Position numbers and translations under genes: made by a program
In this document: piece after piece, positions 1 through 64,000 of the stretch
Position numbering within the stretch: the stretch's first letter is position 1
Layout of the letters: each line of letters begins with the position of its first letter
Notes under the pieces: generated by a model
What the model was told of the DNA's origin: nothing
Database searches by the model: none
Seen by the model: only the letters and a program-made list of their open reading frames with translations
Assembly: GCF_023276435.1 (NCBI RefSeq)
Contig: NZ_JALLPO010000009.1
Span: forward strand, 62,001 to 126,000
Direction of reading: 5' to 3'
DNA from: Sphaerisporangium perillae
GTDB taxonomy: Bacteria > Actinomycetota > Actinomycetes > Streptosporangiales > Streptosporangiaceae
Length of the DNA stretch: 64,000 nt

Positions 1-1671
1 GAACGGCTTGGTGAACAGGAACACCACGGCGATGTCGATCAGCGTGGTCAGGCCCATCGCGAAGGCGAACCCGGCGACGCCGCCGACGGCCAGGAAGTAG
101 AGCACCACCGCGGCGATGAACATGACCGCGTCGGCGATCAGGATCGTGCGCCGCGCGCGCACCCAGGCGACCTCGACCGCCACCCGGAGCGACCGCCTGC
201 CTTCCTTCATCTCGTCGCGCATGCGCTCGAAGTAGACGATGAAGGAGTCGGCGGTGATGCCGATCGAGACGATCAGGCCGATGATGTGCGGCAGCGAGAG
301 CCGGAAGTTGGCGTTGTGGCCGAGGATGACCACGGTCCCGTACGTCAGGATCGTCGCCACCCCGAGGCTCGCCACCGCGACCAGGCCGAGGCCCCGGTAG
401 TAGAACAGCGAGTAGAGCACCACGAGGATCAGGCCGATGGCGCCCGCGAGCAGGCCGCCCCTGAGCTGGTCGGCCCCCAGCGTGCCGGAGACCTCCTCGA
501 TCGAGCTCTGCACGAACTTCAGCGGCAGCGCGCCGTACTTGAGCTGGCTGGCCAGGTCGGTGGCGGTCTTCTGGGTGAAGCTGCCGGAGATGCGGGCCTG
601 GCCGCCGGGGATGGGCTCCTCGATGACGGGAGCCGAGATGACGACGCCGTCCAGCACCATGGCGAGCTGGTTGCGCGGCTGGGGCGCGCTCGTGATCTCA
701 CCGGTGATCTTCGCGAACTGGCTGGCGCCCTGGCTCTTGAAGTTGACCGAGACGATCCACTCGCCGGTGGTGGAGTCGACGCCGGACTGGGCGCCGGAGA
801 CCTCCGTGCCCTTCACCGCCGCCTTCTCCAGGATGTACTTGGCGGTGCCGTCGTCGCTGCACGCCGCGAGCTGCTTGTTCGCGTCGTCCTGGACGCCCTG
901 GCCGCGGTCCTTCTTGGTGCAGTCGAGCTTCTTGAACTGCTCGGCCACGGCCGGGTCGACGCCGGTGAAGTCGACGCCGGCGAGCGGGTCGTCCGCGGAG
1001 TCGGTGGGCTGCACGCTGGGCTGGCCCGACGGAGCCGAGGCGCTCGGCTCGGGGGTCGCCTTGCCCGTCGCCTTGCCCGACGAGGACGCGGACGGAGCGG
1101 GCGTCGGAGCGGTCAGCGCCGACGACAGCGCCCGGCCCGCGGGCGTGCCGCTTGGCGCCGGCTTGGCGGTCGACGACGGCTGGGCGGTCGCGGTCGGCTT
1201 GGCCGAGCCCTTGCCCGTGGGCGCCGGGCTGCCGCTGCCGGACGGCTGGGGCGTCGCCGGCGAGGTCGGCAGCTTGTCCGGCACGGGGGCGGCCGCGGCC
1301 ACCGCGAGCACTTGACGGAAGCGCAGCTCGGCCGTGGTGCCTACGAGCCCGACGACCTCGTCCTGCCCGGCGCCGGGAACCGAGATGACGATGTTGTCAC
1401 CCGACTTCGCGACCTCGGCGTCGGAGATGCCCGTGCCGTTCACCCGCTCGCGGATGATGTTGACGGCCAAGTCGAGGCTCTCCTGGGAGGGAGCCGCGCC
1501 GCTCTGGGTCTTCGGTGACAGCGTCACCGTGGTGCCACCGGCGAGGTCGAGGCCGAACTTGGGCACGAAGGCCTTCTGCAGGAGCATCACCCCGCCCATG
1601 GCGAGAATGAGCGCCAGGAGCGCCAGGAGCACACGTCCCGGCTTGCTCTGGCTACTGGTCGATGGGGCCAC
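1..1671 (-). CDS. secD: Protein translocase subunit SecD (C-terminus cut by window edge)
   Basis: SecD works with SecF and YajC at the SecYEG channel and uses the proton-motive force to help exported proteins leave the translocon. The frame is open from a GTG at 1671 to the left edge, giving 557 residues. Visible are an N-terminal membrane helix (about residues 13-33), the conserved GLDLAGGT segment just after it, a Pro/Ala/Ser/Thr-rich insert at about 125-215 typical of actinobacterial SecD, the periplasmic domain, and four or more C-terminal helices from about 405. The last residues and secF would lie beyond the left edge. YajC is 42 bp upstream on the same strand, so the two are probably co-transcribed. 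The start choice is supported by the hydrophobic N-terminus rather than by a strong ribosome binding site. Confidence 0.93.
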   Translation of the reverse strand, partial: MAPSTSSQSKPGRVLLALLALILAMGGVMLLQKAFVPKFGLDLAGGTTVTLSPKTQSGAAPSQESLDLAVNIIRERVNGTGISDAEVAKSGDNIVISVPGAGQDEVVGLVGTTAELRFRQVLAVAAAAPVPDKLPTSPATPQPSGSGSPAPTGKGSAKPTATAQPSSTAKPAPSGTPAGRALSSALTAPTPAPSASSSGKATGKATPEPSASAPSGQPSVQPTDSADDPLAGVDFTGVDPAVAEQFKKLDCTKKDRGQGVQDDANKQLAACSDDGTAKYILEKAAVKGTEVSGAQSGVDSTTGEWIVSVNFKSQGASQFAKITGEITSAPQPRNQLAMVLDGVVISAPVIEEPIPGGQARISGSFTQKTATDLASQLKYGALPLKFVQSSIEEVSGTLGADQLRGGLLAGAIGLILVVLYSLFYYRGLGLVAVASLGVATILTYGTVVILGHNANFRLSLPHIIGLIVSIGITADSFIVYFERMRDEMKEGRRSLRVAVEVAWVRARRTILIADAVMFIAAVVLYFLAVGGVAGFAFAMGLTTLIDIAVVFLFTKPF

Positions 1672-1713
1672 TGGTGGTCAGTTCTTTCGTCAAGGGGTTT
1701 GCGGTGAGCCTAC

Positions 1714-2088
1714 TCAGGACTTCTTGTCGGTCGAGCCTTCGTCTCCCCGGACCTCCGGGGCGTCCATCGGCTTCACGTCGGTGACCGTGTCCGGCTCGCC
1801 GTCTTCATTGTCCACCGTCTCCTCCTCGACCGGGACGAGCACGCGGCCGATGGCCCCCTTGGTCCACCGGGTCTCGACGCCCGGCGCGATCTCCATGAGC
1901 ACATCGTCGTCCTCGACGGCGGTGACGGTCGCGAACAGGCCGGTGGTGGTCATCACCCGGGTGCCGGGGGTCAGGCTGCTCTGCATCTGCGCCTGCTCCT
2001 GCTGCCGCTTGCGCTGCGGGCGGATGAGCAGGAAGTAAAACACCACGACCAGCAAGATCAGTGGCACGAACGATCCAAGGCCCTGCAC
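1714..2088 (-). CDS. yajC: Preprotein translocase subunit YajC
   Basis: Small single-pass membrane protein of the SecDF-YajC complex. The 124-residue product has one membrane helix at about residues 5-22, followed by the family signature LLIRPQRKRQQEQ and a YajC beta domain with PGTRVMTTTGLFATV. The acidic C-terminal tail is a common actinobacterial extension. It lies directly upstream of secD on the same strand and is the first gene of that operon. Confidence 0.95.
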   Translation of the reverse strand: MQGLGSFVPLILLVVVFYFLLIRPQRKRQQEQAQMQSSLTPGTRVMTTTGLFATVTAVEDDDVLMEIAPGVETRWTKGAIGRVLVPVEEETVDNEDGEPDTVTDVKPMDAPEVRGDEGSTDKKS

Positions 2089-2529
2089 GGGGCTTTCCTT
2101 CCGGTTAAGAACTGACCGGCCTGGCGCCGGAGGTCTGGCGGCTCGATCGGCACGGCCACACTCTGATCATGTCAGCGTACACAGCCAGCCAAGCCACGGA
2201 GTTTAGGCGAGCTTGTCAAAGCCCGGCAACGAACCCACGCTCCGGCACGCTGGAAAGTTCCCGTTGTCACCGATCTGTGACCGCGTGATACAGCGAGCTT
2301 GAAACTTTCAGGGACTTCCTGCCGCCCGTGCCCGCCACCTCCCCGGGAGCGGCTCACCGGGCACGGCGAGGGCCCCCGCCAGGGTCGCCGCGGCGCTGGA
2401 TCCGCCCGGAACCGTTGTCAAGACCCGCAGTAAGGATACCGCCGGCCCCGGTGGAGACGACCGGGACGACGCGGCCGGCGGCGACCGCGGTGACCCGCCG
2501 ACCGCCGGGCGTCCGGGCCCGCCGCCGGA
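2089..2529. other. Intergenic region between yajC and ruvB
   Basis: This 441-bp stretch has no supported gene. It must carry the promoter for yajC-secD on the minus strand and the 3' end of the ruv operon. The part nearest ruvB (about 2330-2529) is very GC-rich, while the part nearest yajC (about 2160-2320) is relatively AT-rich, as expected for a promoter. Confidence 0.6.
2200..2229 (-). promoter_or_regulatory. Possible promoter for yajC-secD
   Basis: On the minus strand TTGCCG (2224-2229) is separated by 18 bp from TAAACT (2200-2205), a fair match to sigma-70-type -35 and -10 elements. It lies about 110 bp upstream of the yajC start in the least GC-rich part of the gap. No other evidence supports it. 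Confidence 0.35.
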
Positions 2530-3594
2530 TCAGGGCCCCTGCCCGGGATCGTCGAACAGCGCCCGCTGGGCCGTCGCGCCGAAAGCGTCCGGCGGAGGGG
2601 TCAGGCCGAGATGCGACCAGGCCGACGCCGTCGCCACCCGCCCGCGCGGCGTCCGGGCGAGCAGGCCCTGCCGTACCAGGAAGGGCTCGGCGACGACCTC
2701 CACGGTCTCGGGCTCCTCGCCCACGGCCACGGCCAGCGTGGACAGCCCCACCGGGCCGCCGCCGAACTTGCGCAGCAGCGCGCCGAGGACGGCGCGGTCG
2801 AGCCGGTCGAGCCCTTCGGCGTCCACCTCGTAGAGGTTGAGCGCGGCGGAGGCGATGTCCCTGGTGATGACGCCTTCGGTGCGGACCTCCGCGAAGTCGC
2901 GCACCCGGCGGAGCAGGCGGTTGGCGATGCGCGGCGTGCCCCTGGACCTCCGGGCGATCTCGTGCCCGCCCTCGTCGGGAAGACCAAGCGCCAGCAGCCG
3001 CGCCGACCGGCGCAGTACCTGCTCGAGCTCCGCCACGTCGTAGAAGTCCATGTGGGCGACGAAGCCGAACCGGTCGCGCAGCGGGGCGGGCAGCAGGCCG
3101 GCGCGGGTCGTGGCCCCGACCAGGGTGAAGGGGGCGATCTCCAGCGGGATGGCGGTCGCCCCCGGCCCCTTGCCGACCACGATGTCGACCCGGAAGTCCT
3201 CCATGGCGAGGTAGAGCATCTCCTCGGCGGGGCGGGCCATGCGGTGGATCTCGTCGATGAACAGCACCTCGCCCTCCGACAGGGTCGACAGGATCGCCGC
3301 GAGGTCGCCCGCCCGCTCCAGGGCCGGCCCGGAGGTCAGCCGCAGGGGCATGCCGAGCTCCGCTGCGATGATCATGGCGAGGGTGGTCTTGCCGAGACCC
3401 GGCGAGCCGCTCATCAGGACGTGGTCGGGCGGCCGGCCCCGGCGCACCGCGCTTTCGAGCACCAGGGACAGCTGCTCGCGCACCCGGCCCTGGCCGATGA
3501 ACTCGCTCAGCCGCTTGGGCCGCAACGCGGACTCGATCGCCTGCTCGTCCGGCTCCGCGTCCGGGGACACCAGATGATCTCGCTCAAGGCTCAT
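2530..3594 (-). CDS. ruvB: Holliday junction branch migration helicase RuvB
   Basis: AAA+ ATPase that forms hexameric rings and drives branch migration with RuvA. The 354-residue length is usual. Walker [10 protein letters not shown] lies at residues 63-71, Walker B DEIH at 114-117, the sensor-1 segment GATTRAG at 160-166 and the arginine-finger region PLRDRFG around 173-177. The C-terminal winged-helix domain follows with [12 protein letters not shown]. The ATG at 3594 has GGGAG six bases upstream and overlaps the stop of a repetitive reading frame that fills the ruvA-ruvB gap. Confidence 0.97.
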
Positions 3595-3776
3595 CGCGCG
3601 GCTCCCATCGCCTGCGCACCGCTCACCGGCGGGCCTCCATCACACACTGGCGTCACAGGCAGGGCCTCGTCGCACACCCGGCTCATCAGCCCGCCCCTAT
3701 CGCACACCCGGCTCATCAGGCGGCGCCTGTCGCGCACCCGGCTGATCGCGCGGCGCCCTGTCCACACTCGGCTCAT
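3591..3776 (-). other. Repeat-encoded 61-codon reading frame between ruvA and ruvB (doubtful gene)
   Basis: An open frame starts with ATG 11 bp after the ruvA stop and ends with a TGA that overlaps the ruvB ATG (ATGA). Because the DNA repeat period is 30 bp, the frame stays open and encodes five 10-residue units that begin MSRV, ISRV, MSRV, MSRV and VTPV, rich in Arg, Cys and Asp. There is no clear Shine-Dalgarno site and I recognise no family. It could be a translated linker that couples RuvA and RuvB synthesis, or the open frame could be a by-product of the repeat. Confidence 0.3.
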
Positions 3777-3790
3777 CGGGCGGCGCCTAT
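3641..3790. repeat. 30-bp direct tandem repeats between ruvA and ruvB
   Basis: Four contiguous 30-bp units begin at 3671, 3701, 3731 and 3761. Each carries a variant of CRCACACCCGGCTCATC followed by a GC-rich second half. A more diverged fifth unit lies at 3641-3670. The units have no spacers, so this is a minisatellite and not a CRISPR array. The last unit runs over the ruvA stop codon. Confidence 0.9.
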
Positions 3791-4407
3791 CGCACGCTCA
3801 GGGCCCGCAGGGCCGCCTTCAGCAGGGCCGCGACCGCCGGGGTGCGCCCCGCGGCGAGCTCCGCGTCGGCCTCGGGCGTCACGATCGCGATCGCCTCGTC
3901 GGCGTCCCTGGCCGAGTAGCCGAGCCCGACGAGGCCGGAGTGCACCTGCTCGCGCCAGGCGGGCTTGCTCGCCTGGCCGTTGAGCGCGGCGGCGACGGCC
4001 GCGTCCGGGGTGCCGAGCTTGTCCTTCAGCTCCAGGATGATGCGCTGCGCCCCCTTCTGCCCGATGCCGGGGACCATGGTGAGCGCCTTGACATCGGCGG
4101 CGGCGACCGCGACCCGCAGAGCGTTCGGCGCGTGGACGGCGAGCATCGCGAGCGCGAGCCTCGGGCCGACGCCCGAGGCGGTCTGCACCAGCTCGAAGAC
4201 CACGCGCTCGTCGTCGGTGGTGAAGCCGTAGAGGGTCAGGGACTCCTCGCGGACCACCAGCGAGGTGGCCAGCCGGGCCTGCTCCCCCACCCGGAGGGTC
4301 CCCAGCGTGCCGGGCGTGCAGTGGACCAGGATGCCGACGCCGCCCACCTCGACCACCGCCGAGTCGGGGGCGAGGGCCGCGACGCGGCCGGAGACCGACG
4401 CGATCAC
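3787..4407 (-). CDS. ruvA: Holliday junction DNA-binding subunit RuvA
   Basis: RuvA tetramers bind the four-way junction and load RuvB. The 206-residue product shows the N-terminal OB-fold (to about residue 65), tandem helix-hairpin-helix motifs in the middle ([16 protein letters not shown] and [16 protein letters not shown]), and a C-terminal RuvB-contact domain after an Ala-rich linker. The GTG start at 4407 shares GTGA with the ruvC stop, so the two are translationally coupled. The ruvB gene follows after a repeat-filled gap of about 190 bp. Confidence 0.97.
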
Positions 4408-5060
4408 AGGGCCGCTCCCTTCGAGGGCCGGGCGGGACCGCCGCCCGGCACGTCACCGGCCGCGGCGGCCTCACCGGTCGGGGAAGGCCTCCTCGCCGGG
4501 CGGGCCCCGGGCAGACGTGAGGCGCCCGGCCTGGCCTTGGCGAGGGCCTCGGCCAGGCGGTTCTGGGTGCCGCCCCGCCAGATGTGGCAGATGGCCAGGG
4601 CCAGCGCGTCGGCGGCGTCGGCCGGCTTGGGCATGGCGTCGAGCCGGAGCAGGCGGGTCACCATCGCGCCCACCTGGGCCTTGTCGGCGTTGCCGTACCC
4701 GGTGATCGCGGCCTTCACCTCCGACGGCGTGTGCAGCGCGACGGGCAGGCCCCGGCGGGCGGCGCAGACGATCGCCACGGCGGAGGCCTGGGCCGTGCCC
4801 ATGACGGTGCGCAGGTTGCTCTGGCTGAAGACCCGCTCGACCGCGACGGCGTCGGGTCTCACCTCGTCGAGCCAGCGCTCGATCTCGGCCTCGATCGCGA
4901 CCAGGCGCGCGCCGATGTCGTCGCCCGCGGGGGTGCGGGCGACGCCCACCTTGACCAGCGACAGCGGGGCTCCCGCGCGTCCTTCGACGGCGCCGAGCCC
5001 GCACCGGGTCAGCCCGGGGTCGACCCCCATCACCCGCAGCTCCGGCAGCCGCACCGGCAC
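4404..5060 (-). CDS. ruvC: Crossover junction endodeoxyribonuclease RuvC
   Basis: Dimeric metal-dependent nuclease that resolves Holliday junctions. Catalytic carboxylates are visible as D14 in [13 protein letters not shown]75 in [11 protein letters not shown], and D148 and D151 in [12 protein letters not shown]. The family core ends near residue 170. About 50 further residues form an Ala/Pro/Gly-rich tail, which makes the protein (218 residues) longer than the roughly 170-190 typical of the family. It heads the ruvC-ruvA-ruvB operon and overlaps ruvA by 4 bp. Confidence 0.96.
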
Positions 5061-5155
5061 GCACGCCTCCCAAGAACGCCGAACACCTGTTCGGCCCGCA
5101 CTCTACCCCGGCCGCCGCGGCGGCGCACCACCGACACGCCCGGCCTGAGGCCCGG

Positions 5156-6322
5156 TCAGAAGTAGTCGATCATGTACGGCTTGGCGGCGAAGGCGGCGCC
5201 GAGGAGGTCGTCTGCGGCGGGGGTGCCGCCGGTGAGCAGCCCGGCACGGCGCAGGGCGCTGGTCTGCACGCCCGCGAACAGGGCCGACATGCCGCCGATG
5301 GTGAGGCGGGACGTCTCCTGCCCGGCGGGCGCGGTCGTGGCGGTGGCCGTGCCGGCGCCGCCGGAGATCGAAAGGCGCCAGGCGCCGGAGTTGGCCGGGC
5401 GCTGCGGGTCGTTCACCTCGACGACGGTGTCGGCCTCGACTCCGGCCGGGTACCCGCGCCCGGCGACGGCGGAGGCCAGGTCGACGATCCGGAACATCCA
5501 GCGGGTCTGGTCGACCGTGTCGTACGAGCGCTCGCGCAGCAGCCACAGCATCGGGTCGTCGGGCTCGACGCTGGCGGTCACCGTGGTGGCGATGGAGGAG
5601 GCCGTGCCGACCAGTGACCACAGCGCCCTCGCCGTGGTCTCCGAGCCGGCCACCAGGTTGTCCACGTCGATGTTCCCCTCCTGCCAGCGGTAGAGGACGA
5701 AGCCGTCGTCGGCCAGGTAGCCGAAGTCGTCCTCGTCCGACAGCCGGCGCCGGACGGAGCGCTCATCCCAGCCCAGCGGGCCGCAGGCGCGCGTGGCGGC
5801 GTAGACGCGCCGGAGGGTGCCCATCAGCTCGGGGGCGTCGTCGGGGACCGATCTGCGCAGCTTGACGCCGCCCTCGCGGGCGCCCAGCCCCCGGAGGGCC
5901 TCCGTGCGCAGCGTGACGCGGTTGCGGGCGCCGGCGTGCTCGTAACCGAGGCTCCGGTACAGCGGGGTGGTCGCGGGATAGAGCGCGGAGACGACGTGGC
6001 CGAGCTCGGCGCAGCGCTCGATCGTGCCTTGCATGAGGAAACGCCCCACCCCGCGCCCGCGGTCCTCCGGGGCGACGGTGACGCTCGCGACGCCGCCCAT
6101 CGACACCGCACGGCCATGCCACCACTGCTCGTAGTCGTTGATCCTGCTGGTGGCGATCAGGCGGTCGCCGTCGAAGACGCCGAGGTAGCGACCCTCGGCG
6201 AGCACCGGCGCCACCATCTCGCGCCACTGCTCGACGCTGCTCGGGGGCAGGGGGCCGAAGGCGCGCTTGCGGTTGTCGAGCACGGCGTCGAGGTCGCCGG
6301 CCGTCACATCACGGATTTCCAC
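5156..6322 (-). CDS. Eis-like GNAT N-acetyltransferase
   Basis: Two-GNAT-domain acetyltransferase with a C-terminal sterol-carrier-like domain, as in the Eis family, which acetylates amines including aminoglycosides. The acetyl-CoA motif VTVAPEDRGRGVGRFLM lies at about residues 81-97 and the chain ends in Phe, whose carboxylate acts in catalysis in Eis. I chose the GTG at 6322 (388 residues) because homology begins at VEIRDVTAGDLDAV. A further upstream start at 6391 would add a basic stretch with no family counterpart. It sits between ruvC and yebC and has no obvious link to either. Its real substrate is unknown. Confidence 0.85.
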   Translation of the reverse strand: MEIRDVTAGDLDAVLDNRKRAFGPLPPSSVEQWREMVAPVLAEGRYLGVFDGDRLIATSRINDYEQWWHGRAVSMGGVASVTVAPEDRGRGVGRFLMQGTIERCAELGHVVSALYPATTPLYRSLGYEHAGARNRVTLRTEALRGLGAREGGVKLRRSVPDDAPELMGTLRRVYAATRACGPLGWDERSVRRRLSDEDDFGYLADDGFVLYRWQEGNIDVDNLVAGSETTARALWSLVGTASSIATTVTASVEPDDPMLWLLRERSYDTVDQTRWMFRIVDLASAVAGRGYPAGVEADTVVEVNDPQRPANSGAWRLSISGGAGTATATTAPAGQETSRLTIGGMSALFAGVQTSALRRAGLLTGGTPAADDLLGAAFAAKPYMIDYF

Positions 6323-6498
6323 AACGGTCCAACCTATGGCGACCGCCCCGACCAGGTCGAACCGTTTTCCCGGCCACCGGCGCCGCCGCACGGCGGCGCC
6401 GCGTCCACCGCGCCGCGATCCGCCGTACCGGCGCCGGCGAGCACGTCGGCGGCGAACGGAGAAGACCGTCCCCCGCCGGACATCCCGCGTCCGAGGAT

Positions 6499-7248
6499 CT
6501 AGTCGAGCTTGGCCAGCACGTCGTCGGAGACCTCGAAGTTGGCGTAGACGTTCTGCACGTCGTCGCTGTCCTCCAGGGCGTCGATGAGGCGGAAGACCTT
6601 GCGCGCGGCGTCCTCGTCGAGGGGGACGCTCAGCGTCGGCATGAAGCCGCTCTCGGCCGAGTCGTAGTCGATGCCGGCGTCCTGCAGCGCCTTGCGGACC
6701 GGGACGAGGTCACCGGCCTCGGACACGACCTCGAAGGAGTCGCCGAGGTCGTTGACCTCCTCGGCGCCGGCGTCCAGGACGGCGGTCAGCACGTCGTCCT
6801 CGCTCAGCTCGCCCTTGGGGACGATGACGACGCCCTTGCGGTTGAACATGTACGACACCGAGCCCGGGTCGGCCATCGAGCCGCCGTTGCGCGTCATGGC
6901 CACGCGGACCTCGGAGGCCGCGCGGTTGCGGTTGTCGGTGAGGCACTCGACGAGCACCGCGACGCCGCCGGGCGCGTACCCCTCGTACATGATGGTCTGC
7001 CAGTCGGCGCCGCCCGCCTCAAGACCGCCGCCCCGCTTGCGGGCGCGCTCGATGTTGTCCACCGGCACCGAGCTCTTGCGTGCCTTCTGGATGGCGTCGT
7101 AGAGGGTCGGGTTGCCCTCAGGGTCGGGGCCACCGGTACGGGCCGCCACCTCGATGTTCTTGATGAGCTTCGCGAAGAGCTTGCCGCGCTTGGCGTCAAT
7201 CACGGCCTTCTTGTGCTTCGTCGTCGCCCATTTGGAGTGGCCGGACAT
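6499..7248 (-). CDS. yebC: YebC/PmpR family protein (TACO1-like)
   Basis: The 249-residue product begins with the hallmark [25 protein letters not shown] and keeps the three-domain layout of the family. Members have been described as transcriptional regulators and as ribosome-associated factors that help translation of proline-rich stretches. It lies 3 bp downstream of pdxT on the same strand, an arrangement conserved in actinobacteria. Confidence 0.95.
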
Positions 7249-7251
7249 CGG

Positions 7252-7842
7252 CTAGAGCTCCCTCACCATCTCGACAAAATACGAATGAACCCGCGTGTCC
7301 CCGGTCAGCTCAGGGTGGAAGGACGTCGCGAGCAGAGGTCCCTGCCGGACCGCGACGATCCTATCCCCCGGCTCGGCCAGACCCAGCACCTCGACATCCG
7401 CGCCGACGGACTCGACCCAGGGGGCCCTGATGAAGACGGCGCGCATCAGACCGCGTCCCGCGAAGTCCAAGGATGCCTCAAAAGAGTCGACCTGGCGGCC
7501 GAAGGCGTTACGGCGCACCACCATGTCGAGGCCGCCGAGGGTCTGCTGGCCCTCGATGCCGCCTTCGATGCGGTCGGCCAGCATGATCATCCCGGCGCAG
7601 GAGCCGTAGGTCGGCATGCCCGACTTCACGCGCAGCCGCAACGGTTCGAGCAGCTCGAACGCCTCGGCGAGCTTCCACATGGTCGTGGACTCGCCGCCGG
7701 GCACGACCAGCGCGTCCACGGCCTCAAGCTCCGCCGGGCGGCGAACGGTCACGGCCCTGGCTCCGGCCGCCTCGAGGGAGCGGGCGTGTTCACGCACGTC
7801 GCCCTGGAGGGCGAGCACGCCGATCGTCGGCGCAGAGGTCAC
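7252..7842 (-). CDS. pdxT: Pyridoxal 5'-phosphate synthase glutaminase subunit PdxT
   Basis: Class I glutamine amidotransferase that supplies ammonia to PdxS for de novo PLP synthesis. The 196-residue product shows the nucleophile C82 in YGSCAGM and the H176/E178 pair in SFHPELTGD. The PGGEST oxyanion segment is at about 48-53. Its partner pdxS lies 2 kb upstream on the same strand, separated by a PhoD-family gene, whereas the two are usually adjacent in actinobacteria. yebC follows after 3 bp. Confidence 0.96.
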
Positions 7843-8073
7843 CGGTCTTCCTCTCGATCACTTTCGTTCGTCGCTCGGACGCCCAAGGTCGCGCCAGGCA
7901 CGGCCTCGCGCCGTCCCCTGGCGCTTCGCGGAGGCGATCGGCGATCCACGGGGGACACGGGCACGCGGCCTGGACGGGGGTACGGCGCATGCGGTTCCGC
8001 TGGACGCATACGACCCGAAGCGTACGGCCATGCGGAACAACGTCCCAAACGGCCCCGGGCTTCCCCTCGGGCC

Positions 8074-9582
8074 TCAGGCCTGCCGGATGAGGCCGGGCAG
8101 CTTGTCGGCGACGGTGAAGCCCGCGGCGGTGAGCGCCGGAGCACCGGGGGTGCTCACGTAGCGCACGATCTTGAAGTCGGCGGCGATCGCGGTCGGCTCC
8201 ACTTTGAGCAGGAGATATCCCCGCCGCCGCAGGTGGAACTTCAGGTGCGGGTTGGTGTCGAGCAGCGCGTCCCTGGCCCGGTCGTGGTCGTGGCCGTCGC
8301 CGCCGCTGCTGATCGAGGTGACGGCCAGCTCGGAACCCACGAGAGGCGAGTCCTCGTCGTCGTAGTCCAGGGCGAGGTCGCCGGCCCAGTGGGAGTGCAC
8401 GTCGCCGGTCAGCACCACGGCGTTGCGGACCCCGGCGTCCACCCAGCCGCGCGTGACCCTGGTGCGCGATCCGGAGTAGCCGTCCCAGGCGTCCTGCCGC
8501 ACGACCAGTTCCGGCGGGGGGTACTTGGTGCGCCTGCCGAAGAAGACCTGCTGGCCGATGATGTCCCAGCGCGCCTTGGACTCGCGGAACCCTTCCAGCA
8601 GCCACCGTTCCTGCTCGGTCCCGGTGATCGTGCGGCCGGGGTCCTCCGACTTCGGGCACTCGCTGAAGCCGGAGCCGCAGAGGGCGCGGTCGCGGTACTG
8701 GCGGGTGTCCAGCAGGTGCAAGGTGGCGAGGCTCCCCCACCTCAGGCGCCGGTAGAGGCGGATCGAGGGGCCCTGCGGCATCGCGCTCCGGCGGAGCGGC
8801 ATGTGCTCGTAGTAGGCGCGGAACGCGGCCTCGCGCCTGGGCGCCTCCAGCAGGCCCGTCCAGTTGTTGCGGACCTCGTGATCGTCCATGATCGGCACCC
8901 ATGGCGCCGCCGCGTGGGCCGCCCGCAGATCGGGGTCGGTCTTGTACAGGGCGTGCCTGCGCCGGTAGTCCGTCAGCGTCTTGGCCTCGGGTCCTTCGTG
9001 CTCGCGCACGTTGCCGCCGGGGCACGGCTGCTCGTCCTTGCCGTACTCGTAGATGTAGTCGCCGAGGTGCAGGATCAGGTCGGGACGCTCCTGCGCCATC
9101 CTGGTGTAGGCGGTGAAGTGCCCGTGCTGGTAGTTCGCGCAGGAGGTCACCGCCATGGTGAGCGTCTTGACGGGCGCGCCGGCGGCGGGGGCGGTCACCG
9201 CGCGGCCGATCGGCGAGATGTACGGCCCGGCCTTGAAGCGGTACCAGTATTCGCGGGCCGGCTCCAGTCCGCCGACCTCGACGTGCACGGCGTGGGCCCA
9301 CTCGCGTACGGCCTCCTCCGTGCCGCGCCGTACGACTTTGGCGCAGGCGGGGTCGGTCGCGACCTCCCAGTAGACCGGCACGGGCACCGGGGGCATGCCA
9401 CCGAAGCCGTCCTCGGCGAGCGGGACCGGGGCCAGGCGGGTCCATGCCACGAAACCGTCGGGGGCCGGATCGCCACAGGCCACGCCAAGCGTGAAGGGCT
9501 CGCCGTAGGGGGCGCGCAGGGGTGGTACCCCCGGCACGCCCGATGCCAGCCCCATCACGAGGAACGATCGCCTGTCGATCAC
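8074..9582 (-). CDS. Alkaline phosphatase D (PhoD) family protein, Tat-exported
   Basis: Predicted extracellular Ca/Fe-type phosphatase or phosphodiesterase. The N-terminus holds a twin-arginine motif, DRRSFLVMG, followed by a short hydrophobic stretch, so export of the folded enzyme by Tat is likely. A fibronectin-like PhoD N-domain comes next, then the metallophosphatase core with SCANYQHG, HLGDYIYEYG, IMDDHEVRNNW and TGDVHSHWAGD. The GTG at 9582 puts the RR pair at the extreme N-terminus. A TTG at 9609 is the alternative. It interrupts the usual pdxS-pdxT pair, and the 231-bp gap before pdxT shows no other gene. Confidence 0.88.
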   Translation of the reverse strand: MIDRRSFLVMGLASGVPGVPPLRAPYGEPFTLGVACGDPAPDGFVAWTRLAPVPLAEDGFGGMPPVPVPVYWEVATDPACAKVVRRGTEEAVREWAHAVHVEVGGLEPAREYWYRFKAGPYISPIGRAVTAPAAGAPVKTLTMAVTSCANYQHGHFTAYTRMAQERPDLILHLGDYIYEYGKDEQPCPGGNVREHEGPEAKTLTDYRRRHALYKTDPDLRAAHAAAPWVPIMDDHEVRNNWTGLLEAPRREAAFRAYYEHMPLRRSAMPQGPSIRLYRRLRWGSLATLHLLDTRQYRDRALCGSGFSECPKSEDPGRTITGTEQERWLLEGFRESKARWDIIGQQVFFGRRTKYPPPELVVRQDAWDGYSGSRTRVTRGWVDAGVRNAVVLTGDVHSHWAGDLALDYDDEDSPLVGSELAVTSISSGGDGHDHDRARDALLDTNPHLKFHLRRRGYLLLKVEPTAIAADFKIVRYVSTPGAPALTAAGFTVADKLPGLIRQA

Positions 9583-9825
9583 ATGACGATCATCAACTAT
9601 CCACAGCAAACGCCGGGTATAGCCACACCCAGGTCAGAGGGGATATTTCCGGACGATCAGCGCCGATCGGCGCAACGCCTTCCCGGCGGCCGCGGAAGGC
9701 GGCACCGGGAAGACGGCACCGGGAAGGCGTGAAGGCTACCAGCCCTGGGTGGCCGGGCGCCGTGACCCGGAGTGGCGTGGGCCGACCCGGGGTGGCGCAG
9801 GCCGACCCGGGCCGACCCGGGACGG
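9583..9825. repeat. Repeat-rich gap carrying a duplicate of the pdxS 3' end
   Basis: The last 27 bp of the pdxS side (9823-9849) recur at 9735-9761 with two differences. Between the copies are short direct repeats of GCCGACCCGGG. Further left, GGCACCGGGAAG occurs twice in tandem (about 9700-9727). This looks like slippage or tandem duplication of the gene end. No gene is supported here. Confidence 0.8.
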
Positions 9826-10740
9826 CTACCAGCCCCGGGTGGCCAGGCGCTCCGACTCGGGGAGGGTCGCCAGGTTGATGCCGACCATGGCCTCGCCCAG
9901 GCCGCGGGACACCTTGGCGATCACGTCGGGGTCGTCGTAGAAGGTGGTGGCCTTGACGATGGCCGCGGCCCGCTTGGCCGGGTCGCCGGACTTGAAGATG
10001 CCCGAGCCGACGAACACGCCCTCGGCGCCGAGCTGCATCATCATCGCGGCGTCGGCCGGGGTGGCGATGCCGCCCGCGGTGAACAGCACGACGGGCAGTT
10101 TGCCGGTCTTGGCGATCTCGGCGACGAGCTCGTACGGAGCGCGCAGCTCCTTGGCGGCGGCGTAGAGCTCGGCCTCGTCCAGGGCGGCCAGGCGCTTGAT
10201 GTCGCCGCGGATCTGCCGCATGTGGCGGGTGGCCTCCACGACGTTGCCGGTGCCGGCCTCGCCCTTGGAGCGGATCATCGCGGCGCCCTCGGCGATGCGG
10301 CGCAGGGCCTCGCCGAGGTTGGTCGCCCCGCAGACGAAGGGAACCGTGAAGGCCCACTTGTCGATGTGGTTGGCCTCGTCGGCCGGGGTGAGCACCTCGG
10401 ACTCGTCGACATAGTCGACGCCGATGGCCTGCAGGACCTGCGCCTCGACGAAGTGGCCGATGCGGGCCTTGGCCATGACCGGGATCGAGACGGCGGCGAT
10501 GATGCCGTCGATCATGTCGGGGTCGCTCATGCGCGACACGCCGCCCTCGGCGCGGATGTCGGCCGGAACACGCTCGAGGGCCATGACGGCGACCGCGCCG
10601 GCGTCCTCAGCGATCTTGGCCTGCTCCGGGGTGACGACGTCCATGATGACGCCGCCCTTGAGCATCTCGGCCATACCGCGCTTCACGCGGGCGGTGCCGG
10701 TGACGGCGGTGTCGGTGACTTCGGGGGTGCTGCTGGACAC
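9826..10740 (-). CDS. pdxS: Pyridoxal 5'-phosphate synthase lyase subunit PdxS
   Basis: Condenses ribose 5-phosphate, glyceraldehyde 3-phosphate and PdxT-derived ammonia into PLP. The 304-residue (beta/alpha)8 barrel shows D34 in VIMDVV, the first catalytic lysine K91 in VMAKARIGH and the second, K159, in [12 protein letters not shown]. The phosphate-binding segment [25 protein letters not shown] lies near the C-terminus. It is first in the direction of transcription, with PhoD and pdxT downstream. Part of its 3' end is duplicated just beyond the stop. Confidence 0.97.
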
Positions 10741-10956
10741 GGTCTTACCTCACGAGCGCGACAATGGGTTCCCGTCCCATGTTAGGCGCTGATCAGCCCG
10801 GCCCTTGACGCTCCAGATCGTCACAAGTTGACGTCGTCTTTGGACATGTTGGACGATCCGGCCCGGCCGGCGGTCCGCCGGAGCGGCGGTCACAGGGAGC
10901 CGATCACCGCCGATCATGGCCGGTCGCCGCCGGTCGGACGCGGGGCCGGGCGGCGG

Positions 10957-11973
10957 CTAGGGCTGTACGGGCTTGGGCGCGGCCAGCACGATCCACACCT
11001 GGCCCCGGCTGAAGGTCATCGGCTCGCCGCCCTCGGTGGTGAACATCGTGCCCACCTTCTCCGACGAGCGCGACCATTCCGCCTTGTAGGCCTTGCCGTC
11101 GCGCAGGACGACCGCCTTGCCGGTGCCGGTCGTGTGGATCAGCGGCGTGTAGCTGCCGGTGAAGTCGTGGAACTCCGACCTGGTGGTCTTGGCGTACTGG
11201 ACCACGATGGTGGGGGCGCCCAGCTGGCCGCCCTCGGCCGCCATGTCCTTCTTGCCGTCCTGCGTCACCAGCCAGCGCTTCTGGTCGGCCGACCAGGTGA
11301 ACGTGAAGCGCGCCGCCGGATATTTTACGTTAAATGACTTTTTGGGGGTTCCGCCAGCGGGCGCGTCCCCGAAGGTGAAGCCGATGTCGTCCGCCTTGCT
11401 GGCCTTCGGCGCCTTCGCCAGCAGCTTCTTGGTGTCGGCGAACAGGTTGTAGGGGGCGACGCGGCCCGACTGGCGGAAGTAGGCGCCCGGCGCGGCGCTG
11501 TCGGAGACGTCGAACAGCGAGGCTCGCTGCACCAGGGGGACCATCTTGCTCTGCACGCCCGAGTAGGCCAGGGCCGGCTTGCCGAACATCGGCAGCAGGT
11601 GCAGGTCGGAGATGCGGGCGCTGCGCACCGGGCCGATCTTCGCGGGGAACTTCGAGGAGAAGACCGCCATGAGGCGGGTCAGGCCGCCCTCGACCTGCTC
11701 GATGTATACCAGGTCGGCGCTGCGCAGGCCGAGCTGCGGCTTGCCCGACGAGGTATTCTCGATCTTGACCGCGAGCACCGGCCTGCGGCCCGCCACCGGC
11801 TGGCCGGTGAACGGATGCTCGGGCGGCGGGGCAGGCGACGCCGAGGCGGAGGGGACGGGCTCCGCCCCCTGAGCGGCGGGCGAGGCGCCGCCGCCCGAAG
11901 ACGAGCAGGCCACGGCGGGCGCTAGAACGGCGGTTCCCGCAAGCGCGATGCCAATCACCCGTTTTACCTGCAC
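10957..11973 (-). CDS. DUF3048 domain lipoprotein
   Basis: Predicted cell-surface lipoprotein of unknown function. From the GTG at 11973, with GGGAGGAG eight bases upstream, the protein has a type II signal peptide ending AVAC with the lipidated cysteine at residue 23. A Ser/Gly/Pro/Ala linker follows, then the DUF3048 N- and C-terminal halves (LAVKIENTSSGKPQLGL, IGPVRSARISDLHLLP and the C-terminal FSRGQVWIVL). A longer frame back to 12069 lacks a ribosome binding site. It is a single gene between pdxS and a toxin-antitoxin pair. Confidence 0.85.
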   Translation of the reverse strand: MQVKRVIGIALAGTAVLAPAVACSSSGGGASPAAQGAEPVPSASASPAPPPEHPFTGQPVAGRRPVLAVKIENTSSGKPQLGLRSADLVYIEQVEGGLTRLMAVFSSKFPAKIGPVRSARISDLHLLPMFGKPALAYSGVQSKMVPLVQRASLFDVSDSAAPGAYFRQSGRVAPYNLFADTKKLLAKAPKASKADDIGFTFGDAPAGGTPKKSFNVKYPAARFTFTWSADQKRWLVTQDGKKDMAAEGGQLGAPTIVVQYAKTTRSEFHDFTGSYTPLIHTTGTGKAVVLRDGKAYKAEWSRSSEKVGTMFTTEGGEPMTFSRGQVWIVLAAPKPVQP

Positions 11974-12224
11974 AGCCCGGCTCCTCCCGATTCTGCATGA
12001 AATCGCCATGAGCTTACCGATGGTCGGCAACAGGTTTCCGCAGGTACGGCCAAACTTTCGGTGATTCACAGCTTGATCGGAGCCGGGCCGCCTTTGGAGC
12101 GATCCCGGTCACTGACGAACCGCCACCGGCCGAGCCCGCCACCGAGCCCGCCTCCTGCCCTGACCGGATCAGGCCCGGGTCCACGACCTGAAAGGCTGAT
12201 AGGTCGGGAGCTGAGGGAGTGACG

Positions 12225-12626
12225 TCAGATACCGATCAGCCGGACTCGGCCGCCGCACAGCTTTGCCATGTCATCGATATCGGAGGTCAGCATCGCCACT
12301 GGGCCCGGCTGGCGAAGCGCCGCCTCGGCGACGGTCGCGTCGACCGCGTACTTGTGTCCGTGCAGTCCAGCGCTCTTGAGCAGCTCCGCCGACGCCTTCG
12401 CGGCCTGCTCGGTGACCGGCTCCACCTTGACCCGGGACAAGACCCACTGCAGCCGGGGCAGGTTCACCCGTGCGTGCACGACCTCCACGATGGTGTTCGC
12501 GCTGACGACGAGGTCCGATCCCATCGCATGGAAGATCTGCAACATCGCGAGCAGCTTACGATCTTGGTTGATCCAGGCCGAGACGCCTTGAGAATCGAGG
12601 ACGACCGTCTCGACGTGCTCATTCAC
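12225..12626 (-). CDS. PIN-domain toxin, VapC type
   Basis: Predicted ribonuclease toxin of a type II toxin-antitoxin module. The 133-residue PIN fold keeps the acidic metal-binding residues: D11 in VVLDSQG, E48 in NTIVEVVHA, D96 in KYAVDATVA and D116/D118 in TSDIDDM. The GTG start at 12626 overlaps the antitoxin stop (GTGA), giving the coupling usual for such pairs. The RNA target cannot be read from the sequence. Confidence 0.85.
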   Translation of the reverse strand: MNEHVETVVLDSQGVSAWINQDRKLLAMLQIFHAMGSDLVVSANTIVEVVHARVNLPRLQWVLSRVKVEPVTEQAAKASAELLKSAGLHGHKYAVDATVAEAALRQPGPVAMLTSDIDDMAKLCGGRVRLIGI

Positions 12627-12871
12627 GCAGCGCTCGCCGGTCCGGTGGCCTCTCCGGCACCGAAGATCCTGCCCTTGGCCGCCGACAGTTCCTCGTCGGT
12701 GAAGGCACCGTGCTCCTCCTGGTGCCGGCGCAGGTCGGCCGCGAGGAGTTCGTGCCGGATCTGACGGGCCACCGCCTCGGCCACGTAACCGGACACGTTG
12801 TCGGTCAGCTTCCTCAACTCGGCCACCTGCTCTGACGGCAGGGTGACCGTGATGCGCGTGGTACCGGACAT
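12623..12871 (-). CDS. Ribbon-helix-helix antitoxin, VapB type
   Basis: 82-residue partner of the downstream PIN toxin. The N-terminal RITVTLPSEQVAELRKL fits a ribbon-helix-helix DNA-binding fold, and the C-terminal part (EEHGAFTDEELSAAKGRIFG) would wrap the toxin. The ATG at 12871 lies only 7 bases past a perfect 6-bp inverted repeat, so the complex probably represses its own promoter and the transcript may be leaderless or nearly so. Confidence 0.85.
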   Translation of the reverse strand: MSGTTRITVTLPSEQVAELRKLTDNVSGYVAEAVARQIRHELLAADLRRHQEEHGAFTDEELSAAKGRIFGAGEATGPASAA

Positions 12872-12878
12872 GGCACAA

Positions 12879-12894
12879 GCATACTCCGGTATGC
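12879..12894 (-). promoter_or_regulatory. Inverted-repeat operator of the toxin-antitoxin module
   Basis: GCATAC-TCCG-GTATGC is a perfect 6-bp inverted repeat with a 4-bp centre. It ends 7 bp before the antitoxin ATG. On the minus strand it contains TATGCT, a -10-like hexamer, so binding here would block transcription directly. Autoregulation by the RHH antitoxin is inferred. Confidence 0.65.
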
Positions 12895-12969
12895 GCCATC
12901 CCGGCATAGAGCAGCGATACGCGCCACAAGCCGAACATATGGCGTTGGGCGGCCACGGGGGGAGGGTGT

Positions 12970-13515
12970 TCAGGCCTGCTGGGCGAAGGAGGTGGGTTCG
13001 GCGTCGTCGATCTCGAAGTAGGACGGAGTGTCGGTGTGGCCGGCCAGGCGGAGGGTGCGGGCGAGCCAGCGGCGCTGGGCGCGGCGGGTCACGTCGACGG
13101 CGTTGTTGTAGAAACGGCGGGAGTAGATCACCTTGGTCACGGCGGTGTCCAGCTCGGCGATCAGGTCGGACCCGTCCGGGGTCTCGACGAGGCGTTCCCG
13201 GAAGCGTTCCTGGTCCATCACGGCCCTGATCGTGCGCGACAGGTCGCTCTCGGCGTGCTCGCGCTCCTCCGGCCCCGCCGTGCGGGCCTCGTGGGTGGCC
13301 GCGGCCAGCACCAGGCTCGTCGCGGGGTCCAGCACCCGTGAGGCGGCCAGCTCCATGCAGACGGCGGCCCGGCTGATCAGCGCGGCGTCCAGGGCGGCCC
13401 GGGCGGTCTCCAGGCGGATGTGCATCCGGTCGAGCCGCCCGGCCCGCCAGGAGATGTAGACGGCGGCCAGCACGACGACCGCGCCGACCAGCAGGCTGAT
13501 GGTCATGGTGGTCAT
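12970..13515 (-). CDS. LemA-like single-pass membrane protein
   Basis: 181 residues with one N-terminal membrane helix (about 5-22), then a helical cytoplasmic or extracytoplasmic domain. The segment VIYSRRFYNNAVDVT closely resembles the ARRFYN(D/N)AV core of LemA proteins, and the C-terminus FEIDDAEP also fits. No enzymatic role is known for LemA. A conserved protein of this kind commonly lies next to pimA in actinobacteria, so a link to envelope biology is plausible. Confidence 0.65.
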   Translation of the reverse strand: MTTMTISLLVGAVVVLAAVYISWRAGRLDRMHIRLETARAALDAALISRAAVCMELAASRVLDPATSLVLAAATHEARTAGPEEREHAESDLSRTIRAVMDQERFRERLVETPDGSDLIAELDTAVTKVIYSRRFYNNAVDVTRRAQRRWLARTLRLAGHTDTPSYFEIDDAEPTSFAQQA

Positions 13516-13567
13516 GGGTCCTCACCCGGCACGATGAAGTCGATCACGGTCACAGGGCGCATAGGGA

Positions 13568-14710
13568 TCATAGGACAGCGCCGCGCCGTTCTTCTTCGAC
13601 GCCGCCCGTCGCGGTCGCCGTGACCGTTTCGTAGACGCGCACGACGTCGCGGGCCACGGTGGACCAGTCGTACTTGCGCACGGCCACGCGGGCCTCGTCC
13701 GCGAGCTTGACGCGCCGCCCGGGATCGTCGAGGAGGGCCGCGGCCTCGCGGGCGAGGGAGCCGGCGTCGCCGGTGGTGAACAGCGCACCCGCCTGGCCCT
13801 CCCCGAGCACCTTGCGGAAGGCGGGGATGTCGCTGGCGAGCACGGTGGCCCCGGCCGCCATGGCCTCGGCGAGCACGATGCCGAAGCTCTCGCCGTGGGT
13901 GTTCGGGGCGCAGAAGACATCGACGGAGTGATAGGCGCGGGCCTTGTCCTCCTCGCTCACCATGCCGAGGAGGCCGACCCGGTCGCGCAGCGGCGCGGGG
14001 ACCTTGGCGAGCACCTCGTCGGCGTCGCCGGGCCCGGCGACGAGCAGCCGCAGGCCGGGACGCTCCGGGGCGATCAGCGCGAACGCCTCCAGCAGCACCG
14101 GCAGGCCCTTGCGCGGCTCGTCCATGCGGCCGAGGAACCCGATGACGCCGCCGTCGGGGCCCCACCCGGGCAGGGGCTCGGCGTCGGCGTACCGGCTCAC
14201 CGTGACGCCGTTGGGGATGAGGACGGCGTCGCCGCCCATGTGCTCCACCAGCGTCTTGCGCGCGGCGTCCGACACGGCGATGCGGCCGGTGATCTTCTCC
14301 AGCGCGGTGTGCAGCACCGGCGCGGTGACCGACACGGCGCGCGAGCGCTGGTAGGAGGCGTGGAAGGTGGCGACGATGGGGCCGCGCGCGGCCCAGCAGG
14401 CGAGCAGGCCCACCGATGGGACGGCGGGCTCGTGGACGTGGAGCACGTCGAACCCCTCGCGCAGCCACTTGCGCACCCGCCCGGCCGACAGGAAGCCGAA
14501 GGCCAGGCGTGCCACCGAGCCGTTGTACGGCACGGGGACGGCCCGGCCGGCCGAGGTCACGTAGTACGGCAGGGGCGCGTCGTCGGAGGCCGGGGCGAGC
14601 ACCGACACGTGGTGGCCGTCGGCGATGAGCGCCTCGGACAGGTCGCGGACGTGGGCCATGACGCCGCCGGGGACGTCCCAGGTGTAGGGGCAGACCATGC
14701 CGACCCTCAT
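13568..14710 (-). CDS. pimA: Phosphatidylinositol alpha-mannosyltransferase PimA
   Basis: GT4 glycosyltransferase that transfers the first mannose from GDP-mannose to phosphatidyl-myo-inositol at the inner membrane face. The 380-residue GT-B protein begins MRVGMVCPYTWDVPGGVMAHV, has the central LIPNGVTVSRY and FLGRMDEPRKGLPVLLEA, and ends with the E-x7-E motif in ESFGIVLAEAMA. It is followed by the LemA-like gene and preceded by the PatA-like acyltransferase and pgsA, the full early PIM pathway. Confidence 0.94.
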   Translation of the reverse strand: MRVGMVCPYTWDVPGGVMAHVRDLSEALIADGHHVSVLAPASDDAPLPYYVTSAGRAVPVPYNGSVARLAFGFLSAGRVRKWLREGFDVLHVHEPAVPSVGLLACWAARGPIVATFHASYQRSRAVSVTAPVLHTALEKITGRIAVSDAARKTLVEHMGGDAVLIPNGVTVSRYADAEPLPGWGPDGGVIGFLGRMDEPRKGLPVLLEAFALIAPERPGLRLLVAGPGDADEVLAKVPAPLRDRVGLLGMVSEEDKARAYHSVDVFCAPNTHGESFGIVLAEAMAAGATVLASDIPAFRKVLGEGQAGALFTTGDAGSLAREAAALLDDPGRRVKLADEARVAVRKYDWSTVARDVVRVYETVTATATGGVEEERRGAVL

Positions 14711-14807
14711 GGCGCACTCACCGCGGCCGGCCGGGCCGCCGTCACCTGCACCGCGGCCCCGGATCGGGGCCTCACTTCGGCTTCGGCTTGGCGGAACGCG
14801 AGTGCCG

Positions 14808-15710
14808 TCACCGGGGCTCCAGGTCGTCGAGCCACAGGCGCTGGAGCATGTGCCAGTCCTCGGGGTGCTCGGAGATGCCTTCCTGGAAGACCCGCGCCAT
14901 GGCCTGGGTCATGATGGCGACCTTCTCCTGACGGCTGCCCTCGGCGGGGACGGGGATCTCCTCGTGGATGCGCACCCCCCAGTCGTCGCCTTCGAACCAC
15001 AGCGTGGCCGGGTGGAGCGCGGCGCCGGTCTGGATCGCCAGGAGCGCGGGGCCGGCGACCATGCGGGTGCGGCCGTCGAAGAAGTCGACCTCGATGCCCT
15101 TCTCGGTGAGGTCGCGTTCGGCGGGCAGGCAGACCGGGCGGCCGGCGCGCAGCCGCTGGGCGAGGGTGCCGAAGGCGTGGGCGGTGCCGCCTCCCTTGGC
15201 CGTGAGCGGCAGCACCTCCATGCCGAGGCTCTCGCGGAACGCGACGAACCGCTCGTACAGCGACTCGGGCTTGAGCCGCTCCATGACGGTGGCGAAGGGG
15301 TAACCCTTGTGGATCAGCCAGGCGCCTGCGAGGTCCCAGTTGCCCATGTGCGGCAGGGCCAGGACGATGCCCCGGCCGCCGTCCACGGTGGAGAAGATGC
15401 GCTCGCCGTCGATGTCGTGCATGCCGGTGAGGATGCGCTCCTTGCTGATCACCGGCAGGCGCAGCGCCTCCAGCCAGTAGCGGAAGTAGGACCGCATGCC
15501 GGCCCTGCTGAGGTCGCGGATCGAGGGGTCGGCGACATCCTTGCCCGTGACCCGGGCCAGGTTGGATTCGAGGCGGCGCACAAGCTTGCCGTGCCGCCAC
15601 CACATGAAGTCGGCGATGGAACGGAAGACCCACGCGGCCACCGGCTCGGGCAGCTTGGGCACGAGCACCCAGCCGAGGTGGAAAGCCCAGGCGACGAGCC
15701 GATCAATCAA
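14808..15710 (-). CDS. Phosphatidylinositol mannoside acyltransferase (PatA-like)
   Basis: LpxL/HtrB-type lysophospholipid acyltransferase that acylates the mannose added by PimA. The catalytic H121 and D126 are in HMGNWD, and a conserved acidic residue lies in CLPAERDLT. The product is 300 residues, as expected. The start is TTG at 15710, with a GGGGGTGA stretch upstream. Its position between pgsA and pimA matches the M. tuberculosis order Rv2612c-Rv2611c-Rv2610c. Confidence 0.92.
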   Translation of the reverse strand: MIDRLVAWAFHLGWVLVPKLPEPVAAWVFRSIADFMWWRHGKLVRRLESNLARVTGKDVADPSIRDLSRAGMRSYFRYWLEALRLPVISKERILTGMHDIDGERIFSTVDGGRGIVLALPHMGNWDLAGAWLIHKGYPFATVMERLKPESLYERFVAFRESLGMEVLPLTAKGGGTAHAFGTLAQRLRAGRPVCLPAERDLTEKGIEVDFFDGRTRMVAGPALLAIQTGAALHPATLWFEGDDWGVRIHEEIPVPAEGSRQEKVAIMTQAMARVFQEGISEHPEDWHMLQRLWLDDLEPR

Positions 15711-15769
15711 CGCGAGGTCACCCCCAGAAGTGGGTCAGGAAGTCATCGTCGGTGCGAGAGCACGTACGT

Positions 15770-16369
15770 TCATGTTGGCACCGTCTGGCGGTAAACGTGG
15801 AGAATCCGCTGCCCGGCGGTGAACGCGCTCGCGGCGGCGAGGAGCCACAGCCCCGCGGCCAGGATGTAGGGCACCCCCAGGCCGCCGAGACCGGCGGCCA
15901 CGAGCACGACCAGCAGCCGTTCTCCCCGTTCGGCCAGGCCGACGTCGCAGTTCAGGCCGAGGCCTTCGGCGCGCGCCTTGGCGTAGGACACGACGGCCCC
16001 GGCGACCAGGCAGAACAGCGCGACGCCCGCGAGGACGCTCTGGCCGCTGGACATGAACCAGAGGATCAGCCCGGAGAAGACGGCGGCGTCGCCGACGCGG
16101 TCGAGGGTCGAGTCGAGGAACGCTCCGAAGGTGCTTCCGGTGCCGGTCATCCTCGCAAGGACGCCGTCGAGCAGGTCCGCCAGGACGAAGACGGTTATGA
16201 CGACCGAGCCCGCGAACAACTGGCCGCGCGGATAGAAGCCCAGAGCCCCGGCCGCGACCCCGAGCGTGCCGAGGACGGTGATGAGGTTCGGGCTGATCCC
16301 CCGGCGGGCGAGCGCCCGGCCGAGCGGGGTGAGCACACGGGTGACGGCGGGGCGCAGGAGCTTCAACAT
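15770..16369 (-). CDS. pgsA: Phosphatidylinositol phosphate synthase (CDP-alcohol phosphatidyltransferase)
   Basis: Makes phosphatidylinositol phosphate from CDP-diacylglycerol and inositol phosphate. The CDP-alcohol motif DxxDGxxARx8Gx3Dx3D is complete, with D65, D68, D86 and D90 counted from the ATG at 16369. Several membrane helices follow. Homologues start MLxxxARPAVTRVL, which supports this ATG over the frame open to 16432. It leads the pgsA-patA-pimA run. Confidence 0.92.
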   Translation of the reverse strand: MLKLLRPAVTRVLTPLGRALARRGISPNLITVLGTLGVAAGALGFYPRGQLFAGSVVITVFVLADLLDGVLARMTGTGSTFGAFLDSTLDRVGDAAVFSGLILWFMSSGQSVLAGVALFCLVAGAVVSYAKARAEGLGLNCDVGLAERGERLLVVLVAAGLGGLGVPYILAAGLWLLAAASAFTAGQRILHVYRQTVPT

Positions 16370-16703
16370 CGCCGTCCGATCGTAGGCCACGTGAGGCAGG
16401 TGGTTCGAACGAAGCCCCCCACCCGGCCCCACCAGTGGCTCGACCAGGTTCGGGCGAGCCCGCGGGAGCGCATCGGGTGGCGGAGCCGTGAAACGGGGAA
16501 GGTAAGGAGACGAGAGGGGAACGCGCCGTCGAACACACGGGCAAGTTCAGGCGTCATTTCGCGAGCACTTTTGCCTGTTGCCTCTTGTGATCCGCGCCAT
16601 GGGGGTGAAGGGTGAATGCACCGCGCTCTCTCGGGCGGCGGGCGCGGCGGCGGACGATGTGGCCGCGTGCGGCCGCATCCCACGGCGAGACGCGGGAGGC
16701 GAC
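16370..16703. other. Divergent intergenic region pgsA / EF-G2
   Basis: A 334-bp gap between divergent genes that should hold both promoters. A TTG-started extension of the EF-G2 frame crosses the right half but lacks a ribosome binding site and homology. I see no convincing -35/-10 pair. Confidence 0.5.
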
Positions 16704-18863
16704 GTGCCGGAGAGAACCACGGGCGGACCATCGGGAGCCGCGGGCAGGGCACCCTCGGCCGACCGGCCGGATGCGGTACGCAATGTCGTGCTGGTCGGCC
16801 ATTCCGGATCGGGGAAGACGACGCTCGTCGAGGCCCTGCTGGCCGCGACGGGCACCATCCAGCGCACGGGCCGGGTGGAGGAAGGCACCACGGTCAGCGA
16901 CTTCGACGAGGTCGAGGTACGCCAGCAGCGCTCGGTCAACCTGTCCGTCGCACCGGTGACGCACAACGGCATCAAGATCAACCTGCTGGACACCCCCGGG
17001 TACGCGGACTTCGTCGGCGACCTGCGGGCGGGCCTGCGCGCGGCCGACGCGGCCCTGTTCGTGGTCTCGGCGGCCGAGGGCATCGACGGGCTGACGCGCA
17101 TGCTGTGGGAGGAGTGCGCCGCCGTCGGCATGCCGCGCGCGGTCGTCATCACCAAGATCGACCACCAGCGCGCCGACTTCGACGACGTGGTGGCCACCTG
17201 CCAGGACCTCTTCGGCGACGGCGTGGCGCCCCTGTACCTGCCCGTGGTGACCAACGGGCACGTGAACGGCCTGATCGGGCTGCTCTCGCAGAAGTTCTTC
17301 AACTACGCCACCGGCACGCGCACCGAGAACGAGCCGGGCGCGGGCTACCAGGAGCAGATCGAGGCCTACCGGGGCACGCTGATCGAGGGCATCATCCAGG
17401 AGAGCGAGGACGAGTCCCTCATGGACCGCTACCTCTCCGGGGAGGAGATCGACACCAAGGTGCTGATCGACGACCTGGAGAAGGCCGTGGCCAGGGGCGG
17501 CTTCTATCCCGTGCTCGCGACGTGCGCGATGCCGGGCTCCGGCGCGGTGGTCGGCATGCAGGAGCTCCTTGAGGTGATCACCTCGGGCTTCCCCTCGCCG
17601 ATGGAGCACCCCCTGCCGGAGATCACGACGATCGACGGCCGGCCGGTGCCCGGCCTGGCGTGCGACCCCGACGGGCCGCTCGTCGCCGAGGTCGTCAAGA
17701 CCACCAGCGACCCCTACGTCGGGCGCATCAGCCTCGTCCGGGTCTTCTCGGGCACCCTGCGGCCCGACATGGTGGTCCACGTCTCGGGCCACGGCCTGGC
17801 CGAGCGCGGGCATGAGGACCATGACGTGGACGAGCGCATCGGCGCCCTGTCCTCGCCGCTCGGCAAGCTCCAGCGCACGACCACCAAGTGCGTGGCCGGC
17901 GACATCTGCGCGGTCGCCAAGCTCAGCAGGGCCGAGACGGGCGACACCCTGTCCGACAAGGACCACCCGCTGCTGGTGACCTCCTGGGCGATGCCCGACC
18001 CGCTGCTGCCGGTCGCCATCCGGGCCAGGTCCAAGGCCGACGAGGACAAGCTGTCGCAGGCCCTCGGGCGGCTGGTGGCCGAGGACCCGACCTTGCGCCT
18101 TGAGAACAACGCCGAGACGCGCCAGCTCGTCCTGTGGTGCATGGGCGAGGCCCATGCCGATGTGCTGCTGGACCACCTGGCCAAGCGCCACGGCGTCGAG
18201 GTCGAGCGCATCGAGCTGCGGGTCCCGCTGCGCGAGACCTTCGGCGGCAAGGCCCAGGGCATGGGACGCAACGTCAAGCAGACCGGTGGGCACGGGCAGT
18301 ACGCCATCTGCCACGTCGAGGTCGAGCCGCTGCAGTCGGGCGGCGGGTTCGAGTTCGTCGACAAGATCGTGGGCGGGGTGGTGCCGAGGCAGTTCATCCC
18401 TTCGGTCGAGAAGGGCGTGCGGGCCCAGATGGAGCGCGGCGTGCTCGCCGGCTACCCGGTCGTGGACATCCGGGTGACGCTGTACGACGGCAAGGCGCAC
18501 TCGGTGGACTCCTCCGACATGGCCTTCCAGATCGCCGGGCAGCTCGCCTTGAAGGAGGCCGCGGCCAAGGTGCCCGCGCTGCTGCTCGAACCGGTGGACG
18601 AGTTGTCGGTGCTCGTCGAGGACGAGCACGTCGGCGCGGTGATGTCCGACCTGTCCTCGCGCAGGGGGCGGGTCCTCGGCACCGAGCCGGTGGGCACCGG
18701 GCGCACGCTGGTCAAGGCCGAGGTGCCCCAGCTGGAGATCACCCGGTACGCCATCGACCTGCGGTCAATGTCGCACGGCACGGGCACCTTCCAGCGGAGC
18801 TTCCTGCGGTACGAGCCCCTGCCGTCCCACCTGGCCGACAAGCTCAGGTCGGCCGCGGACTAG
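16704..18863 (+). CDS. Elongation factor G-like protein EF-G2
   Basis: Translational GTPase paralogue of EF-G whose cellular role is unclear; mycobacterial EF-G2 lacks ribosome-dependent GTPase activity. With the GTG at 16704 (GGGAGG four bases upstream) it has 719 residues. The P-loop GHSGSGKTT is at 32-40, DTPGYADF near 96, and TKID stands in for the usual NKxD. Domains II-V follow, ending HGTGTFQRSFLRYEP. The frame extends upstream to 16578 but only through low-complexity sequence. A strong hairpin follows the stop. Confidence 0.9.
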   Translation: MPERTTGGPSGAAGRAPSADRPDAVRNVVLVGHSGSGKTTLVEALLAATGTIQRTGRVEEGTTVSDFDEVEVRQQRSVNLSVAPVTHNGIKINLLDTPGYADFVGDLRAGLRAADAALFVVSAAEGIDGLTRMLWEECAAVGMPRAVVITKIDHQRADFDDVVATCQDLFGDGVAPLYLPVVTNGHVNGLIGLLSQKFFNYATGTRTENEPGAGYQEQIEAYRGTLIEGIIQESEDESLMDRYLSGEEIDTKVLIDDLEKAVARGGFYPVLATCAMPGSGAVVGMQELLEVITSGFPSPMEHPLPEITTIDGRPVPGLACDPDGPLVAEVVKTTSDPYVGRISLVRVFSGTLRPDMVVHVSGHGLAERGHEDHDVDERIGALSSPLGKLQRTTTKCVAGDICAVAKLSRAETGDTLSDKDHPLLVTSWAMPDPLLPVAIRARSKADEDKLSQALGRLVAEDPTLRLENNAETRQLVLWCMGEAHADVLLDHLAKRHGVEVERIELRVPLRETFGGKAQGMGRNVKQTGGHGQYAICHVEVEPLQSGGGFEFVDKIVGGVVPRQFIPSVEKGVRAQMERGVLAGYPVVDIRVTLYDGKAHSVDSSDMAFQIAGQLALKEAAAKVPALLLEPVDELSVLVEDEHVGAVMSDLSSRRGRVLGTEPVGTGRTLVKAEVPQLEITRYAIDLRSMSHGTGTFQRSFLRYEPLPSHLADKLRSAAD

Positions 18864-19173
18864 TGCTGAACCGATCGCTCCGTTCCCGTCGCGCGTGTCG
18901 CGGCGGGAACGGGGCGGGTAAGGCAGTTGTCACCTCGTCCTGGTGGGCGTTCCATGGGCCAGGACGCGCACCGCGGGCCAGCGCGGGGATGCGGGAGCGA
19001 ACTCCCTGCTCCCGGCGCGATCACGGAGCGGCGGGAGCAGGCCCCGGCTGCGGGACCGGCCGGTTCACCCCCGCCACATCGGCCCCAGAGATCCCGCGAG
19101 TCACCCCCGCATCACAATACGATTTCTTTTATCGGGCATTACCATCGCTTTGCCGATGCCAGACTGATGTCCC
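18864..19173. other. Intergenic region EF-G2 / GHL10 gene
   Basis: 310 bp holding the EF-G2 terminator and, near 19105-19160, an AT-richer block (CAATACGATTTCTTTTATCG) that probably contains the promoter of the next gene. No gene is supported. Confidence 0.5.
18880..18912 (+). terminator. Hairpin terminator after EF-G2
   Basis: CCGTTCCCGTCGCG pairs with CGCGGCGGGAACGG (one T-G wobble) around the loop CGTGT, giving a 14-bp stem 16 bp after the stop. There is no T-run, as is usual for high-GC actinobacterial terminators. Confidence 0.75.
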
Positions 19174-20757
19174 ATGCGAAACGGACATCGGCCTCTGCTC
19201 GCCGCCACGACCATGGCGGTGGTCACCACCGGCGTCGCCTACTTCTTCGGTCAGGGCACCGCTCCCGCGGGCGGTGAGGCCAAGCCCGCGGCGCGGGCGG
19301 CGGCCCGTCCCGCCGCAGCGGAGGCGTGCCAGGTGAGCCCCAAGTATCCCAAGCGGCAGCTACGCGGCGTGTGGATCGCGACGGTGCACAACATCGACTG
19401 GCCGTCTAAGACCGGCCTGGACGCCGCGCACCAGCAGGCGGAGTACGTCCGCATCCTCGACAACGCGGTCAAGCGCAACCTCAACGCGGTGTTCGTCCAG
19501 GTCCGCCCGGCCTCCGACGCGATCTACCAGTCCCCCTACGAGCCGTGGTCGCAGTGGCTGACCGGCACCCCGGGCGGCGACCCGGGCTGGGAGCCGCTCC
19601 CCTTCCTGATCGCCGAGGCGCACAAGCGCGGCCTGGAGTTCCACGCCTGGTTCAACCCCTACCGCGCGGCCGACAAGGACGACCTGGCCAAGCTGCCGGA
19701 GAACCACCCCGCGCGCCTGCACCCCGAGTGGGTCGTCCGGCACGAGGGCAAGGTGTACTACAACCCGGGCCTGCCGGAGGTGCGGTCGTACACCGTCAAG
19801 GTGATCAAGGACGTCGTGCAGCGGTACGACATCGACGGCGTGCACTTCGACGACTACTTCTATCCCTATCCCGGCAAGGGCACGAAGTTCGCCGACGCCG
19901 AGGCCTTTACAAAGTACGGCAAGGGGATGTCGCTGGCCGACTGGCGGCGCGACAACGTCGACAAGCTCGTCGCCCAGGTCGGCAAGGCCGTCCACGCGGC
20001 CAAGCCGTACGTCAAGTTCGGGATCAGCCCGTTCGGCATCTGGCGCAACAAGTCCGACGACCCGTCGGGCTCGGACACCAAGGGCCTGTCGGCCTACGAC
20101 GCGATCTACTCCGACGCCCGGGCATGGATCAAGGCCGGGTCGGTGGACTACGTCATGCCGCAGCTCTACTGGCCGCGCGGCTTCGCCGCCGCCGACTACG
20201 CCAAGCTGGTGCCGTGGTGGGCGGACCAGGTCAAGGGCACCGGGGTGCACCTGTACATCGGCCAGGCGCTCTACCGCGTGGGCACCAAGGACAGCCCGGC
20301 CTGGACCAGGGCCGGCGAGCTGCCCGCCCACCTGACGCTCAACCGCGACCACCCCGAGGTCAAGGGGGACGTCTACTTCAGCGCGGCCCAGCTCGGCAAG
20401 AACCCGCTCGGAGTGCTCGACAGGATCGTCAGGGACCACTACTCCCGTCCCGCGCTGCCACCCCTTATGAAGGACCGCGGGGGCAGGGCCCCGGCCACGC
20501 CGGCCGGACTGCGCCGGTCCGGCGAGGCGCTGCTGTGGCAGGCCTCCGCGGGCGCCCGCGCCTACGCCGTCTACCGGGTGGCGGGGGCGAAGGCCGGCGA
20601 CTGCGCGACCGCCGACGGCCGCAACCTGCTCGCCGTGGTCCCCGCGACCGGCGCGGCGGAGCAGTCCTACGCCGTCAGGGCCGGCGGCACTTACCTGGTG
20701 ACCGCCCTGGACCGCCTCGGCAACGAGAGCAAGCCCGCCACCGCCGTCCTTCCCTGA
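19174..20757 (+). CDS. Secreted family 10-like glycosyl hydrolase (GHL10/DUF187)
   Basis: Predicted exported TIM-barrel protein of the GHL10 (YngK-like) family, thought to act on cell-wall or other glycans. An N-terminal basic segment and hydrophobic helix (about residues 8-25) act as signal peptide or anchor, followed by an Ala-rich linker. The core starts RQLRGVWIATVHNIDWPS and includes VQVRPASDAIYQSPYEPW, FHAWFNPYR, YDIDGVHFDDYFYPYP, KFGISPFGIW and YVMPQLYWPRG. The last 90 residues form a small fibronectin-like domain. The substrate is unknown. Confidence 0.87.
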   Translation: MRNGHRPLLAATTMAVVTTGVAYFFGQGTAPAGGEAKPAARAAARPAAAEACQVSPKYPKRQLRGVWIATVHNIDWPSKTGLDAAHQQAEYVRILDNAVKRNLNAVFVQVRPASDAIYQSPYEPWSQWLTGTPGGDPGWEPLPFLIAEAHKRGLEFHAWFNPYRAADKDDLAKLPENHPARLHPEWVVRHEGKVYYNPGLPEVRSYTVKVIKDVVQRYDIDGVHFDDYFYPYPGKGTKFADAEAFTKYGKGMSLADWRRDNVDKLVAQVGKAVHAAKPYVKFGISPFGIWRNKSDDPSGSDTKGLSAYDAIYSDARAWIKAGSVDYVMPQLYWPRGFAAADYAKLVPWWADQVKGTGVHLYIGQALYRVGTKDSPAWTRAGELPAHLTLNRDHPEVKGDVYFSAAQLGKNPLGVLDRIVRDHYSRPALPPLMKDRGGRAPATPAGLRRSGEALLWQASAGARAYAVYRVAGAKAGDCATADGRNLLAVVPATGAAEQSYAVRAGGTYLVTALDRLGNESKPATAVLP

Positions 20758-20766
20758 CCCCGGCGC

Positions 20767-20793
20767 GCGTCCCCCGCCCACTCCGGGGGGCGC
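20767..20793 (+). terminator. Hairpin after the GHL10 gene
   Basis: GCGTCCCCCG pairs with CGGGGGGC across a 7-base loop, just downstream of the stop at 20757. No T-run follows. It may end the GHL10 transcript before the next gene. Confidence 0.5.
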
Positions 20794-20898
20794 CGCACGC
20801 CGCGGCTTCCAACGATGTTCAACGCGATTCCCTGGACCGGGCGACCTGGTTTCCCGTACGGTTCCAGGGTTCTCAGGTGGAGTCAGGGGAGGTCGTCA

Positions 20899-23040
20899 GT
20901 GGTGAGGCGGGCGCTGAGCGCATTGGCGGTGATCATGTTCGGGCTGATCACGGCCTCCGCCGCCGCGCGGGCGGACGCTCCGGCACAGGCGAATGACGCT
21001 CCGGGCCGGGTGGCGTTGATCGGCGTGCCCGGGCTCCACTGGCACGACGTGAACGCCACCGACACCCCGAACCTGTGGCGCCTGGCCGCCCAGAGCGCGG
21101 TCGGGTCGCTGTCGGTGCGCACCGTCGGCCGGACGACCTGCCCCTACGACGGGTGGCTGACGGTCTCCTCCGGCGTGCGCTCCTCGGTCGGGTCCCGGTG
21201 CGGGCCGCCGCCCGCCGTGGAACAGCAGGGCGGCAAGGGGGTCGTCCCCGGGTTCGACTGGCTGTGGACCGTGCGCGAGGCCACCTACGCCGGAACGCTC
21301 GGCACCGCCCTCCACGCCGCCGGCCGCTGCACCATGGCGGTCGGCCCCGGCGCGGCGCTCGCGCTGGCCGACCGGTCCGGAGGCGTCGACGTCTACGCGC
21401 CCTCACCCGGCGCGGTCACCGACTGGACGGCCTGCCCCGTGCTGGCCGTCGACGTCGACGACCTGGTCCGTCCCTACATCGACGGGGAGCGGCTGGCGGA
21501 GGTGCCGGAGAAGCTCTCCCCCGCCCAGCGCGAGACCGCGATCCAGGCGGCGGACGCCAAGACCGGCGCCGTGCTCGGCGCGCTGCCCCCCGGCACCACC
21601 GTGCTGCTGGCCGGGCTGGCCGACCACGGCTCCGAGCCGCACCTGCGGGTCGCCATGTGGCGGGCCGACGGCGCCGAGGGCCACCTGCTCGGAGCGGCGT
21701 CGACCCACCGGGACGACATGGTCATCCTGCCCGACGTCACCGCGACGATCCTCAAGGCCGCCGGAGCGGCCGTCCCGGCGACCGTCATCGGGGCGCCCTG
21801 GAGCGCGAGCCGCACGTCGACCGTCGAGGACGGCGCCGCGGAGCTGCGCCAGGCCGACATCGCCGGGCAGACCATCCGGGGCGTCGGGGGGCCGTTCTTC
21901 ACCGGCCTCGCCGTGCTCCAGGTGCTCTTCTACGCGGTCGCGTTCCTGCTGCTGCGCCGCCGCCGCGGCCTCGGCGGGGTGCGGGTCGCCGCGATCGGCC
22001 TGGCGTCGCTGCCGGTCTCGACCTACCTGGTGAACCTCACGCCATGGGAGCGCGCGGCCGTGCCGGCGTTCACGCTGGTGTCGGGCGTCCTGCTCTGCGC
22101 CGCCGCGCTGACCGGGATCGCCCTCGCCGCTCCGGCCCTGTGGTCGCGGCTGCGCGGCCGCCCCGGAGCGGCCGGCGTGCTCGGGCCGCCCTCGGTGGTG
22201 GCGGGCGTCACGGCCGCCGTGCTGGTGGGCGACCTGCTGACCGGCACGCCGCTGCAGCTCAACAGCATCATGGGCTACACCGGCGTCGTCGGGGCGCGGT
22301 ACTACGGCCTCGGCAACATCCCCTTCGCGCTGCTCGCCACCGCCGTGCTCCTGCTGACGACGGCGGTCGCCGACGGGCTCGTGCGGGCGGGCCACCGCCG
22401 GGCGGCCATCGCCCTGGTGGCCGGGCTGGGCGGCTTCGCGATGATCCTCGGCGGCTGGCCCGGGGTCGGCAGCGACTTCGGCGGCGTGATCGCCTTCGTG
22501 CCGGGCATCGCGGTCACGGCGCTGCTGGTGGCCGGCAGGCGGGTGTCGGTGGTCAAGCTCGGGGCCTTCTGCGCGGCGGGCGGCGTGCTGGTGATGGGCA
22601 TCGCCTATCTCGACCACCTGCGGCCGCCCGCGTCCCAGACCCACCTCGGGCGGTTCGCGGGTCAGGTGATCGACGGGACGTTCCTGCCGGTGATCCTGCG
22701 CAAGCTGGCGGCCATGCTCAGCACGCTGCTGTCGCCCAACCTCATGCCGATCGTCATCGCCGCCTTCGCGTTCCTGGTCTTCGCGCTGCTGCGCCCGGGC
22801 ACCGCCAGCGCCGGAGTGCTGCCGGTGGCGTTCGAGCGCGCGCCGATGCTGCGCGCGGGCCTCATCGGAGCCCTGGTCAGCGGCGTGGTCGGCATGCTGG
22901 TGAACGACTCGGGCGCCGCGGTGCTGTCGATGGCGCTGGCGCTGGCCGTCCCGCTCGTGCTGTCGGCGGGCATCCGCGCGCTCGCGCCGGGGTCGTCGCC
23001 GCGTCCCGCTTCTCCGGTGCTGAGCCCCCTGACGACCTGA
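20899..23040 (+). CDS. Large membrane protein with N-terminal alkaline-phosphatase-like domain
   Basis: 713 residues from a GTG at 20899 that has GGGGAGG upstream. A signal peptide (ALSALAVIMFGLITASAAARA) leads into an extracytoplasmic domain of about 300 residues. Its GRVALIGVPGLHWHDV and TPNLWRLAAQSAVGSLSVRT resemble the start of alkaline-phosphatase/sulfatase-superfamily domains, and a later VLLAGLADHG also fits. From about residue 330 onward there are roughly ten membrane helices. I do not recognise an assigned function. Release or transfer of a phospho-group on a cell-envelope substrate is possible. Confidence 0.75.
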   Translation: MVRRALSALAVIMFGLITASAAARADAPAQANDAPGRVALIGVPGLHWHDVNATDTPNLWRLAAQSAVGSLSVRTVGRTTCPYDGWLTVSSGVRSSVGSRCGPPPAVEQQGGKGVVPGFDWLWTVREATYAGTLGTALHAAGRCTMAVGPGAALALADRSGGVDVYAPSPGAVTDWTACPVLAVDVDDLVRPYIDGERLAEVPEKLSPAQRETAIQAADAKTGAVLGALPPGTTVLLAGLADHGSEPHLRVAMWRADGAEGHLLGAASTHRDDMVILPDVTATILKAAGAAVPATVIGAPWSASRTSTVEDGAAELRQADIAGQTIRGVGGPFFTGLAVLQVLFYAVAFLLLRRRRGLGGVRVAAIGLASLPVSTYLVNLTPWERAAVPAFTLVSGVLLCAAALTGIALAAPALWSRLRGRPGAAGVLGPPSVVAGVTAAVLVGDLLTGTPLQLNSIMGYTGVVGARYYGLGNIPFALLATAVLLLTTAVADGLVRAGHRRAAIALVAGLGGFAMILGGWPGVGSDFGGVIAFVPGIAVTALLVAGRRVSVVKLGAFCAAGGVLVMGIAYLDHLRPPASQTHLGRFAGQVIDGTFLPVILRKLAAMLSTLLSPNLMPIVIAAFAFLVFALLRPGTASAGVLPVAFERAPMLRAGLIGALVSGVVGMLVNDSGAAVLSMALALAVPLVLSAGIRALAPGSSPRPASPVLSPLTT

Positions 23041-23064
23041 GCTCTGACGACCTCACACACTGGC

Positions 23065-23104
23065 GGCCTGAGACCCATGAGACCGCTCAGGCCCGGAGCG
23101 GGCC
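23065..23104. terminator. Bidirectional terminator between convergent genes
   Basis: Two nested inverted repeats lie in the 83-bp convergent gap: GGCCTGAG/CTCAGGCC with a 13-base loop (23065-23093) and GGCCCG-GAG-CGGGCC (23090-23104). They share bases, so only one can form at a time, possibly one for each transcription direction. Confidence 0.6.
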
Positions 23105-23123
23105 CTGATCGCGGGTCCGGCGG

Positions 23124-23669
23124 TCAGCCGGCCGGCCAGGCGTCGGCGAGCAGGTCGCGGGTGTCCTTGAGGAGCTGCGGGAGCACCTTGGTGTGGCCCA
23201 CCACCGGCATGAAGTTCGTGTCGCCGCCCCAGCGGGGCACGACGTGCTGGTGCAGGTGGTTGGCGATGCCGGCCCCGGCGACGTGGCCGAGGTTCATGCC
23301 GACGTTGAACCCCTGCGCGCCGCTCGCCTTCCGCAGCGACAGCATCGCGCGCTTGGTGAAGTCGGCCAGCTCGGCCGTCTCGCCCGCGTCCAGATCGGCG
23401 TAGTCGGCGACGTGGCGGTACGGGCACACCATCATGTGCCCGGAGTTGTACGGGTAGAGGTTGAGCACCGCGAACACCGAGGAGCCGCGAGCGACGATGA
23501 GCCCGTCCTCGTCGCTCATCTCGGGGATCTCGCAGAACGGGCAGCCGTCACCCGGGCCCGTTCCGGTGGGCTTGTTCTCTCCCTTGATGTAGGCCATGCG
23601 ATGCGGGGTCCACAGACGCTGGAAGTTGTCGGGATCTCCGGCACCGGGCTGCTCAATCGGCTCCTGCAT
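23124..23669 (-). CDS. HIT-family nucleotide hydrolase/phosphorylase (Rv2613c-like)
   Basis: Histidine-triad protein. The M. tuberculosis relative encoded next to pgsA1 and thrS (Rv2613c) is a diadenosine tetraphosphate phosphorylase. The catalytic triad is in NHLHQHVVPRW. A CxxC zinc-type site occurs in GCPFCEIP. I placed the start at the ATG at 23669 because homologues begin shortly before FQRLWTPHRMAYIKG. An ATG at 23681 or a far-upstream start at 23819 are less likely. The order pgsA - HIT - thrS is kept here but interrupted by several genes. Confidence 0.87.
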   Translation of the reverse strand: MQEPIEQPGAGDPDNFQRLWTPHRMAYIKGENKPTGTGPGDGCPFCEIPEMSDEDGLIVARGSSVFAVLNLYPYNSGHMMVCPYRHVADYADLDAGETAELADFTKRAMLSLRKASGAQGFNVGMNLGHVAGAGIANHLHQHVVPRWGGDTNFMPVVGHTKVLPQLLKDTRDLLADAWPAG

Positions 23670-23947
23670 GCCTTGCAGCATAGGGCGCGGCATCGGGACG
23701 GTGACGACCGGGCACGTCCCGCAAGAGGCGACGAACCGGGCGGGTTTCCGGCAGAATCCCACACGGGCGGCAAGCCGGACAGGCAGGACGGGGAGCCGCC
23801 GCCTGGACCCCGCTGGCATCCACCACCGTCACGTTCGGCTGCTCCAACGAGCCGACGGCTACGGCCACACCACCCACCCCGAAGCGCGGCACCGTACCGC
23901 GTCTCCTCCCGCCGGAAGGCGGGGGGCATCCACGCCGGAGGTACTCA

Positions 23948-24556
23948 ATGACCGACACCGTCTCCACCGAGGAATCGGAAAACGGCATTCACGAGGGGTA
24001 CGCGGAGTCCTCGCAAGCGGCTCCTGATGACGTGCTCGCCTCGTCCTTCCCCGAGAACGGGCGTTCCCTCCAGGAGTCGCCGCTCGGCGGATCCACCAGG
24101 CCCGCGGGCGCCGGCGCGAGCGGCCCCGGCCTGATCGTCGACGAGTCCGACAGCGGGGCCGGAGTCAGGGGACGCATCAAGGTCGCCGACGAGGTCGTGG
24201 AGAAGGTCGCCGCCCTCGCCGCGCTCGAGGTCATGGGGGTCGCCGACCTGGGCGGGGACTTCGAGCGGGCGCTGGAATCGGTGCGCGACCGCATCGGCAT
24301 CGGCGCCAAGCGCCCCAACCAGGGCGTGCGGGCTCGCATCGACAACCGTCAGGTCGCCGTCGACGTCACCATCGTGATCGAGTACGGCCACATCGTCATG
24401 GAGGTCGCCGGCGACGTCAAGGTCAACGTGGCGCGCACGGTGAGCCACATGCTCGGGATGCGGGTGGTGGAGGTCAACGTGACCGTGGACGATGTACGGC
24501 TTCCGGACGAGGAGCGGCCGGCCGGGTCCGACGACGAGCACGCCGAGGCCTTCTAA
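23948..24556 (+). CDS. Asp23/Gls24 family envelope stress protein
   Basis: 202 residues with a disordered N-terminal 70 residues and an Asp23 domain: GRIKVADEVVEKVAALAALEVMGVADL, then VRARIDNRQVAVDVTIVIEYG and VEVNVTVDDVRLPDE. Such proteins associate with the membrane and respond to alkaline or envelope stress. GGAGG lies seven bases before the ATG. It is convergent with thrS, and a perfect 12-bp hairpin separates them. Confidence 0.88.
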   Translation: MTDTVSTEESENGIHEGYAESSQAAPDDVLASSFPENGRSLQESPLGGSTRPAGAGASGPGLIVDESDSGAGVRGRIKVADEVVEKVAALAALEVMGVADLGGDFERALESVRDRIGIGAKRPNQGVRARIDNRQVAVDVTIVIEYGHIVMEVAGDVKVNVARTVSHMLGMRVVEVNVTVDDVRLPDEERPAGSDDEHAEAF

Positions 24557-24567
24557 CGGAGCGGCGG

Positions 24568-24602
24568 CCGAACGCCCGGACGTCGGACGCCCGGGCGTTC
24601 GG
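24568..24602. terminator. Bidirectional hairpin terminator between asp23-like gene and thrS
   Basis: CCGAACGCCCGG and CCGGGCGTTCGG form a perfect 12-bp stem with an 11-base loop, filling most of the 54-bp convergent gap. It can terminate both transcripts. Confidence 0.85.
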
Positions 24603-24610
24603 TCACGCGG

Positions 24611-26578
24611 TCAGACCTGGACGCGCCGCTCGACGGCGTCGACGATCTCGGCGATCGCCTGCTCCACCGGGACGCCGTTCTTCTGCTCGCCGCTGCGGTA
24701 GCGGAAGGAGACCGCGCCCGCGGCGATGTCCTCGTCGCCGGCGAGCAGCATGAAAGGCACCTTCGCCTTCTGCGCGTTGCGGATCTTCTTCTGCATGCGG
24801 TCGTCGGAGGAGTCGACCTCGACCCGGATGCCCCGCTCGCGCAGCTTCTTGGCCACGTCGCCGAGGTAGGACACGTGGGCCTCGGAGATCGGGATGCCGA
24901 TCACCTGGACGGGCGCCAGCCAGGGAGGGAACGCCCCGGCGTAGTGCTCCACCAGGACGCCGAAGAACCGCTCGATCGACCCGAACAGCGCACGGTGGAT
25001 CATGACGGGACGCTGGCGCGACCCGTCGGCCCCCTGGAACTCCAGCTCGAAGCGCTCCGGCAGGTTGAAGTCGAGCTGGATGGTCGACATCTGCCAGGTG
25101 CGGCCGATGGCGTCGCGGGCCTGCACGGAGATCTTCGGCCCGTAGAAGGCGGCGCCGCCGGGATCGAGCACCAGCTCGAGCCTCTCGGACTCGGCGACCT
25201 CGCGCAGCGTCTCGGTCGCCTCCTCCCAGTCCTCGTCGGTGCCGACGAACTTGACCGGGTCCTTGGTCGACAGCTCCAGGTAGAAGTCGTCGAGCCCGTA
25301 GTCGCGCAGCAGGGCGAGCACGAAGCGCAGCAGGGACTTCAGCTCGTCGCGCATCTGGTCGCGGGTGCAGTAGATGTGCGCGTCGTCCTGCGTCATGCCG
25401 CGCACGCGGGTGAGGCCGTGCACCACGCCGGACTTCTCGTAGCGGTAGACGGTGCCGAACTCGAACAGGCGCAGCGGCAGCTCGCGGTAGGACCGCCCGC
25501 GCGACCTGAAGATCAGGTTGTGCATGGGGCAGTTCATCGGCTTGAGGTAGTAGCGCGCGCCCTCGAGCTCCATGGGCGGGAACATGCCGTCGGCGTACCA
25601 GTCGAGGTGGCCGGAGATCTGGTAGAGGTTCTCCTTGGTGATGTGCGGGGTGTTCACGAAGGAGTAACCCGCCTCCTCGTGCCTGCGCCGGGAGTAGTCC
25701 TCCATGATGCGGCGGATCACGCCACCCTTGGGGTGGAACACCGCGAGACCCGAGCCCAGCTCGGTGGGGAAGGAGAACAGGTCGAGCTCGGCGCCCAGCT
25801 TGCGGTGGTCGCGCTTCTCGGCCTCCTCCAGCCGCTTGAGGTACTCGTCCTGCTTGTCGCGGGACTCCCAGGCGGTGCCGTAGATGCGCTGGAGCTGCGG
25901 GTTCTTCTCACTGCCCCGCCAGTACGCGCCGCCGGAGCGCATGAGCTTGAACGCCGGGATCCCCCGGGTGGAGGGAAGGTGCGGGCCGCGGCACAGGTCC
26001 TTCCAGCACAGCTCGCCCGACTTGGGGTCGAGGTTGTCGTAGATGGTGAGCTGGCCGCCGCCGACCTCCACGCTCTCCTCGGCGTCGGCGCCGCCCTTGA
26101 GCCCGATGAGCTCCAGCTTGTAGGGCTCGGCGGCGAGCTCCTCGCGCGCGGCCTCGTCGGAGACGGCGCGCCTGGCGAAGGTCTGGCCCTGCTTGACGAT
26201 CTCGCGCATGCGCTTCTCGACGCGCTTGAGGTCGTCGGGGGTGAACGGCTGCTCGACGTCGAAGTCGTAGTAGAAGCCGTTCTCGACCGGCGGCCCGATG
26301 CCGAGCCGGGCGCCGGGGAAGATCTCCTGCACGGCCTGGGCCATCACGTGGGCGGTGGAGTGGCGCAGGATCGCCCGCCCCTCCTCGCTGTCGATGGCGA
26401 TGGGCTCGACGATGTCGCCGTCGGCGACCAAGGTGGCCAGGTCGCGCGGCTCCCCGTTGATCTTCGCGGCGATGACGGTGCGGCCGTCGGCCGCAAGCGC
26501 CTCGCCGGCCGTCGTACCGCCCGCCACCACACGCTCGGCTCCGGCGAGGGTGATGCGTATTTCGAGGGCGGCAGACAC
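24611..26578 (-). CDS. thrS: Threonyl-tRNA synthetase
   Basis: Class II aminoacyl-tRNA synthetase. The GTG at 26578, with GGAG six bases upstream, gives 655 residues. The TGS domain is at the N-terminus, followed by the editing domain ([12 protein letters not shown]), the catalytic motifs including zinc ligands ([10 protein letters not shown]), [25 protein letters not shown] and [14 protein letters not shown], and the C-terminal anticodon-binding domain ([22 protein letters not shown]). The open frame runs on to 27739 but the added part is the antisense of neighbours. No T-box leader is visible. Confidence 0.97.
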
Positions 26579-26664
26579 GATTGCTCCAAGGAAGTCGTGG
26601 ACGGGATTGCTCCGGTTGTCGTGCCCGATGCTACCGGGAAACCGGCTCCGGTCATCTCCGGTCC

Positions 26665-27279
26665 CTACGCCTTGCGGCGGCGGTCCAGCGGCTGCGCGCC
26701 GAGCGCGGTGAGCTGGGCGCGGGTGCCCCGGAAGACGTTGCGGTCGATGGGGCCGTGCGCGTACTGGTGGATCGTCCACCTGTTCCAGGGCGGCGGCACG
26801 AGGGGGCGGCCCTTGGGGTGGCTCGGCGCGGCGATCCACAACGGGTAGTCCTCCAGCCCCTGGCAGTACCCCTTCTTGGCGAACGACAGGAACGTGTAGA
26901 TCAGCGGCCGGACGCCGGTGCACAGGGTCAGCACCCGGCACCAGCGCCGGGCGAACGCGGCGACCTCCTGGGGCGGCAGGTGCCCGGAGTGCTCGAGGTC
27001 CAGGGCGATCAGGTCGCCCCGGCGCAGGCCCCCCGCCGCGTCGAGGACGTCCAGGAAGTGGCGCACCTGGTCGTCGGGGTCGCCCTTGGGGTGCCCGAAG
27101 TGGTAGGCGCCGCAGACCAGCCAGTTCTCCCGCATGGCCGCCCAGTTGCGGGCGAACCACTTGTCGGTGAAGCGCGTCCCCTCCGTCGCCTTGGCGAAGC
27201 CGAAATCGACGCCGTCGCCGGCGTGTTCCGCCCAGTCGACGGCGCCCTGCCAGTTGGACACATCTATGCCGTGCAGCAT
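26665..27279 (-). CDS. GH25-type lysozyme-like protein
   Basis: Family 25 glycosidase fold (muramidase type). The first strand is [15 protein letters not shown], then [36 protein letters not shown], and DLIALDLEH, which carries the catalytic-type acidic residues, and a late PLWIAAPSH and HQYAHGP. About 204 residues with no signal peptide, so it is either intracellular or exported another way; short GH25 proteins of this sort are common in Streptomyces relatives. A GTG at 27291 is an alternative start. Confidence 0.82.
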
Positions 27280-27428
27280 GAGGGTTCCCACACTCCCCCG
27301 AGATTCGGCCCCCGGGGGAGTTTAGTGATGACCGCCCCCGCGAGCGGCCGGGACACGCCCGGGGAGCCCTCCCGGGCGGGCGCCGGGAGGGCCACGGCCG
27401 CCGGGCGGGCCACCGATAGGGTTGCGGA

Positions 27429-29144
27429 ATGGAGCCCGATGGAGTGGCCAGGCTGCTGGCCGAGGCAGGGGTGGACGCCAGACGGTTCCGCGCGGCTCTG
27501 GCGCTGCTGTGCGACGGCGCCTGGTGGACCCTCGCCGACCTGGTACGGGAGAGCGCGACCTCCCGGCGCGGCGTGGAGGCGCTCCTGCGCGAGATCGGGC
27601 CGCAGCGGTCCGGTGAGCGGTTCCGGCTCACGCCCGCGCAGGCCGGCGCGTGCCGCGCCCTCCTCCAGGACGGCTCTCCCGGTCCCGCCGACCCGGTCGC
27701 CCACCTGCTCCCCGCCCACGCCGAGGTCGTCGAGCGCATGGAGCGGCTGATCGAGGGGGCGCCCCGGGCACGGCAGGCGCTCGACCACGTGGCCGCGACG
27801 CCGGAGACGGTCGTGCGCAGGGCGCTCCTGCTCGGCGCGCGGTTCTGGCTGCCGGGGGCGCGGCTGCTGTGCGTCGGCGATCATGACCTGACCTCGCTGG
27901 CGGTCGCGATGATCCATCCGGGCGTCCAGGTGACCGTGGTGGACGTCGACGACCGCATCCTCGCCTACATCGACGACCAGGCGCGGAGCCTGGACCTGGA
28001 CGTGCGCGCCCGCTGGGGCGACCTGCGCCTCGGCCTGCCGCCGTCGGCGCGCGGCCAGGCCGATCTGGCGATCACGGACCCGCCGTACACGCCCGAGGGC
28101 GTCGGGCTGTTCGTGGCCAGGGCGGCCGAGGGGCTCGCCGATCCCGAGCGGGGCCGGGTGCTGCTCGCCTACGGGGCGAGCGAGCGCACCCCCATGCTGG
28201 CGCTGAAGGTGCAGAGCGCCCTGCACGACCTCAACCTCGTCCTGGAGGCGATGTATCCGGACTTCAACCGGTACTTCGGGGCGGAGGCCATCGGCTCGGC
28301 CGCCGACCTCTACGTGCTGCGCCCCACCACCAAGACCCGCCCGGCGATCGCCGCCCGGGCCGACGGCTACGGCACGGCGATCTACACCCACGGCCCGCAG
28401 TCGGTCGAATCCCGCCCGGCCGGCTCGCCACAGGGCGCGGGACCCGATCGGTCCCCCGGGGCGCCGGGCCCGGCGTCCGGCCCCCCGGCGGCCCCGGAGC
28501 AAGGGTCAGGTCCCTTCCTGGAAGAGGGCTTCGCGCCGGAGGTGCTGGTGGGCGACTGGCCGAAGGACGTGCTCCCCCGGGTTCCAAGGGCCAGGCACTC
28601 CACCTGGCTCGCCAAGCCCTACGCCGCCTCCCCCGCCCGGGTCGCGATCACGGTGCCCGCGGGGCTGGAGGCGGCGCTCCCCCGCCTGCTGCTCGCCACC
28701 CGCGCCCGCCAGGTGCGGACCTTCCTCGCCGGGCCCGCGCCCGGCCTGCGCGCCCTGTCCCCGCTGTACGAGATCACCGTCACCGGGCAGGCCGTGGACG
28801 CCGTACGGCTGCCGGCGCCGCAGGACGAGGCGGGCCGGCTGCTGCGGGGCATCCTGGACAACGCCCACGGCAAGCTCGCCAACACCTGGCGGGAGGGCCT
28901 GACCAGAGCGCGCGGGCACCTCACCAGGAAGCAGGCCAGGGCGCTGGTCTCGCGGGCGGCCCCCTGGGCGGGGGAGGTCACGCTTCTCGAGCTTCCCGAG
29001 CACCGCCTCCGGGGCCTCGGCGAGGCGGTCGCCGCCTCGCTGCGCCTCGCCGATGAGGTGCCCGAGGCCCCGCACGACCCGGCCGATGAGGTCACGGCGG
29101 CCGTCCACCAGCCGGCCGCCGCCCGCGAGGGCCACCGCCGCTGA
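27429..29144 (+). CDS. N4-bis(aminopropyl)spermidine synthase family (BpsA-like) protein
   Basis: Aminopropyl-transferase-type methyltransferase fold related to BpsA, which makes branched polyamines in thermophiles. The 571-residue product has an N-terminal winged-helix segment (about residues 15-65), [16 protein letters not shown] at the decarboxy-SAM site, [13 protein letters not shown] and the catalytic-type TDPPYTPEG. It is longer than archaeal BpsA because of a Pro/Gly/Ala-rich insert (about 320-365) and a second C-terminal half. The true substrate in actinobacteria is unproven. Confidence 0.75.
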
Positions 29145-29221
29145 CAGTGGCCGGGGCCGGGTTCCGGGCACCTCGCCGCGTGAGAGATGGTTGAGGGAGG
29201 AGACCGGCAGGAGGTGCTGTC

Positions 29222-29488
29222 ATGCAGGCCAAACAGTGGACCGTGGAGATCTACATCACCGAGGACGACAACGACGACCGCACAGTCGCCCGCGCCGTCC
29301 TGCTCACTCGTGGAGGCAGAAGGCACGAGAGCGTCGGGTACGCCCGGCGCAACCCCGTCGACCGGCCCGTGCCGGAGATCGGTGACGAGCTGGCCGCGGG
29401 CCGGGCGCTCGCCGACCTGGCCGACAAGCTGACCGGGGACGCCGCCGAGGACGTCGCCCAGCTCGCCGGGCAGGCCAGGCGCATGTGA
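29222..29488 (+). CDS. DUF1876 domain protein
   Basis: 88-residue protein with the small alpha-beta DUF1876 fold: KQWTVEIYITEDDNDDRTVARAVL and a C-terminal helix DELAAGRALADLADKL. AGGAGG is seven bases before the ATG. DUF1876 genes are often linked to dormancy/stress genes in actinobacteria, which fits the Hsp20 and DosR-like genes that follow. The biochemical function is unknown. Confidence 0.85.
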   Translation: MQAKQWTVEIYITEDDNDDRTVARAVLLTRGGRRHESVGYARRNPVDRPVPEIGDELAAGRALADLADKLTGDAAEDVAQLAGQARRM

Positions 29489-29500
29489 CCCACCGCCGCA

Positions 29501-29536
29501 GGGGCGAATGTCCTCCTCATTCGGGACCTACGGCCT
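29501..29536 (+). promoter_or_regulatory. Tandem DosR/DevR-type boxes upstream of hsp20
   Basis: Two copies of the GGGAC-N4-GTCCC pattern: GGGGCGAATGTCCT (29501-29514) and GGGACCTACGGCCT (29523-29536), each matching 8 of 10 arm positions. Their centres are 22 bp apart, two helical turns. The second copy lies in TTCGGGACCTACGG, very like DosR sites known at hspX in mycobacteria. They end 64 bp before the hsp20 ATG. Confidence 0.7.
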
Positions 29537-29600
29537 GTGTCCGCGGCGCATGCCGTGGCATCAGATGAAGGTGAAGGTTCGACAACCCAGGGAGGTTCTC

Positions 29601-30026
29601 ATGGCCATGCCGACGCGCAGGGAGTCCAGAGGCCTGGTACCGGATCTACTGGACTGGCTGGAGGCGCCCTTCGCGGGAGCCGGCCGGCCGTACTCGGGCG
29701 CCCAGATGGTGCGGTTCGAGGACACCGTCAGGGACGGTCACTACATCGTCCGCGCGGAACTGCCCGGCATCGACCCCACGAAGGACGTCGAGGTCGTCGT
29801 CTCCAATGGCGTGCTGACCATTCGTGGCGAGCGCAAGGAGGAGCGGTCCGAGCCGCACCGCACGGAGTTCAGGTACGGCGAGTTCAGCCGGTCCGTGCCG
29901 CTGCCGCCGAACGCCGGGGAGAAGGACGTCAAGGCCGTCTACCACGACGGGATCCTGGAGGTGGACATCCCGCTGGCGGAGGAGAAGCAGGAGACCAAGC
30001 GCGTGCCGATCGAGAAGACCGGCTGA
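29601..30026 (+). CDS. Hsp20/alpha-crystallin small heat shock protein
   Basis: ATP-independent holdase chaperone. The 141-residue product starts at an ATG with GGGAGG five bases upstream. The alpha-crystallin domain runs from IVRAELPGIDPTKDVEVVVSNGVLTIRGER to the GILEVDIPLAE segment containing the IxI/V-type tail. Like mycobacterial HspX it lies beside a DosR-type regulator gene and has DosR-type boxes upstream, so induction by hypoxia, NO or CO is likely. Confidence 0.93.
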   Translation: MAMPTRRESRGLVPDLLDWLEAPFAGAGRPYSGAQMVRFEDTVRDGHYIVRAELPGIDPTKDVEVVVSNGVLTIRGERKEERSEPHRTEFRYGEFSRSVPLPPNAGEKDVKAVYHDGILEVDIPLAEEKQETKRVPIEKTG

Positions 30027-30098
30027 CGTCAGGCCTCGTCCCGGGCCCGGCCCGCCTTCGCGCGCCGGGCTCTGCGGGCGTCGCGACACGTCCTGACC

Positions 30099-30114
30099 AG
30101 GGACTTTCGTCCCT
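30099..30114 (+). promoter_or_regulatory. DosR/DevR-type palindrome upstream of the response regulator gene
   Basis: AGGGAC-TTTC-GTCCCT is a perfect 6-bp inverted repeat and matches all ten arm positions of the DosR consensus GGGACTTnnGTCCC. It ends 34 bp before the regulator ATG, so the regulator probably controls its own gene. Confidence 0.8.
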
Positions 30115-30148
30115 TCCAGAACGGCGAGCCGGCGGTTACGGTCCCAAT

Positions 30149-30790
30149 ATGATTCGGGTGTTCCTCCTGGACGACCATGAGGTGGTGCGGCGCGGTGTGG
30201 CCGCCCTGCTGTCGTCCGAGGGCGACATGGAGATCGTCGGCGAGGCCGGCACGGCGGAGCAGGCCGTGGCCCGCATCCCCGCGCTGAAGCCGGACGTCGC
30301 GGTGCTGGACGTGCGACTGCCCGACGGCGACGGCGTCGAGGTCTGCCGCGAGGTGCGTTCCAAGACGCCCGGGCTGGCCTGCCTGATGCTCACCTCCTTC
30401 GCCGACGACGACGCCCTGTTCGACGCGGTCATGGCCGGGGCGGCCGGCTACGTGCTCAAGCAGATCCACGGGTCCGACCTGGTCGGCGCCGTGCGCACGG
30501 TGGCGGGCGGCCAGTCGCTGCTCGACCCCGAGACCACCGCCTCGATGCTGCGGCGCCTGCGCGACCAGGCCGACCGGAAGAACCCGCTGGCCGCGCTCAC
30601 CGGCCAGGAGCGCCACATCCTGGAGCTCATCGGCGAGGGCCTGACCAACCGGCAGATCGGCGAGCGGCTCTTCCTGGCGGAGAAGACGGTCAAGAACTAC
30701 GTCTCGAACCTGCTGGCCAAGCTCGACATGCAGCGCCGCACCCAGGCGGCGGCCCTGGCGGCGCAGCTCAAGGCCGACCGCCGCGGCTGA
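30149..30790 (+). CDS. DosR/DevR-like response regulator (NarL/LuxR family)
   Basis: 213 residues: a receiver domain with the acidic pocket D8/D9 and phospho-acceptor D54 in VAVLDVRLPDGDG, then a LuxR-type HTH (LTGQERHILELIGEGLTNRQIG and KTVKNYVSNLLAKLDMQRRTQAA). The VSNLLAKL recognition helix is like that of DosR. It converges with the DosT-like kinase gene 8 bp away. A perfect DosR-type box lies upstream. Confidence 0.93.
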   Translation: MIRVFLLDDHEVVRRGVAALLSSEGDMEIVGEAGTAEQAVARIPALKPDVAVLDVRLPDGDGVEVCREVRSKTPGLACLMLTSFADDDALFDAVMAGAAGYVLKQIHGSDLVGAVRTVAGGQSLLDPETTASMLRRLRDQADRKNPLAALTGQERHILELIGEGLTNRQIGERLFLAEKTVKNYVSNLLAKLDMQRRTQAAALAAQLKADRRG

Positions 30791-30798
30791 GGCGTGCC

Positions 30799-32517
30799 TC
30801 AGGGCCCGGCGGAGGCGCCCTGCCGGGCGAGCGGGACGCGCCAGCACACCCGCGTGCCGCCTTCCTCCCCGGTCCGGACGTCCAGGGACCCGCCGAGCAG
30901 CGCGGCCCGTCCCGCCAGCGTGCGCAGGCCGTGGTGGCCGGCGGGTGAGGGGCCGGCGCCGTTGTCGCGGACGAGGAGGGTCAGCCAGCCGCCGGCGGCC
31001 TCCACCCGCACGTCGGCCCGGGACGCGCGGGCGTGGCGCACCACGTCCGACAGCGTCTGGCGCAGGACGGCCAGCAGCAGCTCGGCCGGCTCCGGCGGCA
31101 CCACGTTGTCGATCGGCCCCTCCATGCGAAGGCCCGGCATGAAGCCGAGGTGCCGCCGCGCCACCGCGACGAGCTCGACGATCCGGCCGCGCAGGCACGG
31201 CGCCGTCACGCCGGGCGGCGTCTGGAGCGCGAAGATGGTCGAGCGGATCCGCCGGATGGTGCCGTCCAGCTCGTCGATGGCGTGCCGGATCCGGGAGGAG
31301 GCCTCCGGCCGGTCGACCAGGCGGACCGCGCCCATCAGCGTCATGGCCACGCCGAACAGCCGCTGGATGACCACGTCGTGCAGGTCCTTGGCGATGCGGT
31401 CGCGGTCCTCCAGCAGGATCAGCCGCTCGGCGTCCTCGCGGGCCTCGGCCAGCTCCAGGGCGAGGGAGGCCTGCCCGGCGAAGGAGTGCAGCATCCGCAC
31501 GTGGGGCCGGTCGAACGGCGCCCGGCCGGGGCGCCTGCCGAGGGACAGCACTCCTCGCACGGCTCCCGCGGCTCCCAGCGGCACCGCCACGGCCGGCCCT
31601 CCGCGCACCCGGTCGCAGGTCACGGCGGTGGTCTCCGTCTCAGCCCGGTCCACCACGACCGGCTCGCCCCCGGTGAACGCCCGTCCGGCCGGTGAGCCGG
31701 CGACCGCGACCTCCACCGGTGTGATCTCCTCTGCGGCCACGCCTTCGGCGACCGTGACGCACAGCCTCGCGCCGTCGGGCGAGGGAAGGAGCACCACCGC
31801 GATGTCGGCGCCGGTCATCTCGCGTGCCCGGCGGGCGACCAGAGTGAGGACCTGCTGGGAGCCGGCCCCCGACAGCAGGGTGGTGGTCACCTCCGAGGAC
31901 GCCTGGAGCCACACCTCGCGCCTGCGGGTCTCCTCGTACATCCTGGCGTTCTCGATGGCGACACCGGCCGCCGTGGCCAGGGTGACGACGACGGCCTCGT
32001 CCTCCTCCTCGAAGTCGCCGCCGCCGCGCTTCTCGGTCAGGTAGATGTTGCCGAAGACCTCGTCGCGCACCCGGATCGGCACGCCGAGGAAGGAGCCCAT
32101 CGGCGGGTGACCAGGCGGGAAGCCGTAGGACTCGGGGTGCTCGGCGATGTGGTGGAGCCGCAGGGGCCGGGGCTCCTTGATCAGCAGCCCGAGCAGGCCG
32201 AGCCCGTGGGGCCAGTGCTCGATCCTGGCGATCTCCTCCTCGGTCAGTCCCACCGGGACGAACTGCACCAGGGTGTTCTCCTGGCCGATCAGGCCGAGGG
32301 CGCCGTAGGTGGCGTCCACCAGGGTGGTGGCGGTCTCCACGATGCGGCGCAGGACGGTCTGCAGGTCCAGGTCGCTGCCGACGGAGACGACCGCGTCCAG
32401 CAGCGCGTGGACGCGGTCGCGGGTGGCGAGCACGGTGTCCAGCCGGACCCGCAGTTCCGCGAGCAGCTCGTCCAGCCGCATCTGCGGCATGAGCGAGTGC
32501 GGTCGGTCATCCGCCAT
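30799..32517 (-). CDS. DosS/DosT-like heme-GAF sensor histidine kinase
   Basis: 572-residue cytoplasmic kinase with two GAF domains, a HisKA_3 dimerisation domain and a HATPase domain. GAF-A contains SYGFPPGHPPMGSFLGVPIRVRDEV; H137 aligns with the proximal heme ligand H149 of M. tuberculosis DosS. The phospho-acceptor is H380 in AKDLHDVVIQRLFG. It should sense O2, NO or CO through heme and phosphorylate the convergent DosR-like regulator. It is the last gene of the run CBS - USP - kinase on the minus strand. Confidence 0.92.
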   Translation of the reverse strand: MADDRPHSLMPQMRLDELLAELRVRLDTVLATRDRVHALLDAVVSVGSDLDLQTVLRRIVETATTLVDATYGALGLIGQENTLVQFVPVGLTEEEIARIEHWPHGLGLLGLLIKEPRPLRLHHIAEHPESYGFPPGHPPMGSFLGVPIRVRDEVFGNIYLTEKRGGGDFEEEDEAVVVTLATAAGVAIENARMYEETRRREVWLQASSEVTTTLLSGAGSQQVLTLVARRAREMTGADIAVVLLPSPDGARLCVTVAEGVAAEEITPVEVAVAGSPAGRAFTGGEPVVVDRAETETTAVTCDRVRGGPAVAVPLGAAGAVRGVLSLGRRPGRAPFDRPHVRMLHSFAGQASLALELAEAREDAERLILLEDRDRIAKDLHDVVIQRLFGVAMTLMGAVRLVDRPEASSRIRHAIDELDGTIRRIRSTIFALQTPPGVTAPCLRGRIVELVAVARRHLGFMPGLRMEGPIDNVVPPEPAELLLAVLRQTLSDVVRHARASRADVRVEAAGGWLTLLVRDNGAGPSPAGHHGLRTLAGRAALLGGSLDVRTGEEGGTRVCWRVPLARQGASAGP

Positions 32518-32565
32518 ACAGGAAGTGTCCCCACCGCACCTCCGCCTCGAATCTGGACGACAGGC

Positions 32566-32578
32566 ATGTTCGGAACAT
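32566..32578 (-). promoter_or_regulatory. Small palindrome upstream of the kinase gene
   Basis: ATGTTCGGAACAT is an inverted repeat with 6-bp arms around one base, next to an AT-rich stretch (TTTATCTATAAAT on the plus strand) in the 65-bp gap between the USP stop and the kinase start. It may mark a separate kinase promoter. Confidence 0.35.
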
Positions 32579-32582
32579 TTAT

Positions 32583-33530
32583 CTATAAATCGGATGGTCC
32601 TTGACCGTTGCCCTGCGGGCCGCGGGCGATCATCTCCGGGTTCCCGGCGCTCGCCGGGCGCCAGGCGTACGGTCCCCGGGGCCGGACCACCGCGACGGGA
32701 CAGCGGGCATGCTGGAGCACGCCGTACCCGACCGAGCCCCGCAGGGCCGGACCGCGCCGCGCGCGCGCGCCGGAACCGACGACCACCAGGTCGGCCTCCC
32801 GCGACGCGTCCGACAGGGCCGGGACCGGATGCCCTCGCACGGCACACCCGTCGATCCGGACGCCGGGATGTCTCTCCTGCCAGACCGCGAGGCTACGCCG
32901 CACCTCCTGGGACACCTCCACCAGCGCCTCGGCCACACCGCCCGCGTGCGCGGTCGCGTAGGGCGCGAACGGCGGCGTCCGCCAGGCGTACAGGACGCGC
33001 ACCCGCGCCCCGCGCAGCCTGGCCTCCTGCACGGCGTACTCCATGGCGGCCTCCGACAGCCGCGATCCGTCGAAGCCGACGACGATCTCGCCGTGCCGGG
33101 TCGGCGGGGAGCGCCGCACCACGACCACCGGCCCCACGGCGTGCCAGGCGACCGACCTGCCGACCGAGCCGAGGACCACCCCGGCGACGCCGCCGAGCCC
33201 CGTGCTGCCGAGGATGAGCTCGTCGGCCTCCTCCGACTCGGTTCGCAGCCTCTCCGAGGCGGAGCCGGTGACCATGGCGGCGCTCACGTCGATGCCGGGC
33301 GCGTAGCTGTGCACCCAGTCGACGGTGGCGGCCAGCACCGCCAGCCAGTACGCCGGCAGCGAGTCCTGCGACCTCGGAGCCGCCTTGAACGGGAAGTCGT
33401 AGGACCACGGCTCGCGCACGTGCACGATCCGCAACCGCGCCCCCCTGCGCATGGCGTCGTCGGCGGCCCACTCCACCGCGGCCGCCGCCGACGGCGAACC
33501 GTCGACCCCGACGACGATCTGTCCGGCCAT
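32583..33530 (-). CDS. Double universal stress protein (two USP domains)
   Basis: 315 residues with two UspA domains. The first begins QIVVGVDGSPSAAAAVEWA and ends with GSTGLGGVAGVVLGSVGRSVAWHAVGPVVVV, the G-x2-G-x9-G(S/T) ATP-binding motif. The second begins EIVVGFDGSRLSEAAMEYA and ends VVVGSGARARRG. Architecture and neighbourhood match M. tuberculosis Rv2623, a DosR-regulon member. GGGGGAGG precedes the ATG at 33530; a longer frame to 33641 is unsupported. Confidence 0.92.
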   Translation of the reverse strand: MAGQIVVGVDGSPSAAAAVEWAADDAMRRGARLRIVHVREPWSYDFPFKAAPRSQDSLPAYWLAVLAATVDWVHSYAPGIDVSAAMVTGSASERLRTESEEADELILGSTGLGGVAGVVLGSVGRSVAWHAVGPVVVVRRSPPTRHGEIVVGFDGSRLSEAAMEYAVQEARLRGARVRVLYAWRTPPFAPYATAHAGGVAEALVEVSQEVRRSLAVWQERHPGVRIDGCAVRGHPVPALSDASREADLVVVGSGARARRGPALRGSVGYGVLQHARCPVAVVRPRGPYAWRPASAGNPEMIARGPQGNGQGPSDL

Positions 33531-33690
33531 GCCGCACCTCCCCCACGCACCCGTCGCTCGCCGCCCCCCGGCCGGGCGGGTGCTCCTTCCACCATCACAC
33601 GGCCCCACGCCGCCCGGCACCCCACCCCGCGGGCCGGGCACGCCGCTTCGCGGGCGCGGGGGAGGTGCGCGAGGTCCGGCGCGGGAGGTG

Positions 33691-34359
33691 TCAGATGTAC
33701 AGCGGTGGCACGGTGATCAGGTCGTCGGTCTCGTAGCCCAACCGGTCGTCGACCTCGATGACGCCATCGATCCCGTGGATGCCCTGGACGACCAGCGCGA
33801 TCTGCGAGCGCCGCGGGACGGTGCCGCCGATCGACACCAGGCCGTGATCGACCACGACCGACAGCGACTCCGGCTCGACGCCGGCCCGGCGGATCGCCTC
33901 CTCGACGTCGGCGCGCACATCGGAGGGCGGCCGGACGAAGATCCTGAGCAGGTCGGACTGGTGGACCGTACCGACGATCTTGCCGGTGACGCCGTCCACG
34001 ACGGGAAGCTGCCTGATCCGGTGCTCGTGCATGATCCGGGCCGCGTCCCTGACGGGCGTCGCCTCGGTGACGGTGATGGCCGGACTGGTCATGACCTGGG
34101 CCGCCGTGCTGCCCGCGGCCTTCGCGCGCTCCCTTCGCCTGCCGAGGCCGCCGAACACGGTCCCGCCGCCCGGCGCGTCGATCTCCTTCAGCAGCAGGTC
34201 GTCCGCGGACACCACCCCTACCGGCCGCCGGTCCGGATCGATCACCGCGACGGCGCCGACCTTGAAGCGGCGCATCGTCTCGACGAGATCTGCGAACGAG
34301 GTGTCCAGCCGTACCGCGATGGCCACCTTGCCCATGACGTCACCGACATTCATGATCAT
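33691..34359 (-). CDS. CBS-pair and BON domain protein (Hrp1-like)
   Basis: 222 residues: a CBS pair (MNVGDVMGKVAIAVRLDTSFADLVETMRRF to VHQSDLLRIFVRP) followed by a BON domain (DVEEAIRRAGVEPESLSVVVDHGLVSIGGTV). CBS proteins of this kind, such as Rv2626c, are strongly DosR-induced in mycobacteria; the ligand here is unknown. GGGGAGG precedes the ATG at 34359. It is first in the CBS - USP - kinase run, and two DosR-type boxes lie 70-105 bp upstream. Confidence 0.9.
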   Translation of the reverse strand: MIMNVGDVMGKVAIAVRLDTSFADLVETMRRFKVGAVAVIDPDRRPVGVVSADDLLLKEIDAPGGGTVFGGLGRRRERAKAAGSTAAQVMTSPAITVTEATPVRDAARIMHEHRIRQLPVVDGVTGKIVGTVHQSDLLRIFVRPPSDVRADVEEAIRRAGVEPESLSVVVDHGLVSIGGTVPRRSQIALVVQGIHGIDGVIEVDDRLGYETDDLITVPPLYI

Positions 34360-34427
34360 GGCTGCCTCCCCTGCCCCCCGGCTCCGGTTCCGATTCCAGC
34401 ATCCCGCTCCTCGCGGCGGGGCCGTCA

Positions 34428-34463
34428 GCGACGAAAGTCCCAGGTGGCGGGGACCTTCGCCTC
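34428..34463 (-). promoter_or_regulatory. Tandem DosR/DevR-type boxes upstream of the CBS-BON gene
   Basis: On the minus strand GGGACTTTCGTCGC (34441-34428) matches 9 of 10 arm positions of GGGAC-N4-GTCCC. On the plus strand GGGACCTTCGCCTC (34450-34463) matches 8 of 10. Centres are 22 bp apart, the same spacing as at hsp20. Confidence 0.7.
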
Positions 34464-34561
34464 GCCGCCCCCGCCGCCCGCCCGCCTCGCCGCCCTCCGT
34501 CCGGCCACCCCCGCCGGGTCCCCTTCTTCGCCGGGCTATCCCTGTCCGGTTCTTCGCCGGG

Positions 34562-35248
34562 CTATCCCTGCCCGGCGCGCACGACGCCGGACTCGTAGGC
34601 GTACCGGACGAGCTGGGCGCGGTCCCGCAGCGCGAGCTTGGCGAGCAGCCGGTTGACGTGGGTGCCGACCGTCGCCTCGCCGATGAACAGCGCCGCCGCC
34701 ATCTCGGCATTGGACAGCCCGCGCGCGATGAGCCTCAGCACGTCCAGCTCACGGGGCGTGAGAACGTCCGCCGGCCGCGCCTTTGCCGCGTACCCGGCGC
34801 CGCCGGTGTCCGGCGCGTTCCCGGTGACCCCGGCGTATCCGGCGATCACCCGGGAGGTCACCGCCGGGTCCAGCAACGCCTCGCCACGCGCCGCCGCGCG
34901 GACGGCGGCGAACAGCTGCTCCGGCGGCGAGACCTTCAGCAGGAACCCGCTCACGCCGGCGGCGAGCGCGGCCCGCAGGTTCTCGTCGGTGTCGAACGTC
35001 GTCAGCATGATCACGCGCGGCGGCGTCGTGCCGGACAGGATGCGCCGGGCGGCGGCGAGCCCGTCCGCGCGCGGCATCGCGATGTCGAGCAGCACCACGT
35101 CCGGCCTGAGCCGCCGTGCCAGCTCGACGGCCTCGTCGCCGTCCCCGGCCTCCCCGACGACCTCCAGGTCGTCCTGGGTGGAAAGGACGAGCCGCAGGCC
35201 CGTGCGTACCATGGCCTGGTCGTCGGCGATCACGACCCGCACGCTCAT
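34562..35248 (-). CDS. NarL/LuxR-family response regulator
   Basis: 228 residues with receiver domain (D9/D10 pocket, phospho-acceptor D55 in VVLLDIAMPRADG) and LuxR HTH (LTPRELDVLRLIARGLSNAEMA and TVGTHVNRLLAKL). Its ATG overlaps the stop of the upstream kinase gene by ATGA, so the two form a coupled two-component operon. A Gly/Ala-rich linker insert (about residues 150-165) separates the domains. Targets are unknown; the divergent membrane protein gene at 36641 is a candidate. Confidence 0.92.
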   Translation of the reverse strand: MSVRVVIADDQAMVRTGLRLVLSTQDDLEVVGEAGDGDEAVELARRLRPDVVLLDIAMPRADGLAAARRILSGTTPPRVIMLTTFDTDENLRAALAAGVSGFLLKVSPPEQLFAAVRAAARGEALLDPAVTSRVIAGYAGVTGNAPDTGGAGYAAKARPADVLTPRELDVLRLIARGLSNAEMAAALFIGEATVGTHVNRLLAKLALRDRAQLVRYAYESGVVRAGQG

Positions 35249-36507
35249 CGCGCCCTCAGCGGCAGCACGGCGCGCACGCGGAACCCCTCGCCCGGGACGG
35301 GCCCGGCCGTGAACGTCCCCCGGAACAGCGCCACCCGCTCCCGCATGCCGATCAGCCCGTGTCCTCCGGGCATCGCGGCCGGCCGGGCGCGGTCCTCCGG
35401 CGGGCCCTCGTCGAGGATCTCCAGCGCCAGCTCGTGCGGGCGGTAGGCGATGGCGACCGTCGCCCTGGTCGGGCCCGCGTGCTTGAGGGTGTTGGTCAGG
35501 GACTCCTGGACGATGCGGTAGGCGGACAGGTCCAGTCCCGCCGGGAGCGGGACGGGGTCGCCCTCGGTGGCGACCGTCACGGTGAGGCCGGACGCCCGCA
35601 TCTGTTCCACCAGGTCCGCGAGGCGGGCGAGGCTCGGCTGCGGGGTGAGCCCGTCGGTGTCGCGGGCGCGCAGCAGCCCGAGCATGCGATGGAGCTCCTC
35701 CACGGCGCCCCGGCCGGTCTCCTCGATGACCGCGAGCGTCTCGCACGCCTTGGGATGCGCCCCCTGGAGCGTCAGCCGCACGCCGCCGGCCTGCATGACC
35801 ATCACGCTGACGCTATGGGCGATGATGTCGTGCAGTTCCAGGGCGATGCGGGCGCGCTCCTGGGCGACGGCCTCGCGGGCGAGCAGCTCGCTCTGGGCGG
35901 CCAGCAGCTCGCTGCGCTCGTCCGCGCGGACAGCGTGCAGGCGGTGGCGCCGCACGGCGACGCCGGCCCCGCCCGCGATGGCGGCCATGACCGCCGCGAC
36001 CGCGTACTCGGCGACCTGGGCGGTCTCCGACATCGCGAGGCCGGTGAGGAAGAAGAGCGCCATCACCACGCTGAGGACGCCTCGGACCGAGCCCAGCGGC
36101 ACCCGCGTGAGCAGGGTGAACAGGAAGAGCAGCTGGGTGTACCACTGCCAGGCGCCCGGAGCCTGGTGGCCGGCGAGAAACGCGATCACGTTCACCGCGG
36201 TGAACACGCTCATCACCCCGAAGGGAACGGACCGCCGCAAAAGGACCAGCACCGCGGTCGCCGCCGCCCCGGCGACCCACAACGCCGGGCTCGGGCGCGC
36301 CGGCAGGCCACTGCCGCCGCTGAGCTCCTCGGCGACCGCGAACGTGCCGAACGCGAGCGCGATCAGGACGTCGACGGCGCCGAGCTGACCGGCGAGCCGC
36401 GACAGGCCCGCACGAGGCGACATGGCCGCGAGCCGGGGAGACCGGGAGGTGGGCGGGCTCGGGACACCGGGGTCGCCGGAGGCGGCGAGCGGGGCGCGGC
36501 GGAACAT
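35245..36507 (-). CDS. Membrane sensor histidine kinase (HisKA_3, NarX/DesK-like)
   Basis: 420 residues from the ATG at 36507. The N-terminal half has five or six membrane helices (about residues 45-185) with no large sensor domain. A coiled segment (RADERSELLAAQSELLAREAVAQ) leads to H226 in ALELHDIIAHSVSVM, and the HATPase domain follows with GHGLIGMRERV. Signal unknown; intramembrane-type sensing of envelope stress is common in this class. It is coupled to the response regulator downstream. Confidence 0.9.
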   Translation of the reverse strand: MFRRAPLAASGDPGVPSPPTSRSPRLAAMSPRAGLSRLAGQLGAVDVLIALAFGTFAVAEELSGGSGLPARPSPALWVAGAAATAVLVLLRRSVPFGVMSVFTAVNVIAFLAGHQAPGAWQWYTQLLFLFTLLTRVPLGSVRGVLSVVMALFFLTGLAMSETAQVAEYAVAAVMAAIAGGAGVAVRRHRLHAVRADERSELLAAQSELLAREAVAQERARIALELHDIIAHSVSVMVMQAGGVRLTLQGAHPKACETLAVIEETGRGAVEELHRMLGLLRARDTDGLTPQPSLARLADLVEQMRASGLTVTVATEGDPVPLPAGLDLSAYRIVQESLTNTLKHAGPTRATVAIAYRPHELALEILDEGPPEDRARPAAMPGGHGLIGMRERVALFRGTFTAGPVPGEGFRVRAVLPLRAR

Positions 36508-36640
36508 GGGCAGAGCGTAAAGGCCGGGGCCGTGAAAGGCATCCCCCCGGCATCCGACTTCGCCTCCCCCGCGCGGCGGATCCCGGTTCAAGGCCTGCCT
36601 TGACGACGGGGAGCAGCGTCCGCTCCTAGCGTTCGGCGCC

Positions 36641-37333
36641 ATGATGACCGACGCGAACTCCTTCCGCCGCCGCGCCGCCGGCGTGGCCCTCATTCTGGCT
36701 CCCGCCCTGCTCCTGCTGTCCATGATCATCGACCCGACCGGCGAGAGCGGCCAGGCCGAGGGCCTGGCCTACGCGGCCCATCCCGGCGCCATGAGCGTGG
36801 CCGCCACGCTGCTCCACTACTGCTGGGTCCTGCTGGTCCCCGGCGTCCTCGGCATGCTGCACCTGGTCAGGCGGCGCGGCGTCGTCCTCGCGCACGTCGC
36901 CGGCGTGCTCTCCGTCCTCGGGCTGGTCAACTTGTCGGGGCTGATGCTGGTGGACTTCTTCGAGTCGGCCGCCTACCTGCGGCTCCCGCCCGAGCAGGCG
37001 GCCGCTTTGATCGACGCGGCCGGGATGCCGGCCGTGATCGCCGGGTGGCAGCTGCCCGGGATGGCGGGCTCGCTGCTCGGGCTGGTCCTCGCCGCCTTCG
37101 CCGTCGTGCGCGCCGGCAAGGCGGGCTGGTGGCTGCCCGCCGGAACGATCACCGGGCTCGCCGGCTTCGTGGCCGGGGCCCAGAGCGCGAACCTCATACC
37201 GGCCCTCGCGGGCCCGGCCGTCCTGGTCGCGACCTTCGGCGCGATGGGCCTGTCGCTGATCCGCATGAGCGACGAGGAGTGGGCCTCCCACCCCGCCGCC
37301 TCGCCCTCCGCCTCCGCGGTCCCGGCGCTCTGA
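36641..37333 (+). CDS. Six-helix integral membrane protein, unknown function
   Basis: 230 residues with about six membrane helices and no charged catalytic motif that I recognise. It is divergent from the preceding kinase-regulator pair (133-bp gap), which makes it a plausible target of that system. The C-terminal tail is Pro/Ser/Ala-rich. Confidence 0.7.
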   Translation: MMTDANSFRRRAAGVALILAPALLLLSMIIDPTGESGQAEGLAYAAHPGAMSVAATLLHYCWVLLVPGVLGMLHLVRRRGVVLAHVAGVLSVLGLVNLSGLMLVDFFESAAYLRLPPEQAAALIDAAGMPAVIAGWQLPGMAGSLLGLVLAAFAVVRAGKAGWWLPAGTITGLAGFVAGAQSANLIPALAGPAVLVATFGAMGLSLIRMSDEEWASHPAASPSASAVPAL

Positions 37334-37336
37334 GTC

Positions 37337-37451
37337 ATGCCGCTCGACGGCATCCGCCGCAAGGATGACGTGGTCCTCCCCGCTTCGACCTTCCCGGCAT
37401 CGACCCCGACTCGATCGAGGTGACCGTCGACCGCGGCGTGCTCACCGCGAC
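37337..37451 (+). pseudogene. Remnant of an Hsp20 gene
   Basis: An ATG opens MPLDGIRRKDDVVLP, and after a shift of frame the DNA encodes FDLPGIDPDSIEVTVDRGVLTA, the conserved N-terminal part of the alpha-crystallin domain of HSP18-type proteins. Homology stops about 40 residues in, and the following DNA reads through to the alcohol dehydrogenase end without further similarity. This is a frameshifted and truncated second small heat-shock gene. Confidence 0.75.
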
Positions 37452-37548
37452 ACCAAGGCGATCCGCGCCTGACCCGGCACACGAGAGACGATGCGGGCCC
37501 GGTGCCGCCCGAGGCGGCGCCGGCCCGCTTCGGCTCCCTCCTCCGCGG

Positions 37549-38724
37549 CTAGGCCCAGGGGCGGAAGACCGCGCGCACGCAGCCGTCCTTCTTGTTCTTG
37601 AACATGTCGTAGCCCCTCGGCGCCTGGTCGAGCGGCATCGTGTGCGTCGCCAGGTGGGCGGTGCGCAGTTCTCCCCGGGCGACCAGGTCGAGCAGCTTCG
37701 GGATGTACCGCTGCCCGTGCTGCTGGGCGGACCTGACGGTGAGCCCCTTGTTCATCATCGCGCCGAGCGGGAACTTGTCCACCAGGCCTGCGAAGACGCC
37801 GAGGATGAAGACCGACCCGGCCTTGCGGCACGCGTAGATGGCCTCCCGCACCGCGATCGGGCGGTCGAGCGTCATGCCGAGCCGCTGCTTGGCCTTGTCG
37901 TAGAGGTGTCGCCGCCCGGCGCCTTCGGCCTCCAGGCCCACCGCCTCGATGCAGACGTCCGGCCCCCTGCCGCCGGTCCGCTCCTTGAGCTCCTCGATGA
38001 TGTCGGTGCGGGTGTAGTCGAGCGTCTCGCACCCGACGTAGCGCTCGGTCATCGCCAGGCGTTCGGGGTAGCGGTCGATGGAGATCACCCGCTCGGCGCC
38101 CAGGAGCATCGCCGCGCGCGCCGCCATCTGCCCGACGGCGCCGCACCCCCACACGGCGACCACGTCACCGGGCCTGACCCCGGCGAGGTCGGCCCCCATC
38201 CATCCGGTGGGCGCGGAGTCGGAGGTGAACAGCGCGTCCATGTCGTCGACGCCGTCGGGCACGTGGAAGGCGCCGTAGTCCACGAAGGGGACCCGGATGT
38301 ACTGGGCGTGGCTGCCCTTGTACCCGCCCGTCACGTGCGAGTAGCCGTAGATCCCGCCGATGGGCTGGCCGTAGAGCATGTCCGCGAACGCGGGCTTGGT
38401 GTTGGAGTTGTCGCAGGCGGACCACAGGTCGTTCTCGCAGTACCAGCAGCGCCCGCAGCCGATGATGGAGGCAACGACCACGCGGTCGCCCACCTTGTGC
38501 CTGCGCACCTCCGTGCCGACCTCGACGATCTCGCCGAGGAACTCGTGGCCGATGACGTCGCCCGCGCGCATGGCCGGGATGTAACCGCCCAGCAGGTGCA
38601 GGTCGGATCCGCAGGTGGTGGTGAGCTTGACCTTGACGATGGCGTCCTGGGCGTTGAGGATCCGAGGGTCGGGGACGTGCTCCACCGACAACTCGTTCAC
38701 GCCCTGCCAGCAGAGTGCCTTCAC
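37549..38724 (-). CDS. Zinc-dependent alcohol dehydrogenase (MDR family)
   Basis: 391-residue medium-chain dehydrogenase. Catalytic zinc region TTCGSDLHLLGG and GHEFLGEIVEVG; structural zinc cysteines in CGRCWYCENDLWSACD; nucleotide fold VAVWGCGAVGQMAARAA. It has the long GYSHVTGGYKG insert of glutathione-independent formaldehyde-dehydrogenase-like members. The GTG at 38724 overlaps the stop of the small upstream gene (GTGA) and has GGGGAGGG upstream. The natural substrate is not clear. Confidence 0.9.
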   Translation of the reverse strand: MKALCWQGVNELSVEHVPDPRILNAQDAIVKVKLTTTCGSDLHLLGGYIPAMRAGDVIGHEFLGEIVEVGTEVRRHKVGDRVVVASIIGCGRCWYCENDLWSACDNSNTKPAFADMLYGQPIGGIYGYSHVTGGYKGSHAQYIRVPFVDYGAFHVPDGVDDMDALFTSDSAPTGWMGADLAGVRPGDVVAVWGCGAVGQMAARAAMLLGAERVISIDRYPERLAMTERYVGCETLDYTRTDIIEELKERTGGRGPDVCIEAVGLEAEGAGRRHLYDKAKQRLGMTLDRPIAVREAIYACRKAGSVFILGVFAGLVDKFPLGAMMNKGLTVRSAQQHGQRYIPKLLDLVARGELRTAHLATHTMPLDQAPRGYDMFKNKKDGCVRAVFRPWA

Positions 38725-39194
38725 AGCCGTCCCTCCCCGCCCGCGCGCTGCGCCGCGAGATCCAGAATCCTTCCCGCGGGAGTGGGCCGCGTCGTCGGCG
38801 GCTCGTCCGGCCGCAGCACCTCCCCGGTCTCGATCAGGCACTTGGACTCCCGCAGGGCCCTGCGCACCGCCTGGCGCGGATCCTCGTCGCCGAGACGGGC
38901 GAGGACCCCGGTGACCCCGGCGGGCACCGGCGTGATCGGCCGGGCGCCGAGCTCGGTGCCCCGGTCGCCGGGCGCCTCGCGCACCTGCACCTCGATCGCG
39001 TCGCCGAGCCTCGCCAGCGGCTCGGGCAGCCGCCCGTCGGGCACCACCTCCTCGGGCCGGCGGTTGATGGTGACCATCAGCCAGCGGCTCGCCGCCTGCC
39101 GCGTCCGGACCTTGGTGCGGCGCGACGAGAGCCAACGCATCACGCCCAGACCGATGCCCCCGAGCGTCAGTCCGCCCAGAACAGCACGTTTCAT
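38721..39194 (-). CDS. Conserved small membrane-anchored protein upstream of alcohol dehydrogenase
   Basis: 157 residues from the ATG at 39194 (GGGGGAGAGGG upstream). One N-terminal membrane helix (RAVLGGLTLGGIGLGVMRWL) is followed by a soluble domain starting SRWLMVTINRRPEEV and continuing through IEVQVREAPGDRGTEL. The last part, ESKCLIETGEVLRPDEPPTTRPTPAGR, is Pro-rich. I do not assign a family. Translational coupling suggests it serves the dehydrogenase. Confidence 0.7.
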   Translation of the reverse strand: MKRAVLGGLTLGGIGLGVMRWLSSRRTKVRTRQAASRWLMVTINRRPEEVVPDGRLPEPLARLGDAIEVQVREAPGDRGTELGARPITPVPAGVTGVLARLGDEDPRQAVRRALRESKCLIETGEVLRPDEPPTTRPTPAGRILDLAAQRAGGEGRL

Positions 39195-40255
39195 TGCCCT
39201 CTCCCCCTTGATGGACAACTGCTCGAATGGCTACCCATTCCCACCCACGGCTACCTCGGGCCCACGACCACTTGAGGAGGAGTTGACGGCCGCCTGATCG
39301 CGTCGTGGCCACCGGAGGGGCCGGGATGGCCGTCCTCGCCCGGCACCGTGACGGGCGGACACGCCGCTCGCTCCTATCCCTTACAGGAGCCAGAAAGTCA
39401 CGACATACCGCCATAGGACGCTTACCCAAGGTCACAAAATGGCTCCCGGGATTCCCGCCCGGCACGGCCCGGAGGGCCGCCAATACGGCCGGCGCGGGCA
39501 TTGCGTTATCGGGATCGTATGTAACGCCGTGGTTTGGGCAGGGGACGGCGGTGGCGAATGACCGCATGCGGCCAGGGACGCGCGGGGGCCGGGATTGTCC
39601 TCACCCCGGGAAATGCCCGGGCAATCCTCGCCGCCCGTGGCCATTACAAAGCCGGCCGGCGGGACGGGGCCCGGTTCGGCGGTGCCGGCACATGACCAGG
39701 CCGGCCGCCTCGGCCGCGGAGAGGATCCAAGATAGTGGCGCGGTATCGCCCGCGCGGCAAGTCACAGGCCGGCCGGATGAGTTCGGATTGCCGTGGACGC
39801 CGGTCGGCGGCATACCTGCCACCGGGACGCCGGAAGACTCAGGGGTCGCTTGCGAAGCGGTGATGGCGTCGTCTCGCACCTGTTATGCGCGGAAAGCCGC
39901 CCCGATGACGGGTGTGCGGCAGGCACGTGTTTTCCCAGGAACTCTCCAGGTCGGCCGTTGGCACGGGTAACACGATGGCATGGTAAGGAATAGTGCTCAT
40001 AGTGACATACTTGCTGAAGTGAGCACTACTTCGCGGGAATCACGAACCGCGAACCGGCGGCCGCGAACGCCGAGGACCTGCAGGCCAGACCCATCGCCTG
40101 CGGGCGACATCGATCGGGCTGGGGCCGTCCTCCCCACTCGGACGGCCTTTGCCCGGTGCGAGCACGGCCGCCACAAAGGCGGTCCGCGTGAGACGATCCA
40201 GGCGGCGGATCTCGTGCTCGTCGGGCGACTAATCCGGGCGCGACGGGTTAATCAT
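39195..40255. other. 1.06-kb region without a supported gene
   Basis: Upstream of the alcohol dehydrogenase pair and downstream of lsr2. Base composition is lower in GC and patchy (for example AT-rich at 39376-39440 and 39960-40030), unlike neighbouring genes. A 221-codon open frame (39305-39970) has no ribosome binding site, no recognisable domain and poor codon pattern. The right end has a strong inverted repeat at 39991-40028. It could be degraded foreign DNA or a long regulatory region bound by Lsr2. Confidence 0.55.
39991..40028. repeat. 9-bp inverted repeat containing a direct repeat
   Basis: TAGTGCTCA (39991-39999) and TGAGCACTA (40020-40028) are perfect inverted copies. Inside and across the right arm the motif AGTGA-CA-TACTT recurs as AGTGAGCACTACTT. 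This looks like a regulator binding site in a stretch otherwise without genes. Confidence 0.6.
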
Positions 40256-40588
40256 TCACTGTGCCGCTTCGTACTGGGCCACGATGTGCGAGGCGATGCG
40301 GCCCCGCTCGCTGACGTTCAGCCCATGCGCCTTGGCCCAAGCGCGGATCTCCGAGCTTTTGTCGCGAGAGGGACGCTGGGAGCCGCCGCGCTTGCGACCC
40401 CGGGCAGGGACGCCCTCGGCCCGGCGCGCGCTGGAGACGAAAGGCGAAAGAGCCTCGCGGAGATTCCTGGCGTTTTTGTCGTTCAGATCGATCTCGTAGC
40501 TGGTGCCGTCAATCGCGAAGACCACGGTCTCTTTTGCTTCGCCGCCTTCCAGATCGTCGATGAGAAGCGTCTGGATCTGTGTCGCCAT
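40256..40588 (-). CDS. lsr2: Lsr2-family nucleoid-associated protein
   Basis: Histone-like xenogeneic silencer that binds AT-rich DNA and bridges it. The 110-residue product has the N-terminal dimerisation domain (IQTLLIDDLEGGEAKETVVFAIDGTSYEIDL), a basic linker and the DNA-binding helix pair with the RGR hook at residues 95-97 in SERGRIASHIVAQYEAA. It stands alone, bordered by regions without genes. It may silence the low-GC tract next to it. Confidence 0.95.
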   Translation of the reverse strand: MATQIQTLLIDDLEGGEAKETVVFAIDGTSYEIDLNDKNARNLREALSPFVSSARRAEGVPARGRKRGGSQRPSRDKSSEIRAWAKAHGLNVSERGRIASHIVAQYEAAQ

Positions 40589-40951
40589 CTCCCACTCCTT
40601 TCACAGGGCTTAGTTTGACACCTCAAGAATATACCCGGTTTCCGTCGCTTCCCACGCGGAGAACAGGGCGATGCATTGGCGGTCCCTTGGTGTAACTTAG
40701 CCGTTTCCGGCCGCCGCCTCCGTTTATCGGAGCGCCGGTCGGCCGGTCATCTGGCCCCACGGTCGCACGCTGAGCCACAAACTGGTGTCAGCACCACCTA
40801 AAAGGGCGATCGCGGATAGTGTCGGCTACAGATTCACCAGGGTGGCGACGGCCTTCTCGCGGTGCGGCGCGACGCCGGAACGCCGCACCCGCCCCTCCCC
40901 GCTGCGGCCACGGGCGGCGCCGGTGGTACCCCGGGCCCGTACAGTTGCCTC
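40589..40951. other. Divergent intergenic region lsr2 / NAD kinase
   Basis: 363 bp that must hold the lsr2 promoter. The part near lsr2 (40610-40650) is comparatively AT-rich (CTCAAGAATATACCC). An in-frame extension of the NAD kinase reading frame starts at 40862 but lacks homology. No RNA gene seen. Confidence 0.5.
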
Positions 40952-41815
40952 ATGGGCATGGTCAAGACCGTAGGCCTGGTACTGCATCCGAAACGCGACT
41001 CCAAGCAGGCCATCGACACGATCGTCGAGTGGGCCCGCACCAGGAACGTCACGGTGCTCGGCCTGCCGGACGAGGTGGACCGCATCGACTGCAGCGCCGT
41101 GCGCGTCGACGCGGCCACCCTGGTGGACCGCGCCGACCTGCTGGTCAGCCTCGGCGGCGACGGCACGATGCTGCGCACCATGCGGCTGGTCTGCGGGCGT
41201 TCCACCCCGGTCCTCGGCGTGAATCTCGGCAAGCTCGGGTTCCTCGCCGAGATCGACGTCGACGAACTGCCGCCGGCGCTGTCGGCCATCGACAACCACG
41301 ACTTCACCGTCGAGCCCCGTATGGCGGTCCGCGCGTCGCTGCCGGCCGGCCCGGCCGTCACCGCGTTCAACGACATCGCCCTCGTGCGGATCCCCGGCGA
41401 CCGGCTCTCCGCGGTGGCGATCTCGGTGGAGGGCCACCCGTTCGTCCGCTACGCCTCCGACGCGGTCATCGTGGCGACGCCCACCGGGTCGACCGCCTAC
41501 AACTTCTCCGCCGGGGGACCGATCGTCTCCCCCCTGGTCGAAGGGTTCCTCGTGGTGCCCGCGGCCGCGCACTCCTCGTTCAACCGGGCCCTGGTGCTGT
41601 CGGCCGACGAGGAGGTCACCCTGGAGCTGCTGCCGACCAGCGGGCAACTGGCCGTCGAGGTGGACGGCTCGATCGGCGGGCGGCTGTCCCCCGGCGACCG
41701 GGTCACCGTGACGGCGGTGCGCGCCGCCGGCCAGGTCGTCCGGCTCGGGACCACCACGTTCTACGAGCGGGCCCGGCGCAAGCTGCGGGTCAGCGGCAGC
41801 GCCGAGGTCGACTGA
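40952..41815 (+). CDS. nadK: NAD kinase
   Basis: Phosphorylates NAD to NADP. 287 residues from the ATG at 40952. The catalytic GGDG lies at 68-71 (LVSLGGDGTMLRTMRLV), followed by VLGVNLGKLGFLAEID, NDIALVR, and the TPTGSTAYNFSAGGPIV nucleotide-binding segment. Homologues begin at VKTVGLVLHPKRD, which supports this start over 40862. Confidence 0.95.
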   Translation: MGMVKTVGLVLHPKRDSKQAIDTIVEWARTRNVTVLGLPDEVDRIDCSAVRVDAATLVDRADLLVSLGGDGTMLRTMRLVCGRSTPVLGVNLGKLGFLAEIDVDELPPALSAIDNHDFTVEPRMAVRASLPAGPAVTAFNDIALVRIPGDRLSAVAISVEGHPFVRYASDAVIVATPTGSTAYNFSAGGPIVSPLVEGFLVVPAAAHSSFNRALVLSADEEVTLELLPTSGQLAVEVDGSIGGRLSPGDRVTVTAVRAAGQVVRLGTTTFYERARRKLRVSGSAEVD

Positions 41816-41897
41816 CGGCGATGGCGGACAGGGGCGCCTCCCGCCGGAGTGCGCCCGCCGGCCGGCGGGCGCGCCGCAGGTCCGTCACCCGCCGCCG

Positions 41898-41978
41898 CTA
41901 GTACGCCGTGTGGTCACTGATGTCGATCTTCGACCGGTCGGGCAGGAGGGCGGCGGAAAGCTCGCTGCTGGGGAGCAC
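41898..41978 (-). CDS. Candidate 26-residue small protein
   Basis: A GTG-started frame of 26 codons follows an almost ideal Shine-Dalgarno site, AGGAGGA (41983-41989), four bases away. The product begins MLPSSELSAALLPDR and ends SKIDISDHTAY. It has no membrane helix and no family I know. It lies antisense between nadK and crcB with no other gene in its direction. It may also be the 3' remnant of a longer gene, but the strong ribosome binding site argues for a real small gene. Confidence 0.45.
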   Translation of the reverse strand: MLPSSELSAALLPDRSKIDISDHTAY

Positions 41979-42078
41979 CTTCTCCTCCTGACGAAGCAGG
42001 GATGGTGACTGCGATCTTCACTCGCTGACAGCGCGGCCGGCGTTCGCGCCTTCGCGCGACGGTCGTAAGGTCGGACCC

Positions 42079-42498
42079 ATGGAACGGCTAGGCGCTGCGT
42101 GGTCCACCTTGGGGGTGATCTCCGCCGGCGGGGTGATCGGGACCCTCGCCCGGTACGGGCTGAGCACGGCCTTCCCCCATCCGCCGGGGAGCTTCCCGTG
42201 GGCCACGTTCGTGACGAACGTCACCGGCTGCCTGCTGATCGGGGTGCTCATGACCATGATCAGCGAGGTGGGCCAGGTCCACCGGCTGCTCCGCCCCTTC
42301 CTCGGGGTCGGCGTCCTCGGTGGGTTCACCACCTTCTCCGGCTACGTCATCGACATCGGCCGCGCCGCCGCGGCCGGGGCGCTCGGCACCGCGCTCGCCT
42401 ACCTGGCCGGCACGGTGATCTGCGCGGTGCCCGCCGTGTACGCCGGGGCCGTCGCGGCCCGCGCGACGCTCCGCCTCCTGCGGAAGGGACGGTCATAG
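42079..42498 (+). CDS. crcB: Fluoride channel subunit CrcB/Fluc (first)
   Basis: Four-helix membrane protein, 139 residues, that exports fluoride as a dual-topology dimer. Conserved features are [13 protein letters not shown], the [18 protein letters not shown] helix with the central Asn, and [12 protein letters not shown], the Phe-box and Na+-site segment. It is the first of a crcB - DUF190 - crcB operon with 1-bp and 4-bp overlaps. The two crcB copies probably form a heterodimer. Confidence 0.94.
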
Positions 42499-42848
42499 TG
42501 AAGATCGAAGGCCCCGCCGTACGGCTGTCCGTCTTCATCGGAGAGTCCGACCAGTGGCACCACCGGCCGCTCTATCACGAGATCGTGCGCCGGGCCCACG
42601 AGGCGGGGCTGGCCGGGGCGAGCGTGATCCGCGGCATCGAGGGCTACGGGGCCTCCTCGCGCATCCACACCACCCGCATCCTGTCGCTGTCCGAGGACCT
42701 CCCCGTAGTGATCATCATCGTGGACGCCGAGGAGCGGATCCGCGCCTTCCTCCCCCGGCTCGACGAGCTGGTCACCGAGGGGCTGGTCGTCCTGGACCCG
42801 GTGGAAGTGATCCGCTACGCGGGGCGGCAGGGCGAGGCGGCTCCATGA
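42498..42848 (+). CDS. DUF190 domain protein
   Basis: 116-residue ferredoxin-like/PII-like fold: [44 protein letters not shown] and [20 protein letters not shown]. Its GTG shares the G of the crcB stop (TAGTG). DUF190 genes are habitually placed between crcB paralogues in actinobacteria, so a role in regulating or assembling the fluoride channel is likely but untested here. Confidence 0.9.
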
Positions 42849-43207
42849 TCTTGCTGCTCGTCGCCGCCGGAGCCGCCGTCGGCGCGCCCTTGCGCTACCT
42901 CACCGATCGCGCCGTCCAGAGCAGGTACGAGACGACCTTCCCCTGGGGCACCCTCATCGTGAACGTCGCCGGGTCGGCGCTGCTGGGCTTCCTCGCCGCG
43001 CTCCCCGCCGGCGAGGGGATGATGGCGCTACTGGGCAGCGGCTTCTGCGGCGCGCTCAGCACGTACTCGACGTTCGGCTACGAGACGCTGCGCCTGATCC
43101 AGACGGGGGCCAGGCTGGTCGCCGTCCTCAACGTCGTCGCCGGCATCGCGGCCGGTCTCGCCGCCGCCGGCTGCGGCGCGCTCCTCGCCCACCTCGTGGC
43201 AGGGTGA
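42845..43207 (+). CDS. crcB: Fluoride channel subunit CrcB/Fluc (second)
   Basis: 120-residue four-helix protein, ATGA-overlapped with the DUF190 gene. It keeps [37 protein letters not shown] and [16 protein letters not shown]. It differs from the first copy in the segment before the third helix, as expected for a heterodimer partner. It converges with the esterase gene 2 bp away. Confidence 0.93.
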
Positions 43208-43209
43208 GG

Positions 43210-44184
43210 TCAGCGGTCCGGGGCCAGCGCCCGCTTGAGTGCCGCCACCCGGTCCGCCGCGGCCCTGCGGCTCAGCTCGGCGTCCGGCACCATGGCGTCG
43301 AACCCGTGGAACGCCCCCGGGTACAGGTGGAACTCGGTCGACACCCCCGCCTGGACGAGCCGCCGGGCGTGGTGCAGGCACTCGTCGCGGAAGATCTCGA
43401 GCTCGCCGACGTCGATGTAGGCCGGCGGCAGCCCCCTGAGGTCGGCCGCCCTGGCCGGCGCGGCGTACGGCGACACCCCGTCGGTGCCGGCCGCCGTCCC
43501 GAGCAGGGCCGTCCACCCGAAGGCGTTGGCGGCGCGGTTCCACGTCAGCGCCTCCTCGAACTCCCGGCTGGAGGGGGTGATGCCGCGATCGTCCAGCATC
43601 GGGGACAGCAGCAGCTGGAAGGCGACCGCCGGGGTTCCCCGGTCGCGCGCCAGCAGGACGGTGCCCGCCGCGAGCCCGCCCCCCGCGCTCGCGCCGCCCA
43701 CGACGATGCGGTCGGGGTCGGCGCCGAGCTCGCCGGCGTTCTTGGCCGTCCACACCAGGCCCGCGTAGCAGTCCTCGACGGGAGCCGGATGCGGGTGCTC
43801 AGGGGCCAGGCGGTACTCGACCGAGACGGCCACGCATCCGGCGTCCCGGACGAAGGACGCCATCCGGGCGTCGTCCATCTCCACCATGCCGAGGATCATC
43901 CCGCCGCCGTGGATCCAGTACAGGCAGGGCGACTGGCCACGTGCCGCCGGCGGCCGGTAGATCCGCAGCCTGATGTCGGGCTCGCCGTCCGGCCCTGGCA
44001 CCTGCCGGTCCTCGATCTCCACGGCCGGCCCGGCGGGCGGCGGCATGGCCGCGAACCCCGCGGCCATCCTGCGGCGCAGTTCGGGCAGGTCCTGCGGTGA
44101 CAGGCGGGCGAAGTCGATGGGCGGGATGAAGGCCCGTTCGAGCCCTGCGGCCAGTTCGGGGTCCAAGTTGGGGTGAAGCGGCAT
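43210..44184 (-). CDS. Alpha/beta hydrolase, HSL-type esterase
   Basis: 324-residue serine esterase/lipase of the hormone-sensitive-lipase class. Oxyanion motif HGGGMILG, nucleophile elbow GGASAGGG, and the late acid and histidine in YIDVGELEIFRDE and GAFHGFDAM. The ATG at 44184 gives a cytosolic protein starting MPLHPNLDPELAAGLE; the longer frame to 44283 lacks support. Substrate unknown. Confidence 0.9.
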   Translation of the reverse strand: MPLHPNLDPELAAGLERAFIPPIDFARLSPQDLPELRRRMAAGFAAMPPPAGPAVEIEDRQVPGPDGEPDIRLRIYRPPAARGQSPCLYWIHGGGMILGMVEMDDARMASFVRDAGCVAVSVEYRLAPEHPHPAPVEDCYAGLVWTAKNAGELGADPDRIVVGGASAGGGLAAGTVLLARDRGTPAVAFQLLLSPMLDDRGITPSSREFEEALTWNRAANAFGWTALLGTAAGTDGVSPYAAPARAADLRGLPPAYIDVGELEIFRDECLHHARRLVQAGVSTEFHLYPGAFHGFDAMVPDAELSRRAAADRVAALKRALAPDR

Positions 44185-44337
44185 GTCATTCACCTCGTGC
44201 GGTCTGTCGTGGCGGGCGCGGCGGAAGCCGGTGGCGATGCCGGGGGGCACACCACGAGCCTCCGCCGGACCCCACGCCCCCACAACCGCGACATGCGTGG
44301 ATGACCTGCTCTTTCCCTCCCGTTCGGCACTCCGAGG

Positions 44338-45078
44338 TCAGTGGTGCCGGCGCGTCGTCCGGCGGGCGGTGCGGGTGGTCGCGCGCGAGGTCCTGGCCGC
44401 GGACCTCGTACGCGTGCCGCGCCGTTCGGCCCAGTTGAGCAGGCCCGCTCCGACCATGGTGGCCGCGCCGATCGCGATGACCACGGCGGGGCGGCGCCTC
44501 GCCTGCGTGGACACCTGTCCGGCGACGTCCTTGAGCCGCACCGGGACCGCCTCGCGGGTCGTTCCGGCCTTCTCCGTGGCGGTCCTGGCCGAGTGCGAGG
44601 CGACGCCGCGCAGCCGGTCGGCCACGCCGGCGGCCTTCTCCCTGGCGGCGGCCTTCGTGTCCGCCATCTTCTGCTGCGCCCTGGACTTCACGTCCACCTT
44701 GTGCGCCAGCGCCTCCACCGTGCGCCCGAGCTCCTCGCGGGTGCGGACGATGTCGTCGCGCAGCCGGTCGGCCTCGGAGCCGCGCTTCCCGTCGTGCCGG
44801 CCGCGCGGCGGGGCCTTCTGCGACTCCGCCACCGTGTGGACGGAGGGCGGTTCCGCGGCGGCCTGGACGGTGGTCGTCTCGGACAGACCGGCGAGAGGAT
44901 CGCCCCTGCCGTGGCTCACCACGGGTTTGACGTACGGCTTCGGAGGCACGTGGACCTCCGGGACGTTGAGCGAGGGGCCGGCGGACTCGGGCGTCGCGGT
45001 GCCCGGCTCCTGCCTGTGCAGGCCCACCTCACCTGCGGTCGGGCGCTCCGGGGCGCCGATCGGGTCGGTCTCTGTCAT
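44338..45078 (-). CDS. DUF3618 domain protein
   Basis: 246 residues. A disordered N-terminal 100 residues rich in Pro and Glu precede the DUF3618 helix (DRLRDDIVRTREELGRTVEALAHKVDVKSRA), an Ala/Lys-rich stalk, a membrane helix (VVIAIGAATMVGAGLLNW) and a very basic Arg/Thr tail. Such proteins follow holin-like genes in many actinobacterial stress operons. It lies 33 bp downstream of the holin-like gene. Function unknown. Confidence 0.85.
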   Translation of the reverse strand: MTETDPIGAPERPTAGEVGLHRQEPGTATPESAGPSLNVPEVHVPPKPYVKPVVSHGRGDPLAGLSETTTVQAAAEPPSVHTVAESQKAPPRGRHDGKRGSEADRLRDDIVRTREELGRTVEALAHKVDVKSRAQQKMADTKAAAREKAAGVADRLRGVASHSARTATEKAGTTREAVPVRLKDVAGQVSTQARRRPAVVIAIGAATMVGAGLLNWAERRGTRTRSAARTSRATTRTARRTTRRHH

Positions 45079-45111
45079 CGAATCTCCTTGAGCGTGGCCG
45101 CGGGGAGGAGG

Positions 45112-45537
45112 TCAACGATGTGCGCTCTCCTTCACGGCATCGACATCGGCCTTGATGTTGCGGATGGCCTCCTCGGGAAGCGGCGGCGTGGCCCTGGCCA
45201 CCTGCCGCTTGCCGACGAGGGCGAGCACCGCGGCGACGATCAGCAGCACCACCCCCACGATCAGGGCGGCGATCCACGGCGTGAGCACCTGTGCCACCAG
45301 CAGGATCAGCGCCGCGACCAGCGCGCCGCCGCCGTAGAGGGCGATCACTCCCGCGCCGCCGAACAGCCCGGCCCCGAGGCCGGCCTTGCGGCCCTTGCGG
45401 GTGAGCTCGAGGGTGGCCAGCCGGATCTCGTCCTTCACCAGCCGGGACACGTCCTCGGACAGGTGCTTGACCAGCTCGGCGGTCGAGAGGGAGGCGTACG
45501 GCTTGGTGACGGGCGGGGCTTCCTTCAGGTCGGTCAT
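45112..45537 (-). CDS. Phage-holin-like membrane protein (putative actinobacterial holin-X family)
   Basis: 141 residues with an N-terminal amphipathic part (STAELVKHLSEDVSRLVKDEIRLATLELTRKGRKAG) and two membrane helices (FGGAGVIALYGGGALVAALILLVAQ and WIAALIVGVVLLIVAAVLAL). Despite the family name these are chromosomal proteins in actinobacteria, linked to DUF3618 and stress genes. Its ATG overlaps the topoisomerase stop (ATGA), which ties it to that gene. Confidence 0.86.
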   Translation of the reverse strand: MTDLKEAPPVTKPYASLSTAELVKHLSEDVSRLVKDEIRLATLELTRKGRKAGLGAGLFGGAGVIALYGGGALVAALILLVAQVLTPWIAALIVGVVLLIVAAVLALVGKRQVARATPPLPEEAIRNIKADVDAVKESAHR

Positions 45538-46589
45538 CGCTTTACCCCTTTCCTTCCCCGGCGCCGGCGGGCGGCACCGGCCGGAATCGGCTGTGAACGG
45601 CGGAGCAGGGCGACCACCGCGCGCTCCACGCCACCGTGCGTGGCGAGCTGCCCGAAGCCGGCGTCGGCGCCGAGCTCGACTAGCGCCCTTTCGATCGTGC
45701 GGCCCTTGTCGAACGCGTCGATCACCCGCGGATCCACGTAGGACGTCCGGGCGACGGCCGGGGTGTTGCCGAGGTAGTCGGCGACCTCCTTCATGACGCG
45801 GCTCACCGCCCGCTTCCTGCCGGTCCTGTTACGGGCCCGGGAGGAGACCGCGAGGCCCACCGCGGCGAGGACGGTGGCGTGCCAGGTGCGGAAGTCCTTG
45901 GCCGTCGCCTCGAAGTCCATGACGTCGCGCAGGTAGGCGTTGATGTCCTCGCTGCGCACGTCCACCCACACAGATCCCTCCTGGTAGCGCAGCAGCTCGC
46001 CTCCGTCCGCGTGGCGGTGGAGCGCGGAGACGACCTCGCAGACCTGCTCGTCGATCAGGCTCACCTCGCGCATCTTGCCGCCCTTCGCGGGGTAGGCGCA
46101 CGTGATCACCCCCTTGCCGCAGGTCACGTGCTCGGTGCGCAGGGTGGCCAGCCCGTAGGACTCGTACGCCTCTCCCCCGACCCGGAAGAATCCGATGTCG
46201 AGCATCCGGGCCGCGGCGGCCAGCACGCGGTCACGGGTGAGACACCGCTGCTCGAGGTCCTTCGCGACGCGTTCACGGAACGCCGGGAGCCGCTGCGCCA
46301 TGTCGCACACCCTGTCGAACTTCGCGACGTCCTGCTCTTCCCGCCACACGTCGTGGTAGCGGTACTGGCGCCGTCCGGCCGTGTCGGTGCCGACGGCCTG
46401 GATGTGGCCGTCGCCGGACCGGCAGATCCACACGTCGGTCCAGGCGGGCGGGATAGCGAGGTCTTTGATCCTGGTGAGTACGCGGCGGTTCTTCACCGGC
46501 CGTCCGTCGGGCCAGTGATAACCGAACCCGCGTCCCCGGCGCCTGCGGCGGATGCCCGGCTCGGCGGGATTGCTCTCTCGAAGCTCCAC
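45534..46589 (-). CDS. DNA topoisomerase IB
   Basis: 351-residue type IB (poxvirus-like bacterial) topoisomerase that relaxes supercoils through a 3'-phosphotyrosine. Active-site residues are visible as R234 and H237 in KDFRTWHATV and the nucleophile Y284 in ARTSYVDPRV. The N-terminal domain has GRGFGYHWPDGRPVKNRRVLTRIKDLAIPPAWTDVWI. The GTG at 46589 was chosen where homology starts. It is coupled to the holin-like gene. Confidence 0.93.
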   Translation of the reverse strand: MELRESNPAEPGIRRRRRGRGFGYHWPDGRPVKNRRVLTRIKDLAIPPAWTDVWICRSGDGHIQAVGTDTAGRRQYRYHDVWREEQDVAKFDRVCDMAQRLPAFRERVAKDLEQRCLTRDRVLAAAARMLDIGFFRVGGEAYESYGLATLRTEHVTCGKGVITCAYPAKGGKMREVSLIDEQVCEVVSALHRHADGGELLRYQEGSVWVDVRSEDINAYLRDVMDFEATAKDFRTWHATVLAAVGLAVSSRARNRTGRKRAVSRVMKEVADYLGNTPAVARTSYVDPRVIDAFDKGRTIERALVELGADAGFGQLATHGGVERAVVALLRRSQPIPAGAARRRRGRKGVKR

Positions 46590-46712
46590 GACGACCCCAT
46601 ACCCGTGCTGAGGGCGGCAAACGGCCAGGCCACCGTGGCCGGCGCCCGTCCGCTGGACGGGGCCGCGAAGTGGGTGTGGCGGGCAGGCCGCCACACCCGG
46701 CCGGCCGCTCCT

Positions 46713-47138
46713 CTACTGCCTTATCGGCATCTTCCGGTTTCCCACCGCCATGGCCCCCAACCCGAGGAGCAGGATGACCAGGCCCGTGATGACGTTGTTC
46801 CAGATCGAACCGGTCGTATGCGACCGGATGATCCACGGGGACAGGATCGTCCATACTCCGAGGATCGGCGCGATCCAGGTCAGCCCGTAGGTACGGCCGA
46901 ACGCCGACGCGAAACCAAGGGCCAGGGCGGCCAGCGCCAGCCCGGTGACCATGTTGCTCACCGCGAGCCGGGACAGGCCGTTGAACCCCACCACCCACGG
47001 CGATATCGCCAGGTAGAGCCCTGCCAGGAGCGTGAGCCCGTCTATCACCTGTGCCACCGTGCTGGAACTCGCCCGTTCGTACTTGGCTCGCATCGCGACG
47101 ATGTCGGGGTGCGCTTCCAGGCCGGTCGGTCTAGTCAT
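46713..47138 (-). CDS. SPW-repeat membrane protein
   Basis: 141 residues, four membrane helices. Two SPW repeats are visible: LYLAISPWVVGF and VWTILSPWIIR, each ahead of a helix that includes a conserved Asn (SNMVTGLALAAL and NNVITGLVILLLG). This family is widespread and uncharacterised. It is a single gene upstream of the topoisomerase operon. Confidence 0.9.
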   Translation of the reverse strand: MTRPTGLEAHPDIVAMRAKYERASSSTVAQVIDGLTLLAGLYLAISPWVVGFNGLSRLAVSNMVTGLALAALALGFASAFGRTYGLTWIAPILGVWTILSPWIIRSHTTGSIWNNVITGLVILLLGLGAMAVGNRKMPIRQ

Positions 47139-47278
47139 GACCTCACCGCCTTCCGTTTTCCTTCGCGGAACGGATCAATTTCGCCATACCCCTGCCGGGG
47201 AGCCGGGTCACGGTGGGCAGGGCAAATATTTCGGATGTTCAGCACCGATCATCCACTTACCGGACGTATCTGGATATA

Positions 47279-47461
47279 TCAGGACATGCTGACCTCGGCG
47301 CAACGGCCGACCCATACCCCCGAGCGCCGGCCGCCGACCCCCAGCGCGACGCCGGTGACCCCGATGCCCGCGAGGGACACAAGGCGCGCGGCGAAGACGT
47401 AGCGGAAGTCGCGGCTGGTACGCAGCGGCGAGATGTCGATGGCGAACCGGCCCGGACTCAT
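47279..47461 (-). pseudogene. Remnant of an MFS siderophore exporter (EntS-like N-terminus)
   Basis: The frame encodes FAIDISPLRTSRDFRYVFAARLVSLAGIGVTGVAL, the characteristic start of EntS-like enterobactin/siderophore exporters of the MFS. After about 40 residues the similarity ends and the frame stops at residue 60; the rest of the roughly 400-residue transporter is missing. It abuts a FecCD permease remnant on the other strand. Confidence 0.8.
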
Positions 47462-47466
47462 GCGCC

Positions 47467-47607
47467 GGAGGGGCGGTCTCCCAGAGCCTCACCCGCAACC
47501 CGCTGGGCAGTCCCGACATCGTCGGCCTGGACCGCGGAGCGGCCACCGGCGCGCTGGTCGCCCTCCTGGTCCTCGGCGGCGGGACGGCCGCGATCGCGGG
47601 CGCGAGG
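47467..47607 (+). pseudogene. Remnant of a FecCD-type siderophore ABC permease
   Basis: The plus strand encodes GAVSQSLTRNPLGSPDIVG, then an AATGALVALLVLGGGTAAIAG stretch, the conserved segment around the first coupling region of iron-siderophore permeases. There is no start, no other helices and the DNA passes straight into the 3' end of the next gene. With the neighbouring exporter remnant it marks a deleted siderophore locus. Confidence 0.8.
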
Positions 47608-47624
47608 TTCCGGTCCCCTGCTGG

Positions 47625-48485
47625 TCACCATTTGGTGCGCCACTGCATGGGCGGCGAGCCGCGCCCGCCGAGGACCGGCGGCGAGAAGCGCGTCAGGTCG
47701 GGTTCGGCCGAGCCGGGGGCGCGGGCGGAGCCGTCGGCCACCAGGGCTCCGAGCAGGCCGAGGGCGTACTCCGAGGCGCTGCCGGGGTCGGCCTGGAAGA
47801 TGAGGAGTTGCTGGCCGGGCGCGCTGTTCACGGTGAACGACTCGTAGGAGAGGTCCAGGTCGCCGACGTCGGGGTGGTGGAAACGCTTGCGTTCCCTGGT
47901 CTTGGCGCCCACGTCGTGGCGTGCCCACAGCCGGCGGAACTCCTCGCTGTGGGCGGAGAGCTCCTCGACCAGCGAGGGCAGGTAGGGGTCGTCGGGGTCG
48001 GTCGCCGCGGAGCGCAGGTGCGCCGTCTTGTCGCGCGCGATCTTCTCCCAGTCGGGGTACAGGTCGCGCGCCCCCGGGTCGAGGAAGGTCATCCGGATCA
48101 GGTTGTCGCGGTTGGCCAGCCCCGCGTAGAGGGCGTCGGCCAGCCGGTTGGTGGCGAGCACGTCCATGTACCGCCCGTGGACGACCGCCGGTGTCGCCTC
48201 CCAGCCCATCAGGAGCCGCAGCAGGTTGGGGCTGACCCGCTCGGCGCGGCCGTCCGTCAGGCGGCGGCGTGGCCGGGGATGGGCGAGTTCGTACAGGTGC
48301 TCGGTGGCGTCGGCGTCGAGGTCCAGGACGCGCGCCAGGGCGTCCAGCACCTGCTCGGAGGGACGGCGCTCGCGCCCCTGCTCCAGGCGGACGTAGTAGT
48401 CGGTGCTGACACCGGCCAGCATCGCGACCTCTTCGCGGCGCAGCCCGGGCGTCCTGCGCCGGCCGCCCCCGGTCAGCCCCACCAT
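47625..48485 (-). CDS. MmyB-type XRE transcriptional regulator (start uncertain)
   Basis: 286 residues from the first ATG. The XRE HTH (RRTPGLRREEVAMLAGVSTDYYVRLEQGRERRPSEQVLDALARVLDL) is followed by the MmyB PAS-like ligand domain (VVHGRYMDVLATNRLADALYAG and the C-terminal FHHPDVGDLDLSYESF). Family homology extends upstream of this ATG: LLGDFLRARRESTDLK is encoded in frame at 48533-48486, ahead of which is TAA at 48545-48543. No ATG, GTG or TTG exists between that stop and the HTH, so the gene starts at a CTG or has lost its start. Confidence 0.8.
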   Translation of the reverse strand: MVGLTGGGRRRTPGLRREEVAMLAGVSTDYYVRLEQGRERRPSEQVLDALARVLDLDADATEHLYELAHPRPRRRLTDGRAERVSPNLLRLLMGWEATPAVVHGRYMDVLATNRLADALYAGLANRDNLIRMTFLDPGARDLYPDWEKIARDKTAHLRSAATDPDDPYLPSLVEELSAHSEEFRRLWARHDVGAKTRERKRFHHPDVGDLDLSYESFTVNSAPGQQLLIFQADPGSASEYALGLLGALVADGSARAPGSAEPDLTRFSPPVLGGRGSPPMQWRTKW

Positions 48486-48545
48486 CTTCAGATCCGTGGA
48501 CTCACGCCGAGCGCGGAGGAAGTCTCCCAGGAGACGGTCACGTTA

Positions 48546-48880
48546 TGACATAAATGGGCGGTTAGGGGGGGACTATTACACCCAGCTTAAATACTCCCGG
48601 GTAGAGCGCGTCCTGGCAGGTCAGAGGCATATGGCAACGATCCCCCGCGCGCCGGCAGGCGCGCGCCGAGAGAAGAGAAGATCATGCAGATGTACCTGTA
48701 CGGCTCCGCGGCGGCGAGATCGACGACGACGAGTACCGCCGCAACCGCGAAGCCCTGCGAGGCATCCCGCGGCCGACGGCCGTGGCCACGCCATGCGCCG
48801 GGTCCTCCGGGAAGGGCGTCCGGTAGACGTCCATGACGACGCGACCGCCTGCGGGCGCCCGAAGGCCGGCCGCGCCGCCG
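48546..48880. other. Gap with possible SHOCT-like remnant
   Basis: 335 bp between two regulators. One plus-strand frame at about 48703-48762 encodes LRGGEIDDDEYRRNREALRG, similar to short SHOCT-type helices, but with no start in frame. Nothing else is recognisable. The MmyB gene's promoter should lie at its left end. Confidence 0.4.
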
Positions 48881-49783
48881 TCACAGCTCGCCGAGGATCC
48901 GCCTCAGGGTCCTGGCGGTCGCGGCGGGCGGCTCGGCCTCGACGCTCAGGCGGTTCATGACGTCCCAGTAATGCTGGATCTCAGCGGGTTTGTCCGGGTA
49001 GAGGGCCGTGATGAGCTGCTCGAGATAGACCACGTCCGGCAGCGCGCCGGCCGGCAGGCGCAGAATCGCGATCGGCCCGCCGCCCGCCGAGTGCCCGCCG
49101 AAGCTGAGCGGCATCACCTGGACGGTGACGTTGGGAAGCTCGCCGATCTCCAGCAGATGCTCGACCTGGGCGCGCATCGTCCCCGGCCCGCCGACCGGGC
49201 GCCGGAGCGCCGCCTCGTCGATGACGGCCCACAACTTCACGGCGTCCGGCCCGCTGAGGATGCGCTGACGCCTCATCCGCAGGCGCACGCGGCGCTCGAC
49301 CTCGGCTTCGGTGACGTCGAGCCCGAGCCGGATGACGGCGCGCGCGTAGTCCTCGGTCTGCAGCAGGCCGGGGACGAACTGCACCTCCCAGGTGCGGATG
49401 ACGGCGGCGGCCTGCTCGAGCCCGATATAGGCCTCGAACCAGGAGGGCACCACATCGCTGTAGGCGTGCCACCAGCCAGGGGTGTTGGCCTGCTCGGCCA
49501 TGGCCAGCAGGGTCTGGCGCTCGGCGTCGCCCGTCACGCCGTAAAGGGTCAGCAGGTCGGCCACGTCGCGTGGCTTGAAGCCGGTGCGCCCGAGCTCCAG
49601 GCGGCTGATCTTGGTGTCCGACGCCCGGATGGCGTAGCCCGCCTTCGCCCGGCTGATCTCCGCGGCCTCGCGCAGGCGGCGCAGCTCGGAGCCCACGAGC
49701 ATCCGGAACACCGTGGGACCCGCCTCCCGCTGGTCCAGAATGTGATCGTCCTCTAGGTCACCCCAGGCCTGAGAAGTGCTCAT
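48881..49783 (-). CDS. XRE regulator with DUF5753 domain
   Basis: 300 residues. HTH at about 31-75 (LRRLREAAEISRAKAGYAIRASDTKISRLELGRTGFKPRDVADLLTLY), then the DUF5753 domain typical of Streptomyces WhiJ/Scr1-like regulators (VPGLLQTEDYARAVIR, QRILSG, LPNVTVQVMPLSFGGHSAGGGPIAILRL, VVYLEQ). In this family a DUF397 partner is usually next door; none is present here. It may regulate the adjacent decayed element. Confidence 0.9.
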   Translation of the reverse strand: MSTSQAWGDLEDDHILDQREAGPTVFRMLVGSELRRLREAAEISRAKAGYAIRASDTKISRLELGRTGFKPRDVADLLTLYGVTGDAERQTLLAMAEQANTPGWWHAYSDVVPSWFEAYIGLEQAAAVIRTWEVQFVPGLLQTEDYARAVIRLGLDVTEAEVERRVRLRMRRQRILSGPDAVKLWAVIDEAALRRPVGGPGTMRAQVEHLLEIGELPNVTVQVMPLSFGGHSAGGGPIAILRLPAGALPDVVYLEQLITALYPDKPAEIQHYWDVMNRLSVEAEPPAATARTLRRILGEL

Positions 49784-49829
49784 GTTCCCTCTCCGCTAGA
49801 CCACCGGCTCCCGAGCATTCCCCAGCCTC

Positions 49830-50864
49830 TCATTTCACCGGCGTCTCGAGGGACGATATCCGATGGGCGGCTCCACGCGAAGACGTCGCCGGCCCGCCGT
49901 AGCCCGGCCGCCGCGGCCGACGGCCTTCCCGGCCACGCCGCATATGCGGGTAGATCAGGGTCGTCTCAAACTACTCGTGCCCGAGCGCTTCCTGGATCTC
50001 GCGCGGCTTCGCCCCAGCCTCCTCGGCGAGCGTCGCCCAGGTGTGCCGCAGCCCGTGCGGCGTCACCTTCGACTCGATGCCCGCCTGCCGAGCGATCCGC
50101 GCGACCAGCTCCCACGCCCTGCCCCGCGGCAACGCCTGGCCACCGGACGTCGTGAACAGCGGCCCGCGAAGGTCCCGCAGCTCCACTCCGGCCCGCGCCG
50201 CCCTGTCCGCCAGGTACTGGTCCAGGGCGTACGTCGTCTCCACCGGCAACCGGCGGACCAGCTTCTTGTCGCCCTTCAACCTGACGCGCAACGTCCGATA
50301 CCCGCGGCTGTAGCCCAGGTCGTCGATCTGCGCGTTAACGGCCTCGGTCACCCGGATCCCCAGCTGCAGCAGCCGGATCAGCGCCGCCGTGCGCAGCCGC
50401 GCCGGCCCGTGGTCGGCGTCGGCCGCCTCGATGAGCGCGTGAGCTTCGGCTCGGGTGAGCGCCACCGTCTCCGGCTGCTTACGCGCGACCTTCGGCCGGT
50501 CCGCCTCCGCGAACGGGTTCCGCGTCGCGGCGTCGTTCTTGATGAGGTACCGGTACCAGGCCGACGCCACCGACATCCGCCGCGCGACCGTCCGCTTCGT
50601 CGGCGGCTTCTCGTCGTCCTCGGCGGCCTGTTCGACCATCCACCGGGCGTACAGCTCGGCATGCCGGACCTTCATCTCCAGCGGATCAAGGCGCGTCCGC
50701 GCGCAGTAGGTGAACCACAGCCGGATGTCGCGCCGGTAGGCGTCGCGGGTGTGCGGCGACTTGCGGGACGCCAGCCACATCGCGGTGATCTCCATGACGA
50801 TGGGCGGCAGGTCGAGCAGGAGCGCGACGTCGCCTCCCGGGCGGACCGCGACCTCGACGGTCAC
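49830..50864 (-). pseudogene. Tyrosine recombinase/integrase with in-frame amber stop before the catalytic Tyr
   Basis: Codons 1-297 encode an N-terminal SAM-like domain and catalytic domain with R171 (LLQLGIRVTEAV), H270-x-x-R273 (PHGLRHTWATLA) and H296 (EALGHE). Codon 298 is TAG (49973-49971). Beyond it the same frame continues FETTLIYPHMRRGREG, where the nucleophile Y305 should be, at 49952-49950. A single TCG-to-TAG change would explain it. Without readthrough the product lacks its nucleophile and is inactive. The small gene 50902-51141 lies just upstream on the same strand. No tRNA or attachment repeat was seen nearby. Confidence 0.88.
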
Positions 50865-50901
50865 CCGTCTGCCTCGCCGGCGCCGGGCCTGATGATCAAC
50901 G

Positions 50902-51141
50902 TTATCGGGTCGTGGCCTCGTAGTCAGCGCTGTGCGTATCGAGCGCCTGCCGGAAGACGACTTCCGCCCGATAGTTGCCCTCGCGCTCCGGGTCCTCTTC
51001 GACGTCGGCGCTCATCACGTCGAGTTGCGCGTCCTTGCCGAAGAATCGCGTTGCCGCGAGCAGCGCCCGAGCCCGGATATCGGCGGGTGAGTGCCCTTCG
51101 ACTCTTACCCGCAGATCGAGGCGGAAAAAGGGGTTGGCCAT
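50902..51141 (-). CDS. Small protein of unknown function upstream of integrase
   Basis: 79 residues from the ATG at 51141 (AAAGG upstream). It reads MANPFFRLDLRVRVEGHSP..., with a strand-helix-strand pattern and an acidic C-terminal part; no known domain recognised. It lies 37 bp from the integrase on the same strand and about 50 bp from a perfect 13-bp inverted repeat, in the position where integrative elements often carry excisionase or control genes. That role is only inferred. Confidence 0.6.
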   Translation of the reverse strand: MANPFFRLDLRVRVEGHSPADIRARALLAATRFFGKDAQLDVMSADVEEDPEREGNYRAEVVFRQALDTHSADYEATTR

Positions 51142-51190
51142 GGCGGGCCTTTCGCGAGGGTCTAAACGATCTCTCGTGAGAGTAACACGC

Positions 51191-51222
51191 GACCGTAACA
51201 TAACGTGGATTATGTTACGGTC
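51191..51222. promoter_or_regulatory. Perfect 13-bp inverted repeat (probable operator)
   Basis: GACCGTAACATAA, a 6-bp centre CGTGGA, then TTATGTTACGGTC. The arms match at all 13 positions. A further half-site AGTAACA lies at 51181-51187. It is AT-rich against a 70% GC background and lies 50 bp upstream of the small gene and its integrase. It is a strong candidate binding site for a dimeric repressor of the element; a terminator is the alternative. Confidence 0.75.
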
Positions 51223-51305
51223 CTAGCGATCTTGGACACAAGATCAACCTGTATGCGATTCAACCTTCCGCTCCAGCAGCAGACAACGCGAACTCCACCA
51301 GTTGC

Positions 51306-52385
51306 TCACGCGGAAGGGCGGGCCGTGGAGCCGCGGATGACCAGGGAGACCGGCAGCAGGAGCGAATGGGACTGGCGCTCGGGGCCCTCGATGCAGTCGA
51401 GCAGCATGCGGGCGGCCTCGGCTCCGATGTCGCCGTGCGGCACGCCGACGGTCGTCAAGGGAGGGCGCAGCTTGTCCAGGAAGGGCATGTCGTTGAAGCC
51501 GACGACGCTGATGTCCTCCGGGCAGGAGATGCCTCGCTCCGCGAAGACGTCGTAGCAGCCGAGCGCGATGAGGTCGTTGCCGGCGACGACCGCGGTGAAC
51601 GGGGTCCCGCGGTCGAGCAACCCGCGCATGGCGTCGGCGCCGTCGGCCTCGTTCCAGTACGCGCACTCGGCGATGAGGGCCGGGTCGTCCTCCAGTTCGT
51701 GGTCGCGGATGGCGTGCCGGAACGCCCGTGCCCGCACCACTCCGGAGGAGGTGTTCCGCGGTCCGGCGAGATGGGCGATCCGCGTGTGGCCGAGGCCGGC
51801 GAGATGGCGCACGGCCAGCGCGATCCCGCCGGCGTCGTCGGCGGTGACGAAGGGGATCTGGAGGTCCTCGACGCGGCGGTTGACCAGGACCATCTTGACG
51901 CCCTGCTCGTGCAGGCTCCCGAGCAGAGGATGGTCCAGCCGTGCCGTGGCGATGATGAGGCCTTCGACATGACGCGAGCGCAGCGAGTCGATGCGGGTGC
52001 GCTCGCGCTCGCGGTCGTTGTCGGTGTTGACGATCCAGGCGCTGTAGCCGGCCACCTCCAGAACGTTCTCGATGCCGCGGACGATCGGGGGGAACAGCGG
52101 GTTCGTCAGGTCGGGGACGACCACCCCGACCGTGCTCGACTTCGAGGTCTTCAGGCTCCGGGCGATCGGGTTCGGCTGGTACCCCAGGGTCTTGGCGGCC
52201 TTCATCACGCGCCGCGCCGTGTCGGCGCTGACGAGCCGCCGCGTCTTGGGGTTGAGCGCCCGCGACGCCGTGGCGGCGTGCACCCCGGCGGCTTCGGCGA
52301 CGTCACGCAGCGTGGGCGGCTGCTGCGCGGAGGTACGCCTGACGGTTCCCTCCTGCGAGGGAACGGGAGGCTGGTCGGGTCTCAA
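51306..52385 (-). CDS. LacI-family transcriptional regulator
   Basis: 359 residues. The LacI HTH (TLRDVAEAAGVHAATASRALN) follows a 24-residue disordered leader; the hinge KTLGYQPNPIARSLKTSKS and the periplasmic-binding-like effector domain follow. The TTG start at 52385 overlaps the MFS stop (TTGA) and has AAGGAG upstream. It is third in the SBP-like - MFS - LacI run. Four LacI-type operators upstream of this and three other units suggest it controls the whole catabolic block. Confidence 0.93.
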   Translation of the reverse strand: MRPDQPPVPSQEGTVRRTSAQQPPTLRDVAEAAGVHAATASRALNPKTRRLVSADTARRVMKAAKTLGYQPNPIARSLKTSKSSTVGVVVPDLTNPLFPPIVRGIENVLEVAGYSAWIVNTDNDRERERTRIDSLRSRHVEGLIIATARLDHPLLGSLHEQGVKMVLVNRRVEDLQIPFVTADDAGGIALAVRHLAGLGHTRIAHLAGPRNTSSGVVRARAFRHAIRDHELEDDPALIAECAYWNEADGADAMRGLLDRGTPFTAVVAGNDLIALGCYDVFAERGISCPEDISVVGFNDMPFLDKLRPPLTTVGVPHGDIGAEAARMLLDCIEGPERQSHSLLLPVSLVIRGSTARPSA

Positions 52386-53560
52386 CGGCCTGGCTCTCCT
52401 TCAGGTCGGATCCAGCGCGTGCGTCCCAGGGTGGCGAACAGGCCGAGCGGAATCGCCAGCACGGTCGCCCAGCCGAAGATCTCAGCGTACCTGTGGCTCT
52501 CCGCGAGCCCTCCGACGAGAACGGCGGCGACGGCGCTGCCGAGGAACAGCGCCCCGGCGAAGGCGGAGACCACGGTGGCCCGCGCCGACGGCAGCACCTC
52601 GGTGGCCCACGTCTGCAGCGACGAGTGCATCGAGGCCCAGGCCAGTCCGAGGAGCCCGGCGGCGGCCAGCGCCACGCCGGGCGCGCGCGACAGGGCCGTA
52701 AGCCCGCACGCCACCGCGGCCGCGACGGCGCCGAGCGCGATGAGCCTCGACGCGTGCATGCGCTGCGACAGCGCCCCGACGACCCTGGCGAATCCCAGGA
52801 CCGCGACGCCGTACACGGCGGTGACCGCTCCGGCGACGGACGTGCTGGCGCCGGAGGCCTCGACGGCCGCGGGGAGCAGGGTCAGCACACCGAGCAGCAC
52901 CGCTCCCTCGGTGAAGGCCAGGGCCAGCACCAGCCTGGTCGGCCCGGAGCGGACGACGTCCAGCAGCGGGGCGAGGACGCTCGTGTGCGCTCGCGCGCGC
53001 GGCGGCCGGGGGAGGCGGCCGAGCGCGACGGCGAGCACGACCGCGGCGAGGCCGGTCAGGAGGAACGCGGCCCGCCAGCTGGCGAACTGGGCCAGCACCC
53101 CCGCCCCGATCGAGGCCAGCGCGGTGCCGAGCGCGACGCCGACCATGAGAGCGGTCACCTCCCGCTGCCGCAGGTGGGCCGGCACCGTGTCGCCGACGTA
53201 GATGAGGGCCGCCGGGATGGCGGCGCCGAAACACGCCCCGGCCAGCCCGCGGGCGATGCCGAGGCCGAGGGTCGTCTGGGTGAACGCCGCGGCTATCGTG
53301 CTCACCGCCGAGAGCGACAGCGCCATCCGCATGGTCGTCACCAGCCCGACCCGGTCGGAGATCATCCCCCATACCGGCTGCATGAGCCCGTACGCGAGGA
53401 AGTACGCCCCGGCCGCGTTGACCATCGCGGAGAGCGGCGCCCCGAGTTCGTGCGCTATCGCGATCAGCATCGGCGGCATCGCGAACCGGTCCAGGGTGCT
53501 GACGAACGTGATCAGCTGCAACAGCCGGGGTGCCCGTCCCGGCGCGGCGGCCGCGGTCAT
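52382..53560 (-). CDS. MFS transporter
   Basis: 392 residues, 12 membrane helices. Typical loop motif LMQPVWGMISDRVGLVTTMRMAL between helices 2 and 3 and GIARGLAGACFGAAIPAALIYVGD. ATGA overlap with the upstream binding-protein-like gene. It is probably an importer or exporter for the compound metabolised by the block; the substrate is unknown. Confidence 0.9.
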   Translation of the reverse strand: MTAAAAPGRAPRLLQLITFVSTLDRFAMPPMLIAIAHELGAPLSAMVNAAGAYFLAYGLMQPVWGMISDRVGLVTTMRMALSLSAVSTIAAAFTQTTLGLGIARGLAGACFGAAIPAALIYVGDTVPAHLRQREVTALMVGVALGTALASIGAGVLAQFASWRAAFLLTGLAAVVLAVALGRLPRPPRARAHTSVLAPLLDVVRSGPTRLVLALAFTEGAVLLGVLTLLPAAVEASGASTSVAGAVTAVYGVAVLGFARVVGALSQRMHASRLIALGAVAAAVACGLTALSRAPGVALAAAGLLGLAWASMHSSLQTWATEVLPSARATVVSAFAGALFLGSAVAAVLVGGLAESHRYAEIFGWATVLAIPLGLFATLGRTRWIRPEGEPGR

Positions 53561-54480
53561 CGCCCGGCCGCCCCGGGCGGGTCGAGCAGGCCGCGAGACG
53601 GTTCGAGCGCGGTCGCGAGCACGTCGGCGCCGCCGGCCGTCGCCGGCACGTACCTGCGCCGGAGGCCGACGACCGTCTCCATCGCCTGGAGGTCGACGAC
53701 CCCGTCCGCGACGAGGCCTTCCTCGGGATCCTTCAGCCGCTGGAGGTACCGGCGGGCCAGGGTCTCGGGGAGGCCGAGCGCCGCGGCCGCCTCCTCGACG
53801 GCGACGCGGTCGGCGTTCCCGGCCGTGATCTCGCGGGCGGCGTCGCGAAGGGCGCCGGCGAGTGCCTCGACGAGGGCCCTCCGCCGGTCGCCGACCGTGC
53901 TCAGCACCGTTCCGAGGTAGGGGCGGCACACGTCGACGAGCCTGACGAGGCGTGCCGACCCGGCGTCCTCCGCCCGCAGTTCGTTGCCCGCGTTCAGCAT
54001 CGTCGCGTCGCAGTCCCCGGCCATCAGCGCCTCGAGGCGGCGAGGCGTGGAGCCGAGGGGGACGACGCGGTAGTCGGCGCGGTCCAGTCCCAGGGACGCG
54101 AGCAGTGCGTAGAGCGCGAGGGCGAAGCCAGAGCCGGGCACGTCGACGCCGATGACCGCGCCCTTCAGCCGGTCCGCGGTGGTGATCCCGGGCCGGGCGT
54201 ACAGGCCGAGCCCGAGGCCGCGGTCGATCGCCGCGACGATGCGCACGTCCGCCGTCTCCCCCAGCGGGTTGCCGGGGTCGAAACGGTAGGCGACGACGTT
54301 GTCCGGGCTGGTGAGCGCCGCGTCGAGGTCGCCGTCGAGGAGTGCGCGGAACTGCGCGGGCGAGGAGGGGACGGGCTGCTCCAGCACGTCCAGACCCCGG
54401 TCGCCGAGCAGGCCGAGACGCCGGCTGACGCGCAGCAGCACCGAAGGGCTGAAGGCGCCGACCACGAGTTGCCCTCTCAC
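53557..54480 (-). CDS. Substrate-binding-protein-like (NMT1/TauA-type) protein without signal peptide
   Basis: 307 residues from the GTG at 54480 (AAGGAG upstream). The fold starts QLVVGAFSPSVLLRVSRRLGLL, with ALLDGDLDAALTSPDNVV, VIGVDVPGSGFALALYALL and YRVVPLGSTPRRLEALMAGDCDATMLNAG, as in periplasmic proteins that bind sulfonates or pyrimidine precursors. There is no export signal, so it may bind its ligand in the cytoplasm or act as an enzyme of the NMT1 type. First gene of the SBP-like - MFS - LacI run. Confidence 0.8.
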   Translation of the reverse strand: MRGQLVVGAFSPSVLLRVSRRLGLLGDRGLDVLEQPVPSSPAQFRALLDGDLDAALTSPDNVVAYRFDPGNPLGETADVRIVAAIDRGLGLGLYARPGITTADRLKGAVIGVDVPGSGFALALYALLASLGLDRADYRVVPLGSTPRRLEALMAGDCDATMLNAGNELRAEDAGSARLVRLVDVCRPYLGTVLSTVGDRRRALVEALAGALRDAAREITAGNADRVAVEEAAAALGLPETLARRYLQRLKDPEEGLVADGVVDLQAMETVVGLRRRYVPATAGGADVLATALEPSRGLLDPPGAAGR

Positions 54481-54533
54481 CTGTCGTGACTCTCCTTCTT
54501 CGATGGCTTGTATGGATCCGCCACATGATAGCC

Positions 54534-54545
54534 GCACTCGTTTGC
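54534..54545 (-). promoter_or_regulatory. LacI-type operator, copy A
   Basis: GCACTCGTTTGC, a near-palindrome with the central CG of LacI-family sites. It lies 54 bp upstream of the start of the SBP-like - MFS - LacI run. The same 12-mer occurs again as copy C. Confidence 0.7.
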
Positions 54546-54612
54546 ACCCCCGCGCCGACGGCGGTCTCCCCTCTTGACAGTCACACGATCAAACCTCATG
54601 CTGCTGGCCATC

Positions 54613-54624
54613 GCAATCGTTTGC
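54613..54624 (+). promoter_or_regulatory. LacI-type operator, copy B, with promoter
   Basis: GCAATCGTTTGC lies 38 bp before the ATG of the ABC substrate-binding protein. A TTGACA (54574-54579) followed after 17 bp by CATGCT (54597-54602) is a likely promoter, so the operator sits just downstream of the -10 box. Copy D is the exact reverse complement of this 12-mer. Confidence 0.75.
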
Positions 54625-54661
54625 GGTTAAATCGATGCGGCAAAGCTCACAAGGAGGGCTC

Positions 54662-55954
54662 ATGACCGCTTCATCCCCCGGGCAATCCGAGATACTCGCC
54701 GAGTCGGCACCCAGGGTTACGCGCCGGCGTGGTCGAGGCTGGAGGACCGCGGCGGTGGCCGTCGTGGCGGTCTGCGCCGCGACCGCCCTGTCCGCCTGTG
54801 GCCAGCGGCCCTCCGAGATCGCCAAGTCCGACACCGGCAAGCCGATCGTCGTCGGCATCTCCCTGCCCTTGACCGGAGACTTCGCGCAGCCGGGCACCGA
54901 GGCCAAGCGGGGCTACGAGGTGTGGCGCGACATGGTCAACGCCAAGGGCGGCATCCTGGGCCGTCAGGTGCAGCTCAAGATCACCGATGACGCGAGCAAC
55001 CAGGACACCGTGGTCGCCGACTACACCAAGCTGATCACGCAGGACAAGGTCGACCTGCTGCTCGGCACGTTCTCCTCGCTGCTGAACTACCCCGCCTCGG
55101 CCGTGGCCGAGAAGAACGGCATGGTCTTCGTCGAGCCCGCCGGCGGCGCGCCCAAGATGTTCGAGCGCGGCTTCAAGTACCTCTTCTTCGCGCAGCCGGC
55201 GACCGCCCCGCACCAGGCCGACGTCTTCATCGACTGGATCAAGTCGCTGCCCGAGGCCGACCGCCCGAAGACGGCGGCCTACCCGAGCCAGGACGACCCG
55301 TTCGCCCACCCCGTGGTGGAGTCGATGCAGAAACAGCTGGAGGCCCTGGGCGTCCAGACCGTCTACAGCTCCCTCTACCCCGCCGACACGACGAACTTCC
55401 AGTCCGTCGCGAGCACGCTGGCCAGCAAGAAACCCGACCTGATCGCGCAGGGCGCCGTGTTCGAGGACGGCGTCGGGCTGGTCCGCGCGCTGAAGCAGCT
55501 CGACTACTCCCCCAAGATCCTCTTCCAGACCTCCGCGCCCAGCAACGCCGGCCAGTACAGCGACGGCATCGGCCCGGCGAACACCGAGGGCGTCTTCTAC
55601 ACCGTCAGCTGGAACGAGAAGGCGTCGACCCCGCTCAACGCCGAGTTCGTCGCCGGATACAAGAAGGCCTACAGCGCCGACCCCGCCGAGGACGCGGCCG
55701 ACGCGTTCGCCGCCGCGCAGGTGCTGCAGGCCGCGGCCGAGAAGGTCGGCTCCATCGACCAGGACAAGATCCGGGACTGGCTGCACGCCAACACGGTGGA
55801 CACGATCCTCGGTCCGCTGAGCTGGGAGGCGACCGGTGAGCCGAAGGGCCGGTTCCTGCTCGCCCAGTGGCAGTCCGGCAAGGTCGAGGTGGTCGGGCCC
55901 GCCGACGTGGCGACGACCAAGAACGTCGTCAACCCCAAGCCCGGGTGGAAATAA
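54662..55954 (+). CDS. Branched-chain amino-acid-type ABC transporter substrate-binding lipoprotein
   Basis: 430 residues from the ATG at 54662 (GGAGG six bases upstream). Type II signal peptide with lipobox LSAC, C46. The receptor fold begins IVVGISLPLTGDFAQPGTEAKRGYEVWRDMVNAKGGILGRQVQLKITDDASN, as in LivK/urea/amide-binding proteins. First gene of the importer operon SBP - LivH - LivMG - LivF. The ligand is unknown; the enzymes downstream suggest an organic amine, amide or aromatic-derived acid. Confidence 0.93.
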   Translation: MTASSPGQSEILAESAPRVTRRRGRGWRTAAVAVVAVCAATALSACGQRPSEIAKSDTGKPIVVGISLPLTGDFAQPGTEAKRGYEVWRDMVNAKGGILGRQVQLKITDDASNQDTVVADYTKLITQDKVDLLLGTFSSLLNYPASAVAEKNGMVFVEPAGGAPKMFERGFKYLFFAQPATAPHQADVFIDWIKSLPEADRPKTAAYPSQDDPFAHPVVESMQKQLEALGVQTVYSSLYPADTTNFQSVASTLASKKPDLIAQGAVFEDGVGLVRALKQLDYSPKILFQTSAPSNAGQYSDGIGPANTEGVFYTVSWNEKASTPLNAEFVAGYKKAYSADPAEDAADAFAAAQVLQAAAEKVGSIDQDKIRDWLHANTVDTILGPLSWEATGEPKGRFLLAQWQSGKVEVVGPADVATTKNVVNPKPGWK

Positions 55955-56051
55955 CCGTCAACGACCGCCGATGCCGCCGGGCCCGTCCGGCGGCATCGTG
56001 GGCAGGAGCCCGCGCCCGCACCAGGATCGGGGCCGACGAGGAGTTCTTGAG

Positions 56052-56926
56052 ATGACACATCTAGTACAGGCGATCACGTTGGGCCTGCTGATCGGCGGGG
56101 TCTACGCGCTGATGGCCTCCGGCCTCACGCTGATCTTCGGCGTCATGCGGATCATCAACATCGCGCAGGGCGCCTTCCTGGTCCTGGTGGCCATGCTCAC
56201 CTGGTGGCTGTGGCACGAGACCGGGATCGACCCCATCCTCGCGTCGGTGGTCACCACGCCGCTGATGTTCGGTTTCGGGTGGGTGGTCTACCGCCTGATG
56301 ATCTCGCGGATCCGCGGCTCGTCCGCGTCGATGTCGGTCCTGCTGACGTTCGGCTTCGCGCTGGTCATCGAGGGCGTCCTGAACGTCGTCGCGGGCAACA
56401 AGTTCAGGTCGGCGACCCCTTCGTACTTCGAGGAGTCCTTCCGGGTGGGGGAGATCTCGCTGCCCAAGGCGCAGGTGTTCGGCTTCCTCGCCGCGATGGC
56501 CGTGCTCGGCGCCCTGTACTTCGTGCTGACCCGGACCTGGACCGGCCGGGCGATCCGCGCCGCCACGCAGAACCCGTCGGGCGCCGCCCTCGTGGGCGTC
56601 GGCGCCACCGGCACGGCCGCCCTCGCCTTCGCCATCGGCAGCGCCACCACCGGCGTCGGCGGGTCCATCCTGTCGGTGCTCTACCCGTTCTTCCCCGCCT
56701 CCCACTACGACTGGATCTCGCGGCTGCTCGGCATCGTGGTGCTCGGCGGGATGGGCAGCCTGCCCGGCGCCCTCGCGGGCGCGGCCATCCTCGGCCTGGC
56801 CGAGACGCTGACCGCGACCTACGGATCCCTGGGCTGGTCGACGCTGGTCTTCTACGTCGTGATCATGGCCGTGCTGCTCATCCGACCGCAGGGCCTGTTC
56901 GGCGCGAAGCTGCGGGAGGACGCGGT

Positions 56927-56930
<4 letters not shown>
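56052..56930 (+). CDS. livH: Branched-chain-type ABC permease LivH
   Basis: 292 residues, about eight helices. It begins LVQAITLGLLIGGVYALMASGLTLIFGVMRIINIAQGAF and has the EAA-like loop RAIRAATQNPSGAALVGV. GAGGAG precedes the ATG. It overlaps the fused LivM-LivG gene by ATGA. Confidence 0.94.
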
Positions 56931-58795
<1,865 letters not shown>

Positions 58796-58796
58796 C

Positions 58797-59534
58797 GTGC
58801 TGTCCCTGAACGGGGTCTTCGCGGGCTACGGCGGCGGGAGCGTGCTCCAGGGGGTCGACCTCGAGTGCGGCAAGCAGTCGATCACCTGCATCGTCGGCCC
58901 CAACGGCGCCGGCAAGTCGACCGTGCTCCGCGTCATCAGCGGCCTGCTCCGGCCGAGCAAGGGCGAGGTGTCGATGGACGGCGAGCCGATCGGCCACCAC
59001 GCCCCCGACGAGATCCTGCGCAAGGGGATCACCCAGGTGCCGCAGTCGCACGCCCTGTTCCCGGCGATGTCGGTGCACGAGAACGTCCTGATGGGCGGCT
59101 ACCTGATCCGCAAGGACCGCAAGCTGCTGCGGGAACGGCTGGACAGGGTCAAGGATCGCGTCCCCATCGTCGCGGCCCGGGCGCAGGAGCACGCGGGGAA
59201 CCTCAGCGGCGGCCAGCGGCGGATGGTGGAGATCGCCCGGTGCCTCATGCTGGATCCCAAGGTGATCCTGCTCGACGAGCCGTCACTGGGGCTGGACCCG
59301 CGCAGCCTCGCCGGAGTCGCCGATCTGATCCACGAGCTCCACCAGGCCGGCACCACGGTGCTGCTGGTGGAGCAGAACGTCCGCCTCGGCCTCGGCCTCG
59401 CCACCCACGGCGTGGTGATGGAAGGCGGCAAGGTGCGGCTCACCGGCACCGCCGCCGAGATCAGGGACCATCCGGAGATCTCGTCGCTGTACCTCGGCGG
59501 CGGGGCGGGCCCGAGGGTCGCGAGCGGTCCCTGA
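58797..59534 (+). CDS. livF: Branched-chain-type ABC ATPase LivF
   Basis: 245 residues from the GTG at 58797, one base after the LivMG stop. Walker A GPNGAGKST at 34-42, signature NLSGGQRRMVEIARCL, Walker B VILLDEPSLGLDP, and the H-loop in the LLVEQNV switch region. It pairs with the ATPase half of the LivMG fusion. Confidence 0.95.
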   Translation: MLSLNGVFAGYGGGSVLQGVDLECGKQSITCIVGPNGAGKSTVLRVISGLLRPSKGEVSMDGEPIGHHAPDEILRKGITQVPQSHALFPAMSVHENVLMGGYLIRKDRKLLRERLDRVKDRVPIVAARAQEHAGNLSGGQRRMVEIARCLMLDPKVILLDEPSLGLDPRSLAGVADLIHELHQAGTTVLLVEQNVRLGLGLATHGVVMEGGKVRLTGTAAEIRDHPEISSLYLGGGAGPRVASGP

Positions 59535-59552
59535 GCCGTTCCCCTGGGCGCC

Positions 59553-59591
59553 TTGACAGTCGTTTCCGATGAAGGATATGCACTCGTTTGC
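59553..59591 (+). promoter_or_regulatory. Promoter with LacI-type operator, copy C
   Basis: TTGACA (59553-59558), 16-bp spacer and GATATG (59575-59580) run into the operator GCACTCGTTTGC (59580-59591), identical to copy A. Repressor binding would occlude the -10 box. It serves the hydrolase gene 30 bp downstream. Confidence 0.78.
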
Positions 59592-59620
59592 AGAACCGGT
59601 TGTGAGAGCAGGGATCGACC

Positions 59621-60679
59621 ATGGACGAACGCGTGAGCTCCGCCATCGCACACTGGGGGCCGCGTTTCACCACGAACGGCGTGACGGTCTCCGACTTCGA
59701 GCGGGTCACCCGGGGGATCGACCGCTGGGCGGACTGGTGCGCCTCCTGGTCCGCGGTGGCGGCCGAGCACGAGGCGCTGGGACGCGACGCCCTGTCCGGC
59801 GGACGGTTCCTCTCGGCCGGCGGGCATCTTTCCCGCGCGGCGGTCTACTACCACTTCGCGAAGTTCGTCTTCGTTGAGGACCTGGACCAGATGCGGGAGG
59901 CGCACGCGCGTGCGGTGGTGTGCCTCACCGACGCCCTGCCGCACCTGTCGCCACCCGGCCGGCGGATCGAGATCGGCTTCGAGGGCGCCACGCTGGCCGG
60001 CGTGCTGCGGCTTCCGGCCGGACCCGGACCGCATCCGGCGGTCCTGATGCTGGCCGGCCTGGACTCGACGAAGGAGGAGTTGCGGTCCACCGAGGAGACC
60101 TTCCTCGAACGCGGGCTCGCCACCTTCAGCGTGGACGGCCCGGGACAGGGCGAGGCGGAGTACGACCTGCCCATCCGGGGGGAATGGTCGCTGCCGGGAG
60201 AGGCGATGCTCGACGCGCTCGGCGCCGAGCCGGACATCGACGAGGCCAGGATCGCCGTCTGGGGGGTCAGCCTGGGCGGGTACTACGCGCCCCGGGTAGC
60301 GGCCGCGGCCGGGGACCGGGTGAAGGCCTGCGTCGCCCTGGCGGGGCCGTACGACTTCGGGGACTGCTGGAGCGGGCTCCCCGAGCTCACACGGCAGACG
60401 TTCCGGGTCAGGTCGGGCGCCGGTTCACCGCAGGAGGCCCACCGCATCGCCTCGACCCTGAGCATGGAGGGATGCGCCGGCGCGATCAGCGCACCGCTCC
60501 TGATCGTCTTCGGGCGCAAGGACCGGCTCATCCCGTGGCGGCACGCGGAGCGGCTCGCGGCCACGGCCGGCGGCGAGGTCGAGACCCTGATGCTCGAGGA
60601 GGGCAACCACGGCTGCGCCAACGTCGCGCCGTGGCACCGCCCCTACACCGCCGACTGGGTCGCGGAACGGCTCCGATGA
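59621..60679 (+). CDS. Alpha/beta hydrolase, 2,6-dihydroxypseudooxynicotine-hydrolase-like
   Basis: 352 residues: an N-terminal helical cap (about 1-110) and an alpha/beta hydrolase core. Nucleophile S217 in GVSLGGYYAP, acid D301 in FGRKDRLIPW and H330 in EGNHGCAN. SVDGPGQGEAEYD is characteristic of FrsA/DHPON hydrolases, which cleave a C-C bond in pyridine-ring catabolism. Its true substrate is not known. It has its own promoter and operator and precedes two catabolic genes. Confidence 0.82.
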   Translation: MDERVSSAIAHWGPRFTTNGVTVSDFERVTRGIDRWADWCASWSAVAAEHEALGRDALSGGRFLSAGGHLSRAAVYYHFAKFVFVEDLDQMREAHARAVVCLTDALPHLSPPGRRIEIGFEGATLAGVLRLPAGPGPHPAVLMLAGLDSTKEELRSTEETFLERGLATFSVDGPGQGEAEYDLPIRGEWSLPGEAMLDALGAEPDIDEARIAVWGVSLGGYYAPRVAAAAGDRVKACVALAGPYDFGDCWSGLPELTRQTFRVRSGAGSPQEAHRIASTLSMEGCAGAISAPLLIVFGRKDRLIPWRHAERLAATAGGEVETLMLEEGNHGCANVAPWHRPYTADWVAERLR

Positions 60680-60718
60680 CTCCGGCGGGCCGGTGCCACG
60701 GCCGGGACCGGCGTCGTA

Positions 60719-60764
60719 TTGACACAGGACAGATCACCTCCTACTTTTTGCAGCAAACGATTGC
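60719..60764 (+). promoter_or_regulatory. Promoter with LacI-type operator, copy D
   Basis: TTGACA (60719-60724), exactly 17 bp, TACTTT (60742-60747), then the operator GCAAACGATTGC (60753-60764), the exact reverse complement of copy B. It drives the dehydrogenase - M24 - aldehyde dehydrogenase run. Confidence 0.8.
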
Positions 60765-60778
60765 AGAGGCGGAGCCAG

Positions 60779-61747
60779 ATGACTGAATCGACTACCGGCG
60801 CTTCCGATCCACGCGTCGGCTGGATCGGAACCGGCCGCATGGGCGTCGCGATGGCGGGGCGGCTCGCCAAGGCCGGCGTGGACCTCACCGCCTGGAACCG
60901 CACCATCTCCAAGGCGGAGCCTCTCCAGGAGCACGGCGCGTCGGTGTGCCGTTCGATCGCCGACCTGCGCGACAAGGACGTCGTGTTCACGATGGTCTCC
61001 ACCTCGGCCGACCTCGAGCACGTGCTGCTCGGCGAAGGCGGGCTCCTCGCCGACGGCGGACGCCAGCCCGGCATCGTCGTCGACTGCTCCACCGTCTCCA
61101 CCGAGTCATCGGCCGCCATGCGGCAGGCGTGCGAGGACAGAGGCGTCGGCTTCCTCGCCGCCCCGGTCAGCGGGAACGGCAAGGTCGCCAGAGCCGGCGG
61201 CCTGAGCCTGGTCGTCTCCGGACGGCGGGAGATCTACGACCGGGTCGCGCACCTGCTCGGGCACATCGGCAAGTCGGCCACCTACGTCGGGGAGGGCGAG
61301 ACCGCCCGGCTGGTGAAGATCGCGCACAACCTGATGCTCGGCGTGGTGACCCAGTCCCTCGCCGAGATCACCGTGCTCGTGGAGAAGGGCGGCGTCTCGC
61401 GGCACGCCTTCCTCGAGTTCCTCAACGACAGCGTCATGGGCTCGACGTTCACCCGGTACAAGTCCCCCGCCTTCGTCAACCTCGACTACACCCCGACGTT
61501 CACGCCCGTCCTGCTGCGCAAGGACTTCGACCTCGGGCTCGCCGCCGCCCGCCGGCTCGACGTCCCCATGCCGCTGGCGGCGATCACCGCGCAGCTCGTC
61601 CAGGCCGCCGTCGGCAGCGGCCGGGTCGACGAGGACTTCGCCATCCTGCTCGACCTGCAGGCGGCCGTCTCCGGCCTCGACCTCAAACCCGAGAACGTCG
61701 CGGTCGACGACGGCCTCGGCACCGCGCGCGGGGACGAGCGGTCATGA
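60779..61747 (+). CDS. NAD(P)-dependent beta-hydroxyacid dehydrogenase (3-hydroxyisobutyrate dehydrogenase-like)
   Basis: 322 residues. Rossmann motif GWIGTGRMGVAMA at 14-26, substrate segment DCSTVSTESS and LAAPVSGNGKVARAGGL, and catalytic K180 in LVKIAHNLML. The ATG at 60779 has GGCGGAG upstream. It overlaps the M24 gene by ATGA. Likely oxidises a short hydroxyacid, or reduces a semialdehyde, in the same pathway as the neighbouring enzymes. Confidence 0.9.
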   Translation: MTESTTGASDPRVGWIGTGRMGVAMAGRLAKAGVDLTAWNRTISKAEPLQEHGASVCRSIADLRDKDVVFTMVSTSADLEHVLLGEGGLLADGGRQPGIVVDCSTVSTESSAAMRQACEDRGVGFLAAPVSGNGKVARAGGLSLVVSGRREIYDRVAHLLGHIGKSATYVGEGETARLVKIAHNLMLGVVTQSLAEITVLVEKGGVSRHAFLEFLNDSVMGSTFTRYKSPAFVNLDYTPTFTPVLLRKDFDLGLAAARRLDVPMPLAAITAQLVQAAVGSGRVDEDFAILLDLQAAVSGLDLKPENVAVDDGLGTARGDERS

Positions 61748-62988
61748 CGTCCGCGGCTCCGCTGCCCGCGCCCGGGCACATGGCGGTCGACTACGAGCAG
61801 CGGGTCGACTTCGGCCGGCTCCGGGACCACCGGCTGAGCCGGGCACGCGCCTCCCTGGCCGCCAGCGAGTGCGGCGCCTTCCTGCTCTTCGACTTCTACA
61901 ACATCCGGTACGTCACCCAGACCTGGATCGGCGGGGCCCTCGGCGACAAGATGACGAGGTACGCCCTGCTCCCCCGGGGCGGCGAACCGATGCTGTGGGA
62001 CTTCGGGTCGGCGGCCCGGCACCACCGGCTGTACAGCCCGTGGCTCGATCCGGCCAACTGCCACGCGGGCATGCTCGGCATGCGCGGCGCGATCGCCCCG
62101 ACGGCCGGCCTGATGGTGGAGGCGGTCCGCCAGATCAAGGGACTCCTGCAGGACGCCGGCCTGGCCGACGCCCCGGTGGGGGTGGACATCGTCGAGCCGC
62201 CGTTCCTCTTCGAGATGCAGCGGCAGGGCCTGAAGGTCGTCGACGCCCAGCAGCTGATGCTCGACGCGCGGCAGATCAAGTCCCGGGACGAGATCATGCT
62301 GCTCACCCAGGCCGCCGCGATGGTGGACGGCGTCTACCAGGACGTCGTCGAGGTGCTCAAGCCCGGCATCCGGGAGAACGAGATCGTGGCGCTGGTCAAC
62401 AAGCGGCTCTACGAGATGGGCTCCGACCAGGTCGAGGCGGTCAACGCGGTGAGCGGCGAGCGATGCAACCCCCACCCGCACAACTTCTCCGACCGCCTGA
62501 TCCGGCCGGGCGACCAGGCCTTCTTCGACATCATCCACTCCTACAACGGCTACCGGACCTGCTACTACCGGACGTTCAGCGTGGGCAGCGCGACGGCGAG
62601 CCAGCGGGACGCCTACACCAAGGCCCGGGAGTGGATGGACGCGTCGATCAGCATGATCAAGCCCGGAGTGGGCACGGACCAGGTGGCCGCCGTGTGGCCC
62701 GCGGCGACCGAGTTCGGATTCGAGAACGAGATGGCGGCCTTCGGCCTCCAGTTCGGCCACGGCCTCGGGCTGGGCCTGCACGAACGGCCGATCATCTCGC
62801 GGCTCAACAGCATGCGGGAGCCGATCGAGCTCCAGGCCGGCATGGTGTTCGCGCTCGAGACGTACTGCCCCGCCAGCGACGGCTTCTCGGCGGCGCGGAT
62901 CGAGGAGGAGGTCGTCGTCACCCCGGACGGCGCCCGCGTCCTCACGCTGTTCCCCGCCCAGGACCTGGTCATCGCCAACCCGTACTGA
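61744..62988 (+). CDS. M24-family (pita-bread) protein lacking one metal-ligand Asp
   Basis: 414 residues with creatinase-type N-domain and the pita-bread catalytic domain. Metal-type residues D262, H339 (FGHGLGLGLHE), E372 (FALETY) and E387 or E388 (RIEEEV) are present, but the second Asp of the D-x10-D motif is Cys (C273 in GYRTCYYRTF). That makes a normal two-metal aminopeptidase unlikely and points to a creatinase-like C-N hydrolase or a lyase. It is coupled to the genes on both sides in the run. Confidence 0.88.
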   Translation: MTSAAPLPAPGHMAVDYEQRVDFGRLRDHRLSRARASLAASECGAFLLFDFYNIRYVTQTWIGGALGDKMTRYALLPRGGEPMLWDFGSAARHHRLYSPWLDPANCHAGMLGMRGAIAPTAGLMVEAVRQIKGLLQDAGLADAPVGVDIVEPPFLFEMQRQGLKVVDAQQLMLDARQIKSRDEIMLLTQAAAMVDGVYQDVVEVLKPGIRENEIVALVNKRLYEMGSDQVEAVNAVSGERCNPHPHNFSDRLIRPGDQAFFDIIHSYNGYRTCYYRTFSVGSATASQRDAYTKAREWMDASISMIKPGVGTDQVAAVWPAATEFGFENEMAAFGLQFGHGLGLGLHERPIISRLNSMREPIELQAGMVFALETYCPASDGFSAARIEEEVVVTPDGARVLTLFPAQDLVIANPY

Positions 62989-63019
62989 GAGCCCCCGCTA
63001 CCCGAAAGAAGGCGTTCCG

Positions 63020-64000
63020 ATGGGAGACAAGGCATTTCTCGGCGACCTGCTCACCGACCTCTACATCGGGGGCAGGGCGGTCCCGGCACAGGACGGCGGC
63101 CGCTTCGACGTGCTCGACCCCGCGACCGGGGAGGTCGTCGCCTCGGTGTCCGACGGCACCGTGCAGGACGCGATCGCCGCCGTCGACGCGGCGGAGAAGG
63201 CGTCGGCGTCGTGGGCGGCCACGGCTCCGCGCGAGCGCGCCGAGATCCTGCGGACGGCGTTCGAGCTCATGACCGAGCAGAGCGAGGACCTCGCCATGCT
63301 GATCTCCCTGGAGAACGGCAAGGCGCTGCCGGACGCGCGGGGCGAGGTGGCCTACGCCGCGGAGTTCTTCCGCTGGTACTCCGAGGAGGCCGTCCGGAGC
63401 GTCGGGGCGCTCGCCACGGCGCCCTCCGGCGCGAACCGGATCGTCGTCCTGCACCAGCCCGTCGGCATCTGCGTGCTCGTCACGCCGTGGAACTTCCCGG
63501 CCGCGATGGCGACCCGCAAGATCGGCCCGGCCCTGGCCGCCGGCTGCACGGTGATCCTCAAACCCGCGAGCGACACGCCGCTCACGGCGCTGGCGATGGC
63601 CCGGATCCTGGAGGCGGCGGGAGTGCCACCGGGGGTGGTCAACGTGCTGCCCGCGCGCCGGTCCGGCCCGGTCGTGTCGGCGATGCTGCACGACCCCCGC
63701 GTCCGCAAGCTCTCCTTCACCGGGTCCACCGAGGTCGGCCGCGTGCTGCTCCGCGAGGCGGCGGACCAGGTCATCAACACCTCGATGGAACTCGGCGGCA
63801 ACGCACCGTTCCTGGTGTTCGCCGACGCCGACCTCGACGCGGCCATCGAAGGTGCGATGATCGCGAAGATGCGCAACGCCGGGGAGGCCTGCACGGCCGC
63901 CAACCGGTTCTACGTCGAGTCCTCGATCGCCGGCGAGTTCGGCAGGCGGCTGGCCCAGCGGATGTCGACGCTGACCGTCGGCCCCGGAACCGAGGAGGGC
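63020..64000 (+). CDS. NAD(P)-dependent succinate-semialdehyde-type dehydrogenase (3' end beyond window)
   Basis: Aldehyde dehydrogenase, 327 codons visible and still open at the right edge. VTPWNFP with N158, K181 in ILKPAS, the general base E257 in MELGGNAPF and nucleophile C291 in GEACTAANRF are all present. The sequence pattern is closest to GabD-type enzymes. It probably forms succinate or a related acid as the last step of the pathway. Confidence 0.9.
   Translation, partial: MGDKAFLGDLLTDLYIGGRAVPAQDGGRFDVLDPATGEVVASVSDGTVQDAIAAVDAAEKASASWAATAPRERAEILRTAFELMTEQSEDLAMLISLENGKALPDARGEVAYAAEFFRWYSEEAVRSVGALATAPSGANRIVVLHQPVGICVLVTPWNFPAAMATRKIGPALAAGCTVILKPASDTPLTALAMARILEAAGVPPGVVNVLPARRSGPVVSAMLHDPRVRKLSFTGSTEVGRVLLREAADQVINTSMELGGNAPFLVFADADLDAAIEGAMIAKMRNAGEACTAANRFYVESSIAGEFGRRLAQRMSTLTVGPGTEEG

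Follow-up and report, generated by a model that had tools for sequence, protein, structure and literature searches.

Several described catabolic systems resemble parts of the locus treated here, which lies in a stretch of 64,000 nucleotides of Sphaerisporangium perillae DNA (the window). Nicotine catabolism in Paenarthrobacter includes an SSADH-type enzyme, as does the block described below, and shares with it a C-C hydrolase family with aligned Ser, Asp and His residues, although the hydrolase here is only 33.6% identical to the nicotine-plasmid copies and the regulator and other enzymes differ. Ectoine degradation combines the M24-fold hydrolase DoeA with the SSADH-type dehydrogenase DoeC, a pairing mirrored here by an M24-fold protein and an SSADH-like enzyme; unlike that system, the M24 protein here scores 62.6 of 613 bits against DoeA, and the families identified in the block include neither a deacetylase nor an aminotransferase. 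In DddP, which has the same fold, the M24 metal ligands are reported to be conserved (PMC4108388), whereas here a Cys occupies the position of one Asp, as located by alignment with prolidases. The Variovorax ifc isoflavone cluster is a catabolic cluster that, like our block, encodes a DHPON-hydrolase-like alpha/beta hydrolase (25% identical to DHPON hydrolase), and a word search of the accessible text of that paper returned 0 mentions of LacI or peptidase (PMC11069340).

On the regulatory side, the accessible portion of a 2014 survey gives even palindromes with a central CG as the norm for LacI operators, and its local catabolic regulons have their sites ahead of the operons they control, are probably autoregulated and have an importer as neighbour (PMC4052901). 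The present arrangement is like them in each of these respects. Carbohydrates are the target of most surveyed groups whose pathway has been assigned (PMC4052901), whereas the families identified in our block include no sugar-specific enzyme, and the proteobacterial relatives pair LacI with ring-cleavage-type genes. The first-pass annotation knew of no described pathway with exactly this set, and among the open PMC papers listed in our searches we recognised none either, nor any account of the operator string or of a LacI protein acting in aromatic catabolism.

Predicted operator sites and the genes they precede

The regulatory and importer genes, predicted operators and -35-like boxes are as follows (window coordinates).

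51306..52385, - strand: LacI-family repressor, last gene of the SBP-like/MFS/LacI operon; Pfam LacI and Peripla_BP_3
52382..53560, - strand: MFS transporter; MFS_1 E 1.2e-45 for 52382-53548; start inferred by eye
53557..54480, - strand: SBP-fold protein; Phosphonate-bd E 1.3e-07; GTG start inferred from a GGAGAG box
54534..54545, + strand: predicted operator 1, GCACTCGTTTGC, exact; before the SBP-like/MFS/LacI operon
54574..54579, + strand: TTGACA -35-like box of the importer operon; starts 39 bases before site 54613
54613..54624, + strand: predicted operator 2, GCAATCGTTTGC, exact; before LivJ
54662..55954, + strand: LivJ-type solute-binding protein; Peripla_BP_6 E 5.2e-58; ATG after AGGAGGG; listed ORF opens at 54635
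56052..56930, + strand: LivH-type permease; BPD_transp_2; start inferred; listed ORF opens at 55836
56927..58795, + strand: LivM-LivG fusion, permease and ATPase, 622 aa; BPD_transp_2 and ABC_tran
58800..59534, + strand: LivF-type ATPase; ABC_tran; start approximate; listed ORF opens at 58647
59553..59558, + strand: TTGACA -35-like box of the hydrolase gene; starts 27 bases before site 59580
59580..59591, + strand: predicted operator 3, GCACTCGTTTGC, exact; before the hydrolase gene
60719..60724, + strand: TTGACA -35-like box of the dehydrogenase run; starts 34 bases before site 60753
60753..60764, - strand: predicted operator 4, GCAATCGTTTGC, exact; before the dehydrogenase/M24/ALDH run

The first-pass annotation had placed four 12-bp sites in front of the LacI operon, the importer operon, the hydrolase gene and the dehydrogenase/M24/ALDH run. 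All four (54534 +, 54613 +, 59580 + and 60753 -) match exactly on the claimed positions and strands, and each placement was confirmed. The 9.30-Mb genome contains the strict pattern GCAMTCGTTTGC at six places, two of which form an inverted pair on another contig; as the other four fall inside a 6.2-kb span and the reversed control has 0 matches, the sites exceed chance expectation. The looser pattern GCAnnCGnTTGC yields 6 strand-hits in the window against a mean of 0.71 in 100 shuffles, none of which reaches 6, and across the genome it is at background (75 strand-hits versus 114 for the reversed control), so that it was rejected as a genome-wide marker. With two mismatches allowed, the window holds an unremarkable 10 matches against a mean of 6.8, and 16 of 100 shuffles reach at least 10.

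Two sites had been described as lying on or just past clear TTGACA promoters. A -35-like box in fact precedes three sites, not two, since TTGACA occurs upstream of 54613, 59580 and 60753 at the spacings listed; the -10 hexamers are weak, and a promoter consensus scan detected no promoter. With a spacing threshold chosen after inspection of the data, TTGAC lies 20-42 nt upstream in 25/43 site-orientations before the dehydrogenase gene, 13/20 before the hydrolase gene, 9/19 before LivJ and 0/36 before the SBP-like gene (51/149 overall; background 1.5%). In these 149 site-orientations, some sites being counted in both, the operator is an even palindrome with a central CG, the CG being required by the search, and the positions flanking the 12-mer are symmetric as well (T in 93, A in 96).

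The sites recur in relatives. At 0-1 mismatch they are present in 17 of 20 relative loci, exactly in 13, and L052 (3.9 kb), L054 and L058 have none at that stringency. A further comparison covered 80 named loci in which an M24 relative is present. These are the best 80 among 565 confirmed relatives; they share genomes with the 20 loci and are related to one another, so that a p-value from them gives rough guidance only. By thresholds set after inspection of these data, 47 of the 49 loci with LacI have a site close to a module gene (the exceptions are L076 and L087), as do 10 of the 31 without, while the reversed-pattern control gives 4/49 and 5/31. Among the ten site-bearing loci without LacI, L061 and L063 have it just past the locus end and L132 and L138 have a LacI protein at 40%, under the threshold; the other six are unexplained. 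Permuted control palindromes (119, some of which overlap the real motif) average 3.0 exact matches versus 80 for the real one, with one reaching 65, and at one mismatch they average 64.7 versus 177, with one at 341. The places of GCAMTCGWTTGC that fall within the fetched block in eight genomes number 4/6 in G000, the remaining two being at the oxidoreductase discussed below, 4/5 in G007, 3/3 in G059, 4/8 in G032, 3/6 in G086, 1/1 in G079, 1/4 in G057 and 0/3 in G014.

It is very improbable that the sites are due to chance or belong to another regulator. The background level of the loose pattern and the sites that several relatives have outside the block would fit such an explanation, but the strict-pattern count, the co-occurrence with LacI and the position at promoters speak against it. 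As far as sequence can indicate, a LacI catabolic regulon is well supported, and the claim that one such regulon unites the importer and the enzymes appears sound given the genome-wide specificity of the sites and their conservation with LacI. It is likely to be a local LacI-type repressor regulon for the uptake and breakdown of one compound class.

The inverted pair of strict GCAMTCGTTTGC sites on another contig precedes an FAD-oxidoreductase gene, which we predict to be a fifth regulated unit, beyond the window. In L040-L042 the oxidoreductase orthologue (80-81%) is within the block and adjoins an operator, with one mismatch in L041; in G059 no strict site was found near the oxidoreductase relative (55%). 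Identification as a carotenoid enzyme was rejected (223 of 1000 bits for CrtO, 96 of 238 for the crtI family). Based on this example, the operator should predict members of the regulon even if they are scattered.

Regulator and importer

The repressor contains PF00356 and PF13377 above gathering score, placing it in the LacI family. V5, A6, T15, S17, L20, N21 and Leu54 (numbered along the 60-aa HTH query) are kept in the 48 HTH matches tagged orthologous. Paralogues in its own genome are at most 38% identical, and a rhizobial LacI protein that shares the operator shows 47% identity and has the repressor here as its best match (316 versus 187 bits). The SBP-fold protein of the same operon has no signal peptide as judged by eye, and in most of 15 aligned homologues (of 29 listed, mostly those with short frames) the conserved block begins at or near the N-terminus; its profile has a single weak PDB match, 3qsl (E 6.3e-06), which does not distinguish an enzyme from a binding protein.

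The importer is an ABC system of the HAAT class, with a Peripla_BP_6 solute-binding protein, two BPD_transp_2 permeases and two ATPases, LivM and LivG being fused. This is the amino-acid class of importer, and none of the protein families identified in the block is a sugar kinase, an isomerase or a glycosidase. Both points weigh against an ordinary LacI case, in which a sugar- or nucleoside-like compound would be the inducer and its modified acid would be processed by the unusual enzymes, and we regard that reading as rather unlikely. It might be supposed from the best NCBIfam matches of the repressor (RbsR, CytR and UriR, all below cut-off), from the sugar ABC genes adjoining two Rhodobacterales M24 loci, and from the survey, in the accessible portion of which carbohydrates are the target of 176 of the 182 LacI groups assigned to a pathway (PMC4052901).

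Predicted catabolic enzymes of the block

The enzyme genes in the window are the following.

59621..60679, + strand: alpha/beta hydrolase, 2,6-dihydroxypseudooxynicotine hydrolase/FrsA group; PDB 2jbw E 1.5e-44
60779..61747, + strand: beta-hydroxyacid-dehydrogenase-type oxidoreductase; NAD_binding_2 and NAD_binding_11; start inferred; listed ORF opens at 60719
61744..62988, + strand: M24-fold protein; second metal-ligand Asp replaced by Cys273
63020..64000, + strand, cut by the window end: SSADH-like aldehyde dehydrogenase; Aldedh; complete as L007 5021-6475

The hydrolase was rightly described as a DHPON-hydrolase-like C-C hydrolase: DHPON hydrolase is its closest solved relative, and the Ser, Asp and His of 2jbw, which we take to be the catalytic triad, align. 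Its solved relatives also include AntI and the yellowish-green 1 pigment enzymes, which have C-C-cleaving activities. The dehydrogenase reaches no NCBIfam cut-off (best TIGR01505, 171.3 of 340.75 bits), and it falls short of the cut-off for 3-hydroxyisobutyrate dehydrogenase (TIGR01692, 141.6 of 291.6 bits).

The first-pass label creatinase-fold holds at the level of the M24 fold but not for creatinase itself, which was rejected: prolidases score highest among solved structures (from E 5.4e-23), with solved creatine amidinohydrolase at 2.1e-07. Ectoine hydrolase, by the DoeA score given above, and DddP DMSP lyase, the best NCBIfam match at 95.7 of 600 bits, both fall under their cut-offs. The prolidase alignment places D262, C273, H339, E372 and E387 at positions that we take to have the M24 metal-ligand roles, canonically D, D, H, E and E. 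With one Asp replaced by Cys273, the five ligands of a dinuclear M24 metallopeptidase are not all present, and that assignment was rejected too. The cysteine is found in 16/16 aligned homologues and in 83/83 matches that a tblastn comparison at E 1e-60 gave for the 80 named loci.

Complete, the aldehyde dehydrogenase scores 581 of 646 bits against TIGR01780, so that the label succinate-semialdehyde dehydrogenase fails and SSADH-like is retained. The gene occurs at 57% identity or more in only 38 of the best 80 of 565 loci. In one cluster set of 85 loci (the 80 named and 5 plasmid loci, in 79 of which a simple ORF caller recovered the M24 gene), SSADH-like proteins are found in 46 and E1-like proteins in 57. 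E1-type 2-oxoacid dehydrogenase genes recur near the block in relatives, and in the S. perillae genome the strict site is absent near the E1/E2-like genes.

The first pass had read this set as breakdown of an N-containing compound to a C4 acid; the hydrolase fits that pathway, while the creatinase, DddP and ectoine hydrolase comparisons and the SSADH cut-off do not. A C4 acid may be the end product. We consider it doubtful that the block degrades an N-heterocycle or methylamino compound, with a nicotine-type cut by the hydrolase, opening of a C-N bond by the M24 enzyme in the manner of creatinase or ectoine hydrolase, and formation of succinate by SSADH. Besides the relationship to DHPON hydrolase, several neighbours of M24 genes would suit such a route, namely a nitrilase-like protein in L070, an amidase with RidA adjoining a 55% M24 relative in L142, amidohydrolases (by eye) in L114 and L123, and molybdo-hydroxylase-like proteins in some relatives. 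Against it are the M24 scores and missing metal ligand, the patchy occurrence of the SSADH-like gene relative to E1-like genes, the absence of an aminotransferase or deaminase among the families found in the block, and the occurrence of a DHPON-like hydrolase in an isoflavone cluster as well (PMC11069340).

Proteobacterial relatives and the likely substrate

Plasmid records with LacI number 21, of which 20 are proteobacterial. Nine plasmid records were opened, six via LacI, two via the hydrolase and one, from Streptomyces, via M24. Exact sites accompany relatives of LacI in all eight proteobacterial loci opened, where the reversed pattern has 0 exact matches and 3 at one mismatch. Two of the eight records carry no annotation; in each of the six annotated loci a ring-cleavage-type dioxygenase, annotated as catechol-type and in one case confirmed by Pfam, is nearby, and in four a 3-keto-5-aminohexanoate-cleavage-family protein is near the LacI relative. 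The hydrolase is present in three of the eight, at only 34-37% identity.

The dioxygenases and the cleavage-family protein, like the AntI and pigment-enzyme relatives of the hydrolase and its counterpart in the isoflavone cluster (PMC11069340), would be expected if the substrate were an oxygen-only hydroxyaryl ketone or related plant phenolic, cut by the hydrolase in a retro-Claisen reaction with the other enzymes processing ring-derived acids. This is possible though questionable: the families identified in the actinobacterial block include no ring-cleavage dioxygenase, and the proteobacterial hydrolases are as distant and infrequent as stated. Taken more broadly, a ring or diketone-type compound is the most likely substrate, since the hydrolase belongs to a C-C-cleaving group and intradiol-type dioxygenases lie by the proteobacterial LacI and operator relatives.

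From the observed sites, their placement in the genome, their conservation with LacI and the gene families, we infer binding, repression, order of steps and substrate as follows. A LacI dimer would bind GCA(A/C)WCGW(T/G)TGC palindromes near its own operon and around -10/+1 at the promoters of the importer, the hydrolase and the dehydrogenase/M24/ALDH run. Transcription would stay blocked until the dimer was released by an inducer, which would be either the substrate or an early product. The compound would enter via the HAAT importer and be converted by the FAD oxidoreductase, C-C hydrolase, dehydrogenase, M24-fold enzyme and SSADH-like enzyme to acids, possibly finished by the 2-oxoacid-dehydrogenase-like complex encoded nearby in many relatives.

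More tentatively, a LacI subfamily spanning Actinomycetota and Pseudomonadota may govern, through one operator (GCAAWCGWTTGC), how ring compounds, and not sugars, are catabolised, with the actinobacterial branch serving a pathway absent from the literature found, in which the Cys-for-Asp M24-fold enzyme performs a new step between the C-C hydrolase and the 2-oxoacid-dehydrogenase-like complex. The regulon offers a handle on an orphan catabolic pathway in many actinomycetes. If its substrate is a ring compound, the range of what LacI proteins sense would be broader, and a working M24 enzyme with Cys273 would represent new chemistry on a much-studied fold. The same pathway also occurs, without this LacI, in MAGs named Acidimicrobiaceae and Acidobacteria.

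Predicted operators and layout of the LacI block

The strict pattern GCAMTCGTTTGC has six matches in the 9.30-Mb genome of Sphaerisporangium perillae, and its reversed control has none. Four of these are the 12-mers that the first-pass annotation had reported at 54534, 54613, 59580 and 60753, with every position correct and every match exact, while the remaining two lie as an inverted pair on contig C75, approximately 68 and 125 bases upstream of a CrtI-like FAD oxidoreductase gene. The genome-wide check proposed in that annotation fails with GCAnnCGnTTGC, which gives 75 strand-hits versus 114 in the control, unlike inside the window, where it is enriched. It is the strict palindrome, not GCAnnCGnTTGC, that carries the signal.

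Features of the block and of the C75 unit (window positions, except for L008, an own-genome stretch on C75)
Minus strand: operon of SBP-like, MFS and LacI genes
53557-54480: SBP-fold protein in the same operon as LacI, by eye without a signal peptide
Plus strand: importer operon of LivJ, LivH, LivM-LivG fusion and LivF
56927-58795: LivM-LivG fusion, one frame, 622 aa
After the importer operon: hydrolase gene, then dehydrogenase, M24 (61744-62988) and ALDH genes; ALDH complete in own-genome stretch L007
L008 9862 and 9919: inverted operator pair, starts 57 bases apart
L008 8229-9930: FAD oxidoreductase, CrtO/CrtI-like but far under cut-offs, with two of the six operators

As read from the sequence, TTGACA precedes three of the four block sites by 39, 27 and 34 bases, which places the predicted operator on or just past the -10/+1 region. 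The -10 boxes at these sites are poor, and a consensus scan detected no promoters there. Among 80 named loci (the best 80 of 565 M24 relatives, from named genomes), TTGAC lies 20-42 bases upstream, a range picked after inspecting the data, in 51 of 149 site-orientations; this includes 25 of 43 at the dehydrogenase, 13 of 20 at the hydrolase and 9 of 19 at LivJ, against a background of 1.5%, and none of 36 at the SBP-like gene. The SBP-fold protein, which has a relative at 40% or more in 37 of the 80 loci, may be a cytosolic enzyme or a ligand-binding protein. Long LivG-labelled frames similar in size to the fusion occur in the relatives L105, L111, L117 and L070, and a phage-integrase-family recombinase (49971-50864) lies immediately left of the block.

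Co-occurrence of sites and LacI in relatives

A relative of the M24 protein at E 1e-60 is present in 42 of 149 genomes, own genome counted, and the block is conserved almost entire in L039-L042. Twenty loci were fetched from the genomes with such a relative, and 17 contain sites at 0-1 mismatch (exact in 13), the remaining L052, L054 and L058 having none at that tolerance. Among the best 80 loci, 47 of 49 with a LacI of at least 44% have a site (0-1 mismatch) close to a module gene, versus 10 of 31 without, compared with 4 and 5, respectively, for the reversed pattern; because the loci share descent, the Fisher value of 7.8e-10 serves only as a guide. Of the ten site-bearing loci counted as lacking LacI, L061 and L063 have one past the locus end, on the same contigs as L041 and L042, and L132 and L138 carry one at 40%. 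Nine loci of MAGs that bear the name Acidimicrobiaceae, Acidobacteria or Actinomycetes (L109, L122-L125, L127, L129, L133 and L136) keep the hydrolase, importer, dehydrogenase and M24 genes but have neither LacI nor a site found near those genes. At the sequence level, regulation of the block by LacI through the predicted operators is supported.

Places of GCAMTCGWTTGC outside the fetched block count against the sites being exclusive to it: 4 of 6 lie inside in the own genome (the other two at the FAD oxidoreductase), 4 of 5 in G007, 3 of 3 in G059, 4 of 8 in G032, 3 of 6 in G086, 1 of 1 in G079, 1 of 4 in G057 and 0 of 3 in G014. An orthologue of the oxidoreductase (80-81%) lies within the block, adjoining an operator, in L040, L041 (one mismatch) and L042. 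Thus the two off-contig sites, found from the motif alone, lead to a gene that relatives hold inside the block. In G059, the genome of L039, the closest oxidoreductase is just 55% identical, with no strict site nearby. Near the oxidoreductase operators is also a class II fumarase-like gene (L008 10141-11430), whose match begins at position 37 of the fumC_II profile, so its N-terminus appears short.

LacI relatives beyond Actinomycetota

Counting that of the block, 27 LacI matches occur in the own genome, the best other being 38% identical. Identity to the block LacI is approximately 42-49% for plasmid LacIs of Rhizobium, Shinella, Ensifer, Skermanella, Cupriavidus and others, and the LacI of Rhizobium sp. 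T136 has the block LacI as its best match in the own genome by far (316 versus 187 bits). We opened eight of 20 such proteobacterial records; all eight contain exact sites, six with an adjoining LacI, while the reversed pattern gave no exact match and three at one mismatch. A dioxygenase gene and a TRAP importer flank the sites in L147; L151 carries no annotation. Each of the six annotated records has nearby a gene annotated as a catechol-type dioxygenase (or catechol 1,2-dioxygenase), along with a cupin and a zinc-type dehydrogenase, and four of the six also a 3-keto-5-aminohexanoate cleavage protein. The L148 dioxygenase, the sole one scanned, contains both catechol-dioxygenase Pfam domains. 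A DHPON-like hydrolase at 34-37% occurs in three of the eight (L145, L146 and L152), of which L145 and L146 were located via the hydrolase search; no M24 relative was found in the eight stretches at E 1e-25.

According to PMC4052901, operators of the block's form are the norm for LacI, and carbohydrates are the target of 176 out of 182 LacI groups whose pathway has been assigned. Among the matches listed in the open PMC literature, we found no LacI subfamily associated both with ring-cleavage-type genes and with the block's enzyme set.

Enzymes and the predicted pathway

The C-C hydrolase was correctly likened to DHPON hydrolase: 2,6-dihydroxypseudooxynicotine hydrolase is its best solved relative, with AntI and yellowish-green 1 enzymes next. 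By family, the dehydrogenase falls in the tartronate-semialdehyde/3-hydroxyisobutyrate group, with no cut-off reached, and the ALDH resembles SSADH (581 of 646 bits). Prolidases give the best alignment with the M24 protein, one that puts Cys273 in place of the second metal-binding Asp; this residue is invariant in 16 of 16 aligned M24 proteins and 83 of 83 tblastn matches. An LVIVD-repeat protein is encoded at L049 1106-2302, and proteins that look alike by eye are encoded close to the M24 core in L044, L070 (2674-3918) and L089.

LacI would most likely repress at the -10/+1 region and be released by an inducer. We infer that import would then be followed by C-C cleavage, oxidation, an M24 step and oxidative cleavage to an acyl-CoA, in that order. 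The first-pass route led from a nitrogenous compound to a C4 acid. A DHPON-like hydrolase is also found in an isoflavone cluster (PMC11069340), so the hydrolase family alone is no pointer to nitrogen. A nitrogenous substrate is possible given what lies next to the M24 gene in certain relatives: a nitrilase-like protein, an amidase with RidA, or amidohydrolases.

The C4-acid ending survives as only one possible tail, and not the most conserved, since 57 of the 85 loci in a cluster set have an E1-type 2-oxoacid-dehydrogenase protein and 46 an SSADH-like protein; E2-like proteins occur in 26 plus 7. M24, SSADH-type, E1 and E2 proteins occur together on plasmid records of Streptomyces and two Rhodobacterales. 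The own genome encodes E1 and E2-like (by eye) proteins approximately 11-15 kb beyond the ALDH, with no strict site at these genes in the whole-genome search. Downstream of the E1/E2-like genes, at L144 8481-12003, a reductase gene and an enoyl-CoA-hydratase-like gene accompany what by eye is a ferredoxin gene, a group that resembles the box (benzoyl-CoA) pathway.
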